This document shows positions 1 to 64,000 of a stretch of DNA of 64,000 nucleotides, in pieces (the stretch's first letter is position 1; each line of letters begins with the position of its first letter). The stretch spans positions 248,001-312,000 of the forward strand of contig NZ_LQBN01000002.1 in the NCBI RefSeq assembly GCF_001507535.1, in the 5' to 3' direction. The notes under the pieces were generated by a model. The model worked only from the letters and a program-made list of their open reading frames with translations, was not told the origin of the DNA and did no database searches. The translations under genes and the position numbers were made by a program. The DNA is from Thiomicrospira sp. WB1 (GTDB taxonomy: Bacteria > Pseudomonadota > Gammaproteobacteria > Thiomicrospirales > Thiomicrospiraceae).

Positions 1-1
1 A

Positions 2-184
2 ATTGAATACATTGATTTCCCTCAACATCTGAAAGGGGCCTATCAGAGTTATACGCAAGCGGATAACACCGCCCTGCGTTCGGCGGGTTATGATCGCCCT
101 TTTTATTCGGTCAAAGAAGGGGTGGCGCGTTACCTCGACTGGTTATCGGCCCATCCCGAGCGACTGGAATTTGGCTATGAGTGA
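2..184 (+). CDS. hldD: ADP-L-glycero-D-manno-heptose-6-epimerase, C-terminal end (partial)
   Basis: The gene enters from outside the window, so only the last 60 residues are visible. They read like the C-terminus of HldD (RfaD): the run [12 protein letters not shown], then RSAGYDRPF, then [12 protein letters not shown]. HldD makes the heptose precursor of the lipopolysaccharide inner core in the cytoplasm, an NADP-dependent reaction. The stop codon overlaps the end of the convergent HIT gene by 10 bases. The active site lies outside the window, so the call rests on tail similarity alone. Confidence 0.8.
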
Positions 185-606
185 GTGCTCAGAAACTGCC
201 GGATGAGATCGATGCGTTGCGCTTTGTCTGGCGTAAGGCAGGGCGTTAATGTCTGCCCCCAAATCGGGTTGGGCCAGCACTCATCCTGTGGGGTTCGCAT
301 CACCAGATGAATGTGACAGTAGGGCAGCACATTGCCCAGTTTGGCAATGTTGTTATGAATGCCAAGTCCTTGCTCACTCAGCCAGTCAGAGAGTTCATAG
401 AGCAGGGGGTAGATGTGTGCTGCGTTATCAGGGGTGAGGGGATGTTTGGGCACAAAGACGACCCAGGGTATGTGACTGGGTTTGAGCAGAAATGATCCCA
501 GCGTATGCTCGCCGATCCATTCGGCTTCAAACCGCTCTGAAAGGTTGGAGGGCGTGTGTTGAGGGATAATTTGATCCAGAACCATAAAAGTAAGATTAAC
601 TGTCAT
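175..606 (-). CDS. HIT-family nucleotide hydrolase/transferase
   Basis: A protein of about 143 residues with the proteobacterial HIT layout: [15 protein letters not shown] followed by CWPNPIWG. The triad is HIHLV, so the third histidine is replaced by valine; the relatives I recall usually read HVHVIAR there. HIT proteins act on nucleoside phosphates such as dinucleoside polyphosphates; the substrate here cannot be read. I chose the ATG at 606, but an ATG at 624, a TTG at 636 or an ATG at 585 are possible because none has a clear ribosome binding site. At 606 its start codon shares the bases CATG with the divergent maf start. Confidence 0.75.
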
Positions 607-1228
607 GAATGAAGAGTCTGCCATTATAGACGACAAAGCCTCGCCAGTGGATGTGTATCTGGCCTCTGCTTCGCCTCGCCGAGGGGAATTGCTCGAACAA
701 CTTGGTTTGACCTATGAAACGGTTCAGGCGCCGATTGAAGAGGTGGCTTTGCCCGGCGAGTCCGCTGAATCTTACGTTCGGCGCATGGCGATTGAAAAAG
801 CGCTCAATGGATTTCAGAAATTACCCGGTGCCAGGATATGGGTGATTGGCGGTGATACCTTGATCCGTGTGGAGGGCGCCGTGCTGGAAAAGCCCAAACA
901 CGAAAGGGAGGCGCGGAACATGCTGCGCAGGCTGGGCGGACGTTCGCATGAGGTATTGAGTGCTGTGGCGCTGGTCCATGACGGTGCGGTGTTCTCGGCG
1001 GTGAACCAAAGCAGGGTTCAGCTGCGTGAGATCAGCGATCAGGAATGTCGAGATTACTGGCTGACGGGGGAGCCGCAGGACAAGGCGGGCGGTTATGCGA
1101 TTCAGGGGCAGGGCGCCCGATTTGTCGAGCGCCTGGATGGCAGTTATTCCGGCGTGATGGGATTGCCTTTGTTTGAATTGGATCAGCTTTTAAGAGAATC
1201 AGGTTTCTGGAGTCAGGATGTCGAATGA
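605..1228 (+). CDS. maf: Maf-family nucleotide pyrophosphatase (YhdE type)
   Basis: 207 residues. The N-terminal signature LASASPRRGELLEQLG is typical of Maf, followed by GGDTLI and VLEKP around residues 78-95 and DKAGGYAIQG around residue 160. The wording is closest to E. coli YhdE, which hydrolyses dTTP and UTP to monophosphates and is linked to house-cleaning and septum control. The ATG at 605 has no strong Shine-Dalgarno sequence and gives a slightly long N-terminus before the first strand. The end overlaps rng by 11 bases, so the two are probably one transcript; maf beside rng is a familiar proteobacterial arrangement. Confidence 0.9.
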   Translation: MNEESAIIDDKASPVDVYLASASPRRGELLEQLGLTYETVQAPIEEVALPGESAESYVRRMAIEKALNGFQKLPGARIWVIGGDTLIRVEGAVLEKPKHEREARNMLRRLGGRSHEVLSAVALVHDGAVFSAVNQSRVQLREISDQECRDYWLTGEPQDKAGGYAIQGQGARFVERLDGSYSGVMGLPLFELDQLLRESGFWSQDVE

Positions 1229-2690
1229 AGAAAAAGTGCTGGTGAATGTCACGCCCACCGAAACCCGTGTGGCATGGGTGGAAAACGGTGTGTTGCAGGA
1301 GGTCTGGGTGGAGCGGGCCAAGCGCCGGGGGCTGGTCGGGAATATTTACATTGGCAAAGTCGATCGGGTGTTGCCCGGGATGCAGGCGGCCTTTGTTGAC
1401 ATTGGTCTGGAGCGGACCGGTTTTTTGCATGTATCGGACGTCAATGCTCAGGCGTTGAATCTGGCGGATGCCATGGACAGCGATGACATCAGTGCTTATT
1501 TGCGCCCGGGTCAGAAAGTCATGGTTCAGGTGGTCAAAGACCCGATCAGTTCCAAAGGCGCACGCCTGACCATGCAGGTCACCATTCCCTCACGTCTGCT
1601 GGTGTTTATGCCACACGAACAGACACTGGGGGTGTCGCAAAAAATTGAAACCCAGCAGGAACGGGATCGCTTGCGCGAATTGATCAAGTCGATTCCCGAA
1701 GCGGATGCTCAGACGGGCGGTTTGATCGTTCGGACGGTGGCCGAAGGCGCAGAGTTTCATGAATTACGGGCCGATCTGATGTATCTTCAGCGGCTTTGGC
1801 AGGACATACAGCACAAAGCCAAACAGGCGCGAAAGGCCAGCCTTGTCTATGAGGATCTGCCGCTTTATCTGCATGTGTTGCGAGACATTCCGATTGAGCG
1901 CATCGAAACCATTCGCGTGGATTCGACCGAAACCTATAAAAAGATGCTCGATTTTGCCGCCAATTATGTCATGGATCTTTCGGATAAGTTGCACCTCTAC
2001 GCCGGAGAAAGACCTATTTTTGACTTATATAATGTCGAAGACGAAATTCAGCAAGCCCTGGAAAAGCGTGTTAATTTGAAATCGGGTGGTTACTTAATTA
2101 TTGATCAGACTGAGGCCATGACCACCATTGATGTGAATACCGGGGGCTTTGTCGGTCATAAAAATCTGGAAGAGACCATTTTTCGGACCAACCTGGAAGC
2201 CACGCAAGCCATCGCACGTCAATTAAGGTTGCGCAATCTCGGTGGGATCATTATTCTTGATCTGATTGATATGGACGATGCCTCGCACCGTGAAGCGGTT
2301 TACGCCGCTTTACAGAAAGCATTGGAAAAAGATCGGGTCAAAACCGTGATCACTGAAATATCACGGCTTGGGTTGGTCGAGATGACGCGCAAACGAACCC
2401 GCGAAAGTCTGGAGCGTGTTCTGTGTGAGCCCTGCCCGATGTGTCAGGGGCGTGGGACGGTGAAAACACCTGAGACGATTGCGTTTGAGGTGTTTCGGGA
2501 GATTACGCGTATGGATAAGTCCTTTGATGCCCGGTTTTACCGTGTGATTGCGTCCGAGCCAGTGGTGGCTTATATTTTGGATGAAGCCTCGGGCAGCGTG
2601 GCCGAACTTGAGACGTTTTTGGGAAAAAGCATGAGCTTCCAAGCTGAAAGCGGCTACTTTATTGAACAGTTTGATGTGGTGATTTCCTAG
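1218..2690 (+). CDS. rng: Ribonuclease G
   Basis: 490 residues, the normal RNase G length (E. coli 489). The N-terminus carries the S1 RNA-binding region, with GNIYIGKVDRVLPGMQAAFV at about 41-60. The two metal-binding aspartates of the RNase E/G catalytic core are D305 in TIDVNTGG and D348 in ILDLIDMDD. The zinc-link is CEPCPMC, cysteines 403-409. There is no long RNase E-like C-terminal scaffold, which separates it from RNase E. The enzyme is an endoribonuclease for 16S rRNA 5' maturation and mRNA decay. It overlaps maf and is followed one base later by the yhdP start, so the three are probably co-transcribed. Confidence 0.95.
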   Translation: MSNEEKVLVNVTPTETRVAWVENGVLQEVWVERAKRRGLVGNIYIGKVDRVLPGMQAAFVDIGLERTGFLHVSDVNAQALNLADAMDSDDISAYLRPGQKVMVQVVKDPISSKGARLTMQVTIPSRLLVFMPHEQTLGVSQKIETQQERDRLRELIKSIPEADAQTGGLIVRTVAEGAEFHELRADLMYLQRLWQDIQHKAKQARKASLVYEDLPLYLHVLRDIPIERIETIRVDSTETYKKMLDFAANYVMDLSDKLHLYAGERPIFDLYNVEDEIQQALEKRVNLKSGGYLIIDQTEAMTTIDVNTGGFVGHKNLEETIFRTNLEATQAIARQLRLRNLGGIIILDLIDMDDASHREAVYAALQKALEKDRVKTVITEISRLGLVEMTRKRTRESLERVLCEPCPMCQGRGTVKTPETIAFEVFREITRMDKSFDARFYRVIASEPVVAYILDEASGSVAELETFLGKSMSFQAESGYFIEQFDVVIS

Positions 2691-2691
2691 C

Positions 2692-5600
2692 GTGCGTCGT
2701 ACGTTGCGTCGTCTGGTTTATTTGTTTTTTGGCCTCATTGCACTTTATCTGTTGTTGGTGCGCGGTGCCATCACCTGGATACAATTCCAGCCCACCAGCT
2801 TTTTCAGTTGGGCGAAGCCGGCACTTGGCTTTGCTCTGACGGCGGATCAGCTCGAGGTTGAACAGACCTGGGTGGGCGCCTCGTTTAGTCTGAAAGATCT
2901 CCATGTAACCAGTCAGGATGTGGGAGATGAAACGGGTCATCTAGACGGACGTTTAGACAGCCTGATGTTTGACGTCAACGTCTTCGCTCCCTTGATGGGC
3001 TGGCATCATTGGGGGGAGCGCGTGACGTTGGAAGCGGGTGAATTGACATGGCACGCCTCGGCGCAACCTGGCGGGTCGGCTTCTGCATCCCCCGTGTCTT
3101 TGTTCTCTCTGGGGCGTCTGCCGCAATTCTTACACTGGAAACGTATGTCGTTGAAATCCATTCGGATTCAACAGGTGTACCGTGACCAGCACACCAATCG
3201 ATTAAGCATCCATTCCCTGCAAACTTTTCAGGGGGCGCGTCAGTCACTGCGTGGTGATTTGACTTTGCAACGCGATCAAGTGCCGGTGAATCTAAGCCTT
3301 GAGGGTAGTTTTGACGTGAGTGCGACGGGGCGTCTCAGTGATGGCCGAGCCAGTATCATCTTGTCAGAACCTCTAGCACTGACATCGATTTACACCTTGT
3401 TGCCAGGGCGTTTGCAAGACTGGAATGCCTTGCCAACCGGATCTCTATCGGCCCGAATCGAATTGACATGGCAGCAGAAAAAACTGCACGAGGCTCGTTT
3501 ATACGCCCAAACCAGTCAACTGGGATGGCAGACCGAGGGCGCGGATGAGCTGCCTCAGTCATTGGGGCTGGAAGCGCACTGGTTGACCCAGGGTCAGGGC
3601 GATGCCGCCAATAATTGGGTGCTGATGGTGGATCGTCTGGCAATGGATCAGACCTATTTGCGCAGTGTCTCACCCATTCAGGTTCAGCTTACGCAAGGCG
3701 ATCAGCTTACCTTTTCGTTGGATCAGCTCGGACTGGCTTCCCTAACGCCTTTTTATGATTATGCAGTGGCTCAGTTTGAACCCTTGTCTGCGTACGAACG
3801 CGTCAAGGCCTTGAGCCTGCATCAGGTGTCGGGCCGGTTTGATTTGACGGATCGAGCGTTTAAGGCGTTTTCAGGCACGCTCAAACAGTTCGAATTGCCG
3901 GCGCAGAAAGCTTATCCGGGGTTAAGCGCCACAGACTGGCACATCGATTACCAGGATGGCAAAGGGGTGCTTAAGGCCGCGTCCCCATTGAACGTGGTTT
4001 ACTCAGCATTGGATACACCGCACGTTCAACTCAGTCTGCCGGACCCCGTTCAGTGGGCGTGGGATGCTGACCGGCAGGCCTGGCAGATTTCCGCTTTTGA
4101 CTGGTCGCTGGATGAGCGTATTCAGGGCACGCTTTCAGGGCAGGTGGATGCGAAAGGCCAGCTCGCGCTAAAGGCCAAGGCTCAAACCGATCAAATGGCA
4201 TCGGTAAAACGCTATCTGCCTTATGGTTTAATGGAAGCCGATCTGAAAGACTGGCTGAAAACGGCTCTGGTGGACGGGAAAAATATTCGGTTGTCAGCAA
4301 GGGTGGAAGGGGACTGGCGTGCATTTCCTTTTCAGAATGCCCCGGGCCTGTTTGAGGTGGCGGCCAAGGTTGAAGGGGCCACGCTGAAGTTTGATCCCGA
4401 CTGGCCGGCGGTGACCGACTTCAATGCGTCGTTACGTTATGTCCCGCATGATCTCACCATTACCGCCCCCAAGGCCAAAACACTCGGCGCAATGGGGCAT
4501 AATATTGAGACACATATTGAAGGCTTGGATCTTGACGACATCGCGGTCAGGGTTTCGGCGCAGGTCGAAGCCGATGCGCAACAGGCTCAAGGTTATTTGC
4601 TCGCATCCCCTTTGGCTCGTCATATCGGTCTGGACGATTTTCTGGCGCATCAGGTTCAACTTTCCGGCCCGGTAAAAGTGAATTTGGCGAACATACGCAT
4701 CCCCGTGAATGGCTTTGATGATCAAACGGAAACGGTGACTGGCTCTGTTGATTTCAACGGTGTGAGTGTGCGTTTGTTTGAACGGTTGCACTGGCAAAAT
4801 TTTCAGGGGCAGCTGACTTTTACAGAAAAAAGTATTGCCGCGAAAGCGCTGGAAGCACAATGGGGCGTGTCACCGGTTTCGGTGGCGATTGCCACGCAGC
4901 CCAAAACGATTGATGTTGAGATTCAGGGAGAGCATGACGTCACCCTGCCAGATGTGGAGGGCTGGGTGCCCTGGCACACAACCTTGCGCATTCCTTTTGA
5001 TCAGAAAGCCGGTACAGCACGCTTGGATAAAGACGATGCTTCCGTGCGTATGGTGGGTCAGGCCGATTTGAGTGCACTGATTCTTAATTTGCCCGCCCCC
5101 CTGAATGAAGAGGCGCTGAATCAGCACCAGCAACGGCCGCAAGCGCTTCATTGGGACGCCAGGATTGGAGAGTCTGACATCGATGTGTCCGCCTGGTTGC
5201 CGGAACTCAGTCATATGCGTGGTCAATGGCGGCAGGACCGAGATGAATCCTGGTCGTTGCATCACATGGGAATTCAATTGGGCAGCAGTGATCCCTGGCA
5301 AGGTACTTCCAGTCAGTCCGGCATTGCCGTTGCCGGGCATTTGAATCAAGTGGCGCTTGAAAAGTGGCTGGATTATTGGCCAGGCTTGAAAACCTGGTCA
5401 AATGACGTGGCGGTTTTGCAATCCTCTGACACGGTTTTTTCCGATGCACAAACGTCTCAGTGGGCCTGGATGCGCGCCTGGTCCTGGTTGCCCTCCCATG
5501 TCTCAGTGGGTGAATTAACCTATGCGAATGCGCCTTTGCATAACGGCAAACTGACATGGGTTGGACTTTCGAATCAGGCGGATAATAAAGATGCTCAGCG

Positions 5601-6654
5601 GGTGGTGTATGCGGCTCTGTTTCAGGAAGGTGCTTTGCAAGTATTGCAAACCCAAACCGATCGTCTGAAAGTCAATGTGTCGCGCCTGCATTTGGATTTG
5701 CCAAAGGATTTCACTGAAAAAAATCTGGCGACAAAAGTGGATTGTCACCCACCCGCGACGATGGATAACTTGAAAAAAGACATTCTTTTTTCTGGGCGCA
5801 ATATTCGCATCAATGAACGCACGGTTTCTCAGGTCAATTTTCATTGGTTGGAAACGCCTCAAGCCAGCCGCTATAAAGATCTGACCATTCAGGTAGATGA
5901 AGTGTCCGGGCGTTTTAAAGGGCATTTTGACTATGATAAGCAAACGCATCGGAGTCGGTTGAAAGGGGTGCTGCGAGCGAATGATGTGGCAAGGATGACA
6001 CGCTGGCTTGGCATTAAGAAAGGCTTTGAAGGTGAGAAAGGCGTGGTTGAAATGGATTTGACCTGGCCGGGAGACCTGACTTGTGCAAGCATGGAACGCG
6101 CCAAAGGAACGGTGGATTTTCGGTTTGATGATGGCGTGATCAAGGAAGCCGAACCAGGTCTGGCCCGAGTTCTTGGATTGTTGAGTGTGGACTCTGTGCT
6201 GCGGCGATTGCGTTTGGATCTTCGGGATGTGACCGAAGCTGGTTTGCTGTATGACGTGATTGAAGGCTCGGGCCGTTTTGACCGGGGGCGGTATCATTTG
6301 TCAGAGCTGCGTATGACGGCACCGTCTGCCAAAGCGACCGTGACCGGGGACATCGATCTGATGAGCGAAACATTGAAATTGGATGCGCGCGTGACGCCCG
6401 CGATTGGGGGATCCTTACCCACCATCGCCGCACTGAGTGGTTTGGTGACGCCCGTTGTCGGTGTGGCGGCCTATGCCATCAGCAAGCTGATTCCGGGGTT
6501 GAATCAAGATTTGGTGACTTATCGATACAAGATCAGCGGTTCTTTGGATGACATTGCTGTGAGCAAGGGAAAAATGGGAATTGAATTGATTGAGAAAGAA
6601 GCGCAAGGCGCCAAGCCGCCAAAAGCCATGGATCCCCTGGATTGGGAGCAGTGA
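2692..6654 (+). CDS. yhdP: YhdP-family AsmA-like envelope protein
   Basis: A protein of 1320 residues starting at GTG one base after rng. One hydrophobic segment at about residues 9-30 anchors it in the inner membrane; the rest is a long periplasmic beta-rich region ending in an AsmA-like C-terminal part (GRYHLSELRMTAPSAKATVTGDIDLMSE region, around 1200-1225). Length and position after rng match E. coli YhdP (1266 residues). YhdP, TamB and YdbH are proposed bridges that carry phospholipid to the outer membrane. No frameshift is seen. Confidence 0.88.
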   Translation: MRRTLRRLVYLFFGLIALYLLLVRGAITWIQFQPTSFFSWAKPALGFALTADQLEVEQTWVGASFSLKDLHVTSQDVGDETGHLDGRLDSLMFDVNVFAPLMGWHHWGERVTLEAGELTWHASAQPGGSASASPVSLFSLGRLPQFLHWKRMSLKSIRIQQVYRDQHTNRLSIHSLQTFQGARQSLRGDLTLQRDQVPVNLSLEGSFDVSATGRLSDGRASIILSEPLALTSIYTLLPGRLQDWNALPTGSLSARIELTWQQKKLHEARLYAQTSQLGWQTEGADELPQSLGLEAHWLTQGQGDAANNWVLMVDRLAMDQTYLRSVSPIQVQLTQGDQLTFSLDQLGLASLTPFYDYAVAQFEPLSAYERVKALSLHQVSGRFDLTDRAFKAFSGTLKQFELPAQKAYPGLSATDWHIDYQDGKGVLKAASPLNVVYSALDTPHVQLSLPDPVQWAWDADRQAWQISAFDWSLDERIQGTLSGQVDAKGQLALKAKAQTDQMASVKRYLPYGLMEADLKDWLKTALVDGKNIRLSARVEGDWRAFPFQNAPGLFEVAAKVEGATLKFDPDWPAVTDFNASLRYVPHDLTITAPKAKTLGAMGHNIETHIEGLDLDDIAVRVSAQVEADAQQAQGYLLASPLARHIGLDDFLAHQVQLSGPVKVNLANIRIPVNGFDDQTETVTGSVDFNGVSVRLFERLHWQNFQGQLTFTEKSIAAKALEAQWGVSPVSVAIATQPKTIDVEIQGEHDVTLPDVEGWVPWHTTLRIPFDQKAGTARLDKDDASVRMVGQADLSALILNLPAPLNEEALNQHQQRPQALHWDARIGESDIDVSAWLPELSHMRGQWRQDRDESWSLHHMGIQLGSSDPWQGTSSQSGIAVAGHLNQVALEKWLDYWPGLKTWSNDVAVLQSSDTVFSDAQTSQWAWMRAWSWLPSHVSVGELTYANAPLHNGKLTWVGLSNQADNKDAQRVVYAALFQEGALQVLQTQTDRLKVNVSRLHLDLPKDFTEKNLATKVDCHPPATMDNLKKDILFSGRNIRINERTVSQVNFHWLETPQASRYKDLTIQVDEVSGRFKGHFDYDKQTHRSRLKGVLRANDVARMTRWLGIKKGFEGEKGVVEMDLTWPGDLTCASMERAKGTVDFRFDDGVIKEAEPGLARVLGLLSVDSVLRRLRLDLRDVTEAGLLYDVIEGSGRFDRGRYHLSELRMTAPSAKATVTGDIDLMSETLKLDARVTPAIGGSLPTIAALSGLVTPVVGVAAYAISKLIPGLNQDLVTYRYKISGSLDDIAVSKGKMGIELIEKEAQGAKPPKAMDPLDWEQ

Positions 6655-6683
6655 TATTTAACTAGGCCTGGTTAAAATTGCAT

Positions 6684-7466
6684 TCAGGCGGGTATGAAAA
6701 CCATGGAGAGTCCGCCCAGTGCCAGATAGGGGCCGAATGGAATCGGCGCTTGTAAAGACACACGTCGTAACAGCCAGAGTCCGAGTGTGATGAATAAACT
6801 GCTGAGTGAAGCTACCAGAATAATCTGTGGCAAAGCGCTCCAGCCAAACCAGGCCCCTAACGCGGCCAGAAGTTTAAAGTCACCATAGCCCATGCCTTCT
6901 TTTCCTGTCAGAAACAAAAACACATGATACAGCGTCCAAAGCAGCAGATAGCCCAAAGCGGCGCCCCAGACGGCCTCATTTAAAGGCGTGATCAGTGCTT
7001 GAGTATTGATGAGTAACCCTAGCCACATCAAAGGAAGCGTCAGCTGGTCGAGCAAAAGATGGTGTTCGATGTCGATCACAACCATGGCCAAAAGCATCCA
7101 GCCAAAGACCACATAGTAGATGCCCTGAGCCGTCGGGCCAAATTGCCAGATGACGGCCAGTGTCAGTACCGCGCAACTCAATTCAATCAAGGGGTAGCGC
7201 GGAGAAATAGAGGTCTGACACGAGGCACATTTTCCCCGCTGGACGCACCAGCTGAACACTGGGACGAGCTGGTGCCAGGTCAAAGTTTTATCGCAGTTGG
7301 GACAGGCGGAGCGCCCGCCCACAAGAGATAGCCAGGTGACGTCCAGGTTCTGAGCGGCAGCTTGTCCCATGCGCCAGGTCAGCATGGATAAAAAACTGCC
7401 CACGATCAGACCCAGTAAAATCGAGAGGCTCAAGTAGAGGGCTGGCGAAGAGAGCAGCAGGCTCAC
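6684..7466 (-). CDS. pilD: Prepilin peptidase / N-methyltransferase
   Basis: 260 residues starting at GTG. The two paired cysteines of the cytoplasmic zinc domain are C55, C58, C80 and C83. The catalytic aspartates of this aspartyl protease are D132 in VVIDIEHHLLLDQLTLP and D196 in the GYGD motif. Several membrane helices follow. The enzyme cleaves the leader of type IV pilins or type II secretion pseudopilins and methylates the new N-terminus. It is convergent with yhdP and is not next to pilin assembly genes here. It is shorter than PilD of Pseudomonas (about 290), but all catalytic elements are present. Confidence 0.92.
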   Translation of the reverse strand: MSLLLSSPALYLSLSILLGLIVGSFLSMLTWRMGQAAAQNLDVTWLSLVGGRSACPNCDKTLTWHQLVPVFSWCVQRGKCASCQTSISPRYPLIELSCAVLTLAVIWQFGPTAQGIYYVVFGWMLLAMVVIDIEHHLLLDQLTLPLMWLGLLINTQALITPLNEAVWGAALGYLLLWTLYHVFLFLTGKEGMGYGDFKLLAALGAWFGWSALPQIILVASLSSLFITLGLWLLRRVSLQAPIPFGPYLALGGLSMVFIPA

Positions 7467-7496
7467 AGTTTTGCAAAGAAAAAGAGAGTGGGGCGA

Positions 7497-7787
7497 TTAA
7501 GCCATGGTAAACAGCTGTTCAAAATTGACCACTTCAAACACTTTTAGAATATGGTCTGACAGACCGACTAAGGTGATTTTTGAGCTGTCTTCACCCAAAT
7601 GGGTTCGTAGTTGGAGCAGCATCCCCAATCCACCACTATCGATATGTTGGGTTTGGCTGAAGTCAATGACGACCTTGTCATACTCGCTTCCCATGTAAGC
7701 ATTTTGGAAATCGCCGAACGATTCAATGCTGAACTTGTCTTTCACATAGATATACAGCGTGTTGTCTTTGACTTCGTGGGTAATCAT
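7497..7787 (-). CDS. STAS-domain protein (anti-anti-sigma factor type)
   Basis: 96 residues that form a single STAS domain. The switch motif is HIDSGGLGMLLQL, where serine 51 matches the residue phosphorylated in SpoIIAA-type antagonists. AAGGAACCCTTC precedes the ATG, giving a good ribosome binding site. Such proteins act by partner switching with an anti-sigma factor or HptB-like regulators. No kinase or phosphatase partner lies next to it, so the partner must be elsewhere. It lies 30 bases upstream of the prepilin peptidase on the same strand and may share a transcript with it. Confidence 0.88.
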   Translation of the reverse strand: MITHEVKDNTLYIYVKDKFSIESFGDFQNAYMGSEYDKVVIDFSQTQHIDSGGLGMLLQLRTHLGEDSSKITLVGLSDHILKVFEVVNFEQLFTMA

Positions 7788-7863
7788 GAAGGGTTCCTTT
7801 CTGTTTTTTAAGTATTATACGCCATAAGAAGCCTGAGTAAAAACCCGGATCGTTTAAAAACCT

Positions 7864-8256
7864 TCAATCATCGGTCTGTTCGTAAGTGACGCTGTTACGG
7901 TCGTTTTCCCAAAGCGTGAGCCGGTGCATCTGCACCTGTTCAGAGTTGATGCGTTTTGCCAGGGTCTGATAAATAAAACGGGCAATGTTTTCAGCAGTGG
8001 GGTTGTCCGATTGAAAGGCCGGGTGATCATTTAGGTAGGTATGGTCCAACTCGTCAATGATGGTTTTGGCTTCACGCTTGATGGCTTTGAAATCCATGAC
8101 CATGCCGACGTCATCGAGTTGATGCCCTTTGACCGTGACCTCAACTTTCCAGTTGTGACCGTGAAGGTTTGCGCAGTCCCCCGGATAGCCATGCAGTCGG
8201 TGAGCGGACGCAAATTCAAGCTGAGTATTGAGGAAATAAGTTTGGGGCATCGCCAT
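7864..8256 (-). CDS. queD: 6-carboxy-5,6,7,8-tetrahydropterin synthase
   Basis: 130 residues. Zinc ligands are H19 (SAHRL), H32 and H34 (NLHGHNW), and the catalytic cysteine is C28. LDHTYLND and PTAENIARFIYQ are further family motifs, and the C-terminal glutamate is in LWENDRNS. QueD converts dihydroneopterin triphosphate to 6-carboxytetrahydropterin in the preQ0/queuosine pathway. No other que gene is beside it. The ATG at 8256 or the ATG two codons downstream could be the start. Confidence 0.92.
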   Translation of the reverse strand: MAMPQTYFLNTQLEFASAHRLHGYPGDCANLHGHNWKVEVTVKGHQLDDVGMVMDFKAIKREAKTIIDELDHTYLNDHPAFQSDNPTAENIARFIYQTLAKRINSEQVQMHRLTLWENDRNSVTYEQTDD

Positions 8257-8353
8257 CTACCGCTATATTGATTCAAATCAACTGCATTATAGCAATCCCT
8301 ATTCAGGCTTGCAGGGGTTGAATCGCGTTGTGAGGTGAATTTTTTATGAATGA

Positions 8354-9280
8354 TCAGAAGCGACGATCACGCACAAAATCGGTTAACTGTGCCAAAAAGG
8401 GCGATTCAAATGGGAGCTTTTTCAGGGCATGATGCGCGCAGTGAATATGGTGGTCGCGGTGCTCTTTGGCGCCTTGTATGCCCAGTAGCGTGACAAAGGT
8501 GGTTTTGTGTTGGCGAAGATCACTGCCTTGGGGTTTGCCCAGGATGTCACTGTCGCTTTCGACGTCAAGAATGTCGTCCTGTATCTGAAATGCGAGCCCC
8601 AGTGACTCGGCAAATCCTTGCAGAGGCATTGACAGGTGTTCATAGTCTGAGTGGCCAATAATACTGCACAGACAGGCTGTGACAAACAACGCGCCGGTTT
8701 TCATGCGGTGGAGTTGGGTGAGCTGATCCAAGCTCAATGTCTGATTCTCAGCGGCGAGATCACGGATTTGCCCACCAATCATGCCATTCGGACCACTGCT
8801 TTTTGTAAAAAGACGGATCAGTGTTTTGATCTCTGAAGACCGATAGCCATCAAGGTGGGTTAAGGTTTCAAAGGCCAAGGTTTGCAAGGCATCGCCGACC
8901 AGAATAGCCGTGGCTTCGTCGAACCGCTTGTGAACCGTGGGTTGACCGCGACGCAGATCATCATCGTCCATGGCAGGCAAGTCATCGTGCACCAGGGAAT
9001 AAGCATGGATCATTTCCAAGGCAGTCGCCAGAAGGTCCAGGTTGTGTTCGGATTGATTCAGCGGCGTGCCAATGGCGAAGATCAGGGCGGCTCTTAAGCG
9101 TTTGCCGGGTGAGGCAAGGGCATAAGCCAGCGCATCCTTCAAGGTCAAGGGGCAGTGATAGTCGGTGTCTGGGAAAAGAACAGAGCCTGCCAGCGCCTTA
9201 TCAAGTTGACTGTCGAGCGCCTGGTTGACACGCGTCTGGCATTCTAAGAGGAACGCATCGGCGGAGGTTTGCTTGGGCAT
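8354..9280 (-). CDS. ispA: Short-chain polyprenyl diphosphate synthase (farnesyl diphosphate synthase)
   Basis: 308 residues. The first aspartate-rich motif is HDDLPAMDDDDLRRG at about 98-111 and the second is QIQDDILDV at about 232-240; both bind the magnesium-diphosphate. The overall pattern, with GKRLRAAL near residue 59 and KTGALF near residue 194, is the IspA type that condenses IPP with DMAPP and GPP to farnesyl diphosphate. Its ATG overlaps the stop of the upstream peroxiredoxin by one base (TAATG), so translation is probably coupled. Geranylgeranyl synthesis cannot be excluded from sequence alone. Confidence 0.9.
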   Translation of the reverse strand: MPKQTSADAFLLECQTRVNQALDSQLDKALAGSVLFPDTDYHCPLTLKDALAYALASPGKRLRAALIFAIGTPLNQSEHNLDLLATALEMIHAYSLVHDDLPAMDDDDLRRGQPTVHKRFDEATAILVGDALQTLAFETLTHLDGYRSSEIKTLIRLFTKSSGPNGMIGGQIRDLAAENQTLSLDQLTQLHRMKTGALFVTACLCSIIGHSDYEHLSMPLQGFAESLGLAFQIQDDILDVESDSDILGKPQGSDLRQHKTTFVTLLGIQGAKEHRDHHIHCAHHALKKLPFESPFLAQLTDFVRDRRF

Positions 9281-9882
9281 TAAAGATCGTCGGCGTGTTT
9301 GCGTAAATAATCGGCGACGCCTTCTGGGGAGTCTTTCATGGCGTCATCGCCCGCTTGCCACCCGGCCGGGCAGACATCTCCATGCGCCTCGTGAAATTGT
9401 AATGCGTCCAGCATTCTGAGCATTTCATCCACATTGCGCCCCAGGGGCAGGTCATTGACAACTTGATGGCGAACGATGCCTTGTTTGTCAATGAGGAACG
9501 ACGCTCGGAGCGCCACATGATCGGGGTGGTGAATGCCATACTCACGCATGATTTCGCCGCCCAGATCGGAAATCAGTGGGAAGTTCACCGGTCCCAATCC
9601 CCCTTCTTCCACGGGCGTGTTGCGCCAGGCATTGTGGGTAAACTGAGAATCCACCGAGATACCGATGATTTCCGTGTCGCGTTCCTTAAAGGCCTCCACC
9701 CGGTGATGAAACGCAATGATTTCGGAAGGGCAGACAAAGGTGAAATCAAGCGGGTAAAAGAACACCACGGCATAGCGGTTTTGGATGTGTTTTGACAGAC
9801 AAAAATGATCGACGATGCTGCCATCGGCCAGGACCGCAGCGGCTTGAAAATCCGGAGCGGATTTCGTGACGAGTACAGACAT
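9280..9882 (-). CDS. Typical 2-Cys peroxiredoxin (AhpC/TSA family)
   Basis: 200 residues. The peroxidatic cysteine is C51 in DFTFVCPSE and the resolving cysteine is C171 in DVCPAGW. The GGLG loop is present (VEEGGLGPVNF), but the C-terminal YF motif of eukaryotic sensitive enzymes is not, as expected for a robust bacterial enzyme. It reduces hydrogen and organic peroxides, using thioredoxin or AhpF-like donors; no ahpF is adjacent. AAGGAAG lies about 9 bases before the ATG. It is the first gene of an operon with ispA, with a candidate promoter at 9921-9950. Confidence 0.93.
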   Translation of the reverse strand: MSVLVTKSAPDFQAAAVLADGSIVDHFCLSKHIQNRYAVVFFYPLDFTFVCPSEIIAFHHRVEAFKERDTEIIGISVDSQFTHNAWRNTPVEEGGLGPVNFPLISDLGGEIMREYGIHHPDHVALRASFLIDKQGIVRHQVVNDLPLGRNVDEMLRMLDALQFHEAHGDVCPAGWQAGDDAMKDSPEGVADYLRKHADDL

Positions 9883-9920
9883 GGTTCGGTCTTCCTTGAA
9901 AAATGGGTGGTTGGCCGATA

Positions 9921-9950
9921 ACTATAGTATAGTGATTCGAACAAATGCAA
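9921..9950 (-). promoter_or_regulatory. Candidate sigma70 promoter of the peroxiredoxin-ispA operon
   Basis: On the minus strand TTGCAT (9945-9950) is followed after 18 bases by TATAGT (9921-9926), about 40 bases before the peroxiredoxin start. The -10 box lies in a perfect 6-1-6 palindrome, ACTATAGTATAGT (9921-9933), which could be a regulator site. The assignment is by eye. Confidence 0.4.
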
Positions 9951-10002
9951 GCACGGATCCGTAAAATGATCGGTCCGGGTTCGTTGGGACGGGGAGGTAC
10001 GA

Positions 10003-10638
10003 ATGTTCATAGTTTATTCGCCGGAAGGGCGCAATCGGATTGGACAGCCCGATCCGGCCCGTCAACCTTTACGGGTGGATCGGACCAAACCCTCATCGGA
10101 GGTCGAAGAGTCCCCCGATTTTCCGATGCCTCAGGCTTCGACGTCTCACGCCTCGGGTGGCGCGCAAGCGGCTGCTCACTATGCCTCCGTTCAAGAAGAG
10201 CATGCTCGCAGGGTGGTGGTGAAAATCGGTGAGATCATGTCTTCGCCCGTGGTCACAGCCACGCCGGACATGCCTTTGGTGGAGGCCTGGCAACGGATGC
10301 AGGACCGAAAAATCAATCACTTACCCGTGATCAACGAGGTGACTCGAGGCGTGATCGGCCTGGTGTCATCTCATTTAATCCTGATGCATGCAATCGTGGA
10401 TGAAAATAACCAGTTGTTATTGGAAAACAGTGTCTCAACGGTGGCGGATGTGATGGAAACCTCCGTGCTGACCACACGCGCTGAAACCGACATTCGGCGA
10501 GCGGCACAAGCCATGAGCGTATATGAAATCGGCTGCCTGCCGATTATGGATGATCAGGAGCATTTGACCGGTATGGTCACGCTGTCAGACATCGTCAAGC
10601 GTTTAGGGGAGGAACCTCCCCTAGAGATCTATGCGTAA
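10003..10638 (+). CDS. CBS-domain pair protein
   Basis: 211 residues. The first 70 or so are low-complexity, rich in proline, serine and alanine, and look disordered. Two CBS domains follow: one from about 77 (IGEIMSSPVVTATPDMPLVEA) and one from about 147 (VADVMETSVLTTRAE), ending in MVTLSDIVKRL. CBS pairs bind adenosine nucleotides or related ligands. There is no enzymatic domain, so it is probably a stand-alone sensor of unknown partner. GGGGAGGT precedes the ATG, an unusually strong ribosome binding site. It is divergent from the peroxiredoxin. Confidence 0.85.
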   Translation: MFIVYSPEGRNRIGQPDPARQPLRVDRTKPSSEVEESPDFPMPQASTSHASGGAQAAAHYASVQEEHARRVVVKIGEIMSSPVVTATPDMPLVEAWQRMQDRKINHLPVINEVTRGVIGLVSSHLILMHAIVDENNQLLLENSVSTVADVMETSVLTTRAETDIRRAAQAMSVYEIGCLPIMDDQEHLTGMVTLSDIVKRLGEEPPLEIYA

Positions 10639-10648
10639 ATGCCTTTGA

Positions 10649-11578
10649 TTAACCGTCGTAGTTGATCTTTTCAATCAATTCCTGCAACACGTCTTCGGCT
10701 TGATCGTGGTCGATCTGGCAGGTACCGGCCGCTTCATGTCCGCCACCGCCATAGGACAGGCACAAATGCCCGATATTGGTTTGGGACGATCGGTTCAGGA
10801 TGGATTTGCCCAATGCAAAGACGGTGTTTTGTTTCTTGAAGCCCCACATCACGTGAATGGAAATATTACAGTCAGGGTAGAGGGCATAAACCATGAAACG
10901 GTTTGTTGGGTGGATGATGTCTTCCTCGCGGAAATCGAGCACGACCAGGTTGTGATAAACGGTGGCACAGCGTTTGATCTGTTCAATCGCCGCTGGTTCG
11001 TGTTCAAAATAAAGGTCCACGCGCTCTTTGACGTCGGGCAGTTCCAGGATTTCATCGATGGTATGGTCACGACAGTAGTCGATCAGTTCCATCATCAGAT
11101 TATAGTTGGAAATACGGAACTCTCTAAAACGTCCTAAGCCGGTTCGGGCATCCATCAGGTAGTTCAACAGTGCCCAGCCGGATGGGTTGAGTATTTCTTC
11201 TTTGCTGAACTGTGCAGAGTCTGCCTTGTCTACCGCCGCCATCATGTCCTCGCCCACACGAGGGAAGGCCGCTTTACCGCCATAATAGTCGTACACCACC
11301 CGGGCTGCGGAAGGGGCATTGGGGTCAATGATGTGGTTATCGGACTGTTCATTGCGCAGCGCTTCACTGGCATGGTGGTCAAACGCCAGATGACAACCCG
11401 GTACATAAGGCAGGTTGGTGGTGATGTCGCGTGCGGTGATTTCGATTTTTTGATCCTGCATGTCTTTGGGGTGAACAAAGACGATGTCATCGATCAGATC
11501 TTTTTCTTTGAGCAATACGGCACAGACCAAGCCATCAAAATCACTTCGGGTAACCAGACGGTATTTTTGTTCTGACAT
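10649..11578 (-). CDS. DHH/DHHA1-family phosphoesterase
   Basis: 309 residues. Metal-binding motifs are RSDFDGLVCA (D13, D15) and FDHHAS (D66, H67, H68); the DHHA1 substrate loop is GGGGHEAAGTCQ at about 277-288. The family hydrolyses phosphodiester or phosphoanhydride bonds (nanoRNA, pAp, cyclic dinucleotides, polyphosphate). Proteins of this subgroup are often called exopolyphosphatase, but nothing in the sequence fixes the substrate. GAGGA lies about 9 bases before the ATG. It is convergent with the CBS gene, with only 10 bases between, and sits 72 bases downstream of thioredoxin on the same strand. Confidence 0.82.
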   Translation of the reverse strand: MSEQKYRLVTRSDFDGLVCAVLLKEKDLIDDIVFVHPKDMQDQKIEITARDITTNLPYVPGCHLAFDHHASEALRNEQSDNHIIDPNAPSAARVVYDYYGGKAAFPRVGEDMMAAVDKADSAQFSKEEILNPSGWALLNYLMDARTGLGRFREFRISNYNLMMELIDYCRDHTIDEILELPDVKERVDLYFEHEPAAIEQIKRCATVYHNLVVLDFREEDIIHPTNRFMVYALYPDCNISIHVMWGFKKQNTVFALGKSILNRSSQTNIGHLCLSYGGGGHEAAGTCQIDHDQAEDVLQELIEKINYDG

Positions 11579-11650
11579 GGTGTTTTTCCTCGGATCGAAG
11601 TTTGAGAGCAGACACAGGAATGTTGTGCCTGCCAGGGACAGCCAGTCGCT

Positions 11651-12028
11651 TTATTGTGCTTGCTGTTCGGCTTGTGCTTTTTCCAGATCCTGACGGACTT
11701 TGTCCATGTCAAGGTCTTTCAATTGGGCGATGCCCTCTTCAAAGTTGCTCTCGGGGATGACACCGGGGTTGGAAAAGACCACGATTTTGTCACGCATGAA
11801 TACCAGTGTGGGAATGGAGCGGACTTGAAACATGCCGGCCAGCTCTTGTTGTTCTTCCACATTGACCTTGGCAAAGACAATGTCAGGGTGGTTTTCGGAA
11901 ACCTTTTCATAAGTGGGCGCAAATTGTTTGCAAGGCCCGCACCATTCCGCCCAGAAATCCAGAATAACGATCTCATTGTTTTCAATGGTTTCTTCAAATG
12001 TTTCCTGTGTGAGGTCAATCACTGACAT
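11651..12028 (-). CDS. Thioredoxin with a C-terminal extension
   Basis: 125 residues. The redox site is WAEWCGPCK with cysteines 30 and 33; the cis-proline is in RSIPTLVF. The fold is complete by about residue 105, and the remaining 20 residues are a charged helix rich in Glu, Gln, Ala and Lys, absent from E. coli TrxA (109 residues). The GVIPES loop replaces the usual GAxxK region. AAGGAAC precedes the ATG. It is a general disulfide reductase or a partner-specific thioredoxin; the neighbouring DHH gene suggests no obvious partner. Confidence 0.9.
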   Translation of the reverse strand: MSVIDLTQETFEETIENNEIVILDFWAEWCGPCKQFAPTYEKVSENHPDIVFAKVNVEEQQELAGMFQVRSIPTLVFMRDKIVVFSNPGVIPESNFEEGIAQLKDLDMDKVRQDLEKAQAEQQAQ

Positions 12029-12055
12029 AACGTTCCTTAATGGTTGGTCCGAAGC

Positions 12056-13483
12056 TTATTCGGAGTGAGTAAAATCATCCGGCAACCCGCCATGGGTAAG
12101 TTTTTCCGGGTCAAGGTAGCTGGCCAAAGCATCACGATCCAGATCGGTCATTTCCTGAGCCACGTCCAAAACCGCACGTCCGGATCGGTATGCTTCCTTG
12201 GCAATGGCCGCGCCGGTTTCGTAGCCGACCAGTGCGTTCAGTGCTGTGACCAGAATCGGGTTGACGGCCAGTGTTTCGGTCAAGTTCCGATTATTGACGA
12301 CAAAGCCTTCAATGGCTTTGTCGGCAAGCGTTGTTAACGCGTTGGATGCAAGCGTCAGGCTTTCCAGCAATCGCAATGCAATCAACGGCAACATAACGTT
12401 GAGTTGGAAATTACCAGACTGGCCAGCGAGGGTCAAGGTGGTGTGATTGCCGATGATCTGTGTGCCAGCCATCGCCACGGCTTCGGGAATCACCGGATTG
12501 ATTTTACCCGGCATGATGGAGCTGCCAGGCTGCAGGGCGGGAAGCTGAATTTCGCCGAGACCTGCCAAAGGACCGGAATTCATCCACCGCAAGTCATTGG
12601 CAATTTTGACCAGGCCTGCTGCGAGCGTGTTGAGTTGACCGCTCAATTCCACCGCCGTATCCTGGCTGCTTAAACCGACAAATGGATTGGGCATGGGGGT
12701 GAATGACATGCCTTTGAGTTCGGGTGTTTGCTGACATTGTTGATTCAGGCAGTCACAGAAGGTTTTGGCAAAGTCGCTGGGGGCGTTGATGCCAGTCCCC
12801 ACTGCGGTGCCGCCCTGAGGCAGCTGATGCAGTCTTGTCTTAACCGATTGCAGGCGAGCGGCATTGTCGTAGAGTTGTTGTTGCCAGGTGTCGAGCTCCT
12901 GGTCGAGACGAACCGGCATGGCGTCCATTAAATGCGTACGGCCGGTTTTGACCGCGCCCTGGACGGCTTTGGCTTTGTCGCGTAATACCCGTTGGGCGTG
13001 GTCCAGGGCGGGCATCAGTTGCGTTTCTAGCATTAATGCCGCGCTGAGATGGATGGCAGTTGGGATGACATCGTTAGAGCTTTGGCTCATGTTGACGTCA
13101 TCATTGGGGTGCACGCGTTCGCCGCTGATGTTTGATGCCAGATGCGCAATGACTTCATTGGCATTCATGTTGGTACTGGTCCCGGAACCGGTTTGAAAGA
13201 CATCCACCGGAAATTGGTTCAGGTGCTGGCCGGTTATGATTTCTTCTGCGGCCTGGACGATGGCGTCGGCTTTTATCTGTTCAAGCAGGCCAAGTTGCTG
13301 GTTGGCGCGGGCGCAGGCAGCTTTGATGCGGGCCACGGCCTGAATGAAATTCGGCGGCATGGGTTGGCCGCTGATCGGGAAATTGTCGATGGCTCTTTGT
13401 GTTTGTGCGCCCCACATGGCATCGGCTGGGACGGATAGTGGGCCAAGGCTGTCGTGTTCGGTACGGGTGGTTTGGCTGGTCAT
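12056..13483 (-). CDS. fumC: Class II fumarate hydratase
   Basis: 475 residues, close to E. coli FumC (467). The superfamily signature GSSIMPGKINP is at 320-330. Other active-site stretches are TGSGTSTNMNANE around 98-110, SSNDVIPTA around 135-143, and KTGRTHLMDA with H184, matching the catalytic-region histidine of FumC. It hydrates fumarate to malate without an iron-sulfur cluster, so it tolerates oxidants. The wording fits fumarase better than aspartase or argininosuccinate lyase. It is 27 bases upstream of thioredoxin. No clear Shine-Dalgarno sequence precedes the ATG. Confidence 0.94.
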   Translation of the reverse strand: MTSQTTRTEHDSLGPLSVPADAMWGAQTQRAIDNFPISGQPMPPNFIQAVARIKAACARANQQLGLLEQIKADAIVQAAEEIITGQHLNQFPVDVFQTGSGTSTNMNANEVIAHLASNISGERVHPNDDVNMSQSSNDVIPTAIHLSAALMLETQLMPALDHAQRVLRDKAKAVQGAVKTGRTHLMDAMPVRLDQELDTWQQQLYDNAARLQSVKTRLHQLPQGGTAVGTGINAPSDFAKTFCDCLNQQCQQTPELKGMSFTPMPNPFVGLSSQDTAVELSGQLNTLAAGLVKIANDLRWMNSGPLAGLGEIQLPALQPGSSIMPGKINPVIPEAVAMAGTQIIGNHTTLTLAGQSGNFQLNVMLPLIALRLLESLTLASNALTTLADKAIEGFVVNNRNLTETLAVNPILVTALNALVGYETGAAIAKEAYRSGRAVLDVAQEMTDLDRDALASYLDPEKLTHGGLPDDFTHSE

Positions 13484-13774
13484 AGGTTTGTTTCGGTCTG
13501 GTTGAGAGAAAAGGTTGTCTAGGCGCTCAAAATAAATGCTTATTCTACCGTATCCTAGAGTAAGCGGAAACCCTGTGTTTCATCAAAGATAAGGGCGATC
13601 ACGTATTCCTGGTATGGGTGTGTTAAGCTTTCTTTTTTGTAAACGGTTCCTGTCTGTGTCAGTGAGGGCGCAAATGGCCCAACGCTTTAGATGTAAGGTG
13701 CGTCTTTTTGGGCTGCTTAAGGCCGCGTGCGAGGAAGTTTTTATTGATCAATTTGCATTGTTACTGGTTTTACT

Positions 13775-15895
13775 ATGCCCCATTCAACGTCGCTTGAAAA
13801 AAATTCAACGGTTGCCAAGACGGTCCTGAATCAAGGGCTATGGTGGTGTGCCACACGCAAAAAAAGTGCGCCTTTCTCAGTGGGGTTTTATCTGTCTGAG
13901 GCGTTTGCTGTGCTGTTGCCTGCCTTGTTTGAACAGGAAGCGGTCACGTTTGAGGCGTTTGAAGCCTGTTTAAAATCAGAAAGTCAGACGATTTTAGCTC
14001 AGCGAATGAAGGCACTGCGTAAAGATCCAGCGCTGGAACAGCGTTTTTTGATTGGTCTTGAAGCCGAGCATGGCACCATCTGGCTAATGGCCCAGCTGCA
14101 TTGGCAGGCCACGGACGAGGAAGAGTACATCTGCGCCCATTGCGTCGAAGTGTCTGAACTGCATGCCCTGGAAGAGGAGTTGGTTGCCTCCAATAGCCGC
14201 TTGATGATCGAACGATTACGCGAGCGTGAACAGATGGCCAAAAAGGAAGCGGATTTGCTTGAATCCCAATATCAGGCGCAAACCCAGTTTCTGGCCATGT
14301 TGAGTCATGAGTTGCGCTCCCCGCTGATGGGCATGAATGGTCTGATTGACCTGATCAAAAAGAATCATCATCAAGGCAAGTCGATTGGCGAACAGCTCCA
14401 GGTGATGCGCCTGACCGTGGACCAGCTCAATTTTCTGATCAATGACATCCTGACGTTTTCGCAGACCCAGTCCGATCAGATCCGGATTCAGAATTCGGTC
14501 TTCAATCTGGATGAAATGATTCGCTATCTGCGCCATTTGACCAAGTCTATTGCCTCTGAGAAAGGGTTGAACGTGACCGTGGACGTGTCCGTAGAGCATG
14601 ACTGCTTTTATGGCGATCTGGTTCGGACGTCTCAGGTTCTGTTGAATTTGTTGGTGAACGCCATCAAATTTACCGAGCAGGGCGGGGTGCATCTGTCCGT
14701 GGATGAGCGCCAATCCGATCAAGGAACGGGGTTGGTGGTTCAGGTTTGCGACAGTGGCCACGGCATTGAAGACGAAGACTTACGTTATATATTTGACCCT
14801 TTCAAGCAGTTGGATGCCAAAGGGCGTAAGCAATATGTTGGCTCCGGCTTGGGACTGGCCATCGTCAAAACGCTGGTTGAGGTGATGGGAGGTGACGTTC
14901 AGGTCCGATCAGAGTTGACTGTGGGTACTTGCTTTGAAGTGTGGTTGCCCTTTCCTCATCGCAGTTGTGATGAAATCGAGGTGTCCGCCATCGGCGGTAT
15001 GGGCAAATCCTCGTCGTTTGGCGCAGCGCATATGCCGGTCGAAACCGAGGTGGAAAACCCCACTTTGCCTGAGTGTCGCGTGCTGATTGCAGATGACTCG
15101 ATGATTAATCGCCGTGTGCTGGAGACGTTTCTGGTTGAGGCCGGATGTCACGTTGATCAGGCCAGCGATGGCAACCAGGCCTGGTCAAAATTCCAACAGA
15201 AGGCGTATGAGTTCGTGTTCCTGGACATTCAAATGCCTGGGCTCAATGGCATGCAGGTGTGTGAGAAAATTCGTGCACTGAAGCCTGGTGATTGCGAGGC
15301 GCTGAAAGGGGTGTTCGCCCTGACGGCCGCACACACAGAAGCGGAAGAAGCCGAAGCAGGGATCGTTCTGGATAAAACATTGTTTGACCAGTGGCTGGAA
15401 AAACCGGTATCCCAGGACAAAGTGATCCACTTGTTGGAGTGCTTCAGCCAGGAAAATTCTGATTGCCGTTCGCCTGACCTTCAGACCGCTCAAGCTGATT
15501 CTGAGTTGGCTTCACCGTCAAAGCCTAAGCAGGCCACGTCTGAAACGACCATGGATGACTGTGTGCGCCGTGCTCAAAAAGAAATGCACGAGTTTTCTCT
15601 TGCCCAAGTGCTGGATGACGCCTTACTGGGGATGACGCCCCAATTAATCACCTCTTTGCAAGAAGAAGTGGTGGAGCTCAAACACAGTCTTGATCAAAAA
15701 GATCTGGTGGGCTTATCGAGTGGATTGCATCGGATCAAAGGCAATCTCATGATGTTTCACGTCAGCCCGCTGTTGAAGCTTGTGAAATGCCTTCAGCAGG
15801 CAAAAAAACAGCCTGAGCAAAGAGATAAAGTCGATTGGAAAATGTTGGTTTCAGGCGTGAACGCCCTTGAAAAATTAATCGATCGCCTCCATTAG
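13775..15895 (+). CDS. Soluble hybrid histidine kinase (sensor-HisKA-HATPase-REC-HPt)
   Basis: 706 residues without membrane helices. Residues 1-130 are a sensor region that may be PAS-like (inference), then a coiled coil at about 130-170. HisKA follows with H178 in AMLSHELRSPL, then the ATPase domain with N-box NLLVNAIKF (N295) and GSGLGLAIVK around 357. The receiver has acidic residues D440/D441 and phospho-acceptor D484 in FLDIQMPG. A C-terminal HPt has H652 in LHRIKGNLMMF. All four phosphorelay sites (H-D-H plus the partner regulator) are intact. The response regulator 58 bases downstream is the likely output. No clear ribosome binding site precedes the ATG. The input signal is unknown but cytoplasmic. 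Confidence 0.88.
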   Translation: MPHSTSLEKNSTVAKTVLNQGLWWCATRKKSAPFSVGFYLSEAFAVLLPALFEQEAVTFEAFEACLKSESQTILAQRMKALRKDPALEQRFLIGLEAEHGTIWLMAQLHWQATDEEEYICAHCVEVSELHALEEELVASNSRLMIERLREREQMAKKEADLLESQYQAQTQFLAMLSHELRSPLMGMNGLIDLIKKNHHQGKSIGEQLQVMRLTVDQLNFLINDILTFSQTQSDQIRIQNSVFNLDEMIRYLRHLTKSIASEKGLNVTVDVSVEHDCFYGDLVRTSQVLLNLLVNAIKFTEQGGVHLSVDERQSDQGTGLVVQVCDSGHGIEDEDLRYIFDPFKQLDAKGRKQYVGSGLGLAIVKTLVEVMGGDVQVRSELTVGTCFEVWLPFPHRSCDEIEVSAIGGMGKSSSFGAAHMPVETEVENPTLPECRVLIADDSMINRRVLETFLVEAGCHVDQASDGNQAWSKFQQKAYEFVFLDIQMPGLNGMQVCEKIRALKPGDCEALKGVFALTAAHTEAEEAEAGIVLDKTLFDQWLEKPVSQDKVIHLLECFSQENSDCRSPDLQTAQADSELASPSKPKQATSETTMDDCVRRAQKEMHEFSLAQVLDDALLGMTPQLITSLQEEVVELKHSLDQKDLVGLSSGLHRIKGNLMMFHVSPLLKLVKCLQQAKKQPEQRDKVDWKMLVSGVNALEKLIDRLH
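15174..15190 (+). repeat. Copy of the ACCAGGCCTGGTNAAAA motif
   Basis: ACCAGGCCTGGTCAAAA lies inside the receiver domain of the hybrid kinase gene, where it encodes NQAWSK. Confidence 0.55.
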
Positions 15896-15953
15896 ACTAT
15901 CACTGAATTATGCTTATAATAGTGAATTGAACAGGCAAAAAGGAATGTTTTAG

Positions 15954-16652
15954 ATGGCAAAGGCAAAAGCAAAAGTGCTCCTGGCGGAAGACCATGACTT
16001 GGTGCGGGCCGGATTTAAGTCCATTCTGGATGCGGACGGCACGGTCAAGGTGGCGGCAGAAGCGCAAGACGGTGAAACGGCTATGTCGATCGTCGAGCAG
16101 GATGCACCGGACATTCTGATCATTGACCTGTCGATGCCAAAATTGAGCGGAATGGCCGTCATCACGCAATTGCGGAAAAAGAAAAACCCGATTAAAATCA
16201 TTGTCCTAACGGCTGCTGAGGCGCCCAATGTCTGGAAAGAGGTGATGGATTTAGGGGTGAACGGGCTGGCATTGAAGTCCGTATCCAAATCGGAATTGAT
16301 CAAGGGCATCAAGGCCGTTCTTGATGACGAGTTGTTCATTCATTCTGAAATTGAACCCGGTCTGGAAGAATACGTGTCCGAAGAGGAGGCGAAACGTGCG
16401 CAGGCGATGTCTGACACAGACAAGCCTAAAAAGCCACGTAAATTATCCATTCGTGAAAAGCAGGTGATTAAGCTGGTTGCCGAAGGATACAAAACCAAAG
16501 ATATTGCCGACTTGCTCGGCATCAGTGACCGTACGGTGTCCAAGCACCGGGAAAACATTATGACCAAACTGGGGCTGACGGCATCGGCTGAACTGGTGAA
16601 TTATGCCAGTCATATCGGTTTGTTGAAGGTGGAACTCGACGAGATTCGCTGA
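15954..16652 (+). CDS. NarL/LuxR-type response regulator
   Basis: 232 residues. The receiver spans about 5-125 with acidic pair E12/D13 and phospho-acceptor D58 in ILIIDLSMPKLSG. A charged linker (about 140-162) is longer than usual. The LuxR-type helix-turn-helix is at about 163-225: LSIREKQVIKLVAEGYKTKDIA, then ISDRTVSKHRENIM. AAAGGAATG precedes the ATG. It follows the hybrid kinase and most likely takes phosphate from that kinase's HPt domain. It is followed by an intrinsic terminator, which closes the two-gene unit. Target genes cannot be read. Confidence 0.92.
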   Translation: MAKAKAKVLLAEDHDLVRAGFKSILDADGTVKVAAEAQDGETAMSIVEQDAPDILIIDLSMPKLSGMAVITQLRKKKNPIKIIVLTAAEAPNVWKEVMDLGVNGLALKSVSKSELIKGIKAVLDDELFIHSEIEPGLEEYVSEEEAKRAQAMSDTDKPKKPRKLSIREKQVIKLVAEGYKTKDIADLLGISDRTVSKHRENIMTKLGLTASAELVNYASHIGLLKVELDEIR

Positions 16653-16700
16653 TTGTCCTTTGCGATAAAGTACTGATTAAAATCAAAAAGCTAAATGTCA

Positions 16701-16727
16701 AAAGGCGCTCAACTGAGCGCCTTTTTT
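16701..16727 (+). terminator. Intrinsic terminator after the response regulator
   Basis: Perfect 11-base arms AAAGGCGCTCA and TGAGCGCCTTT around a 2-base loop, followed by more T residues. It also lies just past the end of the convergent flavoprotein gene, and the A-run on the other strand makes it potentially bidirectional. Confidence 0.85.
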
Positions 16728-16736
16728 GTGGACGTT

Positions 16737-17864
16737 TTAACGGTATTGGCGCAGGTACCACTTTTCGAAGAAACGTTTTGCCCAGTGCATGAGGCGGCAG
16801 GGGGGCAAAAGCAGAGTGCCTTTTTCCGTTCTTCGTACCAAAACCCCATGACTCAGTGTATCAATGATGCAAACAAGCTCATGTTTAATGGGGTCGAAAT
16901 CGGTCTGTCCATTCAGCTCACGTGCCAGGTTGCGGCTGGCCGTCACCGCCTGAAGGTCAGCCGCGTGTGCCTGTTTGGCCTGCCATTCCGGTCCCGGGAA
17001 ACTGCCTGAATCGCCAGCCACATACGTCCGTTCCATGTTTGCCACCTGGCAATGCTCATTGGCCTGGATCAAACCGCCTTCGGACAAAGGCATCTCTGTG
17101 TTTTCCACCCAATCTGGTCCGGTCATGCCAGGCATAAACAGGATCAGGTCGGCCTCGATTTCTCCGCCTTCTGTGAGCACCTTGTTGCGCTCAAAGCCCT
17201 TCATTTTGTGTCCGAGGTGGGTTTGAATACCGCGCTTTTCCATCATCTTCAGCACTTTGTCCGGTACTTTGTCGCCCAGCCGCTTGCCCGGTTTGGGGGC
17301 CGGGTTGAAAAACACCAGCTCAAATTGGTGGCGGCGTCCCTGGCGACGTAAAAGCGTGTCGATGCCAAACAGAAATTCAAACATGGGGCCACCTCGCATC
17401 GCTGAGGGTTCTTTCGGGTTGCCGCCAAAGCCGATGGCAATGGTGCCGCCCGCCAGGTTATCCAGGCGATCCTTGATGGCTTCGGCGGCATCGATGCCCT
17501 CACATGGCGTGATGGCGTGTTCAATGCCCGGCAGTTTCTTGATAAAGCGCCCACCGGTGGCAATGATTAATCCATCGTTTCGATGCGATCCCTGGTCGGT
17601 TTTGATCAGCCGACCTTGTTCTTCAATGCCCGTCACACGCCCCTGGATGTACTCAACTGTCTGACGATTGAAATAGTTCGTCAAATCGACTTTGAGGTCG
17701 TCCCCTTTGCGTAGGCGAGAAGGGAGCCAGATCAAGCTGGGGAGGTACACCATCTGCTTTTTAGGTGCAATCACAGTAATCTTGGCGTTGGGCAGCTGCT
17801 TTCGGGTTTCTTTGATTGCAGTCAGTGCGGCAAAGCCAGTTCCCAGTATGGTGATGTTTTCCAT
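16737..17864 (-). CDS. FAD-dependent SQR-like pyridine nucleotide-disulfide oxidoreductase
   Basis: 375 residues. The N-terminal FAD loop is GTGFAALTA; the second FAD motif is YVAGDSGSFPG around 281-291. The fold and the amphipathic C-terminal helix (about 356-375, rich in Trp, Arg, Lys) fit membrane-bound sulfide:quinone oxidoreductases and related NDH-2-type enzymes. Cysteines equivalent to the first and last SQR cysteines are present (C121 and C332), but the middle one is missing: the region reads SAMRGGPMFEF. So it is SQR-like, not a proven SQR; flavocytochrome c-type or other quinone reductases are alternatives. AAGGA precedes the ATG. It is monocistronic and faces the mobile island. Confidence 0.75.
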   Translation of the reverse strand: MENITILGTGFAALTAIKETRKQLPNAKITVIAPKKQMVYLPSLIWLPSRLRKGDDLKVDLTNYFNRQTVEYIQGRVTGIEEQGRLIKTDQGSHRNDGLIIATGGRFIKKLPGIEHAITPCEGIDAAEAIKDRLDNLAGGTIAIGFGGNPKEPSAMRGGPMFEFLFGIDTLLRRQGRRHQFELVFFNPAPKPGKRLGDKVPDKVLKMMEKRGIQTHLGHKMKGFERNKVLTEGGEIEADLILFMPGMTGPDWVENTEMPLSEGGLIQANEHCQVANMERTYVAGDSGSFPGPEWQAKQAHAADLQAVTASRNLARELNGQTDFDPIKHELVCIIDTLSHGVLVRRTEKGTLLLPPCRLMHWAKRFFEKWYLRQYR

Positions 17865-17998
17865 GGTCTGTCCTTCTGTTGGATGTTGGCAACGGTCATG
17901 CGTTCAATCAGCGCCCCTGCCCAGTGAATTTGCTTCGATTGATTATACTCTTTAAGAAAAACGGGTAAAATCAGTAAAACTGTTTCCAAGGGATTAAT

Positions 17999-18038
17999 TT
18001 TTGTCTTCAGCTGTCTAATTTTGTCTTTGGCTGGCTAA
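17999..18038 (+). repeat. Two tandem 20-bp direct repeats at the left edge of the island
   Basis: TTTTGTCTTCAGCTGTCTAA (17999-18018) is followed directly by TTTTGTCTTTGGCTGGCTAA (18019-18038); 17 of 20 bases agree. They lie between the host flavoprotein promoter region and the first recombinase gene. Tandem sites of this size are typical of recombinase or accessory-factor binding at the end of an integrative element. The function is inferred from position. Confidence 0.55.
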
Positions 18039-18078
18039 GCGGACAAGAGGGGGTGTTATGATATGCAGTTGTAATAGG

Positions 18079-18096
18079 CTTACAGTTAATTTATAG
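18079..18096 (+). repeat. Left CTTACA-type site, possible recombination core
   Basis: CTTACAGTTAATTTATAG shares the CTTACAGT start and the T/A-rich second half with the two sites at the right edge of the island (25852 and 25902). It is preceded by a loose inverted repeat TGTAA...TTACA. The match is short, so this is only a candidate. Confidence 0.3.
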
Positions 18097-18126
18097 TTAA
18101 ACCATTGCCTTAACGGGAGTGGCTTG

Positions 18127-19293
18127 ATGAGATTAATAAGAGCAACGAATGACTTTAAACTGCATGGTCATTCCTATGAGGACTTTCCGTTAATCGTTAA
18201 TTCAGATATGGAGTTGGAGACTGAAGTCCACCAATTCTTAATTTACTTCTGTATCACTAGAGGACGAGTCGAGAGTAAGAATACATGGTGGCGTTACGGG
18301 CAAGACCTGTATGACTACTTTGGTTATTTGGAGGGTAATGGACTGGATTGGCGTTCAAAGATGGCAGACACTCAACATTCAGTCATTGCTGCTTATCGTG
18401 ATTGGTCAGTCAGCTTGGGTCTATCCTCAAAGACGATCAATGGGCGTTTAAGAACCATTATCCAATTTTATGAGTTCGCTCAAAGAAAGCATTGGATCGA
18501 ATCCGTACCCTATGACATTGAGACTGTGATTATCAATAAAGGTAAGGGCTTCTTGGCTCATACGGATAGGTCGGGTAATCAAAAAAATGCAGTCAATGTA
18601 ATGCTGAAAGAAAAAGTGGCGGCATTGCAGGTTTTGACCAAGCAAGAAGTCAAAATCCTGATGGCACATCCCTGTTTTATCTCTCAACATCTAATCTATC
18701 GTCTAGCCCTACAAACAGGGATGCGCAAAGAGGAATTGCTAACCTTTCCTGAAAGCTATATCCAAGACCCAAGAACGAAGCGGGGTAAAGCGATTGTGCC
18801 TGTTGTGCTGAGTTCCAAAGATATGGAAGTAAAAAGCGGTCAGGGCGGCACAAAAGGAAATAAGGAACGCACGATTCATATTCCCATATCACTGTATGAA
18901 CGACTGTGGCAATACAAGCTGCATGAGCGAAATGAGTTACTGTTGAAAAATGAAGTCAGCGAGCAAAAAACTCTGCTGTTGAACCGATTTGCAAAACCTT
19001 ATTCCATCAAAGGCACGATACTAAATACAGAGTTGAAAAAAATTGTTGGTCGAAAAGAAATAAGCCTGCATAAGCTTCGACACACCTACGCAACTTTTAA
19101 GCTCTATGGACTTCGACACAACCCAAATTATCGAGGCGATCCATTGGTGTACGTCCAAGATCGTTTAGGTCATTCAAGCATCTTAACAACACAAGTTTAT
19201 CTGCATTATCTCGAAGATTTGGAAGGCGATTTAATGACCGAATACGACCAGGATATTGACCAAATCTGCCTTGGGTCCGAGGGAGTGGCATGA
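18127..19293 (+). CDS. Tyrosine recombinase 1 of the island trio
   Basis: 388 residues from the ATG at 18127, which lies 7 bases after GGAG; a TTG three bases upstream is an alternative. An N-terminal SAM-like DNA-binding region is followed by a full catalytic set: Arg in TGMRKEELLTF, HKLRHTYATF (HxxR), and LGHSSILTTQVYLHYL with the histidine and the tyrosine nucleophile. All residues needed for strand cleavage are present. Its size and first position match TnpA-like or stand-alone integrases. Its stop overlaps the next start (ATGA), so the trio is translationally coupled. Codon use is more A/T-rich than that of the host genes. Confidence 0.9.
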   Translation: MRLIRATNDFKLHGHSYEDFPLIVNSDMELETEVHQFLIYFCITRGRVESKNTWWRYGQDLYDYFGYLEGNGLDWRSKMADTQHSVIAAYRDWSVSLGLSSKTINGRLRTIIQFYEFAQRKHWIESVPYDIETVIINKGKGFLAHTDRSGNQKNAVNVMLKEKVAALQVLTKQEVKILMAHPCFISQHLIYRLALQTGMRKEELLTFPESYIQDPRTKRGKAIVPVVLSSKDMEVKSGQGGTKGNKERTIHIPISLYERLWQYKLHERNELLLKNEVSEQKTLLLNRFAKPYSIKGTILNTELKKIVGRKEISLHKLRHTYATFKLYGLRHNPNYRGDPLVYVQDRLGHSSILTTQVYLHYLEDLEGDLMTEYDQDIDQICLGSEGVA

Positions 19294-20885
19294 AAAAACG
19301 TAAAGATTTTAATCAAGCCTCTTTATCTGTTTCAGACCCAAATGGGGTAGTTATCACCCAACCTGTTTTAAAAACAGGCATTCCTAAAAATACACTTGTT
19401 TCGCTTGGTGTGAATGCTACGAATTGTCGAACTTACGACTTCGAGAAACATTATAGGCAGGGCTTTGATGCGATTACCAGTGCGGCTCAACAAACTATTG
19501 AAATCATGCTCTCTGAGTCGTTAGTGGAGCCTTCAACCATTTCTCATTACTGCCACGCTGGGTTTAAATATTTTGCTCATTATTTGGCGATTTATGCAAA
19601 AGCTATGAATCGTGAATTGGTGTTATCGGATATTACTTTTGAGTTGATTGAAAACTATATCCAGAATCTAAAAACAAATTATCCAAATGGCGCTTCAGCC
19701 AAAACAATATACACTAATACCAAATCGATTCTGGTCAAAATGCAAGGAATGGGCTGGTTGGAGCGGTTTGATTTCCCAAAGAATCCATTTCCAAACTCCA
19801 ACCGGAAAGTGAAAGGTCAAACTGCGTTTTCAAAAGCTGAGCGTAAGCGTGTAGCTCATGCCCTAAAAGTCGATGTAAACAAGATTCTTGAAAAAAACGA
19901 GCCATTAAATAGTTATGAGTTAACTATCTTTTTATTGGCGATAGCACTGCGTTCAGGCATGAATACCACGCCACTTTTGGAAATGACTACGGACTCGATT
20001 CAAGAGCATCCATTAAAAGAAAACCGCAAGCTATTGGTGCTGTATAAACGTCGTGGCAATGCAACCCACATTCAAAATCTTCGTCACTCAACCAATGTTG
20101 AGAATGTTCAAACGGTACTGGCAGATGTCACTGTAATGATTCAGCACGTCATCGACATGAACCAGTCTTTACGAGCTGAAAGCGGAACCGATTTAGTGCT
20201 TTCTTATCGAACCACCGGAGTCTTAAATAATGGTGGAATCACTACTATCACAAATAGCTTACTGAAAACAAATACAAAAAAATGGGTGAAAGAAAAAGAC
20301 CTGAAAAACGACAATGGCGAACCGTTACAAGTCAATGTCTCTCGTTTCAGAAAAACCTTTGAAAACAGTATTTGGGAACTCTCTGGTGGAGACCCTTTTG
20401 TAACTGCTGCTTTAGCGAATCATTCGGTAAAAGTATCGCAAACTCACTACCTTGAAGCGCCGAAAGAGGCCGAAAAGAACTTTAATTACATGGGAAAGGT
20501 ACGAACCAAAGAGCTACTCTCCAATGTAGAGGTGATAGAAAACAACACCCCTGTTTCAAAGTGTTCAGATATTCCAAATCGTACTGACAAGAGCGGCAAT
20601 AAAATCTACTGCACCAACTTTTTAAGCTGTGTGCGTTGTCGCAACATGGTAGTCACAAAAGAAGACCTCTATCGCCTCTTCTCGTTCTACTGGTTGATTG
20701 TCTATGAGCGTGGACAGATTGGCGCAAAGCGTTGGAGCAAATACTTTGCTCATATCATTCGTATCATTGATAAAGACATCGCCCCGCAATTCGATGCCAA
20801 CTATGTGGCAAACATGAGAGCCGAGGCACAAGCCAATCCTCACCCTGCATGGAAGAATCGTAATCAGTTAGAGGAAGTCGCATGA
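19290..20885 (+). CDS. Tyrosine recombinase 2 of the island trio (GmtY/TnpB-like)
   Basis: 531 residues. The catalytic domain starts near residue 200, with Arg in ALRSGMNTTPLLEM. The HxxR motif reads SRFRKTF, so serine stands where histidine is usual. ALANHSVKVSQTHYL supplies the late histidine and the tyrosine. After the catalytic domain, four cysteines within about 33 residues (KCSD, YCTNFLSCVRC) look like a zinc ribbon. Length and place in the operon suit the second recombinase of a Tn554-like or Gamma-Mobile-Trio set; the family name is inference. It overlaps both neighbours by ATGA. Confidence 0.82.
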   Translation: MKKRKDFNQASLSVSDPNGVVITQPVLKTGIPKNTLVSLGVNATNCRTYDFEKHYRQGFDAITSAAQQTIEIMLSESLVEPSTISHYCHAGFKYFAHYLAIYAKAMNRELVLSDITFELIENYIQNLKTNYPNGASAKTIYTNTKSILVKMQGMGWLERFDFPKNPFPNSNRKVKGQTAFSKAERKRVAHALKVDVNKILEKNEPLNSYELTIFLLAIALRSGMNTTPLLEMTTDSIQEHPLKENRKLLVLYKRRGNATHIQNLRHSTNVENVQTVLADVTVMIQHVIDMNQSLRAESGTDLVLSYRTTGVLNNGGITTITNSLLKTNTKKWVKEKDLKNDNGEPLQVNVSRFRKTFENSIWELSGGDPFVTAALANHSVKVSQTHYLEAPKEAEKNFNYMGKVRTKELLSNVEVIENNTPVSKCSDIPNRTDKSGNKIYCTNFLSCVRCRNMVVTKEDLYRLFSFYWLIVYERGQIGAKRWSKYFAHIIRIIDKDIAPQFDANYVANMRAEAQANPHPAWKNRNQLEEVA

Positions 20886-22750
20886 GTCAAGTAATGCAAA
20901 TCAGTGCAATCGATTACTGCCGACCTCAAAAACTGCATGAACTTGAAGATTCAGAGCTTCAAATCTTGCCTGTGTCGTCTTATCTCTTAACGGACGGAAC
21001 CCATCATATTATTAGCCAATACGGCGATGATACATGGCGACTAGAAGACGCTCGATTTCCCTCGAACACTCCAGATTCTAAAAAGAAACTACGTTTTAAC
21101 ACCATTCCAAAACAATTTGTGGAGGCGGTGAAGTTTGCCCTCAAACACTACGACATCAAACAAAGGCCATCGGGAGGTACGATATTCAAGTTATTCAAAT
21201 CCTTAAAACCGTTTTGGAATTATTTAGACAATATCAATGTGCAAAGCACCTCAAATATTACCCCTATGCACTGTGCAAATTACGTCCACCAGTGCAAACA
21301 AGAAGTATCGAAACAAACCAAAAAACCGTTATCTAAATCCTACTTAATACATCGATTTTCAGCGATTGAGACCTTGTATCACAACCTTAAAGCCACTCAA
21401 TGGGCGTTTGAACACCCATGGGTTGAGAGTTCCGCAATTTCCTTGGCGGGTGCTCATTCTCAGAGTAAAAAAACAGCCAAAACCCAAGTCATTCCTGATG
21501 ACGAACTCAAGAAATTAATCAATTACTGCAACAAGGTATTAGAGCAAGCCAATGAGCTGATACAGCCTCAAGCAGAGATTGAACTTGAGCGGGAGAAACT
21601 GACTGAAGCGATTAACTCTCAAGCTGGTATCTCTACCGCCATTACCAACCATTTTTTAAAGCCTAAAGGCTATTCTGGGCTGAAAGAATTTAGTGCTTTG
21701 TATAGAGACATCCCTGGTGCCATGGCAATCATTATCCTAACCTTCAGTGGTATTCGCATTCACGAGCTCTCTGCGATTCAAACCGATGCGTACCGTGTTG
21801 AAGATAACAAGGATGAAGTCTATTACTGGCTTAAATCCCATTCGAGTAAAACCTATGAGGGCTATACCGAATGGCTTGTGCCTGAAATCGTTATCAAGGC
21901 TATTGAAGTGCAAAAAGCCTATGTCAAACCTTTTCAAGAAAGGTTGTGGCAAGAACAAGCTGAACGGTTCGCTCAAGACCCCCATGATTCAAGAGGTTTA
22001 AAAATAGAGAACTTCAAACATCATCTGTTCTTAACTAATTCAATGAAACAAGGAAATCAGATTAATCCCTTGAGCCATAGTGCATTTGATAAACGTTTAA
22101 AAGACTTTGGAAATGCATTGGGTTTGAAGGGATTAACTGCACACCGTTTTAGACGTACCTTTGCGGTCTATGTGGCACAGTCGGCTTATGGCGATTTACG
22201 TTACCTTAAACAGCACTTCAAGCATTGGGGCATGGATATGACCTTGCTATATGCTGCTAATAAATCGCAGGACGAAGAACTCTACGATGAAATTGCGGTA
22301 CAGATTAAAAGCTTCAAGGTTGCACGAGTCGAAGAGTTTTTAGATGAAGATACGATTATTACAGGCGGTCTTGCCAACAAGTTAATCTCGTACCGTTCAA
22401 ACAACGAACCGGTTAAGACCTTTGATAGTCGTGCGGCGATGGCTGAACGCATCTCTGATACGGTTCATTTACGTTCAACAGGGCATTCATGGTGTACCTC
22501 TGATAATTCAGGCTGTGGTGGACGTTCTGTGATTGAGGGAACGGCTTGCGTTGATTGTGATGAATCGATTATCGAGAAGAAGCGTCACGGTGAATACTTC
22601 AATGGCATCTATATACAGCAATTAGAACTAAGACAGATAGATGATATTGGTGAGGCGGGAAAACAGCGTGTAGAGCGTGATATTGAGCGCTGTGAGCGTG
22701 TATTGAAAGACCTTGGTATGTGGGATGAAGTAAAAGACTTTGTTTCTTAA
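20882..22750 (+). CDS. Tyrosine recombinase 3 of the island trio (GmtZ/TnpB-like)
   Basis: 622 residues. A long N-terminal DNA-binding half is followed by the catalytic half: Arg in FSGIRIHELSAI near residue 293, LTAHRFRRTFAVY (HxxR intact), and FKHWGMDMTLLYAAN with the late histidine and the tyrosine. Near the C-terminus four cysteines (WCTSDNSGC and ACVDC) suggest a zinc-binding knob like the one in recombinase 2. About 620-630 residues is the size of Tn554 TnpB. Recombinases 2 and 3 may work as a pair with recombinase 1. The next gene starts 96 bases downstream after an inverted repeat, which separates the recombination and cargo modules. Confidence 0.85.
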   Translation: MSQVMQISAIDYCRPQKLHELEDSELQILPVSSYLLTDGTHHIISQYGDDTWRLEDARFPSNTPDSKKKLRFNTIPKQFVEAVKFALKHYDIKQRPSGGTIFKLFKSLKPFWNYLDNINVQSTSNITPMHCANYVHQCKQEVSKQTKKPLSKSYLIHRFSAIETLYHNLKATQWAFEHPWVESSAISLAGAHSQSKKTAKTQVIPDDELKKLINYCNKVLEQANELIQPQAEIELEREKLTEAINSQAGISTAITNHFLKPKGYSGLKEFSALYRDIPGAMAIIILTFSGIRIHELSAIQTDAYRVEDNKDEVYYWLKSHSSKTYEGYTEWLVPEIVIKAIEVQKAYVKPFQERLWQEQAERFAQDPHDSRGLKIENFKHHLFLTNSMKQGNQINPLSHSAFDKRLKDFGNALGLKGLTAHRFRRTFAVYVAQSAYGDLRYLKQHFKHWGMDMTLLYAANKSQDEELYDEIAVQIKSFKVARVEEFLDEDTIITGGLANKLISYRSNNEPVKTFDSRAAMAERISDTVHLRSTGHSWCTSDNSGCGGRSVIEGTACVDCDESIIEKKRHGEYFNGIYIQQLELRQIDDIGEAGKQRVERDIERCERVLKDLGMWDEVKDFVS

Positions 22751-22777
22751 GGGCAGTTGAGTTGCAGTTTAAAGATT

Positions 22778-22820
22778 TAGGTTTTGCTTAATATTTTTAG
22801 AAATATTTTATCAAAACCTA
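22778..22820 (+). promoter_or_regulatory. Inverted repeat upstream of the restriction-modification gene
   Basis: TAGGTTTTG (22778-22786) pairs with CAAAACCTA (22812-22820), and inside it AATATTT pairs with AAATATT (22790-22807). The structure ends about 13 bases before the Shine-Dalgarno sequence of the cargo gene. It could be a weak terminator for the recombinase operon or a control site for the restriction enzyme. No long T-run follows the outer arm. Confidence 0.4.
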
Positions 22821-22846
22821 TTAAGTCCGAATAGGAAGTGAAAAAA

Positions 22847-25285
22847 ATGGCAAAAAAGGAAGCAAAAACAGATTTCTGGGTTTATGGGCTTCTCACAGAA
22901 GCAGACATTGAACTTGAACCACAAGGAAGCTCTATCAAAGAAATCAATGACGCTCTGAAAACTGCGTCAAAGGCTGGATCTGGCAAGGTCGGTTTCCCCG
23001 AATTCGTCGGGCTGGTTAAAGATTTCTTGTTGATTATTGAAAACAAAGCGGACGTTGCCAAACACGTTAAAAGAACCAAAGGAGACACGATCAGCACGGC
23101 TGTGAAGGACGTAAAAGACTGCGCCGTGAATGGAGCCTTATTTTATGGCAAACATTTAGCCAAAAATACGAGTTATAACAAGATCATTGCCTTTGGTATA
23201 TCTGGCGATCAAAAGCAGCATTATATTAGTCCGATTTTCATTGATGAAACTGAATACTACCGAGAATTGCCTGATGTAGAATCTTTCATTTCATTCAATG
23301 AAGAGAATATCGAAGAATATTACACTAGAGAAATTCTGGAAGAAGAAACTGATTACGATAAAGAGCTTCATGAAATCCTGAAGGATGCCGCAGAGCTTCA
23401 CGAAGATTTGCGGAACTACGGTAACCTGAAAGATATAGACAAACCGCTTGTCGTATCAGGTATTTTGCTAGCCCTTCGGGAGTCAGAATATAAAAACTTT
23501 TCCACTGATGATCTGATTGGCGATGACACCGTTAGCACCGATGGCGATAAAATCTTCAAAGCCATTGCATCGAACCTCAAGCGCTCTAACGTTCGGCCTG
23601 ATGTTAAGCGTGATAAAATCCTCAGCCAATTTGCGATTATCAAAGATACTCAAATCCTGAACGAAATTAATACCACGCTCGGCAAGACCCCTCTGAAGCA
23701 TTTCACCGAATTTTTGAACCACCGGATATATAGGAGTATTCGCTACACTAGCTCTTCCGAGGATTATCTGGGACGGTTCTACGGCGAGTTTATGTCCTAC
23801 TCGGGTGGGGATGGCCAAACCCTCGGCATTGTTCTGACTCCGAAACACATAACGGATCTGTTCTGTGAATTGTTGGATATTCAGCCCGATGATATCGTCT
23901 TTGATCCTTGTGCGGGAACAGCGGGCTTTCTCATCGCCGCTATGCACCACATGATTGCTAAGGCGGATACCGAGGAGCAGAAAAAGGACATTCGTCAAAA
24001 GCAGCTTCACGGGCTGGAGCTGCAACCCTACATGTTCACCATTGCTACCACGAACATGATTTTGCGGGGTGATGGCAAATCCAACTTGGTCAATCACAAC
24101 TTCCTGAAAGAGAGCCCTAGTAAGATCCAGCTTAACGGCGCAACGGTTGGAATGATGAACCCGCCGTATTCGCAAGGCTCAAAGAAGAACCCTGACCTTT
24201 ACGAAATTGCCTTCACAGAGCATCTGCTGGACTCATTGACCGAGGGAGGCCGTGCGGTAGTTATCGTGCCTCAATCGTCAATGACCGGGAAGTCATCGGA
24301 AGAAAAGGCCATTAAAGGCAATATCTTGAAAAAACACACGTTAGAGGGTGTGATTACGCTGAACAGCGATACCTTCTATGGCGTTGGGACATTGCCTTGT
24401 ATAGCGATATTTACGGCCAATGAGCCGCACCCGAAAGGCAAGGAATGCCGGTTCATTGACTTCCGCGACGATGGCTACAAAATCAATCCACACATCGGTT
24501 TGGTTGAGACTGAGCAGGCCAAAGACAGAAAGCAACACCTGCTGGATGTTTGGTTCGACAGGATCGAAGCGGCAACCAATTTTTGCGTGAAAACGTCCAT
24601 CGAGAAAGACGACGAATGGTTGCACAGTTTCTACTACTTCAATGACATGATGCCCACTGAAAGGGAATTTGAAGCGGTAATCACTGATTTTCTGGCCTTT
24701 GAATATCTGATGATCGTAAAGAACAGACCCTATTTATTTGAAGGGCTTAGCTGGCACGATGTGACGCAAAACGAGATAGAGGATCTGGTTGAAAAAGATT
24801 GGGAAGAGTTCTTCCTGAAGAGCATTTTCAAAGAGGTTCAGCGCGGTAAACGCTTGAAGAAAGATAATCAGGTGCCGGGGAAAATGCCCTACATTTCCTC
24901 GACATCACTGAATAACGGCGTTGATAATTTCATCGGGAATAATACCGGCGTTCGGATTTTCTCAAACTGTCTGACAGTCGCGAATAGCGGCAGTGTAGGG
25001 TCAAGTTTTTATCATCCATACAGTTTCGTTGCCAGTGATCACGTAACCCATCTAACGAACAATGAATTTAGTAAATACATCTATTTATTCATTGCAGCGC
25101 TAACAAATCGGCTGTCCGAAAAATATAACTTCAACCGTGAAATTAACGACAAGCGGATCAGTCGAGAAAAGATAATGTTGCCGGTGACGGAAGAAGGTGA
25201 GCCAGATTTCGAATACATGGAGCAATATATGATGAATCTAGAATATCAGAAACGTAAGCAGTATCTTGGCTATGTTGAAGGTTAA
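22847..25285 (+). CDS. Type IIG-like single-chain restriction-modification enzyme
   Basis: 812 residues from the ATG at 22847, which follows AGGAAG by 8 bases; a GTG at 22838 is an alternative. The N-terminal region has a PD-(D/E)XK-like nuclease motif, VKDFLLIIENK (D59, E65, K67). A helical linker leads to an N6-adenine methyltransferase with DPCAGTAGF (353-361, AdoMet binding) and NPPY (438-441, catalysis). The last 180 or so residues resemble a single target-recognition domain of a type I S subunit, with GKMPYISSTSLNNG and LPVTEEGEPDFEYMEQYM. So cutting, methylation and target choice are in one chain, as in type IIG/BcgI-like systems. It is the defence cargo of the island. The recognition sequence cannot be read. 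Confidence 0.83.
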   Translation: MAKKEAKTDFWVYGLLTEADIELEPQGSSIKEINDALKTASKAGSGKVGFPEFVGLVKDFLLIIENKADVAKHVKRTKGDTISTAVKDVKDCAVNGALFYGKHLAKNTSYNKIIAFGISGDQKQHYISPIFIDETEYYRELPDVESFISFNEENIEEYYTREILEEETDYDKELHEILKDAAELHEDLRNYGNLKDIDKPLVVSGILLALRESEYKNFSTDDLIGDDTVSTDGDKIFKAIASNLKRSNVRPDVKRDKILSQFAIIKDTQILNEINTTLGKTPLKHFTEFLNHRIYRSIRYTSSSEDYLGRFYGEFMSYSGGDGQTLGIVLTPKHITDLFCELLDIQPDDIVFDPCAGTAGFLIAAMHHMIAKADTEEQKKDIRQKQLHGLELQPYMFTIATTNMILRGDGKSNLVNHNFLKESPSKIQLNGATVGMMNPPYSQGSKKNPDLYEIAFTEHLLDSLTEGGRAVVIVPQSSMTGKSSEEKAIKGNILKKHTLEGVITLNSDTFYGVGTLPCIAIFTANEPHPKGKECRFIDFRDDGYKINPHIGLVETEQAKDRKQHLLDVWFDRIEAATNFCVKTSIEKDDEWLHSFYYFNDMMPTEREFEAVITDFLAFEYLMIVKNRPYLFEGLSWHDVTQNEIEDLVEKDWEEFFLKSIFKEVQRGKRLKKDNQVPGKMPYISSTSLNNGVDNFIGNNTGVRIFSNCLTVANSGSVGSSFYHPYSFVASDHVTHLTNNEFSKYIYLFIAALTNRLSEKYNFNREINDKRISREKIMLPVTEEGEPDFEYMEQYMMNLEYQKRKQYLGYVEG

Positions 25286-25428
25286 ATTTGAGAAGCGCTT
25301 ATTATTAGTTTACTCAATCTAACAAGCTTTAGTGTTATCTTGAAGTATAGACTTTAATGCTATTTAAAAACCACACAAAAACTGACTTAAGCAAAAAAGT
25401 TATCCGCCCTTATAAAAGGATAAGCCTA

Positions 25429-25818
25429 ATGGGTACATCGACAGAGAAAGAGATCATTAATGCACTAATTCGACTAAAGCATGGTCGCCCTAAGGTAGTC
25501 GATAAAAAGCGAAAATTAAGCATCTCAGCACTTGCAGAAGAAGCGGGTGTATCTGATTCCACCATACATAATCGTTATCCTGAAATAGCGGCAGAAGTTC
25601 GTGAAATCATGGGCAAAGAGCATAAAGCTCAACGGGATGAAAAGATCGAAAAGCTTAAGCTTGAGAAATCTAAGAACAGAGAGCTTCGAGAACATATCGA
25701 ACAGCTTGAGTCTGACATTCGCAAGCTGACCTCCATCAACGCCACTTTGAGCAACGAAAATGCTCAACTCAAAGCTGAAATGGCCAGTAAAAAAGTTGTA
25801 AGAATTAATCAAAATTAG
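25429..25818 (+). CDS. Small HTH/coiled-coil protein of the island (TnpC/GmtX-like)
   Basis: 129 residues from the ATG at 25429, which lies 8 bases after AAAGGA; a longer frame from 25357 lacks such a site. Residues about 24-52 look like a helix-turn-helix (LSISALAEEAGVSDSTIHNRY), and the rest is a highly charged coiled coil (about 60-120) with leucine heptads. Its size and position at the end of a recombinase set match Tn554 TnpC (125 residues), which modulates integration orientation and frequency; a GmtX-type role is the other option. It is separated from the recombinases by the cargo gene, so it is probably expressed on its own. The functional identity is inference. Confidence 0.65.
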   Translation: MGTSTEKEIINALIRLKHGRPKVVDKKRKLSISALAEEAGVSDSTIHNRYPEIAAEVREIMGKEHKAQRDEKIEKLKLEKSKNRELREHIEQLESDIRKLTSINATLSNENAQLKAEMASKKVVRINQN

Positions 25819-25851
25819 AGGGTTTTATAACCATGAAAAAACAGAAAAAGT

Positions 25852-25868
25852 CTTACAGTGGTTGTAAG
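25852..25868 (+). repeat. Right-edge site R1, CTTACA-N5-TGTAAG
   Basis: CTTACAGTGGTTGTAAG: perfect 6-base inverted arms around a 5-base spacer, the shape of a tyrosine recombinase core site. A related copy starts exactly 50 bases downstream at 25902. It lies between the last island gene and the first host gene. Confidence 0.45.
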
Positions 25869-25901
25869 TCAATAATTTCAACTACTTGCTTTAATGTAAG
25901 T

Positions 25902-25918
25902 CTTACAAAGGTTGTATA
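25902..25918 (+). repeat. Right-edge site R2, CTTACA-N5-TGTATA
   Basis: CTTACAAAGGTTGTATA matches R1 in 11 of the first 14 bases, with 50-base periodicity. It ends 4 bases before the ATG of the first host gene, so the island may reach right up to that start codon. The element boundary is a guess from this position. Confidence 0.4.
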
Positions 25919-25922
25919 ATTT

Positions 25923-26204
25923 ATGAAAAAAGGAATTCATTTTGTGTTGAGCCTGGCACTGATCGGTTGTGGTTCGGGGGCTGCATGGGCCGATGCCGAG
26001 CAGACCTGGGAAAACGCCAAAGACGATGCGGCGTCCGCCTGGGAAAAGACCAAGGAGACGGCCAAAGGCGTGGGTGACGATGTGTCGGAAGCCTGGGATG
26101 AAGCCAAATCAACCAGTTGGGAGGATATTAAGTCTTCGGCAGAACAGACGGGGACCGACCCGGTTAAGCCTGAAGAGGATGCAGCAGGCATTCCCGTCGA
26201 TTAA
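25923..26204 (+). CDS. Small secreted protein with amphipathic helical repeats
   Basis: 93 residues. A signal peptide spans about residues 1-23 (lysines, hydrophobic core, cleavage near AWA-DA). The mature part repeats Trp-x-x-Ala-Lys units: TWENAKDDAASAWEKTKETAKG, then VSEAWDEAK, then SWEDIKS, which predicts amphipathic helices; the tail is acidic. I do not recognise a named family; periplasmic apolipoprotein-like helical proteins look similar. No Shine-Dalgarno sequence is visible, and the island's right edge abuts the ATG, so its native leader may be lost. Confidence 0.65.
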   Translation: MKKGIHFVLSLALIGCGSGAAWADAEQTWENAKDDAASAWEKTKETAKGVGDDVSEAWDEAKSTSWEDIKSSAEQTGTDPVKPEEDAAGIPVD

Positions 26205-26222
26205 GGCAGAGTGAAGCGTGGG

Positions 26223-26237
26223 TGGCACACTGTGCCA
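26223..26237. promoter_or_regulatory. Perfect palindrome TGGCACA-C-TGTGCCA
   Basis: A 7-1-7 palindrome in the 110-base gap before the first lipoprotein gene. No T-run follows on either strand, so an operator is more likely than a terminator. No regulator can be assigned. Confidence 0.35.
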
Positions 26238-26288
26238 GAGCGAATGAATCGGATTGGTCTCTATCGTTTGAAACTGGCATAATAACGG

Positions 26289-26304
26289 CTCAATACATAT
26301 TGAG
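26289..26304 (+). promoter_or_regulatory. Palindrome CTCAATA-CA-TATTGAG overlapping a ribosome binding site
   Basis: The right arm contains the GAG of the GAGGG Shine-Dalgarno sequence of the lipoprotein gene starting at 26315. A hairpin in the mRNA would cover the ribosome binding site; alternatively this is a protein operator. Confidence 0.35.
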
Positions 26305-26314
26305 GGCACCGTGT

Positions 26315-26629
26315 ATGTCGAACCAACTAAATTCCTTGAAATGGCTCATTATGCTGGTCGCCTCGTTTCTGGTACTGACCGGGTGCGAAAAAATTTCCAA
26401 TTCCGCCAAAAATCTTCAATCCGACTGGGTGGGGCTGGATCGTAAAATCGAAATTTATACCTGCCATACTGGTGAGCGAATCAAGTCTTATCAGGGGAGT
26501 GTTCGCATCAACCCGGATGATCAGTTGACGGAAGGCACGTCTTTTTTGGTGGATGGCAAAAAATTGCACACCAATATGTGCTATGTGGTCACGGAGCTGG
26601 GGATTACGGAACAGCCTTTGTCTGAATAA
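26315..26629 (+). CDS. Putative small lipoprotein
   Basis: 104 residues from the ATG at 26315, which follows GAGGG by about 9 bases. The N-terminus is a lipoprotein signal: a positively charged start, hydrophobic WLIMLVASFLVL, then lipobox LTGC. The mature part holds three more cysteines (in CEKI after lipidation, YTCHTG, NMCYV) and a short beta-rich segment, YQGSVRINPDDQLTEGTSFLVDG. No family is recognised. It sits between two other small envelope genes on the same strand and may be part of one unit with them. Confidence 0.7.
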   Translation: MSNQLNSLKWLIMLVASFLVLTGCEKISNSAKNLQSDWVGLDRKIEIYTCHTGERIKSYQGSVRINPDDQLTEGTSFLVDGKKLHTNMCYVVTELGITEQPLSE

Positions 26630-26671
26630 CCCCCGACAGCTATTTTTTAAAAACAACGCAGCGGACAACGC

Positions 26672-27031
26672 ATGAATCAAACTAATTTTTCATCTCTAAC
26701 CAAATGGTCGCTTCTTCCTCTATTGGGCGCCAGTGTGATGTTCGGCGGTTGTGCCACCGTCAACTCCCAGGCATTGAGCGAAAATGAATACCTTCTGACG
26801 ACTTATTATGATGAACCGCCCAGAACGCTGCAAAGTCGAGCATTGACCAGTAAAGCCGAATCCCTGTGTCCGGTCGGTGTGTCCGTCCGCTCACGCCATG
26901 CCACCAAAGCGGCGGAATTTGGCAAGGACGACGTCAGCTGTGTGTCGGGCAATTGCCGCTATCGTTTGACCTGGCGCGTGGTTTGCACCGATGTGGTCCC
27001 GCAGGAATCTTCCTGGTTTGGTGATACCTGA
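26672..27031 (+). CDS. Putative small lipoprotein
   Basis: 119 residues. The N-terminus reads as a lipoprotein signal peptide with lipobox FGGC around residue 27. The mature part has cysteines in SLCPVG, VSCVSGNC and VVC, which could form disulfides in the periplasm, and a beta-hairpin-like YRLTWRVVC. No known family is recognised. It follows the previous lipoprotein by 42 bases and precedes the GGDEF gene by 7 bases, so it is probably co-transcribed with the latter. Confidence 0.68.
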   Translation: MNQTNFSSLTKWSLLPLLGASVMFGGCATVNSQALSENEYLLTTYYDEPPRTLQSRALTSKAESLCPVGVSVRSRHATKAAEFGKDDVSCVSGNCRYRLTWRVVCTDVVPQESSWFGDT

Positions 27032-27038
27032 GTCGTAG

Positions 27039-28271
27039 ATGGGGTTGCGCGTTCACCTTCTGTGGCTGTTTGGACTGCTGATCGTGGGCGTATGGGCTCG
27101 ACCTGATCGCCTTGAATGGCCCATGTTGGCATTGCAATCGTTGACTTGGCTGCCTTATCTTCTGGCTTTGCTGAGTGCTTTTATCAGCCTGTTCTTAAAC
27201 CGTTTTCAGCCGATCCTGCTGGTGATGGCACTGTCGACTTATTGTTTTTTTCTGTCCTATGGGTTGCCTCAATGGCCCACCCAGTTTCTGATTCTTTATC
27301 CGCTATTGGCCTTTGCGATGCCTTGCCATTTGTTACTTCTACGCCTGCTGCCCGAAAAGGGGTTCCATCACTTTGGGTGGATCGTCTTTCAGGGGCTTTT
27401 GTGGCTGACACCCTTCGTGGTTGTGTTGGTTGGCGTCCAGCTTCTGCCGCATCCGGACTGGTCCTGGCTGTTTTGGCCGGTGGCCACCGAATGGATTCAC
27501 TTGACGTGGAGCGCTCTGGCGATCACCGTGTTGATTTTACTGGTCTGGCTTGCGCGTCTGGCCTTTGCATCTCACCGGCGTTTGCTGGATTTGGCGATGC
27601 CGTTTGTCCTGGTGATGGCCATGATGGGGTTGAATTCGGCTGCGGACGCCGCAACTCTGGCTTGGTGGGCATCGCTGGCCACATTGGCCGTGTTGCTGGC
27701 GATGGTGTTTGATGCCCACCATTTGGCTTACACGGATACATTAACCGGTTTAAAAGGTCGTCGTGCCTTGTTTGAATCGTTTGCCGGGTTAGGTCGGCGT
27801 TATGCCATCGCCATGATGGACATTGATCATTTTAAAAAATTCAATGATCGCTATGGGCATGAAACCGGTGATAGGGTATTGCAAGCGGTGGCGACCCACT
27901 TAAAGCAATCGGGCATGTCACGCGTTTACCGCTATGGCGGTGAAGAATTTACGCTGGTCTTTCCGGGTAAAACGGCTCGGGAAGCGCTGCCCGTTTTGGA
28001 GTCCGTTCGGGAACGCATTGCGAACAAACCGCTCCTGGTTCAGGACAAAACCGGTCAGAAAAAGACCGTCCGCGTGACCGCGAGTTTTGGGGTCGCCGAA
28101 AAAGATGCGCAGAACGGAGCACCAGAGGCCGTCATGCAGGCAGCGGATGCGTATTTATATCAAGCTAAAAAGGCCGGGCGAAACTGTGTCAAAGGCACCG
28201 GTCTGGCTAAGGCGCGAACGGGGACGACCAAAACAAAACGCACTCAAACCACCAGGCCTGGTAAAAAATAG
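27039..28271 (+). CDS. Membrane-bound GGDEF diguanylate cyclase
   Basis: 410 residues. About six or seven membrane helices fill residues 5-225 with little periplasmic sequence, so the sensor is the membrane part itself. The GGDEF domain starts near 232 (TDTLTGLKGRRALFESF); the substrate region is MMDIDHFKKFNDRYGHETGD and the signature is RYGGEEF (300-304). No RxxD inhibitory site precedes it, so product inhibition is unlikely. The C-terminus is a basic tail rich in Lys, Arg and Thr; its last codons lie in a copy of the ACCAGGCCTGGT motif. The active-site residues are intact, so it should make c-di-GMP. Confidence 0.88.
   Translation: MGLRVHLLWLFGLLIVGVWARPDRLEWPMLALQSLTWLPYLLALLSAFISLFLNRFQPILLVMALSTYCFFLSYGLPQWPTQFLILYPLLAFAMPCHLLLLRLLPEKGFHHFGWIVFQGLLWLTPFVVVLVGVQLLPHPDWSWLFWPVATEWIHLTWSALAITVLILLVWLARLAFASHRRLLDLAMPFVLVMAMMGLNSAADAATLAWWASLATLAVLLAMVFDAHHLAYTDTLTGLKGRRALFESFAGLGRRYAIAMMDIDHFKKFNDRYGHETGDRVLQAVATHLKQSGMSRVYRYGGEEFTLVFPGKTAREALPVLESVRERIANKPLLVQDKTGQKKTVRVTASFGVAEKDAQNGAPEAVMQAADAYLYQAKKAGRNCVKGTGLAKARTGTTKTKRTQTTRPGKK
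28251..28267 (+). repeat. Copy of the ACCAGGCCTGGTNAAAA motif
   Basis: ACCAGGCCTGGTAAAAA overlaps the last codons of the GGDEF gene. It is one of six exact copies in the window; the others start at 15174, 35864, 40587, 45544 and 60975. Confidence 0.6.
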
Positions 28272-28308
28272 CCTCGGCCGAGTTGGTAAATCGTTAAAAG
28301 GAATGGCA

Positions 28309-28800
28309 ATGACTGAACAGACGACAAAAAAAGAATCCGACCCGACAGGTGAGTTGCCCAGAGTGACCGAGTCATCCAGCCTGGGGATTGTGTTTCGTTT
28401 GAGTTTGGCCGATGGTGAGGAAGTCGAAGCCACGCAGGAAGACGAAATCTTTCGTTTCGAAATGGGCGATGGTGAACTGTTTCCGGCACTGGAACAGTGG
28501 TTAGTCGGACTGGAGTTGGGGACCCGAGCTCAGTTGGGGTTATCGCCCGCTCAGGCATTTGGAGAGCCGGATCCAAGCAATGTGCATCGCATGCCTCGCA
28601 GTGATTTTCCCGAGAGTATGGCACTCGAAGCGGGGTTCGTGGTCGGGTTGAATACGCCGAGCGGAGACGAAGTCCCAGCCACGGTCCTGGCGGTGGACGA
28701 TGACGTGGTGACTCTGGATTTTAATCATCCTCTGGCCGGCAAGGCGTTGAATTTTGATGTGACAGTGGTTGAGATAGATGGCCAGGCCATGACAAGCTAG
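28309..28800 (+). CDS. fkpB: FKBP-type peptidyl-prolyl isomerase (SlpA/FkpB type)
   Basis: 163 residues from the ATG at 28309, after AAAGGA; an in-frame ATG lies at 28303 and an open frame continues upstream into the GGDEF gene without a better start. The pattern follows E. coli FkpB (SlpA): VFRLSLADGEEVE, LEQWLVGLELGTRAQLGLSPAQAFGEPD, and the SlyD-family hallmark VTLDFNHPLAGKALNFDVTVVEI. It is a small cytoplasmic prolyl isomerase/chaperone. In E. coli the gene sits near ispH, which is not seen here. Its stop codon shares the bases CTAG with the convergent gene. Confidence 0.9.
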   Translation: MTEQTTKKESDPTGELPRVTESSSLGIVFRLSLADGEEVEATQEDEIFRFEMGDGELFPALEQWLVGLELGTRAQLGLSPAQAFGEPDPSNVHRMPRSDFPESMALEAGFVVGLNTPSGDEVPATVLAVDDDVVTLDFNHPLAGKALNFDVTVVEIDGQAMTS

Positions 28801-29081
28801 GGGGTTTCCTTGGCTTGATCCCGGTGGGTCTGACTGCAAAAATAACGACGCTGCCCATTCTGCTTTTCCATGATCGCCTCGCTTTCAGGCAGGTGAAGGC
28901 CGCATTGTTCACAGGCCACCATTCGATCCGCGGCCTGTTGTGTCTGCTCAGCTTGCGAGGCGTCGTCGTGTTCATTCAGCATGGCGTTCATGTTCTGGCG
29001 AAAGAGTCTGACCCGGCTGTAGACAAAAAGCACCAAAAAAAACACCACCAGAATCAGAAAAAAATAAAACAATGCGCGCAT
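28797..29081 (-). CDS. PP0621-like membrane protein with a zinc-ribbon tail
   Basis: 94 residues from the ATG at 29081, with GGGAG upstream. One N-terminal membrane helix (about 3-24) is followed by a charged linker and a C-terminal zinc-ribbon-like module: CEQCGLHLPESEAI and YFCSQTHRD, supplying three cysteines and a histidine. I recall this layout in the small uncharacterised PP0621 family of proteobacteria. The function is unknown; the metal site faces the cytoplasm if the helix is N-out. It is convergent with fkpB and overlaps it by 4 bases. Confidence 0.72.
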   Translation of the reverse strand: MRALFYFFLILVVFFLVLFVYSRVRLFRQNMNAMLNEHDDASQAEQTQQAADRMVACEQCGLHLPESEAIMEKQNGQRRYFCSQTHRDQAKETP

Positions 29082-29264
29082 AAACCGGGTCTCCCAACCG
29101 CCATCAGGCAAACGTTCTTCTGCGGCATTATAACGGTTCTTTCCGATATAGATAAAAAGAACGGCTTTACGGCCCTAAATTTCAAACACGCCATCGGGAT
29201 CACTCGTAAACGCAGCGTAAAAGGCTTAAAATACGACTTTTGAATTGCAGTGGCTGAGTTAGGC

Positions 29265-30434
29265 ATGAATTTACACGAATATCAGGCAAAATCCCTTTTT
29301 CAGACGTACAGAATCCCGGTACCAGCCGGAGAGGTGGTGCGCGCGGACGACCAATTGGACGCGGCGCTGGACGCGCTGGCAACCGATCGGTGGGTGATCA
29401 AAGCACAAATTCATGCTGGCGCTCGCGGCAAAGCAGGCGGGGTGAAGTTGGTGGACACCAGAGCGCAGGCGAAAGAGGCCGTGCAGGCCATGCTCGGCCA
29501 ACGTCTGGCCACACCGCAAACGGCCGGTAAGGAACTGCCCATTCATGCGGTCCTGATTGAAACAACGCAATCAATTGAAGAGGAGTTGTATCTGAGTTTG
29601 CTGGTTGACCGGGCCCGCAAGCGTCACACGTTTATTATTTCAGCGGCCGGTGGCATGGACATTGAGGCCGTGGCCGAAAGCACGCCTGAGCGCATTCATA
29701 AGGTCAGCGTCGATCCAGCCGTCGGATTGATGCCTTATCAATGCCGGGAAGTGGGGTTTGCGCTGAATTTGACCGGCGAGGCCTTCAAACAGTTGGGGCA
29801 AATCATGCAAGCCGCTTATCAAATGGCGCTGGAAAAAGACATGGCTCTGCTTGAAATCAACCCACTGATCAAAACAACGGACAACGCATTGGTTGCGCTG
29901 GATGCGAAGGTCAGTATTGACCCCAATGCGTTGTATCGTCAAAAAGCCCTGGCAGAATGGCGAGATCCTTCACAGGAAGATGAGCGCGAAGCCAGAGCGG
30001 CGGATCATCAGTTGAACTACATTGCACTGGAAGGCAACATCGGTTGCATGGTCAACGGGGCGGGTCTGGCCATGGCAACGATGGATTTGATTCAGCTTCA
30101 TGGCGGTCAGCCAGCCAACTTTTTGGATGTGGGCGGTGGCGCGACAGCCGACCGGGTCGCCGAAGCCTTCAAACTGATCGTTTCTTCCAGTCAGGTGGCG
30201 TCGATTCTGGTGAATATCTTTGGCGGCATCGTGCGTTGTGATCTGATCGCAGAGGGCATTATTCAAGCGGTGAAAGAAGTCGGGCTGACACTGCCGGTCG
30301 TGGTGCGCCTGGAAGGCACGAACGTTGAACAGGGACGCGCCCGTCTTGCAGAAAGCGGGTTGCAGATTGTGACCGCTGATACCCTGTCCGCGGCGGCAAA
30401 ACAGGCCGTTGAACTGGCTGGGGAGGACCAATAA
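29265..30434 (+). CDS. sucC: Succinate-CoA ligase, beta subunit
   Basis: 389 residues from the ATG at 29265 (E. coli 388); a GTG at 29250 would add five residues before the usual MNLHEYQAK start. ATP-grasp features are IHAGARGKAGGV around 49-60, LLEINPLI around 196, and the C-terminal CoA-ligase part with FLDVGGGA around 285 and NIFGGIVRCD around 320. It catalyses succinyl-CoA + ADP + Pi to succinate + ATP in the TCA cycle. The start of sucD follows the stop directly (TAAATG). No sucAB genes are adjacent. Confidence 0.96.
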   Translation: MNLHEYQAKSLFQTYRIPVPAGEVVRADDQLDAALDALATDRWVIKAQIHAGARGKAGGVKLVDTRAQAKEAVQAMLGQRLATPQTAGKELPIHAVLIETTQSIEEELYLSLLVDRARKRHTFIISAAGGMDIEAVAESTPERIHKVSVDPAVGLMPYQCREVGFALNLTGEAFKQLGQIMQAAYQMALEKDMALLEINPLIKTTDNALVALDAKVSIDPNALYRQKALAEWRDPSQEDEREARAADHQLNYIALEGNIGCMVNGAGLAMATMDLIQLHGGQPANFLDVGGGATADRVAEAFKLIVSSSQVASILVNIFGGIVRCDLIAEGIIQAVKEVGLTLPVVVRLEGTNVEQGRARLAESGLQIVTADTLSAAAKQAVELAGEDQ

Positions 30435-31316
30435 ATGAGTATTTTAGTCAACGCACAGACCAAAGTGATTTGCCAGGGCATCACCGGCAAGCAGGGCAGT
30501 TTTCATTCAGAACAGGCATTGGCCTATGGTACCCGCCTGGTCGGAGGGGTGACGCCAGGAAAAGGCGGCACCACGCATCTAAACCTGCCGGTATTTAATA
30601 CCGTCAAAGAGGCAGTAGAGCAGACCGGGGCAGAAGCGTCCATGATTTATGTGCCCCCGGCGTTTGCAGCCGATTCCATTATTGAAGCGGTTGCGGCCGG
30701 AATCAAAGTGATTACTTGCATTACCGAAGGCATTCCGGTCAATGACATGCTCAAAGTCCGGGCCGTTCTGGATCAGAGCGATGCTTATTTGATTGGTCCC
30801 AATTGCCCCGGTTTGATTACTCCGGGTAAAGACGGACAAGGGTGTAAAATCGGAATCATGCCCGGGCACATTCACATGCCGGGACGCATTGGGATCGTGT
30901 CGCGCTCGGGGACCTTGACCTACGAAGCCGTGCACCAGACCACGCAAGCCGGACTGGGGCAGACGACCTGCGTCGGTATCGGTGGTGACCCCATACAGGG
31001 CATGAGTTTTGTTGATTGTCTGAAAGCCTTTGAGCAGGACCCGGAAACACAAGGCGTGATCATGGTCGGTGAAATTGGCGGTCAGGCAGAAGAAGAGGCC
31101 GCTGAATTCATTCAAAAGAATATGAGCAAACCGGTTGTGGCCTACATTGCCGGCATGACTGCACCACCGGGCAAACGCATGGGGCACGCGGGGGCCATCG
31201 TCAGCGGCGGTCAAGGCACCGCTCAGGCCAAAATTCAAGTGTTGAAGCAAGCGGGTGTCACCGTCGTGGATTCACCCACCGACATGGGACAAGCCATGCA
31301 GGCCTGTCTCTCGTAA
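30435..31316 (+). CDS. sucD: Succinate-CoA ligase, alpha subunit
   Basis: 293 residues (E. coli 289). The N-terminal CoA-binding fold has [17 protein letters not shown] and VTPGKGG. The phospho-histidine is H251 in [14 protein letters not shown], as in all Suc[15 protein letters not shown] is the other family signature. It forms the heterotetramer with SucC, whose gene abuts it without spacing, so the two should be made in equal amounts. nadE follows 23 bases later on the same strand and may be co-transcribed. Confidence 0.96.
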
Positions 31317-31339
31317 CGCGCATACTGAAGGAACACACT

Positions 31340-32986
31340 ATGTCTGAACAAATCCGTCTTTGTATGGCGCAGATCAACCCGGTTGTGGGAGACGTGTCAG
31401 CCAATGTCGAAGCGATTATTCAGGCGGCACAAGAAGCCAGGACGGCACATCAGGCAGACATCGTGGTCTTTCCTGAAATGACGCTGACCGGCTACCCGCC
31501 GGAAGATTTGTTGTTTCGACCCGCGTTGTACGAACAGGTGGATCAGGGGCTGACACGCTTGTGTGAAGCGGTGTCGGACGTAGCTATGGTGGTCGGCTAC
31601 CCCATGATGGATGACTTGGGCGAACGTTTTAATATGGCTGCCTGGATTGCCGATGGTGAGATCCAAGCCAGCTATATCAAACAAAATTTGCCCAACTACA
31701 GTGTCTTTGATGAAAAACGCTATTTTTCTCAGGATGACCAGCCATGTGTGGTGCATTACAAGGGCGTGGGCTTCGGCCTGCTAGTGTGTGAGGACATCTG
31801 GAAGTTCACCCCGGCTTCCCAGGCTGTGGAGGCGGGGGCTAACATATTGCTTAATTTGAATGCGTCCCCTTTCTCGCAGGAAAAACATCGTGATCGGATT
31901 GAGGTGGTTCGCCGCCGCGTCAACGAGGTCAAGTGCCCCATTGTTTACGTCAATCAGGTTGGTGGGCAGGATGAGCTGGTCTTTGATGGCGGGTCTTTCG
32001 CGACCTGTGCCGAAGGCGAAGTGCAGGTTCAGGCGCCGGAATTTGTCAAGGCACTGACCCCGGTGACGGTCTTGAAACAGGCCGATGCCGTGGCCATTGC
32101 GCCGGGTGAAAAAGCCTCGCTCTATGAAGACGAAGCTCGGATTTATCAAGCGCTCAAGTTGGGCTTGAAGGATTACGTCCACAAAAATGGGTTTCAGGGC
32201 GTGTTGCTCGGGCTTTCAGGCGGCATTGATTCCGCGCTGACCCTGGCCATCGCCGTGGACGCATTGGGGGCAGATCAGGTGGAGGCCGTGATGATGCCGT
32301 TTCATTACACCGCTCAGATCAGCCAGGAGGATGCCGCCGCACAAGCCAAGCGATTAAACGTGGCCTTTCAGACGCTACCGATCGAAACCATTTATGCCGG
32401 TTTTGAATCTTTATTGGCGCCACGCTTTGAAGGTCGGTCGATAGACACCACTGAAGAAAATCTTCAAGCCCGCATTCGTGGGGTTTTACTCATGGCGATG
32501 TCCAACAAGTTGGGCAAGGTGGTGTTGGCCACCAGCAATAAATCCGAGGTGGCCGTTGGGTATTCAACGCTTTATGGCGACATGGTCGGCGGTTTTTCTC
32601 CGCTGAAAGATGTGTCCAAAACCTGGGTCTACCGCTTGGCGCGTTATCGTAATCAGCTGCCCGATGCTGAAACGGCACCGGTGATCCCGCCTCGTGTGAT
32701 CGAACGGCCCCCTTCAGCGGAATTGCGTCCTGATCAGACGGATCAGGATACTTTGCCGGAATATGACGTTCTGGATCCGGTCATCGAAGCGTTGGTCGGA
32801 CGGGATGAGTCACCGGAGGTCATCGCAACGCAGTTGTCGGTGGAGCTGGCATTGGTGCGGCGCATTGCTGCGATGATTCAAAAGAATGAATATAAGCGCC
32901 GTCAGTCAGCTCCGGGTGTGAAAGTGTCTCCCCGAGCTTTTGGGCGGGATCGGCGTTATCCGATTACTTCGGGTTATAAAGAGTAA
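31340..32986 (+). CDS. nadE: Glutamine-dependent NAD+ synthetase
   Basis: 548 residues in two domains. The N-terminal nitrilase-type glutaminase has the catalytic triad E46 (FPEMTLTGYPPEDL), K114 (YIKQNLPNY) and C150 (LLVCEDIWKF). The C-terminal synthetase has the ATP-pyrophosphatase loop SGGIDS at 293-298. It converts deamido-NAD to NAD using glutamine and ATP. This is the long glutamine-using form rather than the 275-residue ammonia-using form of E. coli. AAGGA precedes the ATG. nadC of the same pathway is 5 kb away. Confidence 0.95.
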   Translation: MSEQIRLCMAQINPVVGDVSANVEAIIQAAQEARTAHQADIVVFPEMTLTGYPPEDLLFRPALYEQVDQGLTRLCEAVSDVAMVVGYPMMDDLGERFNMAAWIADGEIQASYIKQNLPNYSVFDEKRYFSQDDQPCVVHYKGVGFGLLVCEDIWKFTPASQAVEAGANILLNLNASPFSQEKHRDRIEVVRRRVNEVKCPIVYVNQVGGQDELVFDGGSFATCAEGEVQVQAPEFVKALTPVTVLKQADAVAIAPGEKASLYEDEARIYQALKLGLKDYVHKNGFQGVLLGLSGGIDSALTLAIAVDALGADQVEAVMMPFHYTAQISQEDAAAQAKRLNVAFQTLPIETIYAGFESLLAPRFEGRSIDTTEENLQARIRGVLLMAMSNKLGKVVLATSNKSEVAVGYSTLYGDMVGGFSPLKDVSKTWVYRLARYRNQLPDAETAPVIPPRVIERPPSAELRPDQTDQDTLPEYDVLDPVIEALVGRDESPEVIATQLSVELALVRRIAAMIQKNEYKRRQSAPGVKVSPRAFGRDRRYPITSGYKE

Positions 32987-33048
32987 AGCCTCTCAGCCCA
33001 GTCAGATGGCGGGGGCTTGGTTTGGCTGTGATGTTGGCAGGTCTGGGA

Positions 33049-33915
33049 TTAGAACCAGTCTCCCACCGAATCGAGCATGCTGTCCCACCAGCTTTTTTCT
33101 GGCTGTTTCCAACGGTGTTTTTGTGTTGCCTGACTGTCTTCAGATGGGGCTGCGTCAGCCGCAGCATCTGATTTGACTTGGTGTTTGCCCAGATTGTAAT
33201 CAATGACTGACTGGGTATCGGTTGCGTTCTGGGTCATGCCAAGTTCAGTGTACGCATCGCGCATCAGTGCCAGCGCCGGCATCACGGTCTGCGCATTAGG
33301 GTAGTTCTCGATCAAGGCTTTGACACGAGTGGTGGCCGCCAGATACGCCTGACGGTCAAAGTAGTATTTGGCCACTTGAAACTCATGGCGGGCCAAGCGG
33401 TTCTGCAGAGCAATGATGCGCTCACGCGCCTTGGCGGCATAGGGACTTTTCGGGTATTTTGATAGAAGTTCAAAGTACCCCTGAAAGGCCTCGCGTGTGG
33501 ACGCCATATCGCGGCGTGCCGGGTCGGTAATCCAGTCATCCAGCCAGCTTTTGTTGATGGCATCGGTTGCCAGGGCTTTCAGGTAGTAGGCATAAGGCAG
33601 AGCGCGATGCTTGGGAAAGAGACGAATGAATTCCTGTAATTCGCGTTGGGCTGATTCCGGTTCTTCATACCGATAGTAGGCATAAGCCAGTTCGAGATAG
33701 GACTGTTCGGCGTACTGGCCATATGGGTAATAGGCCTTGAGCTTTTCGTAGTTTTCAATGGCGGTGTCCCACTGGCCACTGTTGAAGGCGTCTTTGGCCG
33801 CAGCATAAAATTCTTTGACGGTTTTGTCTTCGTCTTCCTTGGCAACCAGTGAAGAGCAGCCGCTTAAGCTAAGCGCGGCAAAAAAGAGGAGCAGGGAAAT
33901 CAGCGATTGCTTCAT
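33049..33915 (-). CDS. bamD: Outer membrane assembly lipoprotein BamD
   Basis: 288 residues. The lipoprotein signal ends with lipobox LSGC near residue 20. Five TPR-like helical pairs follow, from about 32 to 240: FYAAAKDAFNSGQWDTAIENYEKL, YYPYGQYAEQSYLELAYAYYR, and so on. The C-terminal 45 residues are polar and end in Trp/Asp-rich WWDSMLDSVGDWF, longer than in E. coli BamD (245 residues). It is an essential part of the BAM complex at the inner face of the outer membrane. The divergent rluD next to it is the conserved gammaproteobacterial arrangement. Confidence 0.94.
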   Translation of the reverse strand: MKQSLISLLLFFAALSLSGCSSLVAKEDEDKTVKEFYAAAKDAFNSGQWDTAIENYEKLKAYYPYGQYAEQSYLELAYAYYRYEEPESAQRELQEFIRLFPKHRALPYAYYLKALATDAINKSWLDDWITDPARRDMASTREAFQGYFELLSKYPKSPYAAKARERIIALQNRLARHEFQVAKYYFDRQAYLAATTRVKALIENYPNAQTVMPALALMRDAYTELGMTQNATDTQSVIDYNLGKHQVKSDAAADAAPSEDSQATQKHRWKQPEKSWWDSMLDSVGDWF

Positions 33916-34134
33916 AATCTTTGATAAACTATTGTCAAACCCATTAGTACAGCGTTTTAGTCAGATTCTGACGCATCAAACACTGCGAAGATGGTTCGAT
34001 CACGAGCTCAAAAGCCATCGAGATCGAAATACTCAAAAACCGGATGATAGCACATTTTCACGCCCCCGGATACAGATTGCCTGTGGTTTGCACGGGCTCT
34101 TTATCGAATTCAGTCAAACCAGAAGGAACAGGCA

Positions 34135-35238
34135 TTGTCACCCCCTCAGAATGAAACAGCACAGGCACTCAGAGAGCGCATTTTCCTGCAAGGTACGATC
34201 CCGGAGTCAGCTCTGGGAAAACGGCTCGACGCCGCACTGGCTGGCTTGTTTGACGATTATTCCCGCAGCCAGCTACAAACCTGGGTCAAACAGGGAGCCC
34301 TGCAGATGGATGGCCAAGTGGTGACCAAGCCCAATACAAAAGTGATGGGCGGCGAACAACTGTCACTAGAGGCCGAACTGGAAGACCGCACAGATATTGT
34401 GCCGCAGCCGATTGAGCTCGAAGTGGTTTATGACGACGATGCGATCCTGGTGATTAACAAGCCCCCCGGTTTGGTGGTGCATCCCGGCGCGGGCAATCCG
34501 GACGGGACCCTGATGAATGCATTGCTTTATCATTATCCCGCGCTGCAACAGGTGCCCAGAGCCGGCATTGTGCACCGGCTGGATAAAGACACGTCGGGTC
34601 TGATGGTGGTAGCCAAAACCTTGACTGCGCAGGCACATCTGGTGGATCAACTGCAGCGCCATGATGTGGAGCGTGTGTATGACGCGGTGGTCGTGGGGCG
34701 CATGATTGCCGGAGGGACGGTTGATAAGCCCATCGGGCGTCACCCCAAAGATCGAAAGCGCATGGCTGTGTTGGCGGTGGGGGGTAAGCGTGCGGTCTCG
34801 CACTACCGTGTCAAAGAACGCTTCCGAGGGCACACGCATGTCCGAGTGGCGCTTGAAACCGGCCGTACTCACCAGATTCGCGTACACATGGCCCATCTGG
34901 GGTTCCCGCTGGTGGGTGACCCGGTCTATGGCGGGCGAATGAAAATCCCCAAAAAAATGTTGCCTGAATTCGTTGAGTTTTTGCGGGCGTTTCCACGTCA
35001 GGCCTTGCATGCGGGCGCACTGAGCCTGACTCATCCGGTGACGCAAAAAGTCATGAACTGGAAAGCGCCGATTCCTGACGACATGCTGGGCCTGATGGAT
35101 GTGTTGCGTGATGATATGGCGGATTTTGATGCGCAGATGAACGCCAATTGGGATGGTGGTTATGATGAGTATGACCCTGATCATGGGGTTGAGGTCGAAT
35201 GGGTCACTGACGCAGACATCCCGGAAGAAAGAGAATAA
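34135..35238 (+). CDS. rluD: 23S rRNA pseudouridine synthase RluD
   Basis: 367 residues, starting at TTG with AAGGAAC 8 bases upstream. An N-terminal S4 RNA-binding domain spans about 25-85 (KRLDAALAGLFDDYSRSQLQTW). The catalytic aspartate is D150 in HRLDKDTSGLMV, and RTHQIRVHMAHLGFPLVGDPVYGG is the RluA-family C-terminal signature. The C-terminus has an acidic extension of about 35 residues beyond E. coli RluD (326). RluD makes the pseudouridines of helix 69 (1911, 1915, 1917). It heads an operon with pgeF and is divergent from bamD. Confidence 0.93.
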   Translation: MSPPQNETAQALRERIFLQGTIPESALGKRLDAALAGLFDDYSRSQLQTWVKQGALQMDGQVVTKPNTKVMGGEQLSLEAELEDRTDIVPQPIELEVVYDDDAILVINKPPGLVVHPGAGNPDGTLMNALLYHYPALQQVPRAGIVHRLDKDTSGLMVVAKTLTAQAHLVDQLQRHDVERVYDAVVVGRMIAGGTVDKPIGRHPKDRKRMAVLAVGGKRAVSHYRVKERFRGHTHVRVALETGRTHQIRVHMAHLGFPLVGDPVYGGRMKIPKKMLPEFVEFLRAFPRQALHAGALSLTHPVTQKVMNWKAPIPDDMLGLMDVLRDDMADFDAQMNANWDGGYDEYDPDHGVEVEWVTDADIPEERE

Positions 35239-35243
35239 ATGAC

Positions 35244-36014
35244 TTGGTTCAGCCTGTGACTCTTACCTTTATGGAACCCGACTGGTCACTCCCTGCTGGC
35301 GTGAAAGCCTGTGTGACGACACGGGAAACCGGCCACAGTCAGGGACCTTGGCAGGCAGGCAATCTGGCCGACCATGTGGGCGATTGCCCTGCGGATGTGG
35401 CCGCCAATCGCCAGGCGTTGCTGACGGCGTTGGGCGGTGGCGTGCAGCCGGTTTGGTTGGCTCAAACGCATTCTACTCACGCCCTCGCGATTGACAGGCC
35501 ATCTGTGCGGCTGGATGAGAAGGTGCCGCAGGCCGATGCCAGTTGGACGAATCAGAAGGGGCTGGCTTGTACGGTGTTGACGGCCGATTGCGCCCCGATT
35601 TTGCTCGCGGACCAAAACGCGACGGCAGTGGCCGCGATTCATGCCGGCTGGCGCGGTCTGGTCAATGGGGTGGTTGCAAACACCATCCGTGGCATGCCGG
35701 TCCCGGCCGATCAATTGCTGGCCTGGGTCGGCCCAACCATCGGACCGGCGCATTTTGAAGTTGGCGCGGAGGTTTTTCAGGCCTTTGTGGAAGCGTTTGA
35801 GGGCGCGGCGGCGTGTTTCCAACCAGTGCAGACGGCGCCGGATACGCATTACATGGCAGATCTACCAGGCCTGGTGAAAATTGCCATGATCCAGGAAGGG
35901 GTTCAGGCCATCACCCTTAGCGACCTCTGTACCTATTCAGACCCGCAACGCTTTTACTCCTATCGGCGGGAAGGGCAAACCGGCCGTCAGGCCAGTCTGA
36001 TCTGGCTGACCTGA
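35244..36014 (+). CDS. pgeF: PgeF/YfiH-family multicopper-like protein
   Basis: 256 residues from the TTG at 35244; the ATG at 35271 would give a start more typical of the family, but neither has a strong ribosome binding site. Metal-site residues of the YfiH family are visible: H76 in QTHS, C116 in TADCAPI and H133 in HAGWRGLVNG. In E. coli this protein edits peptidoglycan precursors wrongly carrying serine, and homologues act as purine nucleoside phosphorylase/deaminase. It follows rluD by 5 bases, as in E. coli. An exact copy of the ACCAGGCCTGGT motif lies in its coding sequence at 35864. Confidence 0.92.
   Translation: MVQPVTLTFMEPDWSLPAGVKACVTTRETGHSQGPWQAGNLADHVGDCPADVAANRQALLTALGGGVQPVWLAQTHSTHALAIDRPSVRLDEKVPQADASWTNQKGLACTVLTADCAPILLADQNATAVAAIHAGWRGLVNGVVANTIRGMPVPADQLLAWVGPTIGPAHFEVGAEVFQAFVEAFEGAAACFQPVQTAPDTHYMADLPGLVKIAMIQEGVQAITLSDLCTYSDPQRFYSYRREGQTGRQASLIWLT
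35864..35880 (+). repeat. Copy of the ACCAGGCCTGGTNAAAA motif
   Basis: ACCAGGCCTGGTGAAAA lies inside pgeF, where it encodes LPGLVK. The reading frame differs from that of the copy at 15174, so one conserved peptide does not explain both. Confidence 0.55.
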
Positions 36015-36029
36015 TCTGGCGCAGCTTGA

Positions 36030-38036
36030 TCAGAATTTGCCGGTATTGATCACCGCTTCCAGTTTTTCCAATGATTCCGGTAAGCCTTGCGCAATGACCA
36101 CATCGCCCGCGCGCAGGCGTGTGCTGGAGGCCGGGTCGTCGCCGCGCACGCTGCCACGTTTGATCGATTTGATTTCAACGCCCAGAGACTGAGTGGGCAG
36201 ATCTGCCAGGGTTTTGCCCACTGACCAGGCGCCGTCATCAACGTCGAAAGGTTGAATGATCTGGCCAACCTGTCCGTGATCAAACGGGATGGCATCGGTT
36301 TCCCCGAGGTAAAGCCCAGAGAGCAGACTGTAACGGTCCTGGCGGGCCTGCCGGGTCAGGCGCAGAACCTGGCTCGGCGGCTGGCCCAGCATCATCAGCA
36401 GATGTGAGGCCAGCATGATGCTGGCTTCGAAGGTGTCGGGGACGACTTCGGTGGCGCCGGCTTCGAGTAACTCTTCCAGATGACTCTCGTCCTGGGTTCG
36501 TACCAGCACAGGCAGGTCGGGTGCAATGCTTGACAGTGTTTTAAGGGTTTTCATGGCCGCATGGTGATCATGGTGCGTGATGATCGCGACTTTGGCCTGG
36601 TGGATATTGGTGGCTTCCATCAGGCTCTGTTTGGACGAGTCGCCGAAAAAGACCGGTTCCCCACTCTGTTGGGCTTCTTTGACCCGTTTGATGTCCATGT
36701 CCAGTGCGACATAGGGCACATGCGCCTGTTGCAGGAATTTGGCGGTGGTTTGTCCGACGCGACCGAAACCGGTCAAAACGACATGGTTGGAGAGGAATTT
36801 ACTTTCTTCTTTCAGTTCATGCGCCAGCTCGGCAAAGTCACTCTGATAGCTTTTGGAAAACAGCCATTGGGCAAAGCGTCCGTTGTATTTGATCATCATC
36901 GGCGTCACCATCATGCTGAGGACGGTGACCGTCAAGAGGATTTGTCCCAGCGTTTCCGACAACAGGTTGTCATTGATTGCCAGAGTCAAAATCACGAGCC
37001 CGAATTCCCCGACCTGGGCTAGTGAAAATGCCGTGCGCGCATTGACACCGGCCGGACGTTTGAATAGCGCCATGACAGCAAAAATCAACACGCCTTTGAG
37101 CAACATAATGCCGAGGGTAACCCCGAGGATGACCCACAGGTGGGTGGCGAGAATGTCTGGGGAGATCATCATGCCGACCGTAATAAAGAACAGCCCAAGC
37201 AAAATGTCCTGGAAGGGACGAATGTCGGCTTCAATTTGGTGGCGGTACTCGGTTTCCCCCAGCATCATCCCCGCCATGAACGCCCCTAGGGTCATGGAGA
37301 TGCCAAGCTCTTCGGTAAAGGCCGCCGCGGCCAGCACCACGGTGAGCACCGTGAGTGTGAACAGTTCCTGTGATTTGGCTGTGGCTACCTCATGAAACAG
37401 AGGCCGCAACACATAGCGTCCGGCCAGCAGCATTACCACGACCACAAACAGACCTTTGGCAAACGCCCAGCCCAGTTCTGTGGTGAGCGACTCCGCCGCG
37501 ACTTCGGGTTGGGCCATGGCCATACCCAGTGCGGGAATCAGGATCAACAGGGGGATGGCCATAATGTCCTGGAAAATCAGGATGCCGACGGTGGCTCGCC
37601 CGTGACGGGTGTGAATTTCCGACTGTTCGGTCAGTTGCTTGATCACAATCGCGGTCGAGGACAAGGCAAACGCTCCGGCCATCACCACCGAGGTTTCAAA
37701 GCTGAAATCCAGCAGTCGGGCCAACCCGTAGACGATCAATGCGGTCAGGCCAACTTGCAGGCCACCATAGCCGAATACCATGCGCCGCATGGCGACCATC
37801 TGCGACAGGGAAAATTCCAGACCGATGGCAAACAACAGAAACACAATCCCGAACTCAGCCAGAAAATGAATGCTGTCCTCATTGGCAATCAGTTCCAGCC
37901 CGTAAGGGCCCACAATGGCGCCGACAAGGATATAGTTGAGAATGGGGGGCAGGTGAATCCGTCGTGACAGAGACACCAGTCCCACGGTAATCACCAGCAG
38001 AAACACAATGTTGAATAGAATGTGATCAAACATCAT
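36030..38036 (-). CDS. Kef-type monovalent cation/proton antiporter with RCK domains
   Basis: 668 residues. About 12 membrane helices (5-390) form a CPA2-family exchanger. The cytoplasmic part has an RCK_N/TrkA-N Rossmann domain with VVLTGFGRVGQTTAKFL around 412 and a TrkA_C domain at about 570-660. NAD(H) or nucleotide binding to RCK domains usually gates such K+/H+ antiporters. E. coli KefB and KefC are glutathione-gated; the matching residues cannot be judged by eye. No KefF/KefG-type ancillary gene is adjacent. It starts 4 bases inside nadC (ATGA), so the two are in one operon. Confidence 0.88.
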   Translation of the reverse strand: MMFDHILFNIVFLLVITVGLVSLSRRIHLPPILNYILVGAIVGPYGLELIANEDSIHFLAEFGIVFLLFAIGLEFSLSQMVAMRRMVFGYGGLQVGLTALIVYGLARLLDFSFETSVVMAGAFALSSTAIVIKQLTEQSEIHTRHGRATVGILIFQDIMAIPLLILIPALGMAMAQPEVAAESLTTELGWAFAKGLFVVVVMLLAGRYVLRPLFHEVATAKSQELFTLTVLTVVLAAAAFTEELGISMTLGAFMAGMMLGETEYRHQIEADIRPFQDILLGLFFITVGMMISPDILATHLWVILGVTLGIMLLKGVLIFAVMALFKRPAGVNARTAFSLAQVGEFGLVILTLAINDNLLSETLGQILLTVTVLSMMVTPMMIKYNGRFAQWLFSKSYQSDFAELAHELKEESKFLSNHVVLTGFGRVGQTTAKFLQQAHVPYVALDMDIKRVKEAQQSGEPVFFGDSSKQSLMEATNIHQAKVAIITHHDHHAAMKTLKTLSSIAPDLPVLVRTQDESHLEELLEAGATEVVPDTFEASIMLASHLLMMLGQPPSQVLRLTRQARQDRYSLLSGLYLGETDAIPFDHGQVGQIIQPFDVDDGAWSVGKTLADLPTQSLGVEIKSIKRGSVRGDDPASSTRLRAGDVVIAQGLPESLEKLEAVINTGKF

Positions 38037-38905
38037 TGTTCTGCGTCCTGTGTCGTTTGGGGCAATTCAAAGCGCATGGAGTAATCCGTTGCCTGCAGGT
38101 GCTTGGTGATGGCGCCGGTGGAAACGAAATCCACACCGGTCTGACCCAGTTGCGGGCACTCGCTAAGCGTGACATTGCCGGAAGCTTCCAGCTTGGGGCG
38201 CTGGGTTCGAGCCGTTTGCGCCTTGACCCAGTCAACGGCCTGGGTGATTTGTGCCAGCGAAAAGTTATCAAGCATGATGGTGTCGGCCCCGCTGTGATAG
38301 GCTTCTTCGAGTTCGGCCATGGTTTCGGTTTCGACTTCGATGCTGACGCCCGGATGCGTCCGGCGAGCGCGTTGGACGGCCTGGGTGATGCCATGCGCTG
38401 CCATGATGTGGTTTTCTTTAATCAAAATTGCATCATACAAACCGATCCGGTGATTTTGTCCGCCGCCAGTATGTACCGCGTACTTTTGCGCTAACCTCAG
38501 TCCAGGGAGCGTTTTTCGGGTGTCGAGTAAGCGGGTGGTCTGGCTGTTGAGCGCTGCGACGTACGCATGCGTGGCAGTGGCAGTGCCTGACAGGGTTTGC
38601 AGAAAGTTCAGGGCCGTGCGCTCGCCGGTCAGCAATGAGGCGGCCTCCCCCCGAAGACGGCAGACAGTGGTATTGGGGGTAATTTGATCGCCTTCCTGAC
38701 AAAGCCACTCGATCTCGATCGACGGGTCCAGCTGTGCGAAGACCTGGTCAAACCAGGGCCGCCCGCAGATCACCGCCGCTTCTTTGGCAACGATGGTCGC
38801 CGTGGCAAGGCCGGAGGGAACCAGCGAGGCGGTCAGGTCCCCGGGGCCAATGTCTTCTTTCAGGGCGTTTTCAACGTCTTGGGGCAGGGTCTCAAAATAA
38901 TCCAT
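38033..38905 (-). CDS. nadC: Nicotinate-nucleotide pyrophosphorylase (carboxylating)
   Basis: 290 residues (E. coli 297). Typical stretches are GDLTASLVPSG near 22, SGTATATHAYV near 107, LLDTRKTLPGLRLAQKYAVHTGGGQNHRIGL near 131 (the substrate pocket), VEVETETM near 196 and SGNVTLS near 248. It makes nicotinate mononucleotide from quinolinate and PRPP. It is upstream of the Kef gene with translational coupling. ampD starts 126 bases away on the other strand; nadC and ampD are neighbours in many gammaproteobacteria. Confidence 0.95.
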   Translation of the reverse strand: MDYFETLPQDVENALKEDIGPGDLTASLVPSGLATATIVAKEAAVICGRPWFDQVFAQLDPSIEIEWLCQEGDQITPNTTVCRLRGEAASLLTGERTALNFLQTLSGTATATHAYVAALNSQTTRLLDTRKTLPGLRLAQKYAVHTGGGQNHRIGLYDAILIKENHIMAAHGITQAVQRARRTHPGVSIEVETETMAELEEAYHSGADTIMLDNFSLAQITQAVDWVKAQTARTQRPKLEASGNVTLSECPQLGQTGVDFVSTGAITKHLQATDYSMRFELPQTTQDAEQ

Positions 38906-39031
38906 TCACTTGGCTCGTGTTTCGTGGCTTTTTTTCCGTTAAAACGCCTATTATACTATGCCCTAACGGTTTGCGGGCGGGCGTCCGCATGAATCCTTTT
39001 TTTACAGAACGGCTCAGGAACTCGATGATCC

Positions 39032-39571
39032 ATGCAGATTGATCCCCACAGCCATTGTTTGACCGAGGCGTTGCTGATTCCCAGTCCCAATGCGGATGAG
39101 CGTCCGGATCCGGATGATATTTCCATGGTGGTCATCCATGGCATCAGTTTGCCGCCTGGCCAATTTCAGACCGAGGGTGTGACGCAACTCTTTACCAATA
39201 CACTGAACCCGAACGAGCACCCCTATTATGCCGAAATACAGCATTTGAAAGTGTCGTCTCACCTGTTTATAAGGCGTGACGGTGAGTTGATTCAATATGT
39301 ACCGTTTCATCGTCGGGCCTGGCATGCCGGTCAGTCGCAATGGCAAGGACGTCAGGCGTGTAACGATTTCGCGATTGGCATTGAACTGGAGGGAACCGAT
39401 ACCCTGCCTTATGACCCGCGGCAATACCAGCGTCTGAATCAGGTTCTGGCCCTGCTTAAGCAAACGTATCCGCGTTTGTCTGACCAGTCGGTGGTGGGGC
39501 ATTGCGACATCGCGCCCGGGCGAAAAACGGACCCGGGCGAGGCGTTTGACTGGTCATTGCTAAAAAGCTGA
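39032..39571 (+). CDS. ampD: 1,6-anhydro-N-acetylmuramyl-L-alanine amidase AmpD
   Basis: 179 residues (E. coli 183). Zinc ligands are H36 (VVIHGIS), H157 (VVGHCDIAPGRKTDPG) and D167; K165 and E118 (IGIELEGTD) are the catalytic pair. The stretch RRDGELIQYVPFHRRAWHAG is nearly the same as in E. coli AmpD. It removes the peptide from anhydro-muropeptides in the cytoplasm during wall recycling and so keeps any AmpC-type induction off. The residue after H36 is glycine instead of the usual asparagine, which is not a ligand. The ribosome binding site (AGGA) is rather far from the ATG. Confidence 0.95.
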   Translation: MQIDPHSHCLTEALLIPSPNADERPDPDDISMVVIHGISLPPGQFQTEGVTQLFTNTLNPNEHPYYAEIQHLKVSSHLFIRRDGELIQYVPFHRRAWHAGQSQWQGRQACNDFAIGIELEGTDTLPYDPRQYQRLNQVLALLKQTYPRLSDQSVVGHCDIAPGRKTDPGEAFDWSLLKS

Positions 39572-39579
39572 CTCAGCTG

Positions 39580-39810
39580 TCAGGCAATCCAGCCCCGTTT
39601 GGGTTTCTTTTTTTGTGTCCGTTTTTTGGGCAAAAATTTCAGACAAGGCCGACCGGAGGATTCCAGAACCACGGCACTTGGCATCTGAGTGGTTTTAAAA
39701 CCAAACGCTTTGCAGCCTCTGGGGTTGGCTTCGTCCCAGGTGATATAGAAATGCTGACATTGAAAGCAATCAATGGGCTCTGGCGTCCGGGGGTCATTGG
39801 TTTGACTCAT
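39580..39810 (-). CDS. Small conserved cysteine-rich protein
   Basis: 76 residues. Two cysteine pairs frame the protein: CFQCQHFYITWDEANPRGCKAFGF, then SSGRPC, suggesting a zinc-binding fold. The tail is strongly basic (KKRTQKKKPKRG), consistent with nucleic-acid contact. I recall similar short proteins in many proteobacteria, with the WD and MPS motifs conserved and no proven function; some are mislabelled as uracil-DNA glycosylase. It is convergent with ampD. Confidence 0.7.
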   Translation of the reverse strand: MSQTNDPRTPEPIDCFQCQHFYITWDEANPRGCKAFGFKTTQMPSAVVLESSGRPCLKFLPKKRTQKKKPKRGWIA

Positions 39811-39914
39811 TGGTCCTCATTAGTCATTTTTGCTTTAGCCTTTAAACCAGATGATAAAATTCATGCTCATAAAGTCAAGGTTGACATCCACAATGTTCGC
39901 TGGAAAGTGTCGCG

Positions 39915-39947
39915 CCCGTTGCAACGGGTTGGGCGCTTACGTATGAT
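39915..39947 (+). promoter_or_regulatory. Flavodoxin promoter with a palindrome over the -35 box
   Basis: TTGCAA (39919-39924), 17 bases, then TATGAT (39942-39947) form a good sigma70 promoter, 46 bases before the flavodoxin ATG. The perfect palindrome CCCGTTGCAACGGG (39915-39928) covers the -35 box, the place where a repressor or class II activator would bind. It does not look like a Fur box. Confidence 0.6.
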
Positions 39948-39992
39948 TTAAGAAATCCAAAGATCAACGAACCTGAAACAAAAGGAAACAAC

Positions 39993-40511
39993 ATGAGTAA
40001 AGTCGGATTGTTTTATGGCACCGATACGGGCAACACAGAACGTGTGGCGGATATGATCAAAGACAAACTGGGCTCGGACCAGGTTGAGGTGCATGACATT
40101 GCCTCGGCGTCACCTGATGACTTTGCCCAATACGACAAGATCATTCTGGGACAGCCAACCTGGTATTACGGTGAACTGCAGTCCAGCTGGGACGATTTCT
40201 GGGATGAATTCAAAGGCATCGATTTTACCGGTAAAACTGTGGCCTGTTTCGGTCTGGGCGATCAGGCGGATTACGCCGAATACTTTCTGGATGCGATGGG
40301 CTTTATGCATGATGTGGCGGTTGAAAATGGCGCCACGCCGGCAGGTTATTGGCCGACCGACGGCTATGAGTTTGACGAGTCCAAGGCGGTCACCGAAGAC
40401 GAAGAGTTTTTTGTGGGGCTGGCGATTGATGAAGACCAGCAACCTGAGTTAACCGCAGGGCGGGTCGATGCCTGGGTGGATCAGATCAAGGAAGAAATGG
40501 AATTAAGTTGA
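39993..40511 (+). CDS. fldA: Long-chain flavodoxin
   Basis: 172 residues. The FMN phosphate loop is GTDTGNTE (9-16); the flanking aromatic residues are in PTWYYGELQ around 58 and GLGDQADYAEYF around 93. An insert of about 20 residues in the last strand marks the long-chain FldA type. The protein is very acidic, as usual. It is a low-potential one-electron carrier replacing ferredoxin under iron shortage or serving biosynthetic enzymes. AAAGGA precedes the ATG. It is monocistronic, with its own promoter and an intrinsic terminator. Confidence 0.94.
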   Translation: MSKVGLFYGTDTGNTERVADMIKDKLGSDQVEVHDIASASPDDFAQYDKIILGQPTWYYGELQSSWDDFWDEFKGIDFTGKTVACFGLGDQADYAEYFLDAMGFMHDVAVENGATPAGYWPTDGYEFDESKAVTEDEEFFVGLAIDEDQQPELTAGRVDAWVDQIKEEMELS

Positions 40512-40541
40512 TTGGATGGCGGGAAGCCCATGCATGATCGT

Positions 40542-40567
40542 AAAACGGCCCGATAAGGGCCGTTTTT
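40542..40567 (+). terminator. Intrinsic terminator after flavodoxin
   Basis: AAACGGCCC and GGGCCGTTT form a 9-base stem around loop GATAA, followed by T residues. It ends the flavodoxin transcript; the opposite strand also carries a run of T, so it may serve hflD as well. Confidence 0.85.
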
Positions 40568-40586
40568 GTTTCCGGGTGGCTTTTTT

Positions 40587-40603
40587 ACCAGGCCTGGTAA
40601 AAA
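40587..40603. repeat. Copy of the ACCAGGCCTGGTNAAAA motif, symmetric version
   Basis: Here both flanks match: five T before and five A after the 12-base palindrome, so the whole 22-base site (40582-40603) is a perfect palindrome. It lies between the flavodoxin terminator and the 3' end of hflD, in intergenic DNA, which rules out codon bias as its cause at this spot. Confidence 0.65.
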
Positions 40604-40614
40604 CGACAGGCGTT

Positions 40615-41295
40615 TTAACGCTCGTCGGTGGTGTCGTTGGGGGCGTCGTCGGATGCGCTTGTTTCCGGTCGATGCAGTGCTTGTACGGCCTGCAGGTATT
40701 TTTTCCGGCTGAGCAGCAAGCCCCAGCGCGTCCCACCAACCTGGCGCCATAGCAGGGCAGCGCGCAGACCGGCCAGCAGGAGCGCCCGAATTTTGTTGGC
40801 CACTTTCGGATTCTGCAGATGACCGTGTTGGCCATTGACCATAATCCGGGGATTGATCTGGCTGATGTTTTCACTGTATGCGCGGGCCAGGGTGGCGATC
40901 ACGTTTTCATGGTAGTCGCCAAAATGATTGCGCTGGGTCCGAGACGAATCAATCGTGCGGGCGACCTTGTCCAGGACGCCTTTTTTGGAGACGTTTTTTT
41001 CCAGAATCATTAAGCTCAGAACATACTTCGTGACTTCGATATTGCGATTGGTGGTTGCCTGCGCGCCATTCATCTGGTTGAGCAAGGTGAGGACGCCGGT
41101 CTGGATATTGGCCACATCGCCACCATAGACGTCCAGTGTCTGATCCGGATTGTCGCAATAAAGCGAATCAATGCTGACCTCATAGGCGCGCTGTGAGGCC
41201 TGACCGGTCGTTGCCAGCTCAAACACCAACTGAGCGGCCTGGTAAATGCCGCTCAGGGCGATGGCTTTGTCATGAAACGTGTAAGCGTTGCTCAT
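40615..41295 (-). CDS. hflD: High-frequency-lysogenization protein HflD homologue
   Basis: 226 residues, all-helical, matching HflD (E. coli 213): [16 protein letters not shown] at the start, then [16 protein letters not shown] near 43 and [38 protein letters not shown] near 143. In E. coli the protein lies on the cytoplasmic face of the inner membrane and was found through phage lambda CII; its housekeeping role is unclear. It overlaps mnmA by 4 bases (ATGA), the conserved mnmA-hflD pair. The last 30 residues are a variable polar tail. Confidence 0.92.
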
Positions 41296-42449
41296 AATGG
41301 TCTCTCAAAGAAAAGTTCGGCTTGGTTGAATTCATGGTGACGGCTGTCGATGACGGCGCCCCCCAGACAGTCCTGCCCCCGGTAAAACACGATGGATTGA
41401 CCGGGGGTAATGGCCGTTTGTGGTGTATCAAAGGCAACCAGTAAACGTTCGTCTGACTGAGCCAGAATCTGACAGGGCTGCTGGGGCTGGCGATAGCGGA
41501 TTTTGGCTTCCAGCTGTGTCTGCGAAGGCGGTGGTTCGCCGGCGACCCAGTCCATGTGTACGGCCGTCAGGTATCGGTGGTTGAGCAAAGGGTGATCTTC
41601 GCCCTGAACCACGATCAGGCGGTTGTGTTCCAGGTCCTTGTCCGCTGCGAACCAGGGAAGGTTGCCCTTGCCATGTCCGCCGCCGATGCCAAGGCCTTTG
41701 CGTTGACCGAAGGTGTAATACATCAACCCCTGGTGCTCGCCCAGATGCTCGCCTTCGTCGCTGACCATTTCACCGGGTTGGGCAGGCAGATATTGTTGCA
41801 GAAAGTCGCGAAAGTTGCGCTCGCCGATGAAACAGATGCCGGTGCTGTCTTTTTTATTATGGGTAATCAAACCTGTTTCGGCAGCGATCTCACGCACACG
41901 CGGTTTGGCCAGGTCGCCCAGCGGAAACAGAGATTTTGCCAGCTGGGCTTGGCCCAGCGTGTACAAAAAGTAGCTCTGGTCTTTATTGCGATCGTGCCCT
42001 TGATACAGATGAAAACGGCCGTGTTCATCTTCATGGCGAATCGCATAATGACCGGTGGCAATGAAGTCCGCGCCCAGTGACAGGGCATGGTTCAAGAAGG
42101 CTTTAAATTTCACTTCCTTATTGCAGAGAATGTCCGGGTTCGGGGTGCGCCCGGCCTCATACTCGTGCAAAAAGTGGGTGAAGACCCGGTCCCAGTATTC
42201 CTTGGAAAAGTTTTCAACATGCAAGGGGATGTCCAACGTTTCGCAAATGGCGAGCACATCCTTTAAATCTTCTGCGGCCGGGCAATAGTCCTCGGTGTCA
42301 TCGCCTTCCCAGTTTTTCATGAACAGGCCTTCCACCTGATAGCCTTGCTGTTTTAGCAGCAGCGCGGCGACCGAAGAATCCACGCCGCCGGAGAGGCCCA
42401 CAATCACTTTGGTGTCGGCAGGTGGTTTGGAGGAAGAAAACTCAGGCAT
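41292..42449 (-). CDS. mnmA: tRNA-specific 2-thiouridylase MnmA
   Basis: 385 residues (E. coli 368). The ATP-pyrophosphatase loop is GLSGGVDSS at 18-26. The catalytic cysteines are C109 ([12 protein letters not shown]) and C206 ([11 protein letters not shown]). [22 protein letters not shown] is a further family marker, and the C-terminal beta-barrel is complete. It puts sulfur on U34 of tRNA-Lys, -Glu and -Gln using the Tus relay. An N-terminal extension of about 10 residues is not conserved. No rRNA or tRNA gene is close. Confidence 0.96.
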
Positions 42450-42513
42450 AGAACTCTGGGCACTTTTTGTGAAACGTTTTAAAGCTGTTTATTTTAACAT
42501 GTTTCAACCCTTT

Positions 42514-43176
42514 TCATGAGGTCGGAGCAGGCACACGCCTCCATTGCCCCGGAAGAAGGGCGTCGAGTGTCCAGGGCCCGATCTGGGTACGGATCAGGCG
42601 CAGGGTGGGAAAGCCGACATGAGCAGTCATGCGACGGACCTGACGGTTGCGACCTTCGGTCAGTGTCAAGGTGAGCCAACTGGTGGGGATGCTCTGTCGG
42701 GTGCGGACCGGCGGGTTGCGAGGCCAAAGCCAGTCCGGCTCCGGCACTCTGTGTGCTTTGGCAGGTCGGGTCAGGCCATCTTTCAGCGTCACGCCGCGAG
42801 CTAATTGGGCCAGTGCCTGATCGGTTATCTCGCCTTCCACCTGCACCAGATAGGTTTTGGCCTGTTTGTGTCGAGGGTGCGCCAGCCGATGCTGGGTGGG
42901 ACCGTGGTCGGTTAAAATCATAAGCCCTTCCGAGTCGCGGTCCAGCCGTCCGGCAGGGTAGACATCGTTTAATCCGATGTAATCGGCCAGCGTGGGTCTG
43001 GGCGGTTGTTGGCGGTCTGTGAACTGCGACAGCACGTTAAACGGTTTGTTAAACAGAATCAGAGTGGGTGATGTATCCAGCGTCTGCCTGTCTGGCTGTT
43101 TGGAATTGGATTGGCGGGCCTTGCGTTGCTTATGCTGTTTGATCAGGGCTTGGGTCTTACCGGTTTTTTGGGGCAT
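42514..43176 (-). CDS. rluE: 23S rRNA pseudouridine synthase, RluE type
   Basis: 220 residues (E. coli RluE 217). The first 35 are basic and disordered. There is no S4 domain; the catalytic aspartate is D79 in [37 protein letters not shown] and the following GPWTL are the RsuA/RluB/E/F-family C-terminal motif in its RluE wording. The enzyme modifies U2457 of 23S rRNA in E. coli. RsuA-type alternatives are less likely because the S4 domain is lacking. In some gammaproteobacteria rluE neighbours icd, as it does here (divergent). Confidence 0.88.
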
Positions 43177-43316
43177 GAAGTTTGTGCGGCCTTTGCGCTT
43201 GTTCGCCGTAGTGGTTAGAATAGCGTCATTCTATCATTGCTCAGGCCTCATTGCAGGCGTCCCGCCCGGCCTGACTGCAAGCCCGTTTCCCACTGTTTTG
43301 ACTGATGCAAGGATGA

Positions 43317-45560
<2,244 letters not shown>

Positions 45561-45643
45561 ACCGTTTTGGCTTGGCGGCGGCAAAAGGTGAGTCGGAGCA
45601 GCGCAACCGAACTGTTAAGCCAGAAACCTGAGGAGCGGTTACC

Positions 45644-47323
45644 ATGCTCTTGATTTTTACCATGATTCTGGTGGTAGTGCTGCTTTCCCGCATTCTGGAA
45701 GAGCGGTCGAACTGGCCCTTTGCGCTGTCGGCCATTACCCTGGCCTATCTGGGAAATCACTTCTTTCATCTGGCCCCGTTGGGCGAAGCCTTTCCGGAAA
45801 TCGTCTACTTGATGCTGCCCATTATTCTGATCCCGGATGTGTTGGGGGTCTCACGCAGCGAGCTTCGCCAGAACCTGGGCAGCATCGTCTATCTGTCGGT
45901 CATTGCCGTGGTGATCGCCATTGCACTGGCCATGGGGCTGACCCATTGGGTCGCGCCTGAATATCATCTGACCCTCGGCATGTTGCTGGCCTTGTTTGCC
46001 CCGTTGATGGCCACGGATGTGGTGTCGGTCTCGTCGATTTTTTCCCGCTTCAAGCTGCCCGAACGCTTGAAACTCTACGCCGAAGGCGAAAGTCTGTTCA
46101 ATGACATCACGGCAATGATTCTGTTCTTTTTTGTGGCCCTGCCCCTGATCGAGGGCAGCGACGTGGTCTGGTCTCAGTTGCAATGGTCATTGGGTTCTCT
46201 GGTACTGGAGTCGATCGGGGTCGGTGTGGTGATTGGGCTGATTGGCTACTATCTGTTTAAGTATTTCTCAGACAGCATCGAGCAGTTTCTGACCATTTAT
46301 CTGATGGCCACGATGGCGTTTCTGGTGGCCGAGCACATGCAGCTCTCCGGCATTTTGGGCGTGGTCGTCACCATTTTGCTGTTCAAATACCTGTTTGACA
46401 AAGAAGGGCACTACAAAAAATTTAACCTGACGGCGTTGTATCAGGCTTTAAACCGGGAAAGTGCACCGGAGAACAGCTTTCGCGCCTATCGCAAAGAAGC
46501 CGCTTATCTGGGCATGTTCGCCAATGGGGTGATCTTTGTGGCCATCGCCAGTATTGTGGAGCTGTCACTATTGTGGCAATACAAGCTGGAAATTCTTTAT
46601 GCCTTTGTCCTGACCACGATGCTGCGAGCGGCGTTGCTTCTGCCGCTGATGGCGGTGAAGCATCATCCCTGGCGTTGGGGCGGTGCACTGACGTTTGCCG
46701 GTATGAAGGGCGGGCTGGCGATTATTATGGTGTTCTCCCTTCCGGCTGACTTCGTACACAAAGAACTGTTCATGGCCGTGGTGGTGGGTGTGGTCATTTT
46801 GTCGATGTTTGTAAACACACTGTTACTCAAAGGCTTTTTATGGTGGAAAGCTTCGGGGTTTGCGCTCGACAAGGCGGCCGAGCACTCGTCCGTCGGCGGC
46901 GAGGTCAGCGAAGCCCGCGAAACACTCAAACAGCTGCTGGAACGGGACACGGTGACCAGCGCCTACAACCCGCTGGTGTTTGAAGATGTGATTGAAAAGG
47001 AGATGGCACGTGCCCAACGCTATCACGAGCCATTTGCGCTGTTGGCATTTGAGCACAGCGATCCCGGGTTTGTCGGAAGGGAGCTGGCACCGCTGTTGCG
47101 CAAGTCCGATTATTTTGGCAAATTGGCACCGTCACGTTATGCGATTCTGGCGACGCATTCAGACATGGATGCTGCATTGATTGTGGCGCAAAAACTCCAC
47201 CAGCGTTTGGAAAAGCTGCCCATTGCGGTGACGGTCTATGCCACCGGGGACACATTATCAATGCTGTACGAAAAGCTCGATCAGGCACTGGCAAGAAACA
47301 ATCCCATTGACGTGGAATTGTAA
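45644..47323 (+). CDS. CPA1 sodium/proton antiporter with a degenerate GGDEF-like tail
   Basis: 559 residues. Residues 1-400 hold about 12 membrane helices of a CPA1/NhaP-type exchanger, with the ion-binding region LFAPLMATDVVSVSSIF near 123 and AEGESLFNDITAMILFFF near 147. After a linker the tail (about 420-555) follows the course of a GGDEF domain: YNPLVFEDVIEKEMARAQRYHEPFALLAFE, then LRKSDYFGKLAPSRYAILATHSDMD. The signature is lost (LAPSRY instead of GGDEF), so it cannot be an active cyclase; it may bind a ligand or regulate the pore. The fusion is unusual. It lies 86 bases downstream of icd. Confidence 0.82.
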   Translation: MLLIFTMILVVVLLSRILEERSNWPFALSAITLAYLGNHFFHLAPLGEAFPEIVYLMLPIILIPDVLGVSRSELRQNLGSIVYLSVIAVVIAIALAMGLTHWVAPEYHLTLGMLLALFAPLMATDVVSVSSIFSRFKLPERLKLYAEGESLFNDITAMILFFFVALPLIEGSDVVWSQLQWSLGSLVLESIGVGVVIGLIGYYLFKYFSDSIEQFLTIYLMATMAFLVAEHMQLSGILGVVVTILLFKYLFDKEGHYKKFNLTALYQALNRESAPENSFRAYRKEAAYLGMFANGVIFVAIASIVELSLLWQYKLEILYAFVLTTMLRAALLLPLMAVKHHPWRWGGALTFAGMKGGLAIIMVFSLPADFVHKELFMAVVVGVVILSMFVNTLLLKGFLWWKASGFALDKAAEHSSVGGEVSEARETLKQLLERDTVTSAYNPLVFEDVIEKEMARAQRYHEPFALLAFEHSDPGFVGRELAPLLRKSDYFGKLAPSRYAILATHSDMDAALIVAQKLHQRLEKLPIAVTVYATGDTLSMLYEKLDQALARNNPIDVEL

Positions 47324-47351
47324 AAAGGGGCTGGCCTGCGTCCTGGACGGC

Positions 47352-48071
47352 TCAATCCTCGATGTCATGGTAGACGTTCTGAACATCGTCGACGTCGTCA
47401 AGCATGCCTTGAAACTTCTCGAAAAGTGCCTGATCGTCTTCGCTCTCAATGCGCTTGGTCATTTTGGGGATGAACTGAATTTCATCCACCTCAAACTCAA
47501 TGCCCTCGATCCCATCCATTAACGCCTGTTTGGCCTTGGCGTATTCGGTGTGCGGTGCAAACACCGAGATATGACCGTCTTCGGATTCGATGTCGCTGAC
47601 ATCCACGTCTGCCATCAGCAGCGTTTCCAATACGGTTTCTTCATCACTGCCCTGGAACACCAGAATGGCACTGTGATCAAACATGTGGCTGACGCTGCCC
47701 GGCGTGCCGATTTTGCATTTGGTTTTGGTAAAACAGTTGCGCACATCGCCAAAGGTTCGGTTTGGGTTGTCGGTCAGGCACTCAATGATCACCATGGCAT
47801 TGCCCGGCCCGAAGCCTTCATAGCGCGCCAGCTCAAAATCTTCGCCACCGCCGCCCTGAGCTTTTTCCAGTGCTTTGTCAATGACATGGCCCGGGACCTG
47901 ATCTTTCTTGGCTCGATCAATCAAACCGCTCAGAGCCAGGTTGCTTTCCAACTCGGTGCCGCCGGATTTGGCGCACACATAGATTTCTCGGCTGTACTTG
48001 CTGTAAACCTTGGCTTTCTGGTCCGAGGTTTTGGCCATGGATTCTTTACGGTTTTGGTATGCGCGTCCCAT
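47352..48071 (-). CDS. yebC: YebC/PmpR-family regulator or translation factor
   Basis: 239 residues. The family signature is clear: [38 protein letters not shown]-type start, then [20 protein letters not shown] near 53 and [28 protein letters not shown] near 84. E. coli YebC (246) is usually next to ruvC, but no ruv gene is seen here; the wording is closer to the YeeN-like paralogue, so the symbol is tentative. Proteins of this family were called transcription regulators, and YebC-type members resolve ribosome stalls at proline stretches. AGGAACA precedes the ATG. Confidence 0.87.
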
Positions 48072-48235
48072 CGATGTTCCTGTTCCTGAAAGAAAAAACG
48101 CAATTTTACACGATTTTGCAAAAAAGTGACGAGCGACCGGCTCTCACACTTTGACAGCACAATGAGTTAAAATGCGTGTCGCTTGCTGCAATCATGGATT
48201 GCCTGAGATGGCTGAATGACGCTTCGTGAGGGTTT

Positions 48236-49576
48236 ATGGACATACTGGTGGTGGATCCGTCCAAAAGTTATCGTAAATTGGTTCGGGACATTTTATCGAC
48301 TGAAAAAGTGGGCATTGTGGAAACCGAGTCCGGGGCGGAAGCGTTTGAGTATTTAAAAAAAGCGACGCCGGATGCCATCAGCATTGCGCATGAGCTTGGA
48401 GACATTGACAGCTTCAAGTTTTTGAAAAAGATCAACTTAAACACGCGCGTGGCCAATATTCCCAAGTTTTTGTTGACGTCACGTAATACACAATCGTTCA
48501 AGCGCGAAGCCTATGACGCCGGCTTTACTGAAATCTTTATTAAGTCCGATTTTGCGACGCTCAAACGCGCGTTAAAAAGTCTGATGCTGTATGCCACCAC
48601 CCACATTCATGCCCGGGTGCTGTATGTCGAAGACACTCAGAGTACGGCCGATTACACCAGCTACATCATGCAGCAGGCCGGCTGGGAGGTCAGTCATGTC
48701 AAAAGCGGTGAGGCGGCGGCCGCATTGTTGGATTTAAAGCCCACCCACTTTGATCTGGTGGTCACGGATCTGGTGCTGGAGGGCAGTGTCAGTGGCATCG
48801 GCCTGATCAATCTGATCCGTCAATCCGAAGAAGGGTTGCGGGATATTCCCATTCTCGCGGTATCCGGGTGGAATGACTTGCTGCGCCAAGTCTATGTGTT
48901 GAAACACGGGGCCGGTGATTTTATTGCCAAGCCGTTTCATGAAACCGATTTTCTGGCGCGTGCCATTAATCTGATTCATAATCACCGCGAGCTGCTGGAA
49001 GCCAGGGCGGCGCAGAAGGCGCTGTATGAAAAGGCCAATCTGGACAGTGTGACCGGTCTGAACAATCGCCACTACATTGATGAGTTTGCTGAGCGCCTGG
49101 TGCAAAAAGCCACAAGCCGTCATCACTCGGTGGCTGTGGCGGTGATGGATCTTGATTATTTTAAAGCCATCAATGATCAGCAGGGCCATCTGATTGGCGA
49201 TCAGGTGTTGCAGAATGTCGCCCGACTGGTCCGTTCCTACAGCCGCTCAAAAGACGTGATTGCCCGTTATGGCGGGGATGAACTGGTCATGTTGATTGAG
49301 GAGCGCAGCCACACGGAGATCAGTGAACTGTTGGCGCGGTTGACTGAGGAAGTGGCGGAATTGCACCCGGCAGGTGTCGCCGTGACCGTCAGTGTCGGCG
49401 CCGCTTGCCATGACAGTGCGCACATTCCTGCGCTGGTGTCGATGCTGGAAGATGCCGAATCCTATTCCGAAACGGGTCAGGAAGTCACCTACGAGGCACT
49501 TTTTGCTCTCGCTGACAAAGCCCTGTACGAGGCCAAGGCGCAAGGGCGCAATCAAGCTATTGTCAAAACCCTTTGA
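48236..49576 (+). CDS. REC-REC-GGDEF response regulator (diguanylate cyclase)
   Basis: 446 residues. Receiver 1 (1-118) keeps the fold but has no phospho-acceptor: the strand reads PDAISIAHELGDID. Receiver 2 (about 125-247) is complete with D178 in LVVTDLVLEG and a lysine in AKPFHETD. The GGDEF domain (about 268-445) has substrate residues MDLDYFKAINDQQGHLIGD, signature RYGGDEL (346-350) and an RxxD inhibitory site RSKD at 337-340. So phosphorylation of receiver 2 should drive c-di-GMP synthesis with product feedback, while receiver 1 may only mediate pairing. No cognate kinase is adjacent. Confidence 0.88.
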   Translation: MDILVVDPSKSYRKLVRDILSTEKVGIVETESGAEAFEYLKKATPDAISIAHELGDIDSFKFLKKINLNTRVANIPKFLLTSRNTQSFKREAYDAGFTEIFIKSDFATLKRALKSLMLYATTHIHARVLYVEDTQSTADYTSYIMQQAGWEVSHVKSGEAAAALLDLKPTHFDLVVTDLVLEGSVSGIGLINLIRQSEEGLRDIPILAVSGWNDLLRQVYVLKHGAGDFIAKPFHETDFLARAINLIHNHRELLEARAAQKALYEKANLDSVTGLNNRHYIDEFAERLVQKATSRHHSVAVAVMDLDYFKAINDQQGHLIGDQVLQNVARLVRSYSRSKDVIARYGGDELVMLIEERSHTEISELLARLTEEVAELHPAGVAVTVSVGAACHDSAHIPALVSMLEDAESYSETGQEVTYEALFALADKALYEAKAQGRNQAIVKTL

Positions 49577-49593
49577 GCGGGTGCCGGTTCGGA

Positions 49594-50199
49594 TCAGGCC
49601 TTTTTGACAAAGGCCGCCACCAAGACGATTTGAGTGCCGTTGACTTTGCCTTCAATGTGTTTGGGGTTGTCCGTCAGGCGAATGCCTTTGACCAGTGTGC
49701 CCCGTTTCGCCGTAAAGCCAGTGCCTTTGACATCCAGGTCCTTGATTAACGTGACCGAGTCGCCGTCGTTCAAACGGGTACCATTGGCATCCTTGATCTC
49801 GATGCTTTCACCTGTATTTTCTACCAGGCCTGCTTCGGCCCATGCGCGGGTCGCCTCTTCCATGTACATCATATCCAGCAGAGGTTGTGGCCATCCCTGG
49901 TCACGCATTTGCTCCAGCAGGCGCCAGGCGGTGACCTGAACCGCAGGTACCGGCGACCAAATGGCGTCATTGAGGCAGCGCCAGTGATGGGCGTCTAACT
50001 CCGCCAATGGATCCGACTCGGCCAGTTGCAACTGAGACAGCGAGGGGGTGCTGACCAGAATGCAGTGGTCCAGGTCTGGTTCTTCGGTGGCTCCGGTCAC
50101 AAACCAGGCATGTTCGCCCGGTTCGCCGGACAGTTCACAGCGACTGTCTGCACGTTGTTTGAGTGCATCCATCAATGATGACGTTTGGATTTCTGGCAT
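49594..50199 (-). CDS. PhnA-domain protein
   Basis: 201 residues. The N-terminal region has a metal-site-like pair (SRCELSG and LDHCILV). The C-terminal 70 residues are a PhnA domain: VKDANGTRLNDGDSVTLIKDLDVKGTGFTAKRGTLVKGIRLTDNPKHIEGKVNGTQIVLVAAFVKK is the characteristic course (positions about 133-200), split here into recognisable short motifs DGDSV, KRGT and HIEGKVNG. Despite the name, the domain is not tied to phosphonate use in most bacteria and its function is unsettled. The gene is convergent with the GGDEF gene, with 17 bases between. Confidence 0.82.
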   Translation of the reverse strand: MPEIQTSSLMDALKQRADSRCELSGEPGEHAWFVTGATEEPDLDHCILVSTPSLSQLQLAESDPLAELDAHHWRCLNDAIWSPVPAVQVTAWRLLEQMRDQGWPQPLLDMMYMEEATRAWAEAGLVENTGESIEIKDANGTRLNDGDSVTLIKDLDVKGTGFTAKRGTLVKGIRLTDNPKHIEGKVNGTQIVLVAAFVKKA

Positions 50200-50469
50200 A
50201 TCTGCTTGGCCTTTTATTGCTGCCTTGGCCGTGATATCAAACCTGATGCATGAAACAGGTTTGCTTTCGGCTAAGGTTGTCTATGGGAAAAGCGCTTATT
50301 ATCGCCTTTATGTGATGGTTTGCAACCCGGGATATGGCGGAGCAGGTAAAAGAATAGCGCTTTTTTTTCAGGCAGGAAGGCGGTAGAATCAATGCTACCG
50401 ATGCAATGTTTCTGGGCAACAATGCGCAGAGATTTTTTATGATTGTTTAAGAACGGGTCACTGCCACGG

Positions 50470-51243
50470 ATGCAACCGCCGCATTACGATGCCAACAAAG
50501 ATTATTTTGCTCTTTTGGGCGTTCACCCGCAAGCGGCGACCGATGCGATCAAAAAAGCTTATCGAAAACTGGCCCGCCGCTACCACCCCGACGTCTCCAC
50601 CATTCATAATGCCAAGGAAAAATTTCAGGAAATTGCTGAAGCCTATGAGGTTCTCAGCAAACACCGTGACGATTACTGGCGCGATTTCTGCCGTCAGCAG
50701 GCCAGGTTATGCCGAAACGTCCGGCGCCAATCCTCTTCATCCTCCAGTGCCACGGCGCAACCCAGTTCGCGTCATGCCCGACAGGCGCCCATTCATGGGC
50801 GAGATCGTGAAATCACCTACCCGCTCACACTCCGCTATGCCATTCGACTGCTGAAACTTGGGTATTTTTACATCCCAGGTCTGAAGGTGCGCATGAAGTT
50901 CACGCGCGAAGCGTTTATGAACAAAACGTTTCGGTTGAAAGGAAAGGGATACAAGGGCTTGTTTGGGGGACAACCCGGGGATTATCTGGTTCGTTTTGAA
51001 CTGCGGCTCAATTCGCTTAACTGGCGTTTGGAAGGCAGTGATCTTTATGGCACGATCGAGGTGCCGCGTGCTCTACTGACGCCGGGGACGGATCTGACGC
51101 TGCAATCTCCGTCAGGCCGCATGGAGATTACCGTGCCGGATGCCTATTCCTCCGACGACTATATCAAAGTATCCAACATGGGGCTGCCGGGCGATGAACG
51201 TTATCAGCCTGGCGATCTCTATGCGCGCTTGGTGGCGGCATGA
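50470..51243 (+). CDS. DnaJ-like co-chaperone (CbpA/DnaJ type without zinc domain)
   Basis: 257 residues from the ATG at 50470; a TTG at 50443 would add nine. The J domain is at about 10-75: [33 protein letters not shown] contains the HPD tripeptide that stimulates DnaK. A basic, serine-rich linker (80-105) replaces the Gly/Phe region and there are no zinc cysteines. The C-terminal substrate-binding part (about 115-255) has [23 protein letters not shown] and [15 protein letters not shown]. It resembles CbpA but is shorter, and the linker is atypical. No CbpM partner is adjacent. Confidence 0.85.
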
Positions 51244-51349
51244 TAGAGTGGTCTAAAGCCTCTGGAACCCCTTAGGCTGCGGAAAAGGATCATTTTTCGT
51301 TATAATAAGGAAGCATTAGAATGATCGCTTTAATTGATAAGGCAGCTTA

Positions 51350-51664
51350 ATGAGTCGACATGCACAAACAAGCGGTTCCGATGTTTTGGAGCCGCTCCGC
51401 GCCAAGGCCAAGCCCCCCAAACGCTATAAGGTGGTGCTGCTTAATGATGATTTTACCCCGATGGATTTTGTGGTGGATGTGCTGATGCGTTTTTTTCAAA
51501 TTGACAGTGATAAGGCGCAAAGCATTATGATGACGGTTCATACTCAGGGCAAAGCCACCTGTGGGGTTTATTCACGCGAAGTGGCTGAAATGAAAGTGAT
51601 GCAAGTCAAACACTATGCACGGGAACATCAACACCCGTTGGAATGCGATCTGGAGGTGGCCTGA
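51350..51664 (+). CDS. clpS: ClpS adaptor for the N-degron pathway
   Basis: 104 residues (E. coli 106). [22 protein letters not shown] contains the conserved NDD..TPM motif whose residues line the pocket for the N-terminal residue of a substrate; [17 protein letters not shown] is the ClpA-contact side. ClpS brings proteins with N-terminal Phe, Leu, Trp or Tyr to ClpAP. AAGG lies before the ATG. clpA starts directly after its stop (TGAATG), so they are made together. aat, which adds such residues, is 2.7 kb away. Confidence 0.96.
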
Positions 51665-53932
51665 ATGTTGAGTAAAGAATTGCAGTTAACGCTCAGTAAT
51701 GCCTTCAGTCTGGCCAATGAATATGAGCATGAATATGTCACGCTTGAGCATCTGCTGCTGGAATTGCTGGGATTGCCGCAGGTGCGTGAAGCCATTATGG
51801 CGTGCGGGGCACAGGTGCAGCCGATCGAGCTGGCACTGGAGGAATATCTGGAAACCGACGAAGCTGCTCCGGTTCGACATCCTGACACCGAAGAGCTTTT
51901 GCCGACCATGGCGTTTCAGCGGGTGATTGAGCGTGCGATTTATCTGGTACAAAGCAATGGTTACAAGGAAGTAACCGGATTGCATGTGCTTGGCTCTTTG
52001 TTTTCTGAACAGGAGTCGCAGGCCGTTTATCTGTTGGTGTCCAATGGCGTCGAGCGTGTTGATGTGCTCAGTTATATCTCTCATGGTGTGACCGCTCAAC
52101 AGCAAGATGAGTTTATTGCGGACGATACCGGCGCGACTTCCGACCAGACCGAAAACGTCGACGGCGACGCTGAATCGGATCCGGTCTCACAGTACACCAC
52201 GCATTTGAATGCCGAAGTTCAGGCCGGGCGTGTGGACCCGATTATTGGTCGTGAATGGGAGTTGATGCGCACCCTTGAAGTGTTAAGTCGCCGACGCAAG
52301 AACAATCCTCTGCTGGTTGGCGAGCCCGGAGTCGGGAAAACCGCAGTGGCCGAAGGGCTTGCCTGGAAGGTCGAGCACGATCAGGTGCCTGACCGTTTGG
52401 CGGCCGCACAAATTTACAGCCTGGATATGGGGGCGTTGTTGGCAGGCACCCGTTACCGTGGGGATTTTGAAAAACGGTTTAAAGCGTTGCTGAAAGCGTT
52501 GGAGCAAAATGAACAGGCCATTCTGTTTATTGATGAAATTCATACCATCATCGGTGCCGGGGCCGTTCAGGGCGGTGCACTGGATGCGTCTAACCTGATG
52601 AAACCTGCTCTGGCCAATGGGCGGTTGCACTGCATAGGTGCCACCACTTATGAAGAATATCGGGGCATTTTTGAGAAGGACCGTGCACTGGCGCGCCGGT
52701 TTCAGAAAATCGATGTGGCCGAGCCCACTCAGAATGAAGCGTATGAAATCCTAAAAGGCCTTAAATCCAAATTTGAAAACCATCATGCGGTTAAGTACAC
52801 CCTGCCAGCGTTGAAATCAGCGGTGGAATTATCCGCCCGCTACATCAACGAACGGCATCTGCCGGACAAAGCGATTGATGTGATTGATGAAGCCGGCGCC
52901 AAGCAGGCACTGCGTCCCAAATCCAAGCGAAAAAAACAAATTTCGGTGGCCGACATTCAAAGCATTGTCGCGCACATGGCGCGCATTCCTGTGGCGCAGA
53001 TTTCTCAAAAAGAAAAAGAAGCGGTGCTGGATCTGGAAGCGAACCTGAAGCATGTGGTGTTTGGTCAGGATGACGCCGTGCATCAGGTGGCCACCGCGAT
53101 CAAGCTCGCGCGTTCTGGCTTGCAGGAAGGCAATCGTCCGACCGGTGCGTTTTTGTTTGCCGGCCCAACCGGTGTGGGCAAGACGGAACTGACGCGTCAG
53201 TTGGCCGAGCACCTGGGAATTGAGTTGTTGCGCTATGACATGTCCGAATACATGGAGCGGCACTCGGTGTCCCGCCTGATTGGGGCTCCTCCAGGGTATG
53301 TTGGCTTTGATCAGGGCGGCTTGCTCACAGAGGCGGTGAGCAAACATCCGCACTCGGTGGTGTTGTTGGATGAAATCGAGAAGGCGCACCCGGATGTGTT
53401 CAATTTGTTGTTGCAAGTAATGGACAATGGAACCTTGACCGACAACAACGGGCGTAAAGCGGATTTTCGCAATGTCGTTCTGATTATGACGTCGAATGTG
53501 GGGGCGGAAATGGCCAGTCGGACCAGCATTGGCTTTACCGAACAGGACCATACCCTGGACATCAACAGTGAACTCAAAAAGGTGTTCACCCCGGAGTTCC
53601 GTAACCGTTTGGATGCCGTCGTGCAGTTTAATCGCCTGTCTTCATCCGTGATGCACAAGGTAGTGGATAAGTTTATGTACGAGTTGGAAAACAATCTGGC
53701 TGAGCGAAAGGTCGGCCTGTCGCTGACCAATGCCGCGCGAGACTGGTTGGCTCGAGAGGGTTATGATCCGATTATGGGCGCCCGCCCCATGCGTCGACTG
53801 GTTCAGGAAAAAATCAAAAAACCCTTGGCGGATTTGTTGCTGAAAGAGGCCCTTCAAGCCGGGGATACACTGCAAGTGGGAGCGAAAAAAGACGATTTGG
53901 TGCTGACGGTTCGTGAAGAAGCCGGTGTGTAG
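51665..53932 (+). CDS. clpA: ATP-dependent Clp protease ATP-binding subunit ClpA
   Basis: 755 residues (E. coli 758). The N-terminal Clp_N domain (1-145) binds ClpS. AAA+ domain 1 has Walker A GEPGVGKT (219-226) and Walker B ILFIDEIHTI (about 286-295); AAA+ domain 2 has Walker A GPTGVGKT (500-507) and VVLLDEIEKAHPDVF near 565. Between D1 and D2 there is no ClpB-type coiled-coil middle domain, which fixes the ClpA identity. It unfolds proteins for ClpP. A strong bidirectional terminator follows. Confidence 0.97.
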   Translation: MLSKELQLTLSNAFSLANEYEHEYVTLEHLLLELLGLPQVREAIMACGAQVQPIELALEEYLETDEAAPVRHPDTEELLPTMAFQRVIERAIYLVQSNGYKEVTGLHVLGSLFSEQESQAVYLLVSNGVERVDVLSYISHGVTAQQQDEFIADDTGATSDQTENVDGDAESDPVSQYTTHLNAEVQAGRVDPIIGREWELMRTLEVLSRRRKNNPLLVGEPGVGKTAVAEGLAWKVEHDQVPDRLAAAQIYSLDMGALLAGTRYRGDFEKRFKALLKALEQNEQAILFIDEIHTIIGAGAVQGGALDASNLMKPALANGRLHCIGATTYEEYRGIFEKDRALARRFQKIDVAEPTQNEAYEILKGLKSKFENHHAVKYTLPALKSAVELSARYINERHLPDKAIDVIDEAGAKQALRPKSKRKKQISVADIQSIVAHMARIPVAQISQKEKEAVLDLEANLKHVVFGQDDAVHQVATAIKLARSGLQEGNRPTGAFLFAGPTGVGKTELTRQLAEHLGIELLRYDMSEYMERHSVSRLIGAPPGYVGFDQGGLLTEAVSKHPHSVVLLDEIEKAHPDVFNLLLQVMDNGTLTDNNGRKADFRNVVLIMTSNVGAEMASRTSIGFTEQDHTLDINSELKKVFTPEFRNRLDAVVQFNRLSSSVMHKVVDKFMYELENNLAERKVGLSLTNAARDWLAREGYDPIMGARPMRRLVQEKIKKPLADLLLKEALQAGDTLQVGAKKDDLVLTVREEAGV

Positions 53933-53977
53933 TGGAGAGCGCCCGTGTCATGAGTCTCCAAAGGGGTTGGGACAAAT

Positions 53978-54020
53978 AAAAAAGCCGCTGAACTGACCTG
54001 GTCAGTTCAGCGGCTTTTTT
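53978..54020. terminator. Bidirectional terminator between clpA and infA
   Basis: A perfect 20-base stem with a 3-base loop: A6 then GCCGCTGAACTGAC on the left, GTCAGTTCAGCGGC then T6 on the right. With A-runs before and T-runs after, it can stop transcripts from clpA and from infA on the other strand. Confidence 0.93.
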
Positions 54021-54059
54021 GTGCAGGGGAATCGGATCGGCAAGGCCAACCGGTGGGAC

Positions 54060-54278
54060 TTATTTGCCTCGGTAGGTAATGCGACCTTTGGTCAGGTCGT
54101 AAGGCGTCAATTCCACTTTGACTTTGTCACCGGCCAGAATCCGAATGTAGTTTTTGCGCATGCGCCCTGAAATGTGGGCCAAAATTTCATGCCCATTTTC
54201 CAATCGGACTTTAAACATGGTATTCGGAAGGGTTTCGATTACTTCCCCTTCAAATTCAATGACATCTTGTTTTGACAT
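54060..54278 (-). CDS. infA: Translation initiation factor IF-1
   Basis: 72 residues, the exact usual length. The OB-fold sequence is almost canonical: [22 protein letters not shown], then [36 protein letters not shown] (given here by its key blocks [10 protein letters not shown] and [13 protein letters not shown]). It binds the A site of the 30S subunit during initiation. It lies 85 bases downstream of aat on the same strand. clpA, infA and aat cluster as in E. coli, but the serine tRNA gene found between them there is absent. Confidence 0.97.
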
Positions 54279-54363
54279 AGACTTAAGCTTTCGCCCCTGA
54301 AATTACGAAAAGCGGCATTATAGACGCTTTCTACCCTGAATTCAAATAGATATGACTGGACGG

Positions 54364-55143
54364 TCACGCGCCGGGTGGACGGCTGGTTTGCGTGGTTTGG
54401 TTATGTGCGAACGTCAGTGCATTTTGCGCCCAGTTCGAAGAAAGAGACCAGACAGGGGGGGCACTTTGCTGAATCTGTTGGGTTAACAGGCTTTCAAAGA
54501 GTTCCCGGCTGACTAACCTCGCCCCCATTCTCTGCAGGTGGTCGGTGGCGACCTGAGTGTCAATCAGGCGAAACCCCCATTCCCGTAACTGCGTGCACAA
54601 AGCAACCAGCGCCAGTTTGGACGCATCGCTGTGACGGCTGAACATGGACTCGCCAAAAAACATCCGTCCGATGGCGACGCCATACAGCCCGCCTACCAGC
54701 ACTGAATCCTGCCAGACCTCCACCGAATGGGCATGTCCCTGATGATGCAGTCGTTCATAGGCTTGCATCATTTCCGGTAAAATCCAGGTGCCGTCCTGAT
54801 CGGGGCGCGGGGTATGAGCACAGGCCTTAAGTACGTCGGTAAAGGCTTGGTCGAATGTGACGTCGAAACGTGCCTGGCGTAATCGTTTTTTGAGTGATTT
54901 GCTGAGATGGATGGCGTCGGTGAACAGCACTGAGCGTGGATTAGGGGTCCACCACAAAATCGGGTCGTCGTGCGCATACCAGGGAAAAATGCCTTTTTGA
55001 TAGGCACTCAACAGCCATTCACTGGTCAAGTCGCCGCCAATCGCCAGCAGACCATCCGGCTCGTTCAGAGCCAGGTGCGTGGGCGGAAAAGCCACTGGAT
55101 GAGGGTCCAGCCAAAAAGGTGCGCTCAATGGTTTGGTCGGCAT
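54364..55143 (-). CDS. aat: Leucyl/phenylalanyl-tRNA-protein transferase
   Basis: 259 residues. Family marks are FPPTHLALNEPDGLLAIGGDL near 20, YQKGIFPWYAHDDPILWWTPNPRSVLF near 48, VGGLYGVAIGRMFFGESMFSR near 150 and LIDTQV near 195. It transfers Leu or Phe from tRNA to proteins with N-terminal Lys or Arg, creating the degron that ClpS reads. The adjacent clpS-clpA cluster completes the pathway. The ATG at 55143 gives the normal N-terminus. The C-terminal 25 residues are a variable polar tail. Confidence 0.95.
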   Translation of the reverse strand: MPTKPLSAPFWLDPHPVAFPPTHLALNEPDGLLAIGGDLTSEWLLSAYQKGIFPWYAHDDPILWWTPNPRSVLFTDAIHLSKSLKKRLRQARFDVTFDQAFTDVLKACAHTPRPDQDGTWILPEMMQAYERLHHQGHAHSVEVWQDSVLVGGLYGVAIGRMFFGESMFSRHSDASKLALVALCTQLREWGFRLIDTQVATDHLQRMGARLVSRELFESLLTQQIQQSAPPVWSLSSNWAQNALTFAHNQTTQTSRPPGA

Positions 55144-55303
55144 GCTGTCAGCCCAGTCTGTTCCCTGTTCAATTTTGCTGGAATCGCATAGAATACGTGC
55201 ATTCTAAACCAGAAGTCGGTTGAATGCCTGTGATCGTTTGATGCAGATCAAAAACCCATGAAAACCGACCGCTCCGATGCGTATCACTGAGGAAAGTACC
55301 TGC

Positions 55304-58300
55304 ATGGCGCCATTTGTACATTTGCATACCCATTCCGAATACTCCATTGTCGATGCGACACTGAGGGTGAAGGAGGCCGTGACGCTGGCGGCCGATTCGG
55401 AACAACCGGCGTTGGCGCTGACCGATCAGATGAATATGTTTGCTCTGGTCAAATTCTATTCCGCGGCTCAATCGGCGGGGATCAAACCATTGATTGGGGC
55501 CGATCTATGGGTGGAGAACGCCGAAGAGGAAACCTTTCAGGTGACCTGTCTCTGCCAGACCAATCAGGGTTACCTCAATTTGTCCCACCTGATTTCTCTG
55601 GCGTGGCTCAAAAACCAGAAATTGGTGGGGCATGAAGAAAGACCGCTGATTTCTCAGGATTGGTTGGCCCGCTACAATGAGGGGTTGATTATTCTGTCCG
55701 GCAATTTGCACGGGGATGTCGGTCAGGCGATGAGCGCGCAAAAGCCTCATTTGGCGGCCAAGCGCCTTGAATGGTGGCAGCAGACGTTTCCGGACCGCTA
55801 TTATCTGGAGCTGGTGCGTACCGGTCGAGCCGGTGAAGAGGCTCACATTGCCGCCGCATTGGAAGCAGCCGAACGCTACGATTTGCCAGTGGTGGCCACC
55901 AATGATGTCCGCTTTGCTCGCTCGGATGATTTTGATGCGCATGAGGTGCGGGTTTGCATCAATGAAGGGGTGGTGCTGGAGGACCCGAACCGCTCGCATC
56001 GTTATTCGGATGAACAGTATTTTCGCACCAGTGACGAAATGCAGGCCTTGTTCGCAGACATTCCCGAAGCGCTGGAGAATACCGTTGAAATCGCACGACG
56101 CTGTAATGTTTCTCTGACCCTCGGCACGTATTTCCTGCCGGATTTTCCGGTGCCCGACGGCATGACCATGGATGAGTATTTCATTGCCGAATCCCGCAAG
56201 GGGTTGGATGAGCGTCTGGCATTCCTGTTCCCGGAACTGACACCGGCTGAATTGACGGAACGGCGTAAGCCCTATGATGAACGACTGAAGTTTGAACTCG
56301 ACATCATTTTACAGATGGGCTTTCCCGGCTACTTTTTCATCGTCGCTGACTTCATTCAGTGGGGCAAGGATCACGGTGTACCTGTGGGGCCGGGTCGCGG
56401 TTCCGGGGCTGGTTCATTGGTGGCGTATGCGCTGAAGATCACCGATCTGGACCCGTTGCAGTATGACCTGCTGTTCGAACGTTTCCTCAACCCGGAACGG
56501 GTCTCGATGCCTGACTTTGATGTGGATTTCTGCATGGAGCGCCGTGATGAGGTCATCGAATACGTTGCCCGCCAATACGGCCAGGACCATGTCTCCCAGA
56601 TCGTAACGTTTGGCACCATGGCCGCCAAAGCGGTGATCCGGGATGTGGGTCGGGTGCTGGGCCACAGTTATGGCATGGTCGACAGCATTGCCAAAATGGT
56701 GCCGAATGATCTGGGCATCAAGCTGCAGGAAGCGCTAGACCAGGAAGAAGATCTGCAACAGCGTTATCAGCAGGACGAAGAGGTTCAAACCCTGTTGGAT
56801 TTGGCGCTGAAGCTGGAAGGCACGGTGCGCAATACCGGTAAGCACGCCGGTGGGGTGGTCATCGGACCCAAGCCACTGGATCACTTCTGTCCGTTGCTGT
56901 CGGAAGCCGATGGCACCAGTGTGGTGACCCAGTTGGATAAAAACGATGTGGAAACCGCAGGCCTGGTCAAATTTGACTTTTTGGGGCTGCGAACCCTGAC
57001 CATCATCGATTGGGCTCTGCACTTTATCAATGAAGGTAAATCACCGGGCGACGAAGGCTTTGTCGACATCAATGCGATCCCCATGGATGACCAGCCTACC
57101 TTTGACATGATCAAAACCGGTAAAACCACCGGGGTGTTTCAGCTCGAATCGTCGGGCATGCAGAACCTGATTGTGCGCCTCAAGCCTGACTGTTTTGAAG
57201 ACATCATCGCTTTGGTGGCTTTGTTTCGTCCCGGGCCACTGGAATCGGGCATGGTGGATAATTTCATCAACCGTAAGCATGGCAAGGAAAAAGTCGCCTA
57301 CCCGGACCCCAACTACCAGCACGAACTGCTCAAGCCGATTCTGGAGCCTACTTACGGGGTTATCCTGTATCAGGAGCAGGTGATGCAGATTGCTCAGGTT
57401 CTGGCCGGTTATTCGCTGGGCAAAGCGGACATGCTGCGCCGGGCCATGGGTAAGAAAAAGCCGGAAGAAATGGCCAAGCAGCGCTCGGTGTTCAAAGAAG
57501 GCGCCGAGGCCAATGGCATCGATGGCGATCTGGCCATGAAAATTTTCGATCTGGTAGAAAAGTTTGCCGGTTACGGTTTCAACAAGTCGCATTCTGCTGC
57601 CTACGCACTGGTGTCATATCAGTCGGCCTGGCTGAAAAAACACTACCCTGCTGAATTTATGGCGGCGCAGATTTCGTCGGACATGGACAACACCGACAAA
57701 GTGGTGCACATGGTCAATGAATGTCAGGCCATGGGCATTGAGGTGATGCAGCCCGACATTAATCTGGGCGAGATTCATTTCAAGGCCGTGCGTGGGGAAA
57801 AGACCGTTCGTTATGGCCTGGGGGCAATCAAAGGAGTCGGCGAAGCGGCACTGGAAGGCGTGATCGCGGAGCGCAAGGCCAATGGGCCTTATACCGGTTT
57901 GTTTGATCTGTGCGCGCGTTCCAACCGCAAGCTCAACCGCCGGGTGCTTGAAGCACTGATCTTGAGTGGTGCGTTGGACAGCTTGCATGACAATCGTCAG
58001 GCCATGTTGTCCACTGTGCCCAATGCTTTACAGAAAGCTGAACAAAAACAAAAGGATGAAGAAGCTGGCCAAAGTGATTTGTTCGGTGATGCGCTGTCGT
58101 TTGAAGCGGAAAATGCCGACGAGCTGGTGGCCGTTAGTGAGATGTCACAGAAGAAGCGCCTGAAAGGCGAAAAGGATACGTTGGGCTTGTACATGACCGG
58201 TCATCCCATTGAGATTTATCGCAAAGAGTTAGCGGACCTGGTGGATCAGGATCTCAAGTCACTGCGACCGGAGAAGTGGAAAAAAGTCTGGGTCGCCGGG

Positions 58301-58795
58301 CTGGTTGTGGCGGCACGCAGCAAAGTGACCCGATCCGGAAGCCGTATGGGGTTTGCGGCCATTGATGATCAAACGGCACGCGTGGAAGTGGTGTTGCGTC
58401 CCAATGTGTTTGAAGGCTGCCGGGAGATATTGGTGCCCGATGCCGTGGTATTGATCCATGGCGAGGTCAGTGAAGACACCTTTAACGGTGGCATCAAAAT
58501 CGATGCCGAGCAGGTGGTGACACTGGCTGAATCCCGTCAGGAGCGTGCCAAAGGCATTAAGATTCGACCAAGCATGCCTTTGACCGAGTCCGTCGTGCAT
58601 GAATTGGCCACGGTACTGGGACATTATCAGCGTGAAGAGGATCCTGAGCAGCCGGCCGGGTTGCCCGTGGTGGTGGATTATGAAAATGACCAGGCCTGGG
58701 TGCAAATGAAATCGGTCGGGCGCTATGCTCCGGATGATGCGTTGATTGAGTGGTTGGATGCCAGCGGCTGGCAACCGAAAGTCGTGATCAAATAG
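55304..58795 (+). CDS. dnaE: DNA polymerase III, alpha subunit
   Basis: 1163 residues from the ATG at 55304, which follows GAGGAAA by 8 bases; an ATG at 55277 lacks such a site. The PHP domain starts with FVHLHTHSEYSIVD. The polymerase active site has the aspartate pair in PDFDVDFCMERRDEVIEY (about residues 402-404); GRGSGAGSLVAYAL precedes it. The helix-hairpin-helix and OB-fold parts (about 850-1080) and the tau-binding tail follow. E. coli DnaE is 1160 residues. It is the replicative polymerase. In E. coli it is in the lpxA/B-rnhB-accA region; none of those is here. Confidence 0.97.
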   Translation: MAPFVHLHTHSEYSIVDATLRVKEAVTLAADSEQPALALTDQMNMFALVKFYSAAQSAGIKPLIGADLWVENAEEETFQVTCLCQTNQGYLNLSHLISLAWLKNQKLVGHEERPLISQDWLARYNEGLIILSGNLHGDVGQAMSAQKPHLAAKRLEWWQQTFPDRYYLELVRTGRAGEEAHIAAALEAAERYDLPVVATNDVRFARSDDFDAHEVRVCINEGVVLEDPNRSHRYSDEQYFRTSDEMQALFADIPEALENTVEIARRCNVSLTLGTYFLPDFPVPDGMTMDEYFIAESRKGLDERLAFLFPELTPAELTERRKPYDERLKFELDIILQMGFPGYFFIVADFIQWGKDHGVPVGPGRGSGAGSLVAYALKITDLDPLQYDLLFERFLNPERVSMPDFDVDFCMERRDEVIEYVARQYGQDHVSQIVTFGTMAAKAVIRDVGRVLGHSYGMVDSIAKMVPNDLGIKLQEALDQEEDLQQRYQQDEEVQTLLDLALKLEGTVRNTGKHAGGVVIGPKPLDHFCPLLSEADGTSVVTQLDKNDVETAGLVKFDFLGLRTLTIIDWALHFINEGKSPGDEGFVDINAIPMDDQPTFDMIKTGKTTGVFQLESSGMQNLIVRLKPDCFEDIIALVALFRPGPLESGMVDNFINRKHGKEKVAYPDPNYQHELLKPILEPTYGVILYQEQVMQIAQVLAGYSLGKADMLRRAMGKKKPEEMAKQRSVFKEGAEANGIDGDLAMKIFDLVEKFAGYGFNKSHSAAYALVSYQSAWLKKHYPAEFMAAQISSDMDNTDKVVHMVNECQAMGIEVMQPDINLGEIHFKAVRGEKTVRYGLGAIKGVGEAALEGVIAERKANGPYTGLFDLCARSNRKLNRRVLEALILSGALDSLHDNRQAMLSTVPNALQKAEQKQKDEEAGQSDLFGDALSFEAENADELVAVSEMSQKKRLKGEKDTLGLYMTGHPIEIYRKELADLVDQDLKSLRPEKWKKVWVAGLVVAARSKVTRSGSRMGFAAIDDQTARVEVVLRPNVFEGCREILVPDAVVLIHGEVSEDTFNGGIKIDAEQVVTLAESRQERAKGIKIRPSMPLTESVVHELATVLGHYQREEDPEQPAGLPVVVDYENDQAWVQMKSVGRYAPDDALIEWLDASGWQPKVVIK

Positions 58796-58965
58796 TTCTG
58801 CCGGAAATCGGGTGCAAAAACACTTAAATAAAAGAATTTTATTCCTATTGTTTTGGCTTAACCATTAGAATAGGTGCCATTTATGGGCCGGCCCGTTTGA
58901 GTGCCCGTTTGGGTGCTTTTGAGCCGGTGACTTCCCATCCCCAAAATGCAAAACAGGAGACGTCC

Positions 58966-60930
58966 ATGTCGAACAATATCGAATCCATCCTGAAAGAAGA
59001 ACGGGTCTTTCAACCCACGGATGCCTTTAAGCAACAGGCAAACGTGGATGAGGCCACGTATCAGGCGCTTAAAAAGAAAGCGGATGAGGATTACGAAGGG
59101 TTCTGGTGTGACCTGGCCAAGGACAAGCTGGAATGGTCCAAACCCTTTACTCAAGGGTTGGATGACAGCAACCCGCCTTTTTACAAGTGGTTTGCCGATG
59201 GGGAACTGAACGCCTCCTATAACTGTATCGATCGTCATCTGGCCGAAAAAGAAGACAAGCTGGCCATTATCTTTGAGACCGATGACGGGCACGTTGAGCA
59301 GTACACCTATAAAGAATTACACGATCATGTGTCGCGTTTTGCCAATGCGCTGACGGCGCAGGGCATTGAAAAGGGGGATCGTGTGGTGATCTACATGCCG
59401 ATGATTCCTCAGGCGGTCTTTGCCATGCAGGCCTGTGCGCGCATTGGTGCGATTCACTCGGTGGTCTTTGGCGGCTTCTCTGCCGAAGCCCTGAGAGACC
59501 GGATTGAAGACGCCAGTGCAAAAATGGTGATTACGGCCAATGCCAGTGTGCGCGGTGGCAAAGAACTGCCATTGAAAAAAGCGGTGGACGATGCCCTGGA
59601 AAAAGGCGGCGATACGGTGCGCAAAGTGATCGTTTATGAGCGCACGGATACCCAAGTGGCCATGAAAGCGGATCGTGACATGACCTGGCACGACGCGATT
59701 GCTGGCATGAGCAATTACCATGATCCCGTCATGGTCGATTCCGAACACCCGCTGTTTTTGCTGTACACCTCCGGTTCCACTGGCAAACCTAAAGGCATCC
59801 AGCACAGCACTGGTGGGTATCTGCTCAACGCGCACATTACCAATGAATGGGTGTTTGACCTGAAAGACGACGACGTTTTCTGGTGTACCGCCGACGTCGG
59901 CTGGATTACCGGTCATACGTATGTCGCTTATGGCCCTCTGTCAGTGGGCGCCACTCAGGTGATGTTTGAAGGCGTGCCCACCTACCCCGATGCCGGACGT
60001 TTCTGGCAGGTCTGTCAGGATCACGGCGTGTCGGTCTTCTATACCGCGCCCACCGCGATTCGTGCGCTGATGAAATTTGGCAAGGATCTGCCGGAACAGT
60101 ATGACCTGAGCCGTCTGCGTCTGTTGGGCACTGTGGGTGAACCGATCAACCCGGAAGCCTGGATGTGGTACCACGACGTGATCGGTCGCGGTGAATGTCC
60201 GATCGTGGACACCTGGTGGCAGACCGAAACCGGTGCCAACATGATCGCACCGATGCCCGGTGTGACCGAATTGAAGCCGGGGTCCTGTACCAAGCCGCTG
60301 CCCGGCATTGATGCCCACATTGTGGACGAAGAGGGCGTGGAACTGACCCATGGCGAAGGCGGCTATCTGGTGATCCGCAAGCCCTGGCCGTCCATGCTGC
60401 GCACCATCTGGGGCGACGACAAACGCTTTGTCGACACCTATTTCGCCATGTTCGACAACAAATATTATGTGGTCGGGGACAGTGCACACCTGGACGAAGA
60501 CGGTAACTTCTGGATCATGGGCCGCATCGATGACGTGCTGAACGTGTCCGGTCACCGTCTGGGTACCATGGAAATTGAATCCGCACTGGTGTCACATTCC
60601 CACATTGCCGAAGCGGCCGTGGTGGGCAAACCGCATGATGTCAAAGGCGAATCCGTGTTTGCCTTCGCCGTGCTCGATATGGACATCCCAAAAGAGGGTG
60701 AAGCGCGTCAGCAATTGGTGCAGGAGCTCCGTAACCACGTGGCCAAAGAAATCGGGCCCATTGCCAAACCGGACGACATCCGTTTCGGCAGCAACCTGCC
60801 CAAAACCCGTTCCGGTAAGATCATGCGCCGTTTGCTGCGCTCGATTGCCAAAGGGGAAGAAATTCACTCGGATGTCTCCACGCTGGAGGATCCGGGCATC
60901 CTAGATGAGTTTATGCAGTCCCATAAATAA
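58966..60930 (+). CDS. acs: Acetyl-coenzyme A synthetase
   Basis: 654 residues (E. coli 652) from the ATG at 58966, with AGGAGA upstream. The adenylate-forming P-loop is [11 protein letters not shown] (about 265-275), then DTWWQTETG near 415, and the [16 protein letters not shown] hinge near 520. The lysine near 618 in [10 protein letters not shown] is the residue inactivated by acetylation in this family. It makes acetyl-CoA from acetate and ATP. An intrinsic terminator follows; a small membrane protein gene and an ActP-like symporter come next, the same order as acs-yjcH-actP of E. coli. Confidence 0.96.
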
Positions 60931-60974
60931 TTAATACGCAAAAGGCATAAAATTGTCTACCATGTTCGAAATTA

Positions 60975-60992
60975 ACCAGGCCTGGTCAAAAA
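60975..60992 (+). repeat. Copy of the ACCAGGCCTGGTNAAAA motif
   Basis: ACCAGGCCTGGTCAAAAA in the non-coding gap after acs and just upstream of its terminator. Like the copy at 40587, it is in non-coding DNA. Confidence 0.6.
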
Positions 60993-61014
60993 CAGGTCGG
61001 TTGGTTTCAAAGTG

Positions 61015-61036
61015 AGGCCCTGTTTCAGGGCTTTTT
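61015..61036 (+). terminator. Intrinsic terminator after acs
   Basis: GCCCTG and CAGGGC with loop TTT, extended by weaker pairs, then a run of five T. It separates acs from the symporter operon and implies that the latter has its own promoter or depends on read-through. Confidence 0.7.
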
Positions 61037-61059
61037 GCTAACGATGAGAGGAGGATTGG

Positions 61060-61149
61060 ATGCATTCCAACCAACATAACCAGTTTGCGGGGACCATCGC
61101 CGGTCGTCGCATGCCAAGCCGAATCCGGCTTCAAGGAGGTGTCAAATGA
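61060..61149 (+). CDS. Candidate small ORF ahead of the symporter genes
   Basis: An open frame of 29 codons with an unusually strong ribosome binding site, GAGAGGAGGA, about 5 bases before the ATG. Its stop overlaps the start of the next gene (ATGA). The peptide starts MHSNQHNQF, is basic later (GRRMPSRIRL) and ends GGVK; the codons for QGGV are also the Shine-Dalgarno sequence of the next gene. It may be a leader peptide coupling translation of the membrane proteins, or a small protein in its own right. There is no homologue I recognise. Confidence 0.45.
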   Translation: MHSNQHNQFAGTIAGRRMPSRIRLQGGVK

Positions 61150-61358
61150 GTGCAAGACGGTTTGCTACGATTTTGCTGGCCATTTACACCGTGCTTTATT
61201 TCGGGGTGGCGTTGATGACGTCCGCCACGTTCAAGGACATTGCCGCGATGGAAGTTCTGGGCTTGCCTTTGGCCATTTGGGGCGGTTTGGTGATCATTAT
61301 CTCCGGTGTGGTCATTACCCGTTTGTATTTGAACAAAATGACCGAGGAGGAGCAGTAA
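61146..61358 (+). CDS. Small two-helix membrane protein, partner of the symporter
   Basis: 70 residues with two membrane helices (about 7-24 and 41-60) and a charged C-terminus (NKMTEEEQ). AAGGAGGTG precedes the ATG, a near-perfect ribosome binding site. The symporter gene follows by 4 bases. In E. coli the equivalent spot between acs and actP holds YjcH (104 residues, DUF485); this protein is shorter, but position and topology suggest the same role, probably as a small subunit of the transporter. Family membership is inferred from context, not from motif matches. Confidence 0.75.
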   Translation: MSARRFATILLAIYTVLYFGVALMTSATFKDIAAMEVLGLPLAIWGGLVIIISGVVITRLYLNKMTEEEQ

Positions 61359-61362
61359 TCTC

Positions 61363-62979
61363 ATGGAAAATTTAGTCGCTTTGATTGTGGTTGTCCTCGG
61401 GATTGCCCTGTCTTTATTTATCAGTTATTACCATCGTCGCTCCACCCGTTCGACGGCCAACTTTTATGTGGCCGGTGGCGGGATTTCGCCTCGCGTGAAC
61501 GGGATGGCGATGTTCGGTGACTATGCCAGTGCGGCGAGTTTCCTTGGTGTGGCCGGTGCGGTTGCACTGATGGGGATCGACGGCTGGTGGCTGGCGATTG
61601 GTTTCTTTGCTGCGTGGATCGTGGTACTGCTGATCATTGCCGGGCCTTTGAAAAACGTGGGTCAGTACACCGTGGCCGATGTGTTGATTTCGCGCTATGA
61701 CAGTGCCGAGCGCAACATCCGTATTGTGGCCATGCTCTCCACCATTACCTTGGCGGTGATGTATCTGATTCCGCAAATGGTTGGTGCAGGCCACTTGTTT
61801 GCCCTGTTGCTGGATCTGCCTTACACCCTGACCGTTCTGGCGGCCGGTGTGCTAATGGCGATTTTCGTGATCATGGGGGGCATGAAAGGGACCAGTTACA
61901 ACCAGGCGATTCAGGGCGCGATTTTGTTCGTGGCCATGATCTTCCTGTTGGTTTTTGGCACCATTCTGATTTTCGGCGGTAACCCCATCGAAATCGTGAC
62001 GCAAGGCAAAGACATGGTGCCACCGCATCTGGCAGCCGGTTCACCGGAAGCCGTGAGCGCGATTGCCGGGATGACGACGGCGGAAAGTGCCCAAGCTGTG
62101 GACACCGTACGCGGTATTATGCCGGAAGCGGCCAGTGCCATCACCCCGGGCGTGCAGTTGCGCAGCCTCATGGACAATGCCAGTTTGATTTTGGCTCTGT
62201 TCCTGGGTGTACTGGGCTTGCCTCACATCCTGATCCGTTTCTATACGGTCTCCAACGCCAAGAGTGCGCGTAAATCCGCTGAGATCACCATCTGGGGTCT
62301 GGCGATTTTCTACGGCAGCATCTTCTTTGTGGGTGTGATCGCGATGTATGCACTTTATCCTGAGTTGGTTTCGTTGCTGGCCGAAGGCAAAGCCGGTGTG
62401 GCTAAAAACATGACCATGCCAATGCTGGGCGACATGATCGGTGGTCAGATCCTACTGGGTGTGATTGCAGCCGGTGCGATGGCGGCGATGCTGAGTACGT
62501 CAGCAGGGCTGTTGATTGCCGCAACCACCAGTTTGTCGCATGACTTGTATGCCGGTGTGATCAACCCGGCCAGTACCGATGAACAGCGCGTTCGCTTTGC
62601 CAAGATCGGTGCCGGTGTGTTGGCGGTGATGGCGATTCTGATGTCTCTTTGGTTGAAAGAGCAGAACGTTGCCATGCTGGTAGCCATGTGTTTTGGTATT
62701 GCAGCGTCCACCTTTGCGCCAGCTCTGGTGTTTGCCGTTTGGTGGAAGCGCCTGACCAGCCAAGCTGTGGTCATCGGTATGGCCGTTGGTCTGGTGGCGT
62801 CATTGATCCTGACGTTTGCCCGTTTCTTCGGCATGAGTGACGTGGCCGGCGTTCCGGTTCTGGTGAACCCAGCGCTGTTCTCTGTGCCATTGGCTGTTGT
62901 TGTGACCGTTGTGGTTGCCATGATGACCAGTGATCAGGGGCGCACCGAAGAATTCATGCAACAGGCTCATGGCAAGTAA
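61363..62979 (+). CDS. actP: Sodium:solute symporter, acetate permease-like
   Basis: 538 residues (E. coli ActP 549) with about 13 membrane helices. The start of the SSS fold reads STANFYVAGGGISPRVNGMAM, then GDYASAASFLGVAGAVALMG (the sodium and substrate region), and TSYNQAIQGAILFV near 180. An insert of about 50 residues (210-262) enters the loop after helix 6 and is typical of ActP/MctC-type transporters. Together with acs it would take up and activate acetate. Other short carboxylates are possible substrates. It is co-transcribed with the small protein upstream and ends at a terminator. Confidence 0.88.
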   Translation: MENLVALIVVVLGIALSLFISYYHRRSTRSTANFYVAGGGISPRVNGMAMFGDYASAASFLGVAGAVALMGIDGWWLAIGFFAAWIVVLLIIAGPLKNVGQYTVADVLISRYDSAERNIRIVAMLSTITLAVMYLIPQMVGAGHLFALLLDLPYTLTVLAAGVLMAIFVIMGGMKGTSYNQAIQGAILFVAMIFLLVFGTILIFGGNPIEIVTQGKDMVPPHLAAGSPEAVSAIAGMTTAESAQAVDTVRGIMPEAASAITPGVQLRSLMDNASLILALFLGVLGLPHILIRFYTVSNAKSARKSAEITIWGLAIFYGSIFFVGVIAMYALYPELVSLLAEGKAGVAKNMTMPMLGDMIGGQILLGVIAAGAMAAMLSTSAGLLIAATTSLSHDLYAGVINPASTDEQRVRFAKIGAGVLAVMAILMSLWLKEQNVAMLVAMCFGIAASTFAPALVFAVWWKRLTSQAVVIGMAVGLVASLILTFARFFGMSDVAGVPVLVNPALFSVPLAVVVTVVVAMMTSDQGRTEEFMQQAHGK

Positions 62980-63008
62980 GCCTCGCCGTTGATGAATGAT
63001 TGAACGTT

Positions 63009-63032
63009 AAGGGGCTTTCGGGCCCCTTTTTT
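63009..63032 (+). terminator. Intrinsic terminator after the symporter
   Basis: AAGGGGC and GCCCCTT form the stem around TTTCGG, followed by T residues. It ends the symporter operon. Confidence 0.85.
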
Positions 63033-63060
63033 GTGACAGTTTCCCGACGAAGGGAAAGAT

Positions 63061-63108
63061 TGTCATTCTGATGTCGGCATCGGTTTACGGTGCCGACATC
63101 AAAATGAC
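63061..63108 (+). promoter_or_regulatory. Long inverted repeat directly upstream of the CBS gene
   Basis: Arms of 19 bases (63061-63079 TGTCATTCTGATGTCGGCA, 63090-63108) match at 18 of 19 positions around a short loop. The right arm ends just before the AAGGAGCG ribosome binding site of the next gene. A smaller hairpin TTTCCC-GACGAA-GGGAAA lies at about 63040-63057. It could be an RNA switch-like hairpin or a large operator; there is no T-run, so it is not a normal terminator. Confidence 0.5.
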
Positions 63109-63120
63109 AAGGAGCGATGT

Positions 63121-64000
63121 ATGGCCGATCAAGACACATTGGCTTATTTAACGCAGGTGCTGCCCTTTGACCGCTTGAACGAAACCGAATTGGCGCAAGC
63201 GGCGGATGCCCTGGATGTGGTGTATTTTCCGCAGGACGCTCAGATTCCACTGAACCGCCAAGGTTCGGCGTATCTGTACCTGGTCATCAAAGGACGGGTT
63301 TCAGAATGTCACCAGAGTGATGAATCCGCGCAATGCGGTCTTTATGGGGTGCATGCGGCATTTGGGGCCTCCAGTTTGCTGGATCAGAATGCCCATTTGG
63401 TTTATCGGGCGCTGGAAGAAACCGTGGCTTACCGACTGCCGTTTTCCGTGTTTGAAACGCTATTGCACAGCAACAATGCCTTCGAAGCCTTTTATTTTCA
63501 CGACATTACCCAGAAGCTGAGCCAGTTTCACCGCCAGTTGCAGGAAGAATCCTCAAGTGAAGCCATGATGGATGCGGTCAGCATCGCGCCCTTGCATGCC
63601 TTGATCGAAGTGAACGGGGCCACTGGGATCCAGGCCTGTGTGGAAAAAATGCAAGCGCAACAGAGCGATGCCTGTGTGGTCCACCATCATGACCAGGTCG
63701 GCATTGTCACCGCCTCCGACCTGTTGCGTGGACTGGCTTTGGAGTCCTTTGATCTGCAGAGCCCGGTGGGGGAATTGGCCACTTTTCCGGTCATTACCAT
63801 CAATCAGGGTGATTTTCTGTTCAACGCATTGCTGAAAATGACCCGTTACGGTGTGGATCGTTTGGTGGTACGTGACGGTCAGACGCTGAAAGGCGTGTTG
63901 CATCAGAAAGAACTCATGAGTCTGTTTGCCAACCAGTCCGGTCTGGTGATGCTGACACTGGAGCGGGCGGAAACCTTTGACGATCTCAAGCAAGTGGTGA
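63121..64000 (+). CDS. cNMP-binding-like / CBS-pair protein, probably DUF294 nucleotidyltransferase type (partial)
   Basis: The gene runs off the window after 293 codons. Residues about 1-140 look like a cyclic-nucleotide-binding (cupin) fold without the phosphate cassette arginine in its usual form: YLYLVIKGRVSECHQ and LPFSVFETLLHS. Two CBS motifs follow near 160 and 220 (VGIVTASDLLRGL, KGVLHQKELMSL). This layout usually continues into a DUF294 nucleotidyltransferase domain, and such genes often sit beside acs/actP, but that part is not visible. AAGGAGCG precedes the ATG. It may sense metabolic nucleotides for acetate use. Confidence 0.78.
   Translation, partial: MADQDTLAYLTQVLPFDRLNETELAQAADALDVVYFPQDAQIPLNRQGSAYLYLVIKGRVSECHQSDESAQCGLYGVHAAFGASSLLDQNAHLVYRALEETVAYRLPFSVFETLLHSNNAFEAFYFHDITQKLSQFHRQLQEESSSEAMMDAVSIAPLHALIEVNGATGIQACVEKMQAQQSDACVVHHHDQVGIVTASDLLRGLALESFDLQSPVGELATFPVITINQGDFLFNALLKMTRYGVDRLVVRDGQTLKGVLHQKELMSLFANQSGLVMLTLERAETFDDLKQVV

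Follow-up and report, generated by a model that had tools for sequence, protein, structure and literature searches.

We identified a CPA1-type Na+/H+ antiporter of Thiomicrospira sp. WB1 that ends in a degenerate GGDEF domain (GGDEF*), in which the catalytic site of a diguanylate cyclase is lost and the residues of the allosteric c-di-GMP site (I-site) are conserved. The best explanation, to which we assign a probability of about 0.5, is that the protein is a c-di-GMP-controlled Na+/H+ exchanger, whose cytoplasmic tail would have turned from a diguanylate cyclase, now dead, into a c-di-GMP receptor. The gene lies in a stretch of 64,000 nucleotides of contig NZ_LQBN01000002.1 that was analysed as a whole (hereafter the window), with the following features in window coordinates:

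45631..45635, + strand: AGGAG, Shine-Dalgarno-like (sequence reading)
45644..47323, + strand: whole gene, 559 aa, CPA1-type Na+/H+ antiporter with GGDEF* tail (ORF, Pfam)
45644..46855, + strand: membrane antiporter domain, residues 1-404 (Pfam, full-length model)
46100..46105, + strand: N153-D154, ND motif of the ion site
46856..46939, + strand: variable linker, residues 405-432
46940..47320, + strand: GGDEF* domain, residues 433-559, ~127 residues (Pfam, AlphaFold2, Foldseek, VIA, family profile)
47009..47011, + strand: R456, by position the putative counterpart of a secondary c-di-GMP contact of PleD
47099..47110, + strand: R486-K-S-D489, I-site RxxD
47126..47137, + strand: A495-P-S-R498, in place of the GGDE of the GGDEF active site (alignments)
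47192..47194, + strand: K517, candidate third I-site contact

The reading frame starts with the ATG at 45644, its stop codon ends at 47323, and the motif GAGGAG sits 9-14 bases 5' of the start. The ortholog in Hydrogenovibrio halophilus is 90% identical over the full length. PF00999 (Na_H_Exchanger) matches residues 34-401 of the whole protein with an E-value of 9.9e-30, and it matches all 28 members of the family described below. The full-length model (pLDDT 78.3) has the fold of SOS1, SLC9C1, PaNhaP and NHE, and VIA aligned it with SOS1 at Z 42.4 (392 residues, 2.7 A) and with PaNhaP at Z 38.7 (387 residues, 3.3 A). N153-D154, which we take to be the ND motif that marks CPA1 proteins, is invariant in 28/28 members and is aligned with the GESLMND of SOS1. 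The protein shares its membrane fold and the GES-L-x-N-D motif with NhaP, SOS1 and NHE, but these have other C-terminal parts. Given that neither of the NCBIfam CPA1 equivalogs that were matched, TIGR00831 (a_cpa1; 78.9 bits against a curated cut-off of 279.6) and TIGR00840, passed its cut-off, the sequence is best placed in the wider CPA1 superfamily, in no named subfamily and outside the TIGR00831 equivalog. By domain assignment, the ion transported would be Na+ in exchange for H+. The linker is variable in the alignment and has pLDDT values below 50 at residues 415-432; the tail that follows it probably lies on the cytoplasmic side.

The original prediction of a sodium/proton antiporter fused to a degenerate GGDEF-like domain agrees with our results. 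Beside the PF00999 match (E 1e-29), PF00990 matches the tail alone with an E-value of 1.7e-6 and 28.3 bits, above the cut-off of 23.8; when searched on the whole protein it covers residues 477-538 (E 1.7e-4) and, at 21.8 bits, falls below that cut-off. TIGR00254 matches the tail at E 8.2e-7, its 28.9 bits being below its own cut-off of 37.4. At an E-value of 0.01, PF00990 is matched by 23/28 family members, and a profile of the 28 family tails retrieves GGDEF domains from the PDB (best E 3.3e-23; PleD E 1.7e-6). The AlphaFold2 model of the tail, for which the input consisted of the 28 family sequences and zero canonical GGDEF sequences, is a compact fold with a pLDDT of 86.2. With this model, the best Foldseek match was a GGDEF structure (E 7.9e-10), and VIA aligned it with 3ign, a GGDEF domain solved with c-di-GMP, at Z 17.9 and 1.7 A over 131 residues; all 50 top rows of both searches are GGDEF-domain proteins. 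The structural comparison thus gave no unrelated fold, and sequence and predicted fold together confirm the tail as a GGDEF domain. Chance or artefact is rejected by the E-values, the predicted fold and the 28 members. Similarity to ordinary CPA1 C-terminal domains, which the original prediction had named as a finding that would speak against it, was not seen either: matches of tail-less CPA1 proteins stop at model positions 372-423, and the tail matches GGDEF.

A survey of other genomes, as had been proposed, indicates that the fusion is a conserved family spanning Gammaproteobacteria and Campylobacterota, not a one-off. Full-length relatives were found in 7/62 genomes of the order, in 4/369 of a spread sample of the class (the own genome, G012, G208 and G225, the last matching as two pieces inside one frame) and in 2/5 genomes of the order of G225. 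The class of G083, presumably within Campylobacterota, has them in 13/397 genomes and the family of G083 in 14/200. In a spread sample of the phylum only the window genome has one (1/299), the other 56 matches ending by model position 423. These genome sets overlap, and 28 distinct members were used, each counted once (dropped as repeats of the gene given in brackets: L006 (L035), L034 (L043), L033/L042 (L044), L031 (L002), L032 (L003) and L001 (the window)).

The original prediction also held that the cyclase activity is lost, and the tail bears this out, with APSR in place of the motif and one helix missing. In the tail model RKSD is followed by two strands, and APSR occupies the turn that joins them; the APSR columns rank 97-104 of 127 in conservation, and GG(D/E)EF is found in 0/28 family members. 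Active cyclases have two helices between beta1 and beta2, whereas the window model has a shortened segment with one helix. The two-helix arrangement of GGDEF domains is also named in the relevant part of PMC7439463. As far as sequence and model tell, neither GG(D/E)EF nor the two helices with substrate residues of an active diguanylate cyclase are present. The tail is predicted not to make c-di-GMP, as it has lost both the GTP-binding segment and the GGDEF motif. Catalytic loss is not equally complete across the family, given that four long-tailed members (L051, L052, L053 and L107) keep D-E-Y at the motif end, one of them as GEDEY. These four might be intermediates in the decay of the active site.

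The allosteric c-di-GMP site, consisting of the RxxD motif and a third basic contact, appears to survive in the same tail. R486-K-S-D489 is aligned with RQSD of 3ign and RDTD of 6et7, with R in 25/28 and D in 28/28 members, and K517 follows R486 by 31 residues, being K in 22, R in 5 and A in 1 of the 28. The third contact is thus K/R in 27/28 and mostly Lys, while the known cases compared have Arg (PelD, Dcsbis) or His (BcsE). R456, which by ungapped count we take to be the position of R313 in PleD, is R in 25/28. The spacing between R486 and K517 is the same 31 residues that separate Arg251 from Arg282 in Dcsbis, as given in PMC4937426. Among the 127 tail columns, D489 is one of six that are invariant, R486 ranks 10th and K517 22nd. 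All three (R, D and K/R) are present in 25/28 members, or in 23/28 when K/R at 456 is also required, although the rows are related and the 25 do not amount to 25 independent events. Three members have lost the I-site Arg, with Ser at its place in L045 and L108 and Gly in L048; L045 is also without the third basic residue. Two of these three form a separate gammaproteobacterial lineage with the longest tails, and the genome that carries L108 (G1252) has the fewest GGDEF domains, 15, among the 24 carriers counted.

In many GGDEF enzymes c-di-GMP inhibits through RxxD, which lies antipodal to the active site, and more than 60% of GGDEF domains carry the motif according to the portion of PMC4937426 that treats it. 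We found it in 18/32 GGDEF domains examined in the own genome (30/48 loci plus the window, 32 distinct motifs counted) and in 26/32 from other fetched loci; 5 and 17 of these, respectively, have R/K at the third position, which was scored by a fixed offset with no gaps. When the family's 25/28 is compared with 18/32, a Fisher test gives p 0.009, and with 44/64 it gives p 0.04, relatedness being ignored in both. Judging from these sequences, retention of RxxD is not rare in itself, and it may simply be inherited because the motif is common in ordinary GGDEF domains; the point would rather be its retention while the rest of the enzyme was dismantled. The I-site (R486-x-x-D489, K517) was absent from the original prediction, which had suggested nucleotide-sensing control of sodium or pH balance. 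That suggestion stands as a prediction for both binding and transport response, and the kept RxxD and K517 now point to c-di-GMP, not GTP.

The same residues could also be kept for folding or by inheritance, in a tail that acts as a ligand-free structural module dimerising or stabilising the antiporter. We regard this as the strongest rival, if an unlikely one. Consistent with it, the tail model is compact, the invariant tail columns lie mostly outside the I-site (Y441, R459, G492, D536, K544), and D occupies the RxxD place in 24/32 own-genome GGDEF domains, 6 of which are without R. However, conservation of R486 and K517 is well above average across a family in which tail identity to the window falls to 22%, and the excess of GGDEF genes around the antiporter genes, to which we turn now, also speaks against it. 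In the window, the gene has these neighbours:

43320..45557, + strand: monomeric isocitrate dehydrogenase (PF03971), upstream after an 86 bp gap, outside the system
47352..48071, - strand: YebC/TACO1-type gene (PF01709, PF20772), between the antiporter and GGDEF genes, outside the system
48236..49576, + strand: likely diguanylate cyclase of response-regulator-GGDEF type, RYGGDEL intact and RxxD present (ORF list, Pfam, GGDEF profile)

The response-regulator-GGDEF gene starts ~0.9 kb downstream of the antiporter on the same strand, with the YebC-type gene between them on the opposite strand. Between 43000 and 50500 no known RNA family was found at gathering score; scans for promoters (4 candidate sites, where shuffled sequence gave 1.9, sd 1.4) and for terminators (4 candidate sites, where shuffled sequence gave 4.0) were not used.

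Across the family, a GGDEF gene other than the antiporter lies within ~5 kb in 12/24 loci, compared to 4.5 expected from genome density (p 0.0004), and in 7/17 compared to 3.0 expected when syntenic loci are merged (p 0.018); the other 12/24 loci have no GGDEF gene nearby. Loci of tail-less CPA1 genes have one in 2/20 (2.3 expected), a figure that checks the method and is not a density-matched control. GGDEF genes were sought with a profile built from the fetched loci; L031, L032 and L034 stand for L002, L003 and L043, and L005, L044, L045 and L103, on contigs of 3-4.5 kb, were left out. Expected counts use partly rounded genome sizes and a single length for all comparison loci, three of which are shorter, and the GGDEF counts for G761 and G072 are lower bounds. 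Counts of GGDEF domains in the 24 carrier genomes range from 15 to 65, the count for G761 being a lower bound (65 of 118 candidates scored). The window genome holds 48 at E 1e-5 in 2.28 Mb, which looks like a dense c-di-GMP network for a small genome. Cyclase number was not used as support, considering that the difference in the median number of GGDEF domains (47.5 in carriers, 17.5 in comparison genomes) is confounded by lineage.

No operon partner is conserved across the family. Immediate adjacency of a GGDEF gene is seen in 3/24 loci, too few to test. In L114 (L114:5095-10226) an apparent operon on one strand consists of REC-GGDEF-EAL, ODP-GGDEF and the antiporter, with gaps under ~90 bp, and in L109 a PAS-GGDEF-EAL gene directly precedes the antiporter in an apparent operon with a gap of ~50 bp. 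The third case is L123 (L123:3122-6942), where a phosphonate-binding-protein-GGDEF gene converges on the antiporter gene and the stop codons overlap. The ODP protein of L114 joins an ODP-type metallo-beta-lactamase to a GGDEF domain. Some proteins use their ODP domains as sensors of oxygen or NO, and if this one does, redox sensing would be tied to the antiporter. Four related genomes (L116, L117, L118 and L127) share a small block of two genes (clusters c7 and c8) after the antiporter, and on its far side each encodes a 387-aa GGEEF protein that has no RxxD.

Such arrangements might alternatively mean that the tail serves as a docking site for complete diguanylate cyclases or GGDEF-EAL proteins through GGDEF-GGDEF contacts, and that the antiporter is their local partner or regulator, not a receptor. 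The operon-like pairing in L109 and L114 would fit, as would the convergent cyclase gene of L123, whose stop codon overlaps that of the antiporter gene, but a nearby GGDEF gene is missing from half of the loci and docking requires no I-site, which makes this explanation improbable in our estimation.

The family tree, rooted at its midpoint and with long branches for L056 and L058, recovers all members as a single supported group (100/99) that is separate from 8 tail-less CPA1 rows; the same genus and the class of G083 also contain tail-less CPA1 relatives. Gammaproteobacterial rows are split into sets of 8 and 2, and both sets adjoin Campylobacterota rows, which suggests transfer between the two groups. 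Spread on plasmids is rejected, as the only plasmid record at E 1e-20, in Sulfurovum, matches over residues 8-402 only. The 15 short-tailed members (146-155 aa in the tail alignment; 8 Gammaproteobacteria and 7 Campylobacterota) form one supported set. The 13 longer-tailed members (171-184 aa) are also without GG(D/E)EF, and we infer that the motif was lost first and the substrate segment deleted afterwards.

The tail might instead bind another nucleotide (GTP, ATP or ppGpp) in what is left of the catalytic pocket; that long-tailed members keep more of the segment from beta1 to RxxD, and four of them D-E-Y, would fit. Other ligands do occur among degenerate GGDEF domains; that of GdpP reportedly binds ATP. 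Nonetheless, the window protein has a shorter segment and the motif positions show some of the lowest conservation, and we give this possibility very little weight. As for a functionless, decaying relic, the strong shortening and motif loss are what one would expect, but the tail is kept in 28 members with a conserved C-terminal strand and has a dN/dS of 0.029-0.178 in 8 close pairs, so that we practically dismiss it. The membrane domain has 0.025-0.113 in the same pairs, some dS values being near saturation, and the tail is slightly higher in 6/8; the tail is thus maintained under purifying selection.

A c-di-GMP receptor derived from a dead cyclase has counterparts in PelD and BcsE. Like the tail, they have lost alpha1 and the substrate loop (P-loop), have a diverged motif and keep RxxD (relevant parts of PMC7439463 and PMC7112168), yet they bind c-di-GMP almost like active cyclases, as described in PMC7439463. 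Their third contact lies 30-35 residues after the Arg, a distance that K517, as a candidate, would match. The sites given are R367/D370/R402 and R363/D366/R395 for PelD (PMC7112168), R415/D418/H445 for BcsE (PMC7439463) and R251/D254/R282 for Dcsbis (PMC4937426). For Bacillus cereus PelD, PMC7112168 reports a KD of 103 nM and, upon changing R363, D366 or R395 to Ala, no detected binding. The window tail has the same combination of a GGDEF fold with the motif lost and RxxD kept (RKSD). The difference is that PelD and BcsE control exopolysaccharide secretion, whereas the window domain ends an ion antiporter. It would represent a known receptor type on a new output, new in that we found no precedent for a CPA1-GGDEF fusion or for c-di-GMP acting on an antiporter in the open-access literature, by titles among the matches listed. 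A link between c-di-GMP and salt in Halomonas was rejected as a precedent, the relevant part of PMC12421958 concerning a cyclase and a regulator and no antiporter.

How might such a receptor act on the transporter? c-di-GMP would bind the I-site of the tail (R486, D489, K517). Given that CPA1 antiporters are dimers, it could tie or untie the two tails of a dimer and thereby change their contact. BcsE crystals have one c-di-GMP between two protomers, according to PMC7439463. The altered contact would then switch the antiporter from rest to activity or the reverse, so that c-di-GMP might either open or close it, and cytoplasmic Na+ and pH would be tuned to motile or attached life. The voltage- and cAMP-gated sperm exchanger SLC9C1 is likewise a Na+/H+ exchanger with a cyclic-nucleotide receptor domain, and its authors propose that cAMP disrupts a cytosolic dimer interface (relevant part of PMC10620091); this mechanism serves as an analogy only. 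In the structural comparison of the full-length model, SLC9C1 ranks with the best matches, owing chiefly to its transporter core.

We would thus tentatively, and with somewhat less confidence than in the receptor itself, regard these proteins as the first Na+/H+ exchanger family to be gated by c-di-GMP, a bacterial parallel to the sperm exchanger with its cAMP gating, and one through which the switch between motile and attached life sets Na+ and pH at the transporter in sulfur-oxidising bacteria. c-di-GMP is mainly known for the control of motility, matrix, secretion and transcription. If it acted directly on an ion antiporter, it would be tied to membrane energetics and pH, and the family would offer a small single-chain test system for a soluble dinucleotide receptor gating a secondary transporter.

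Other transporters are linked to cyclic dinucleotides in different ways. CpaA of Staphylococcus aureus, presumably an antiporter with c-di-AMP as its ligand, is also controlled by a cyclic dinucleotide, but it has an RCK domain and c-di-AMP where the window protein has GGDEF* and predicted c-di-GMP. The RCK domain of CpaA is listed as regulating ion transport in the part of PMC10519070 that covers it. An ammonium transporter (PDB 8qj3, 8qj4, 8qpf), found by the tail profile at E 3.6e-7 over residues 456-620, is also a membrane transporter with a C-terminal GGDEF domain. We take this protein to be an ammonium-sensing active cyclase, in which the tail would be the output, whereas the antiporter tail is without a catalytic site and the transporter fold differs. 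GGDEF tails are therefore joined to at least two unrelated transporter folds, of which that of the ammonium transporter has solved structures.
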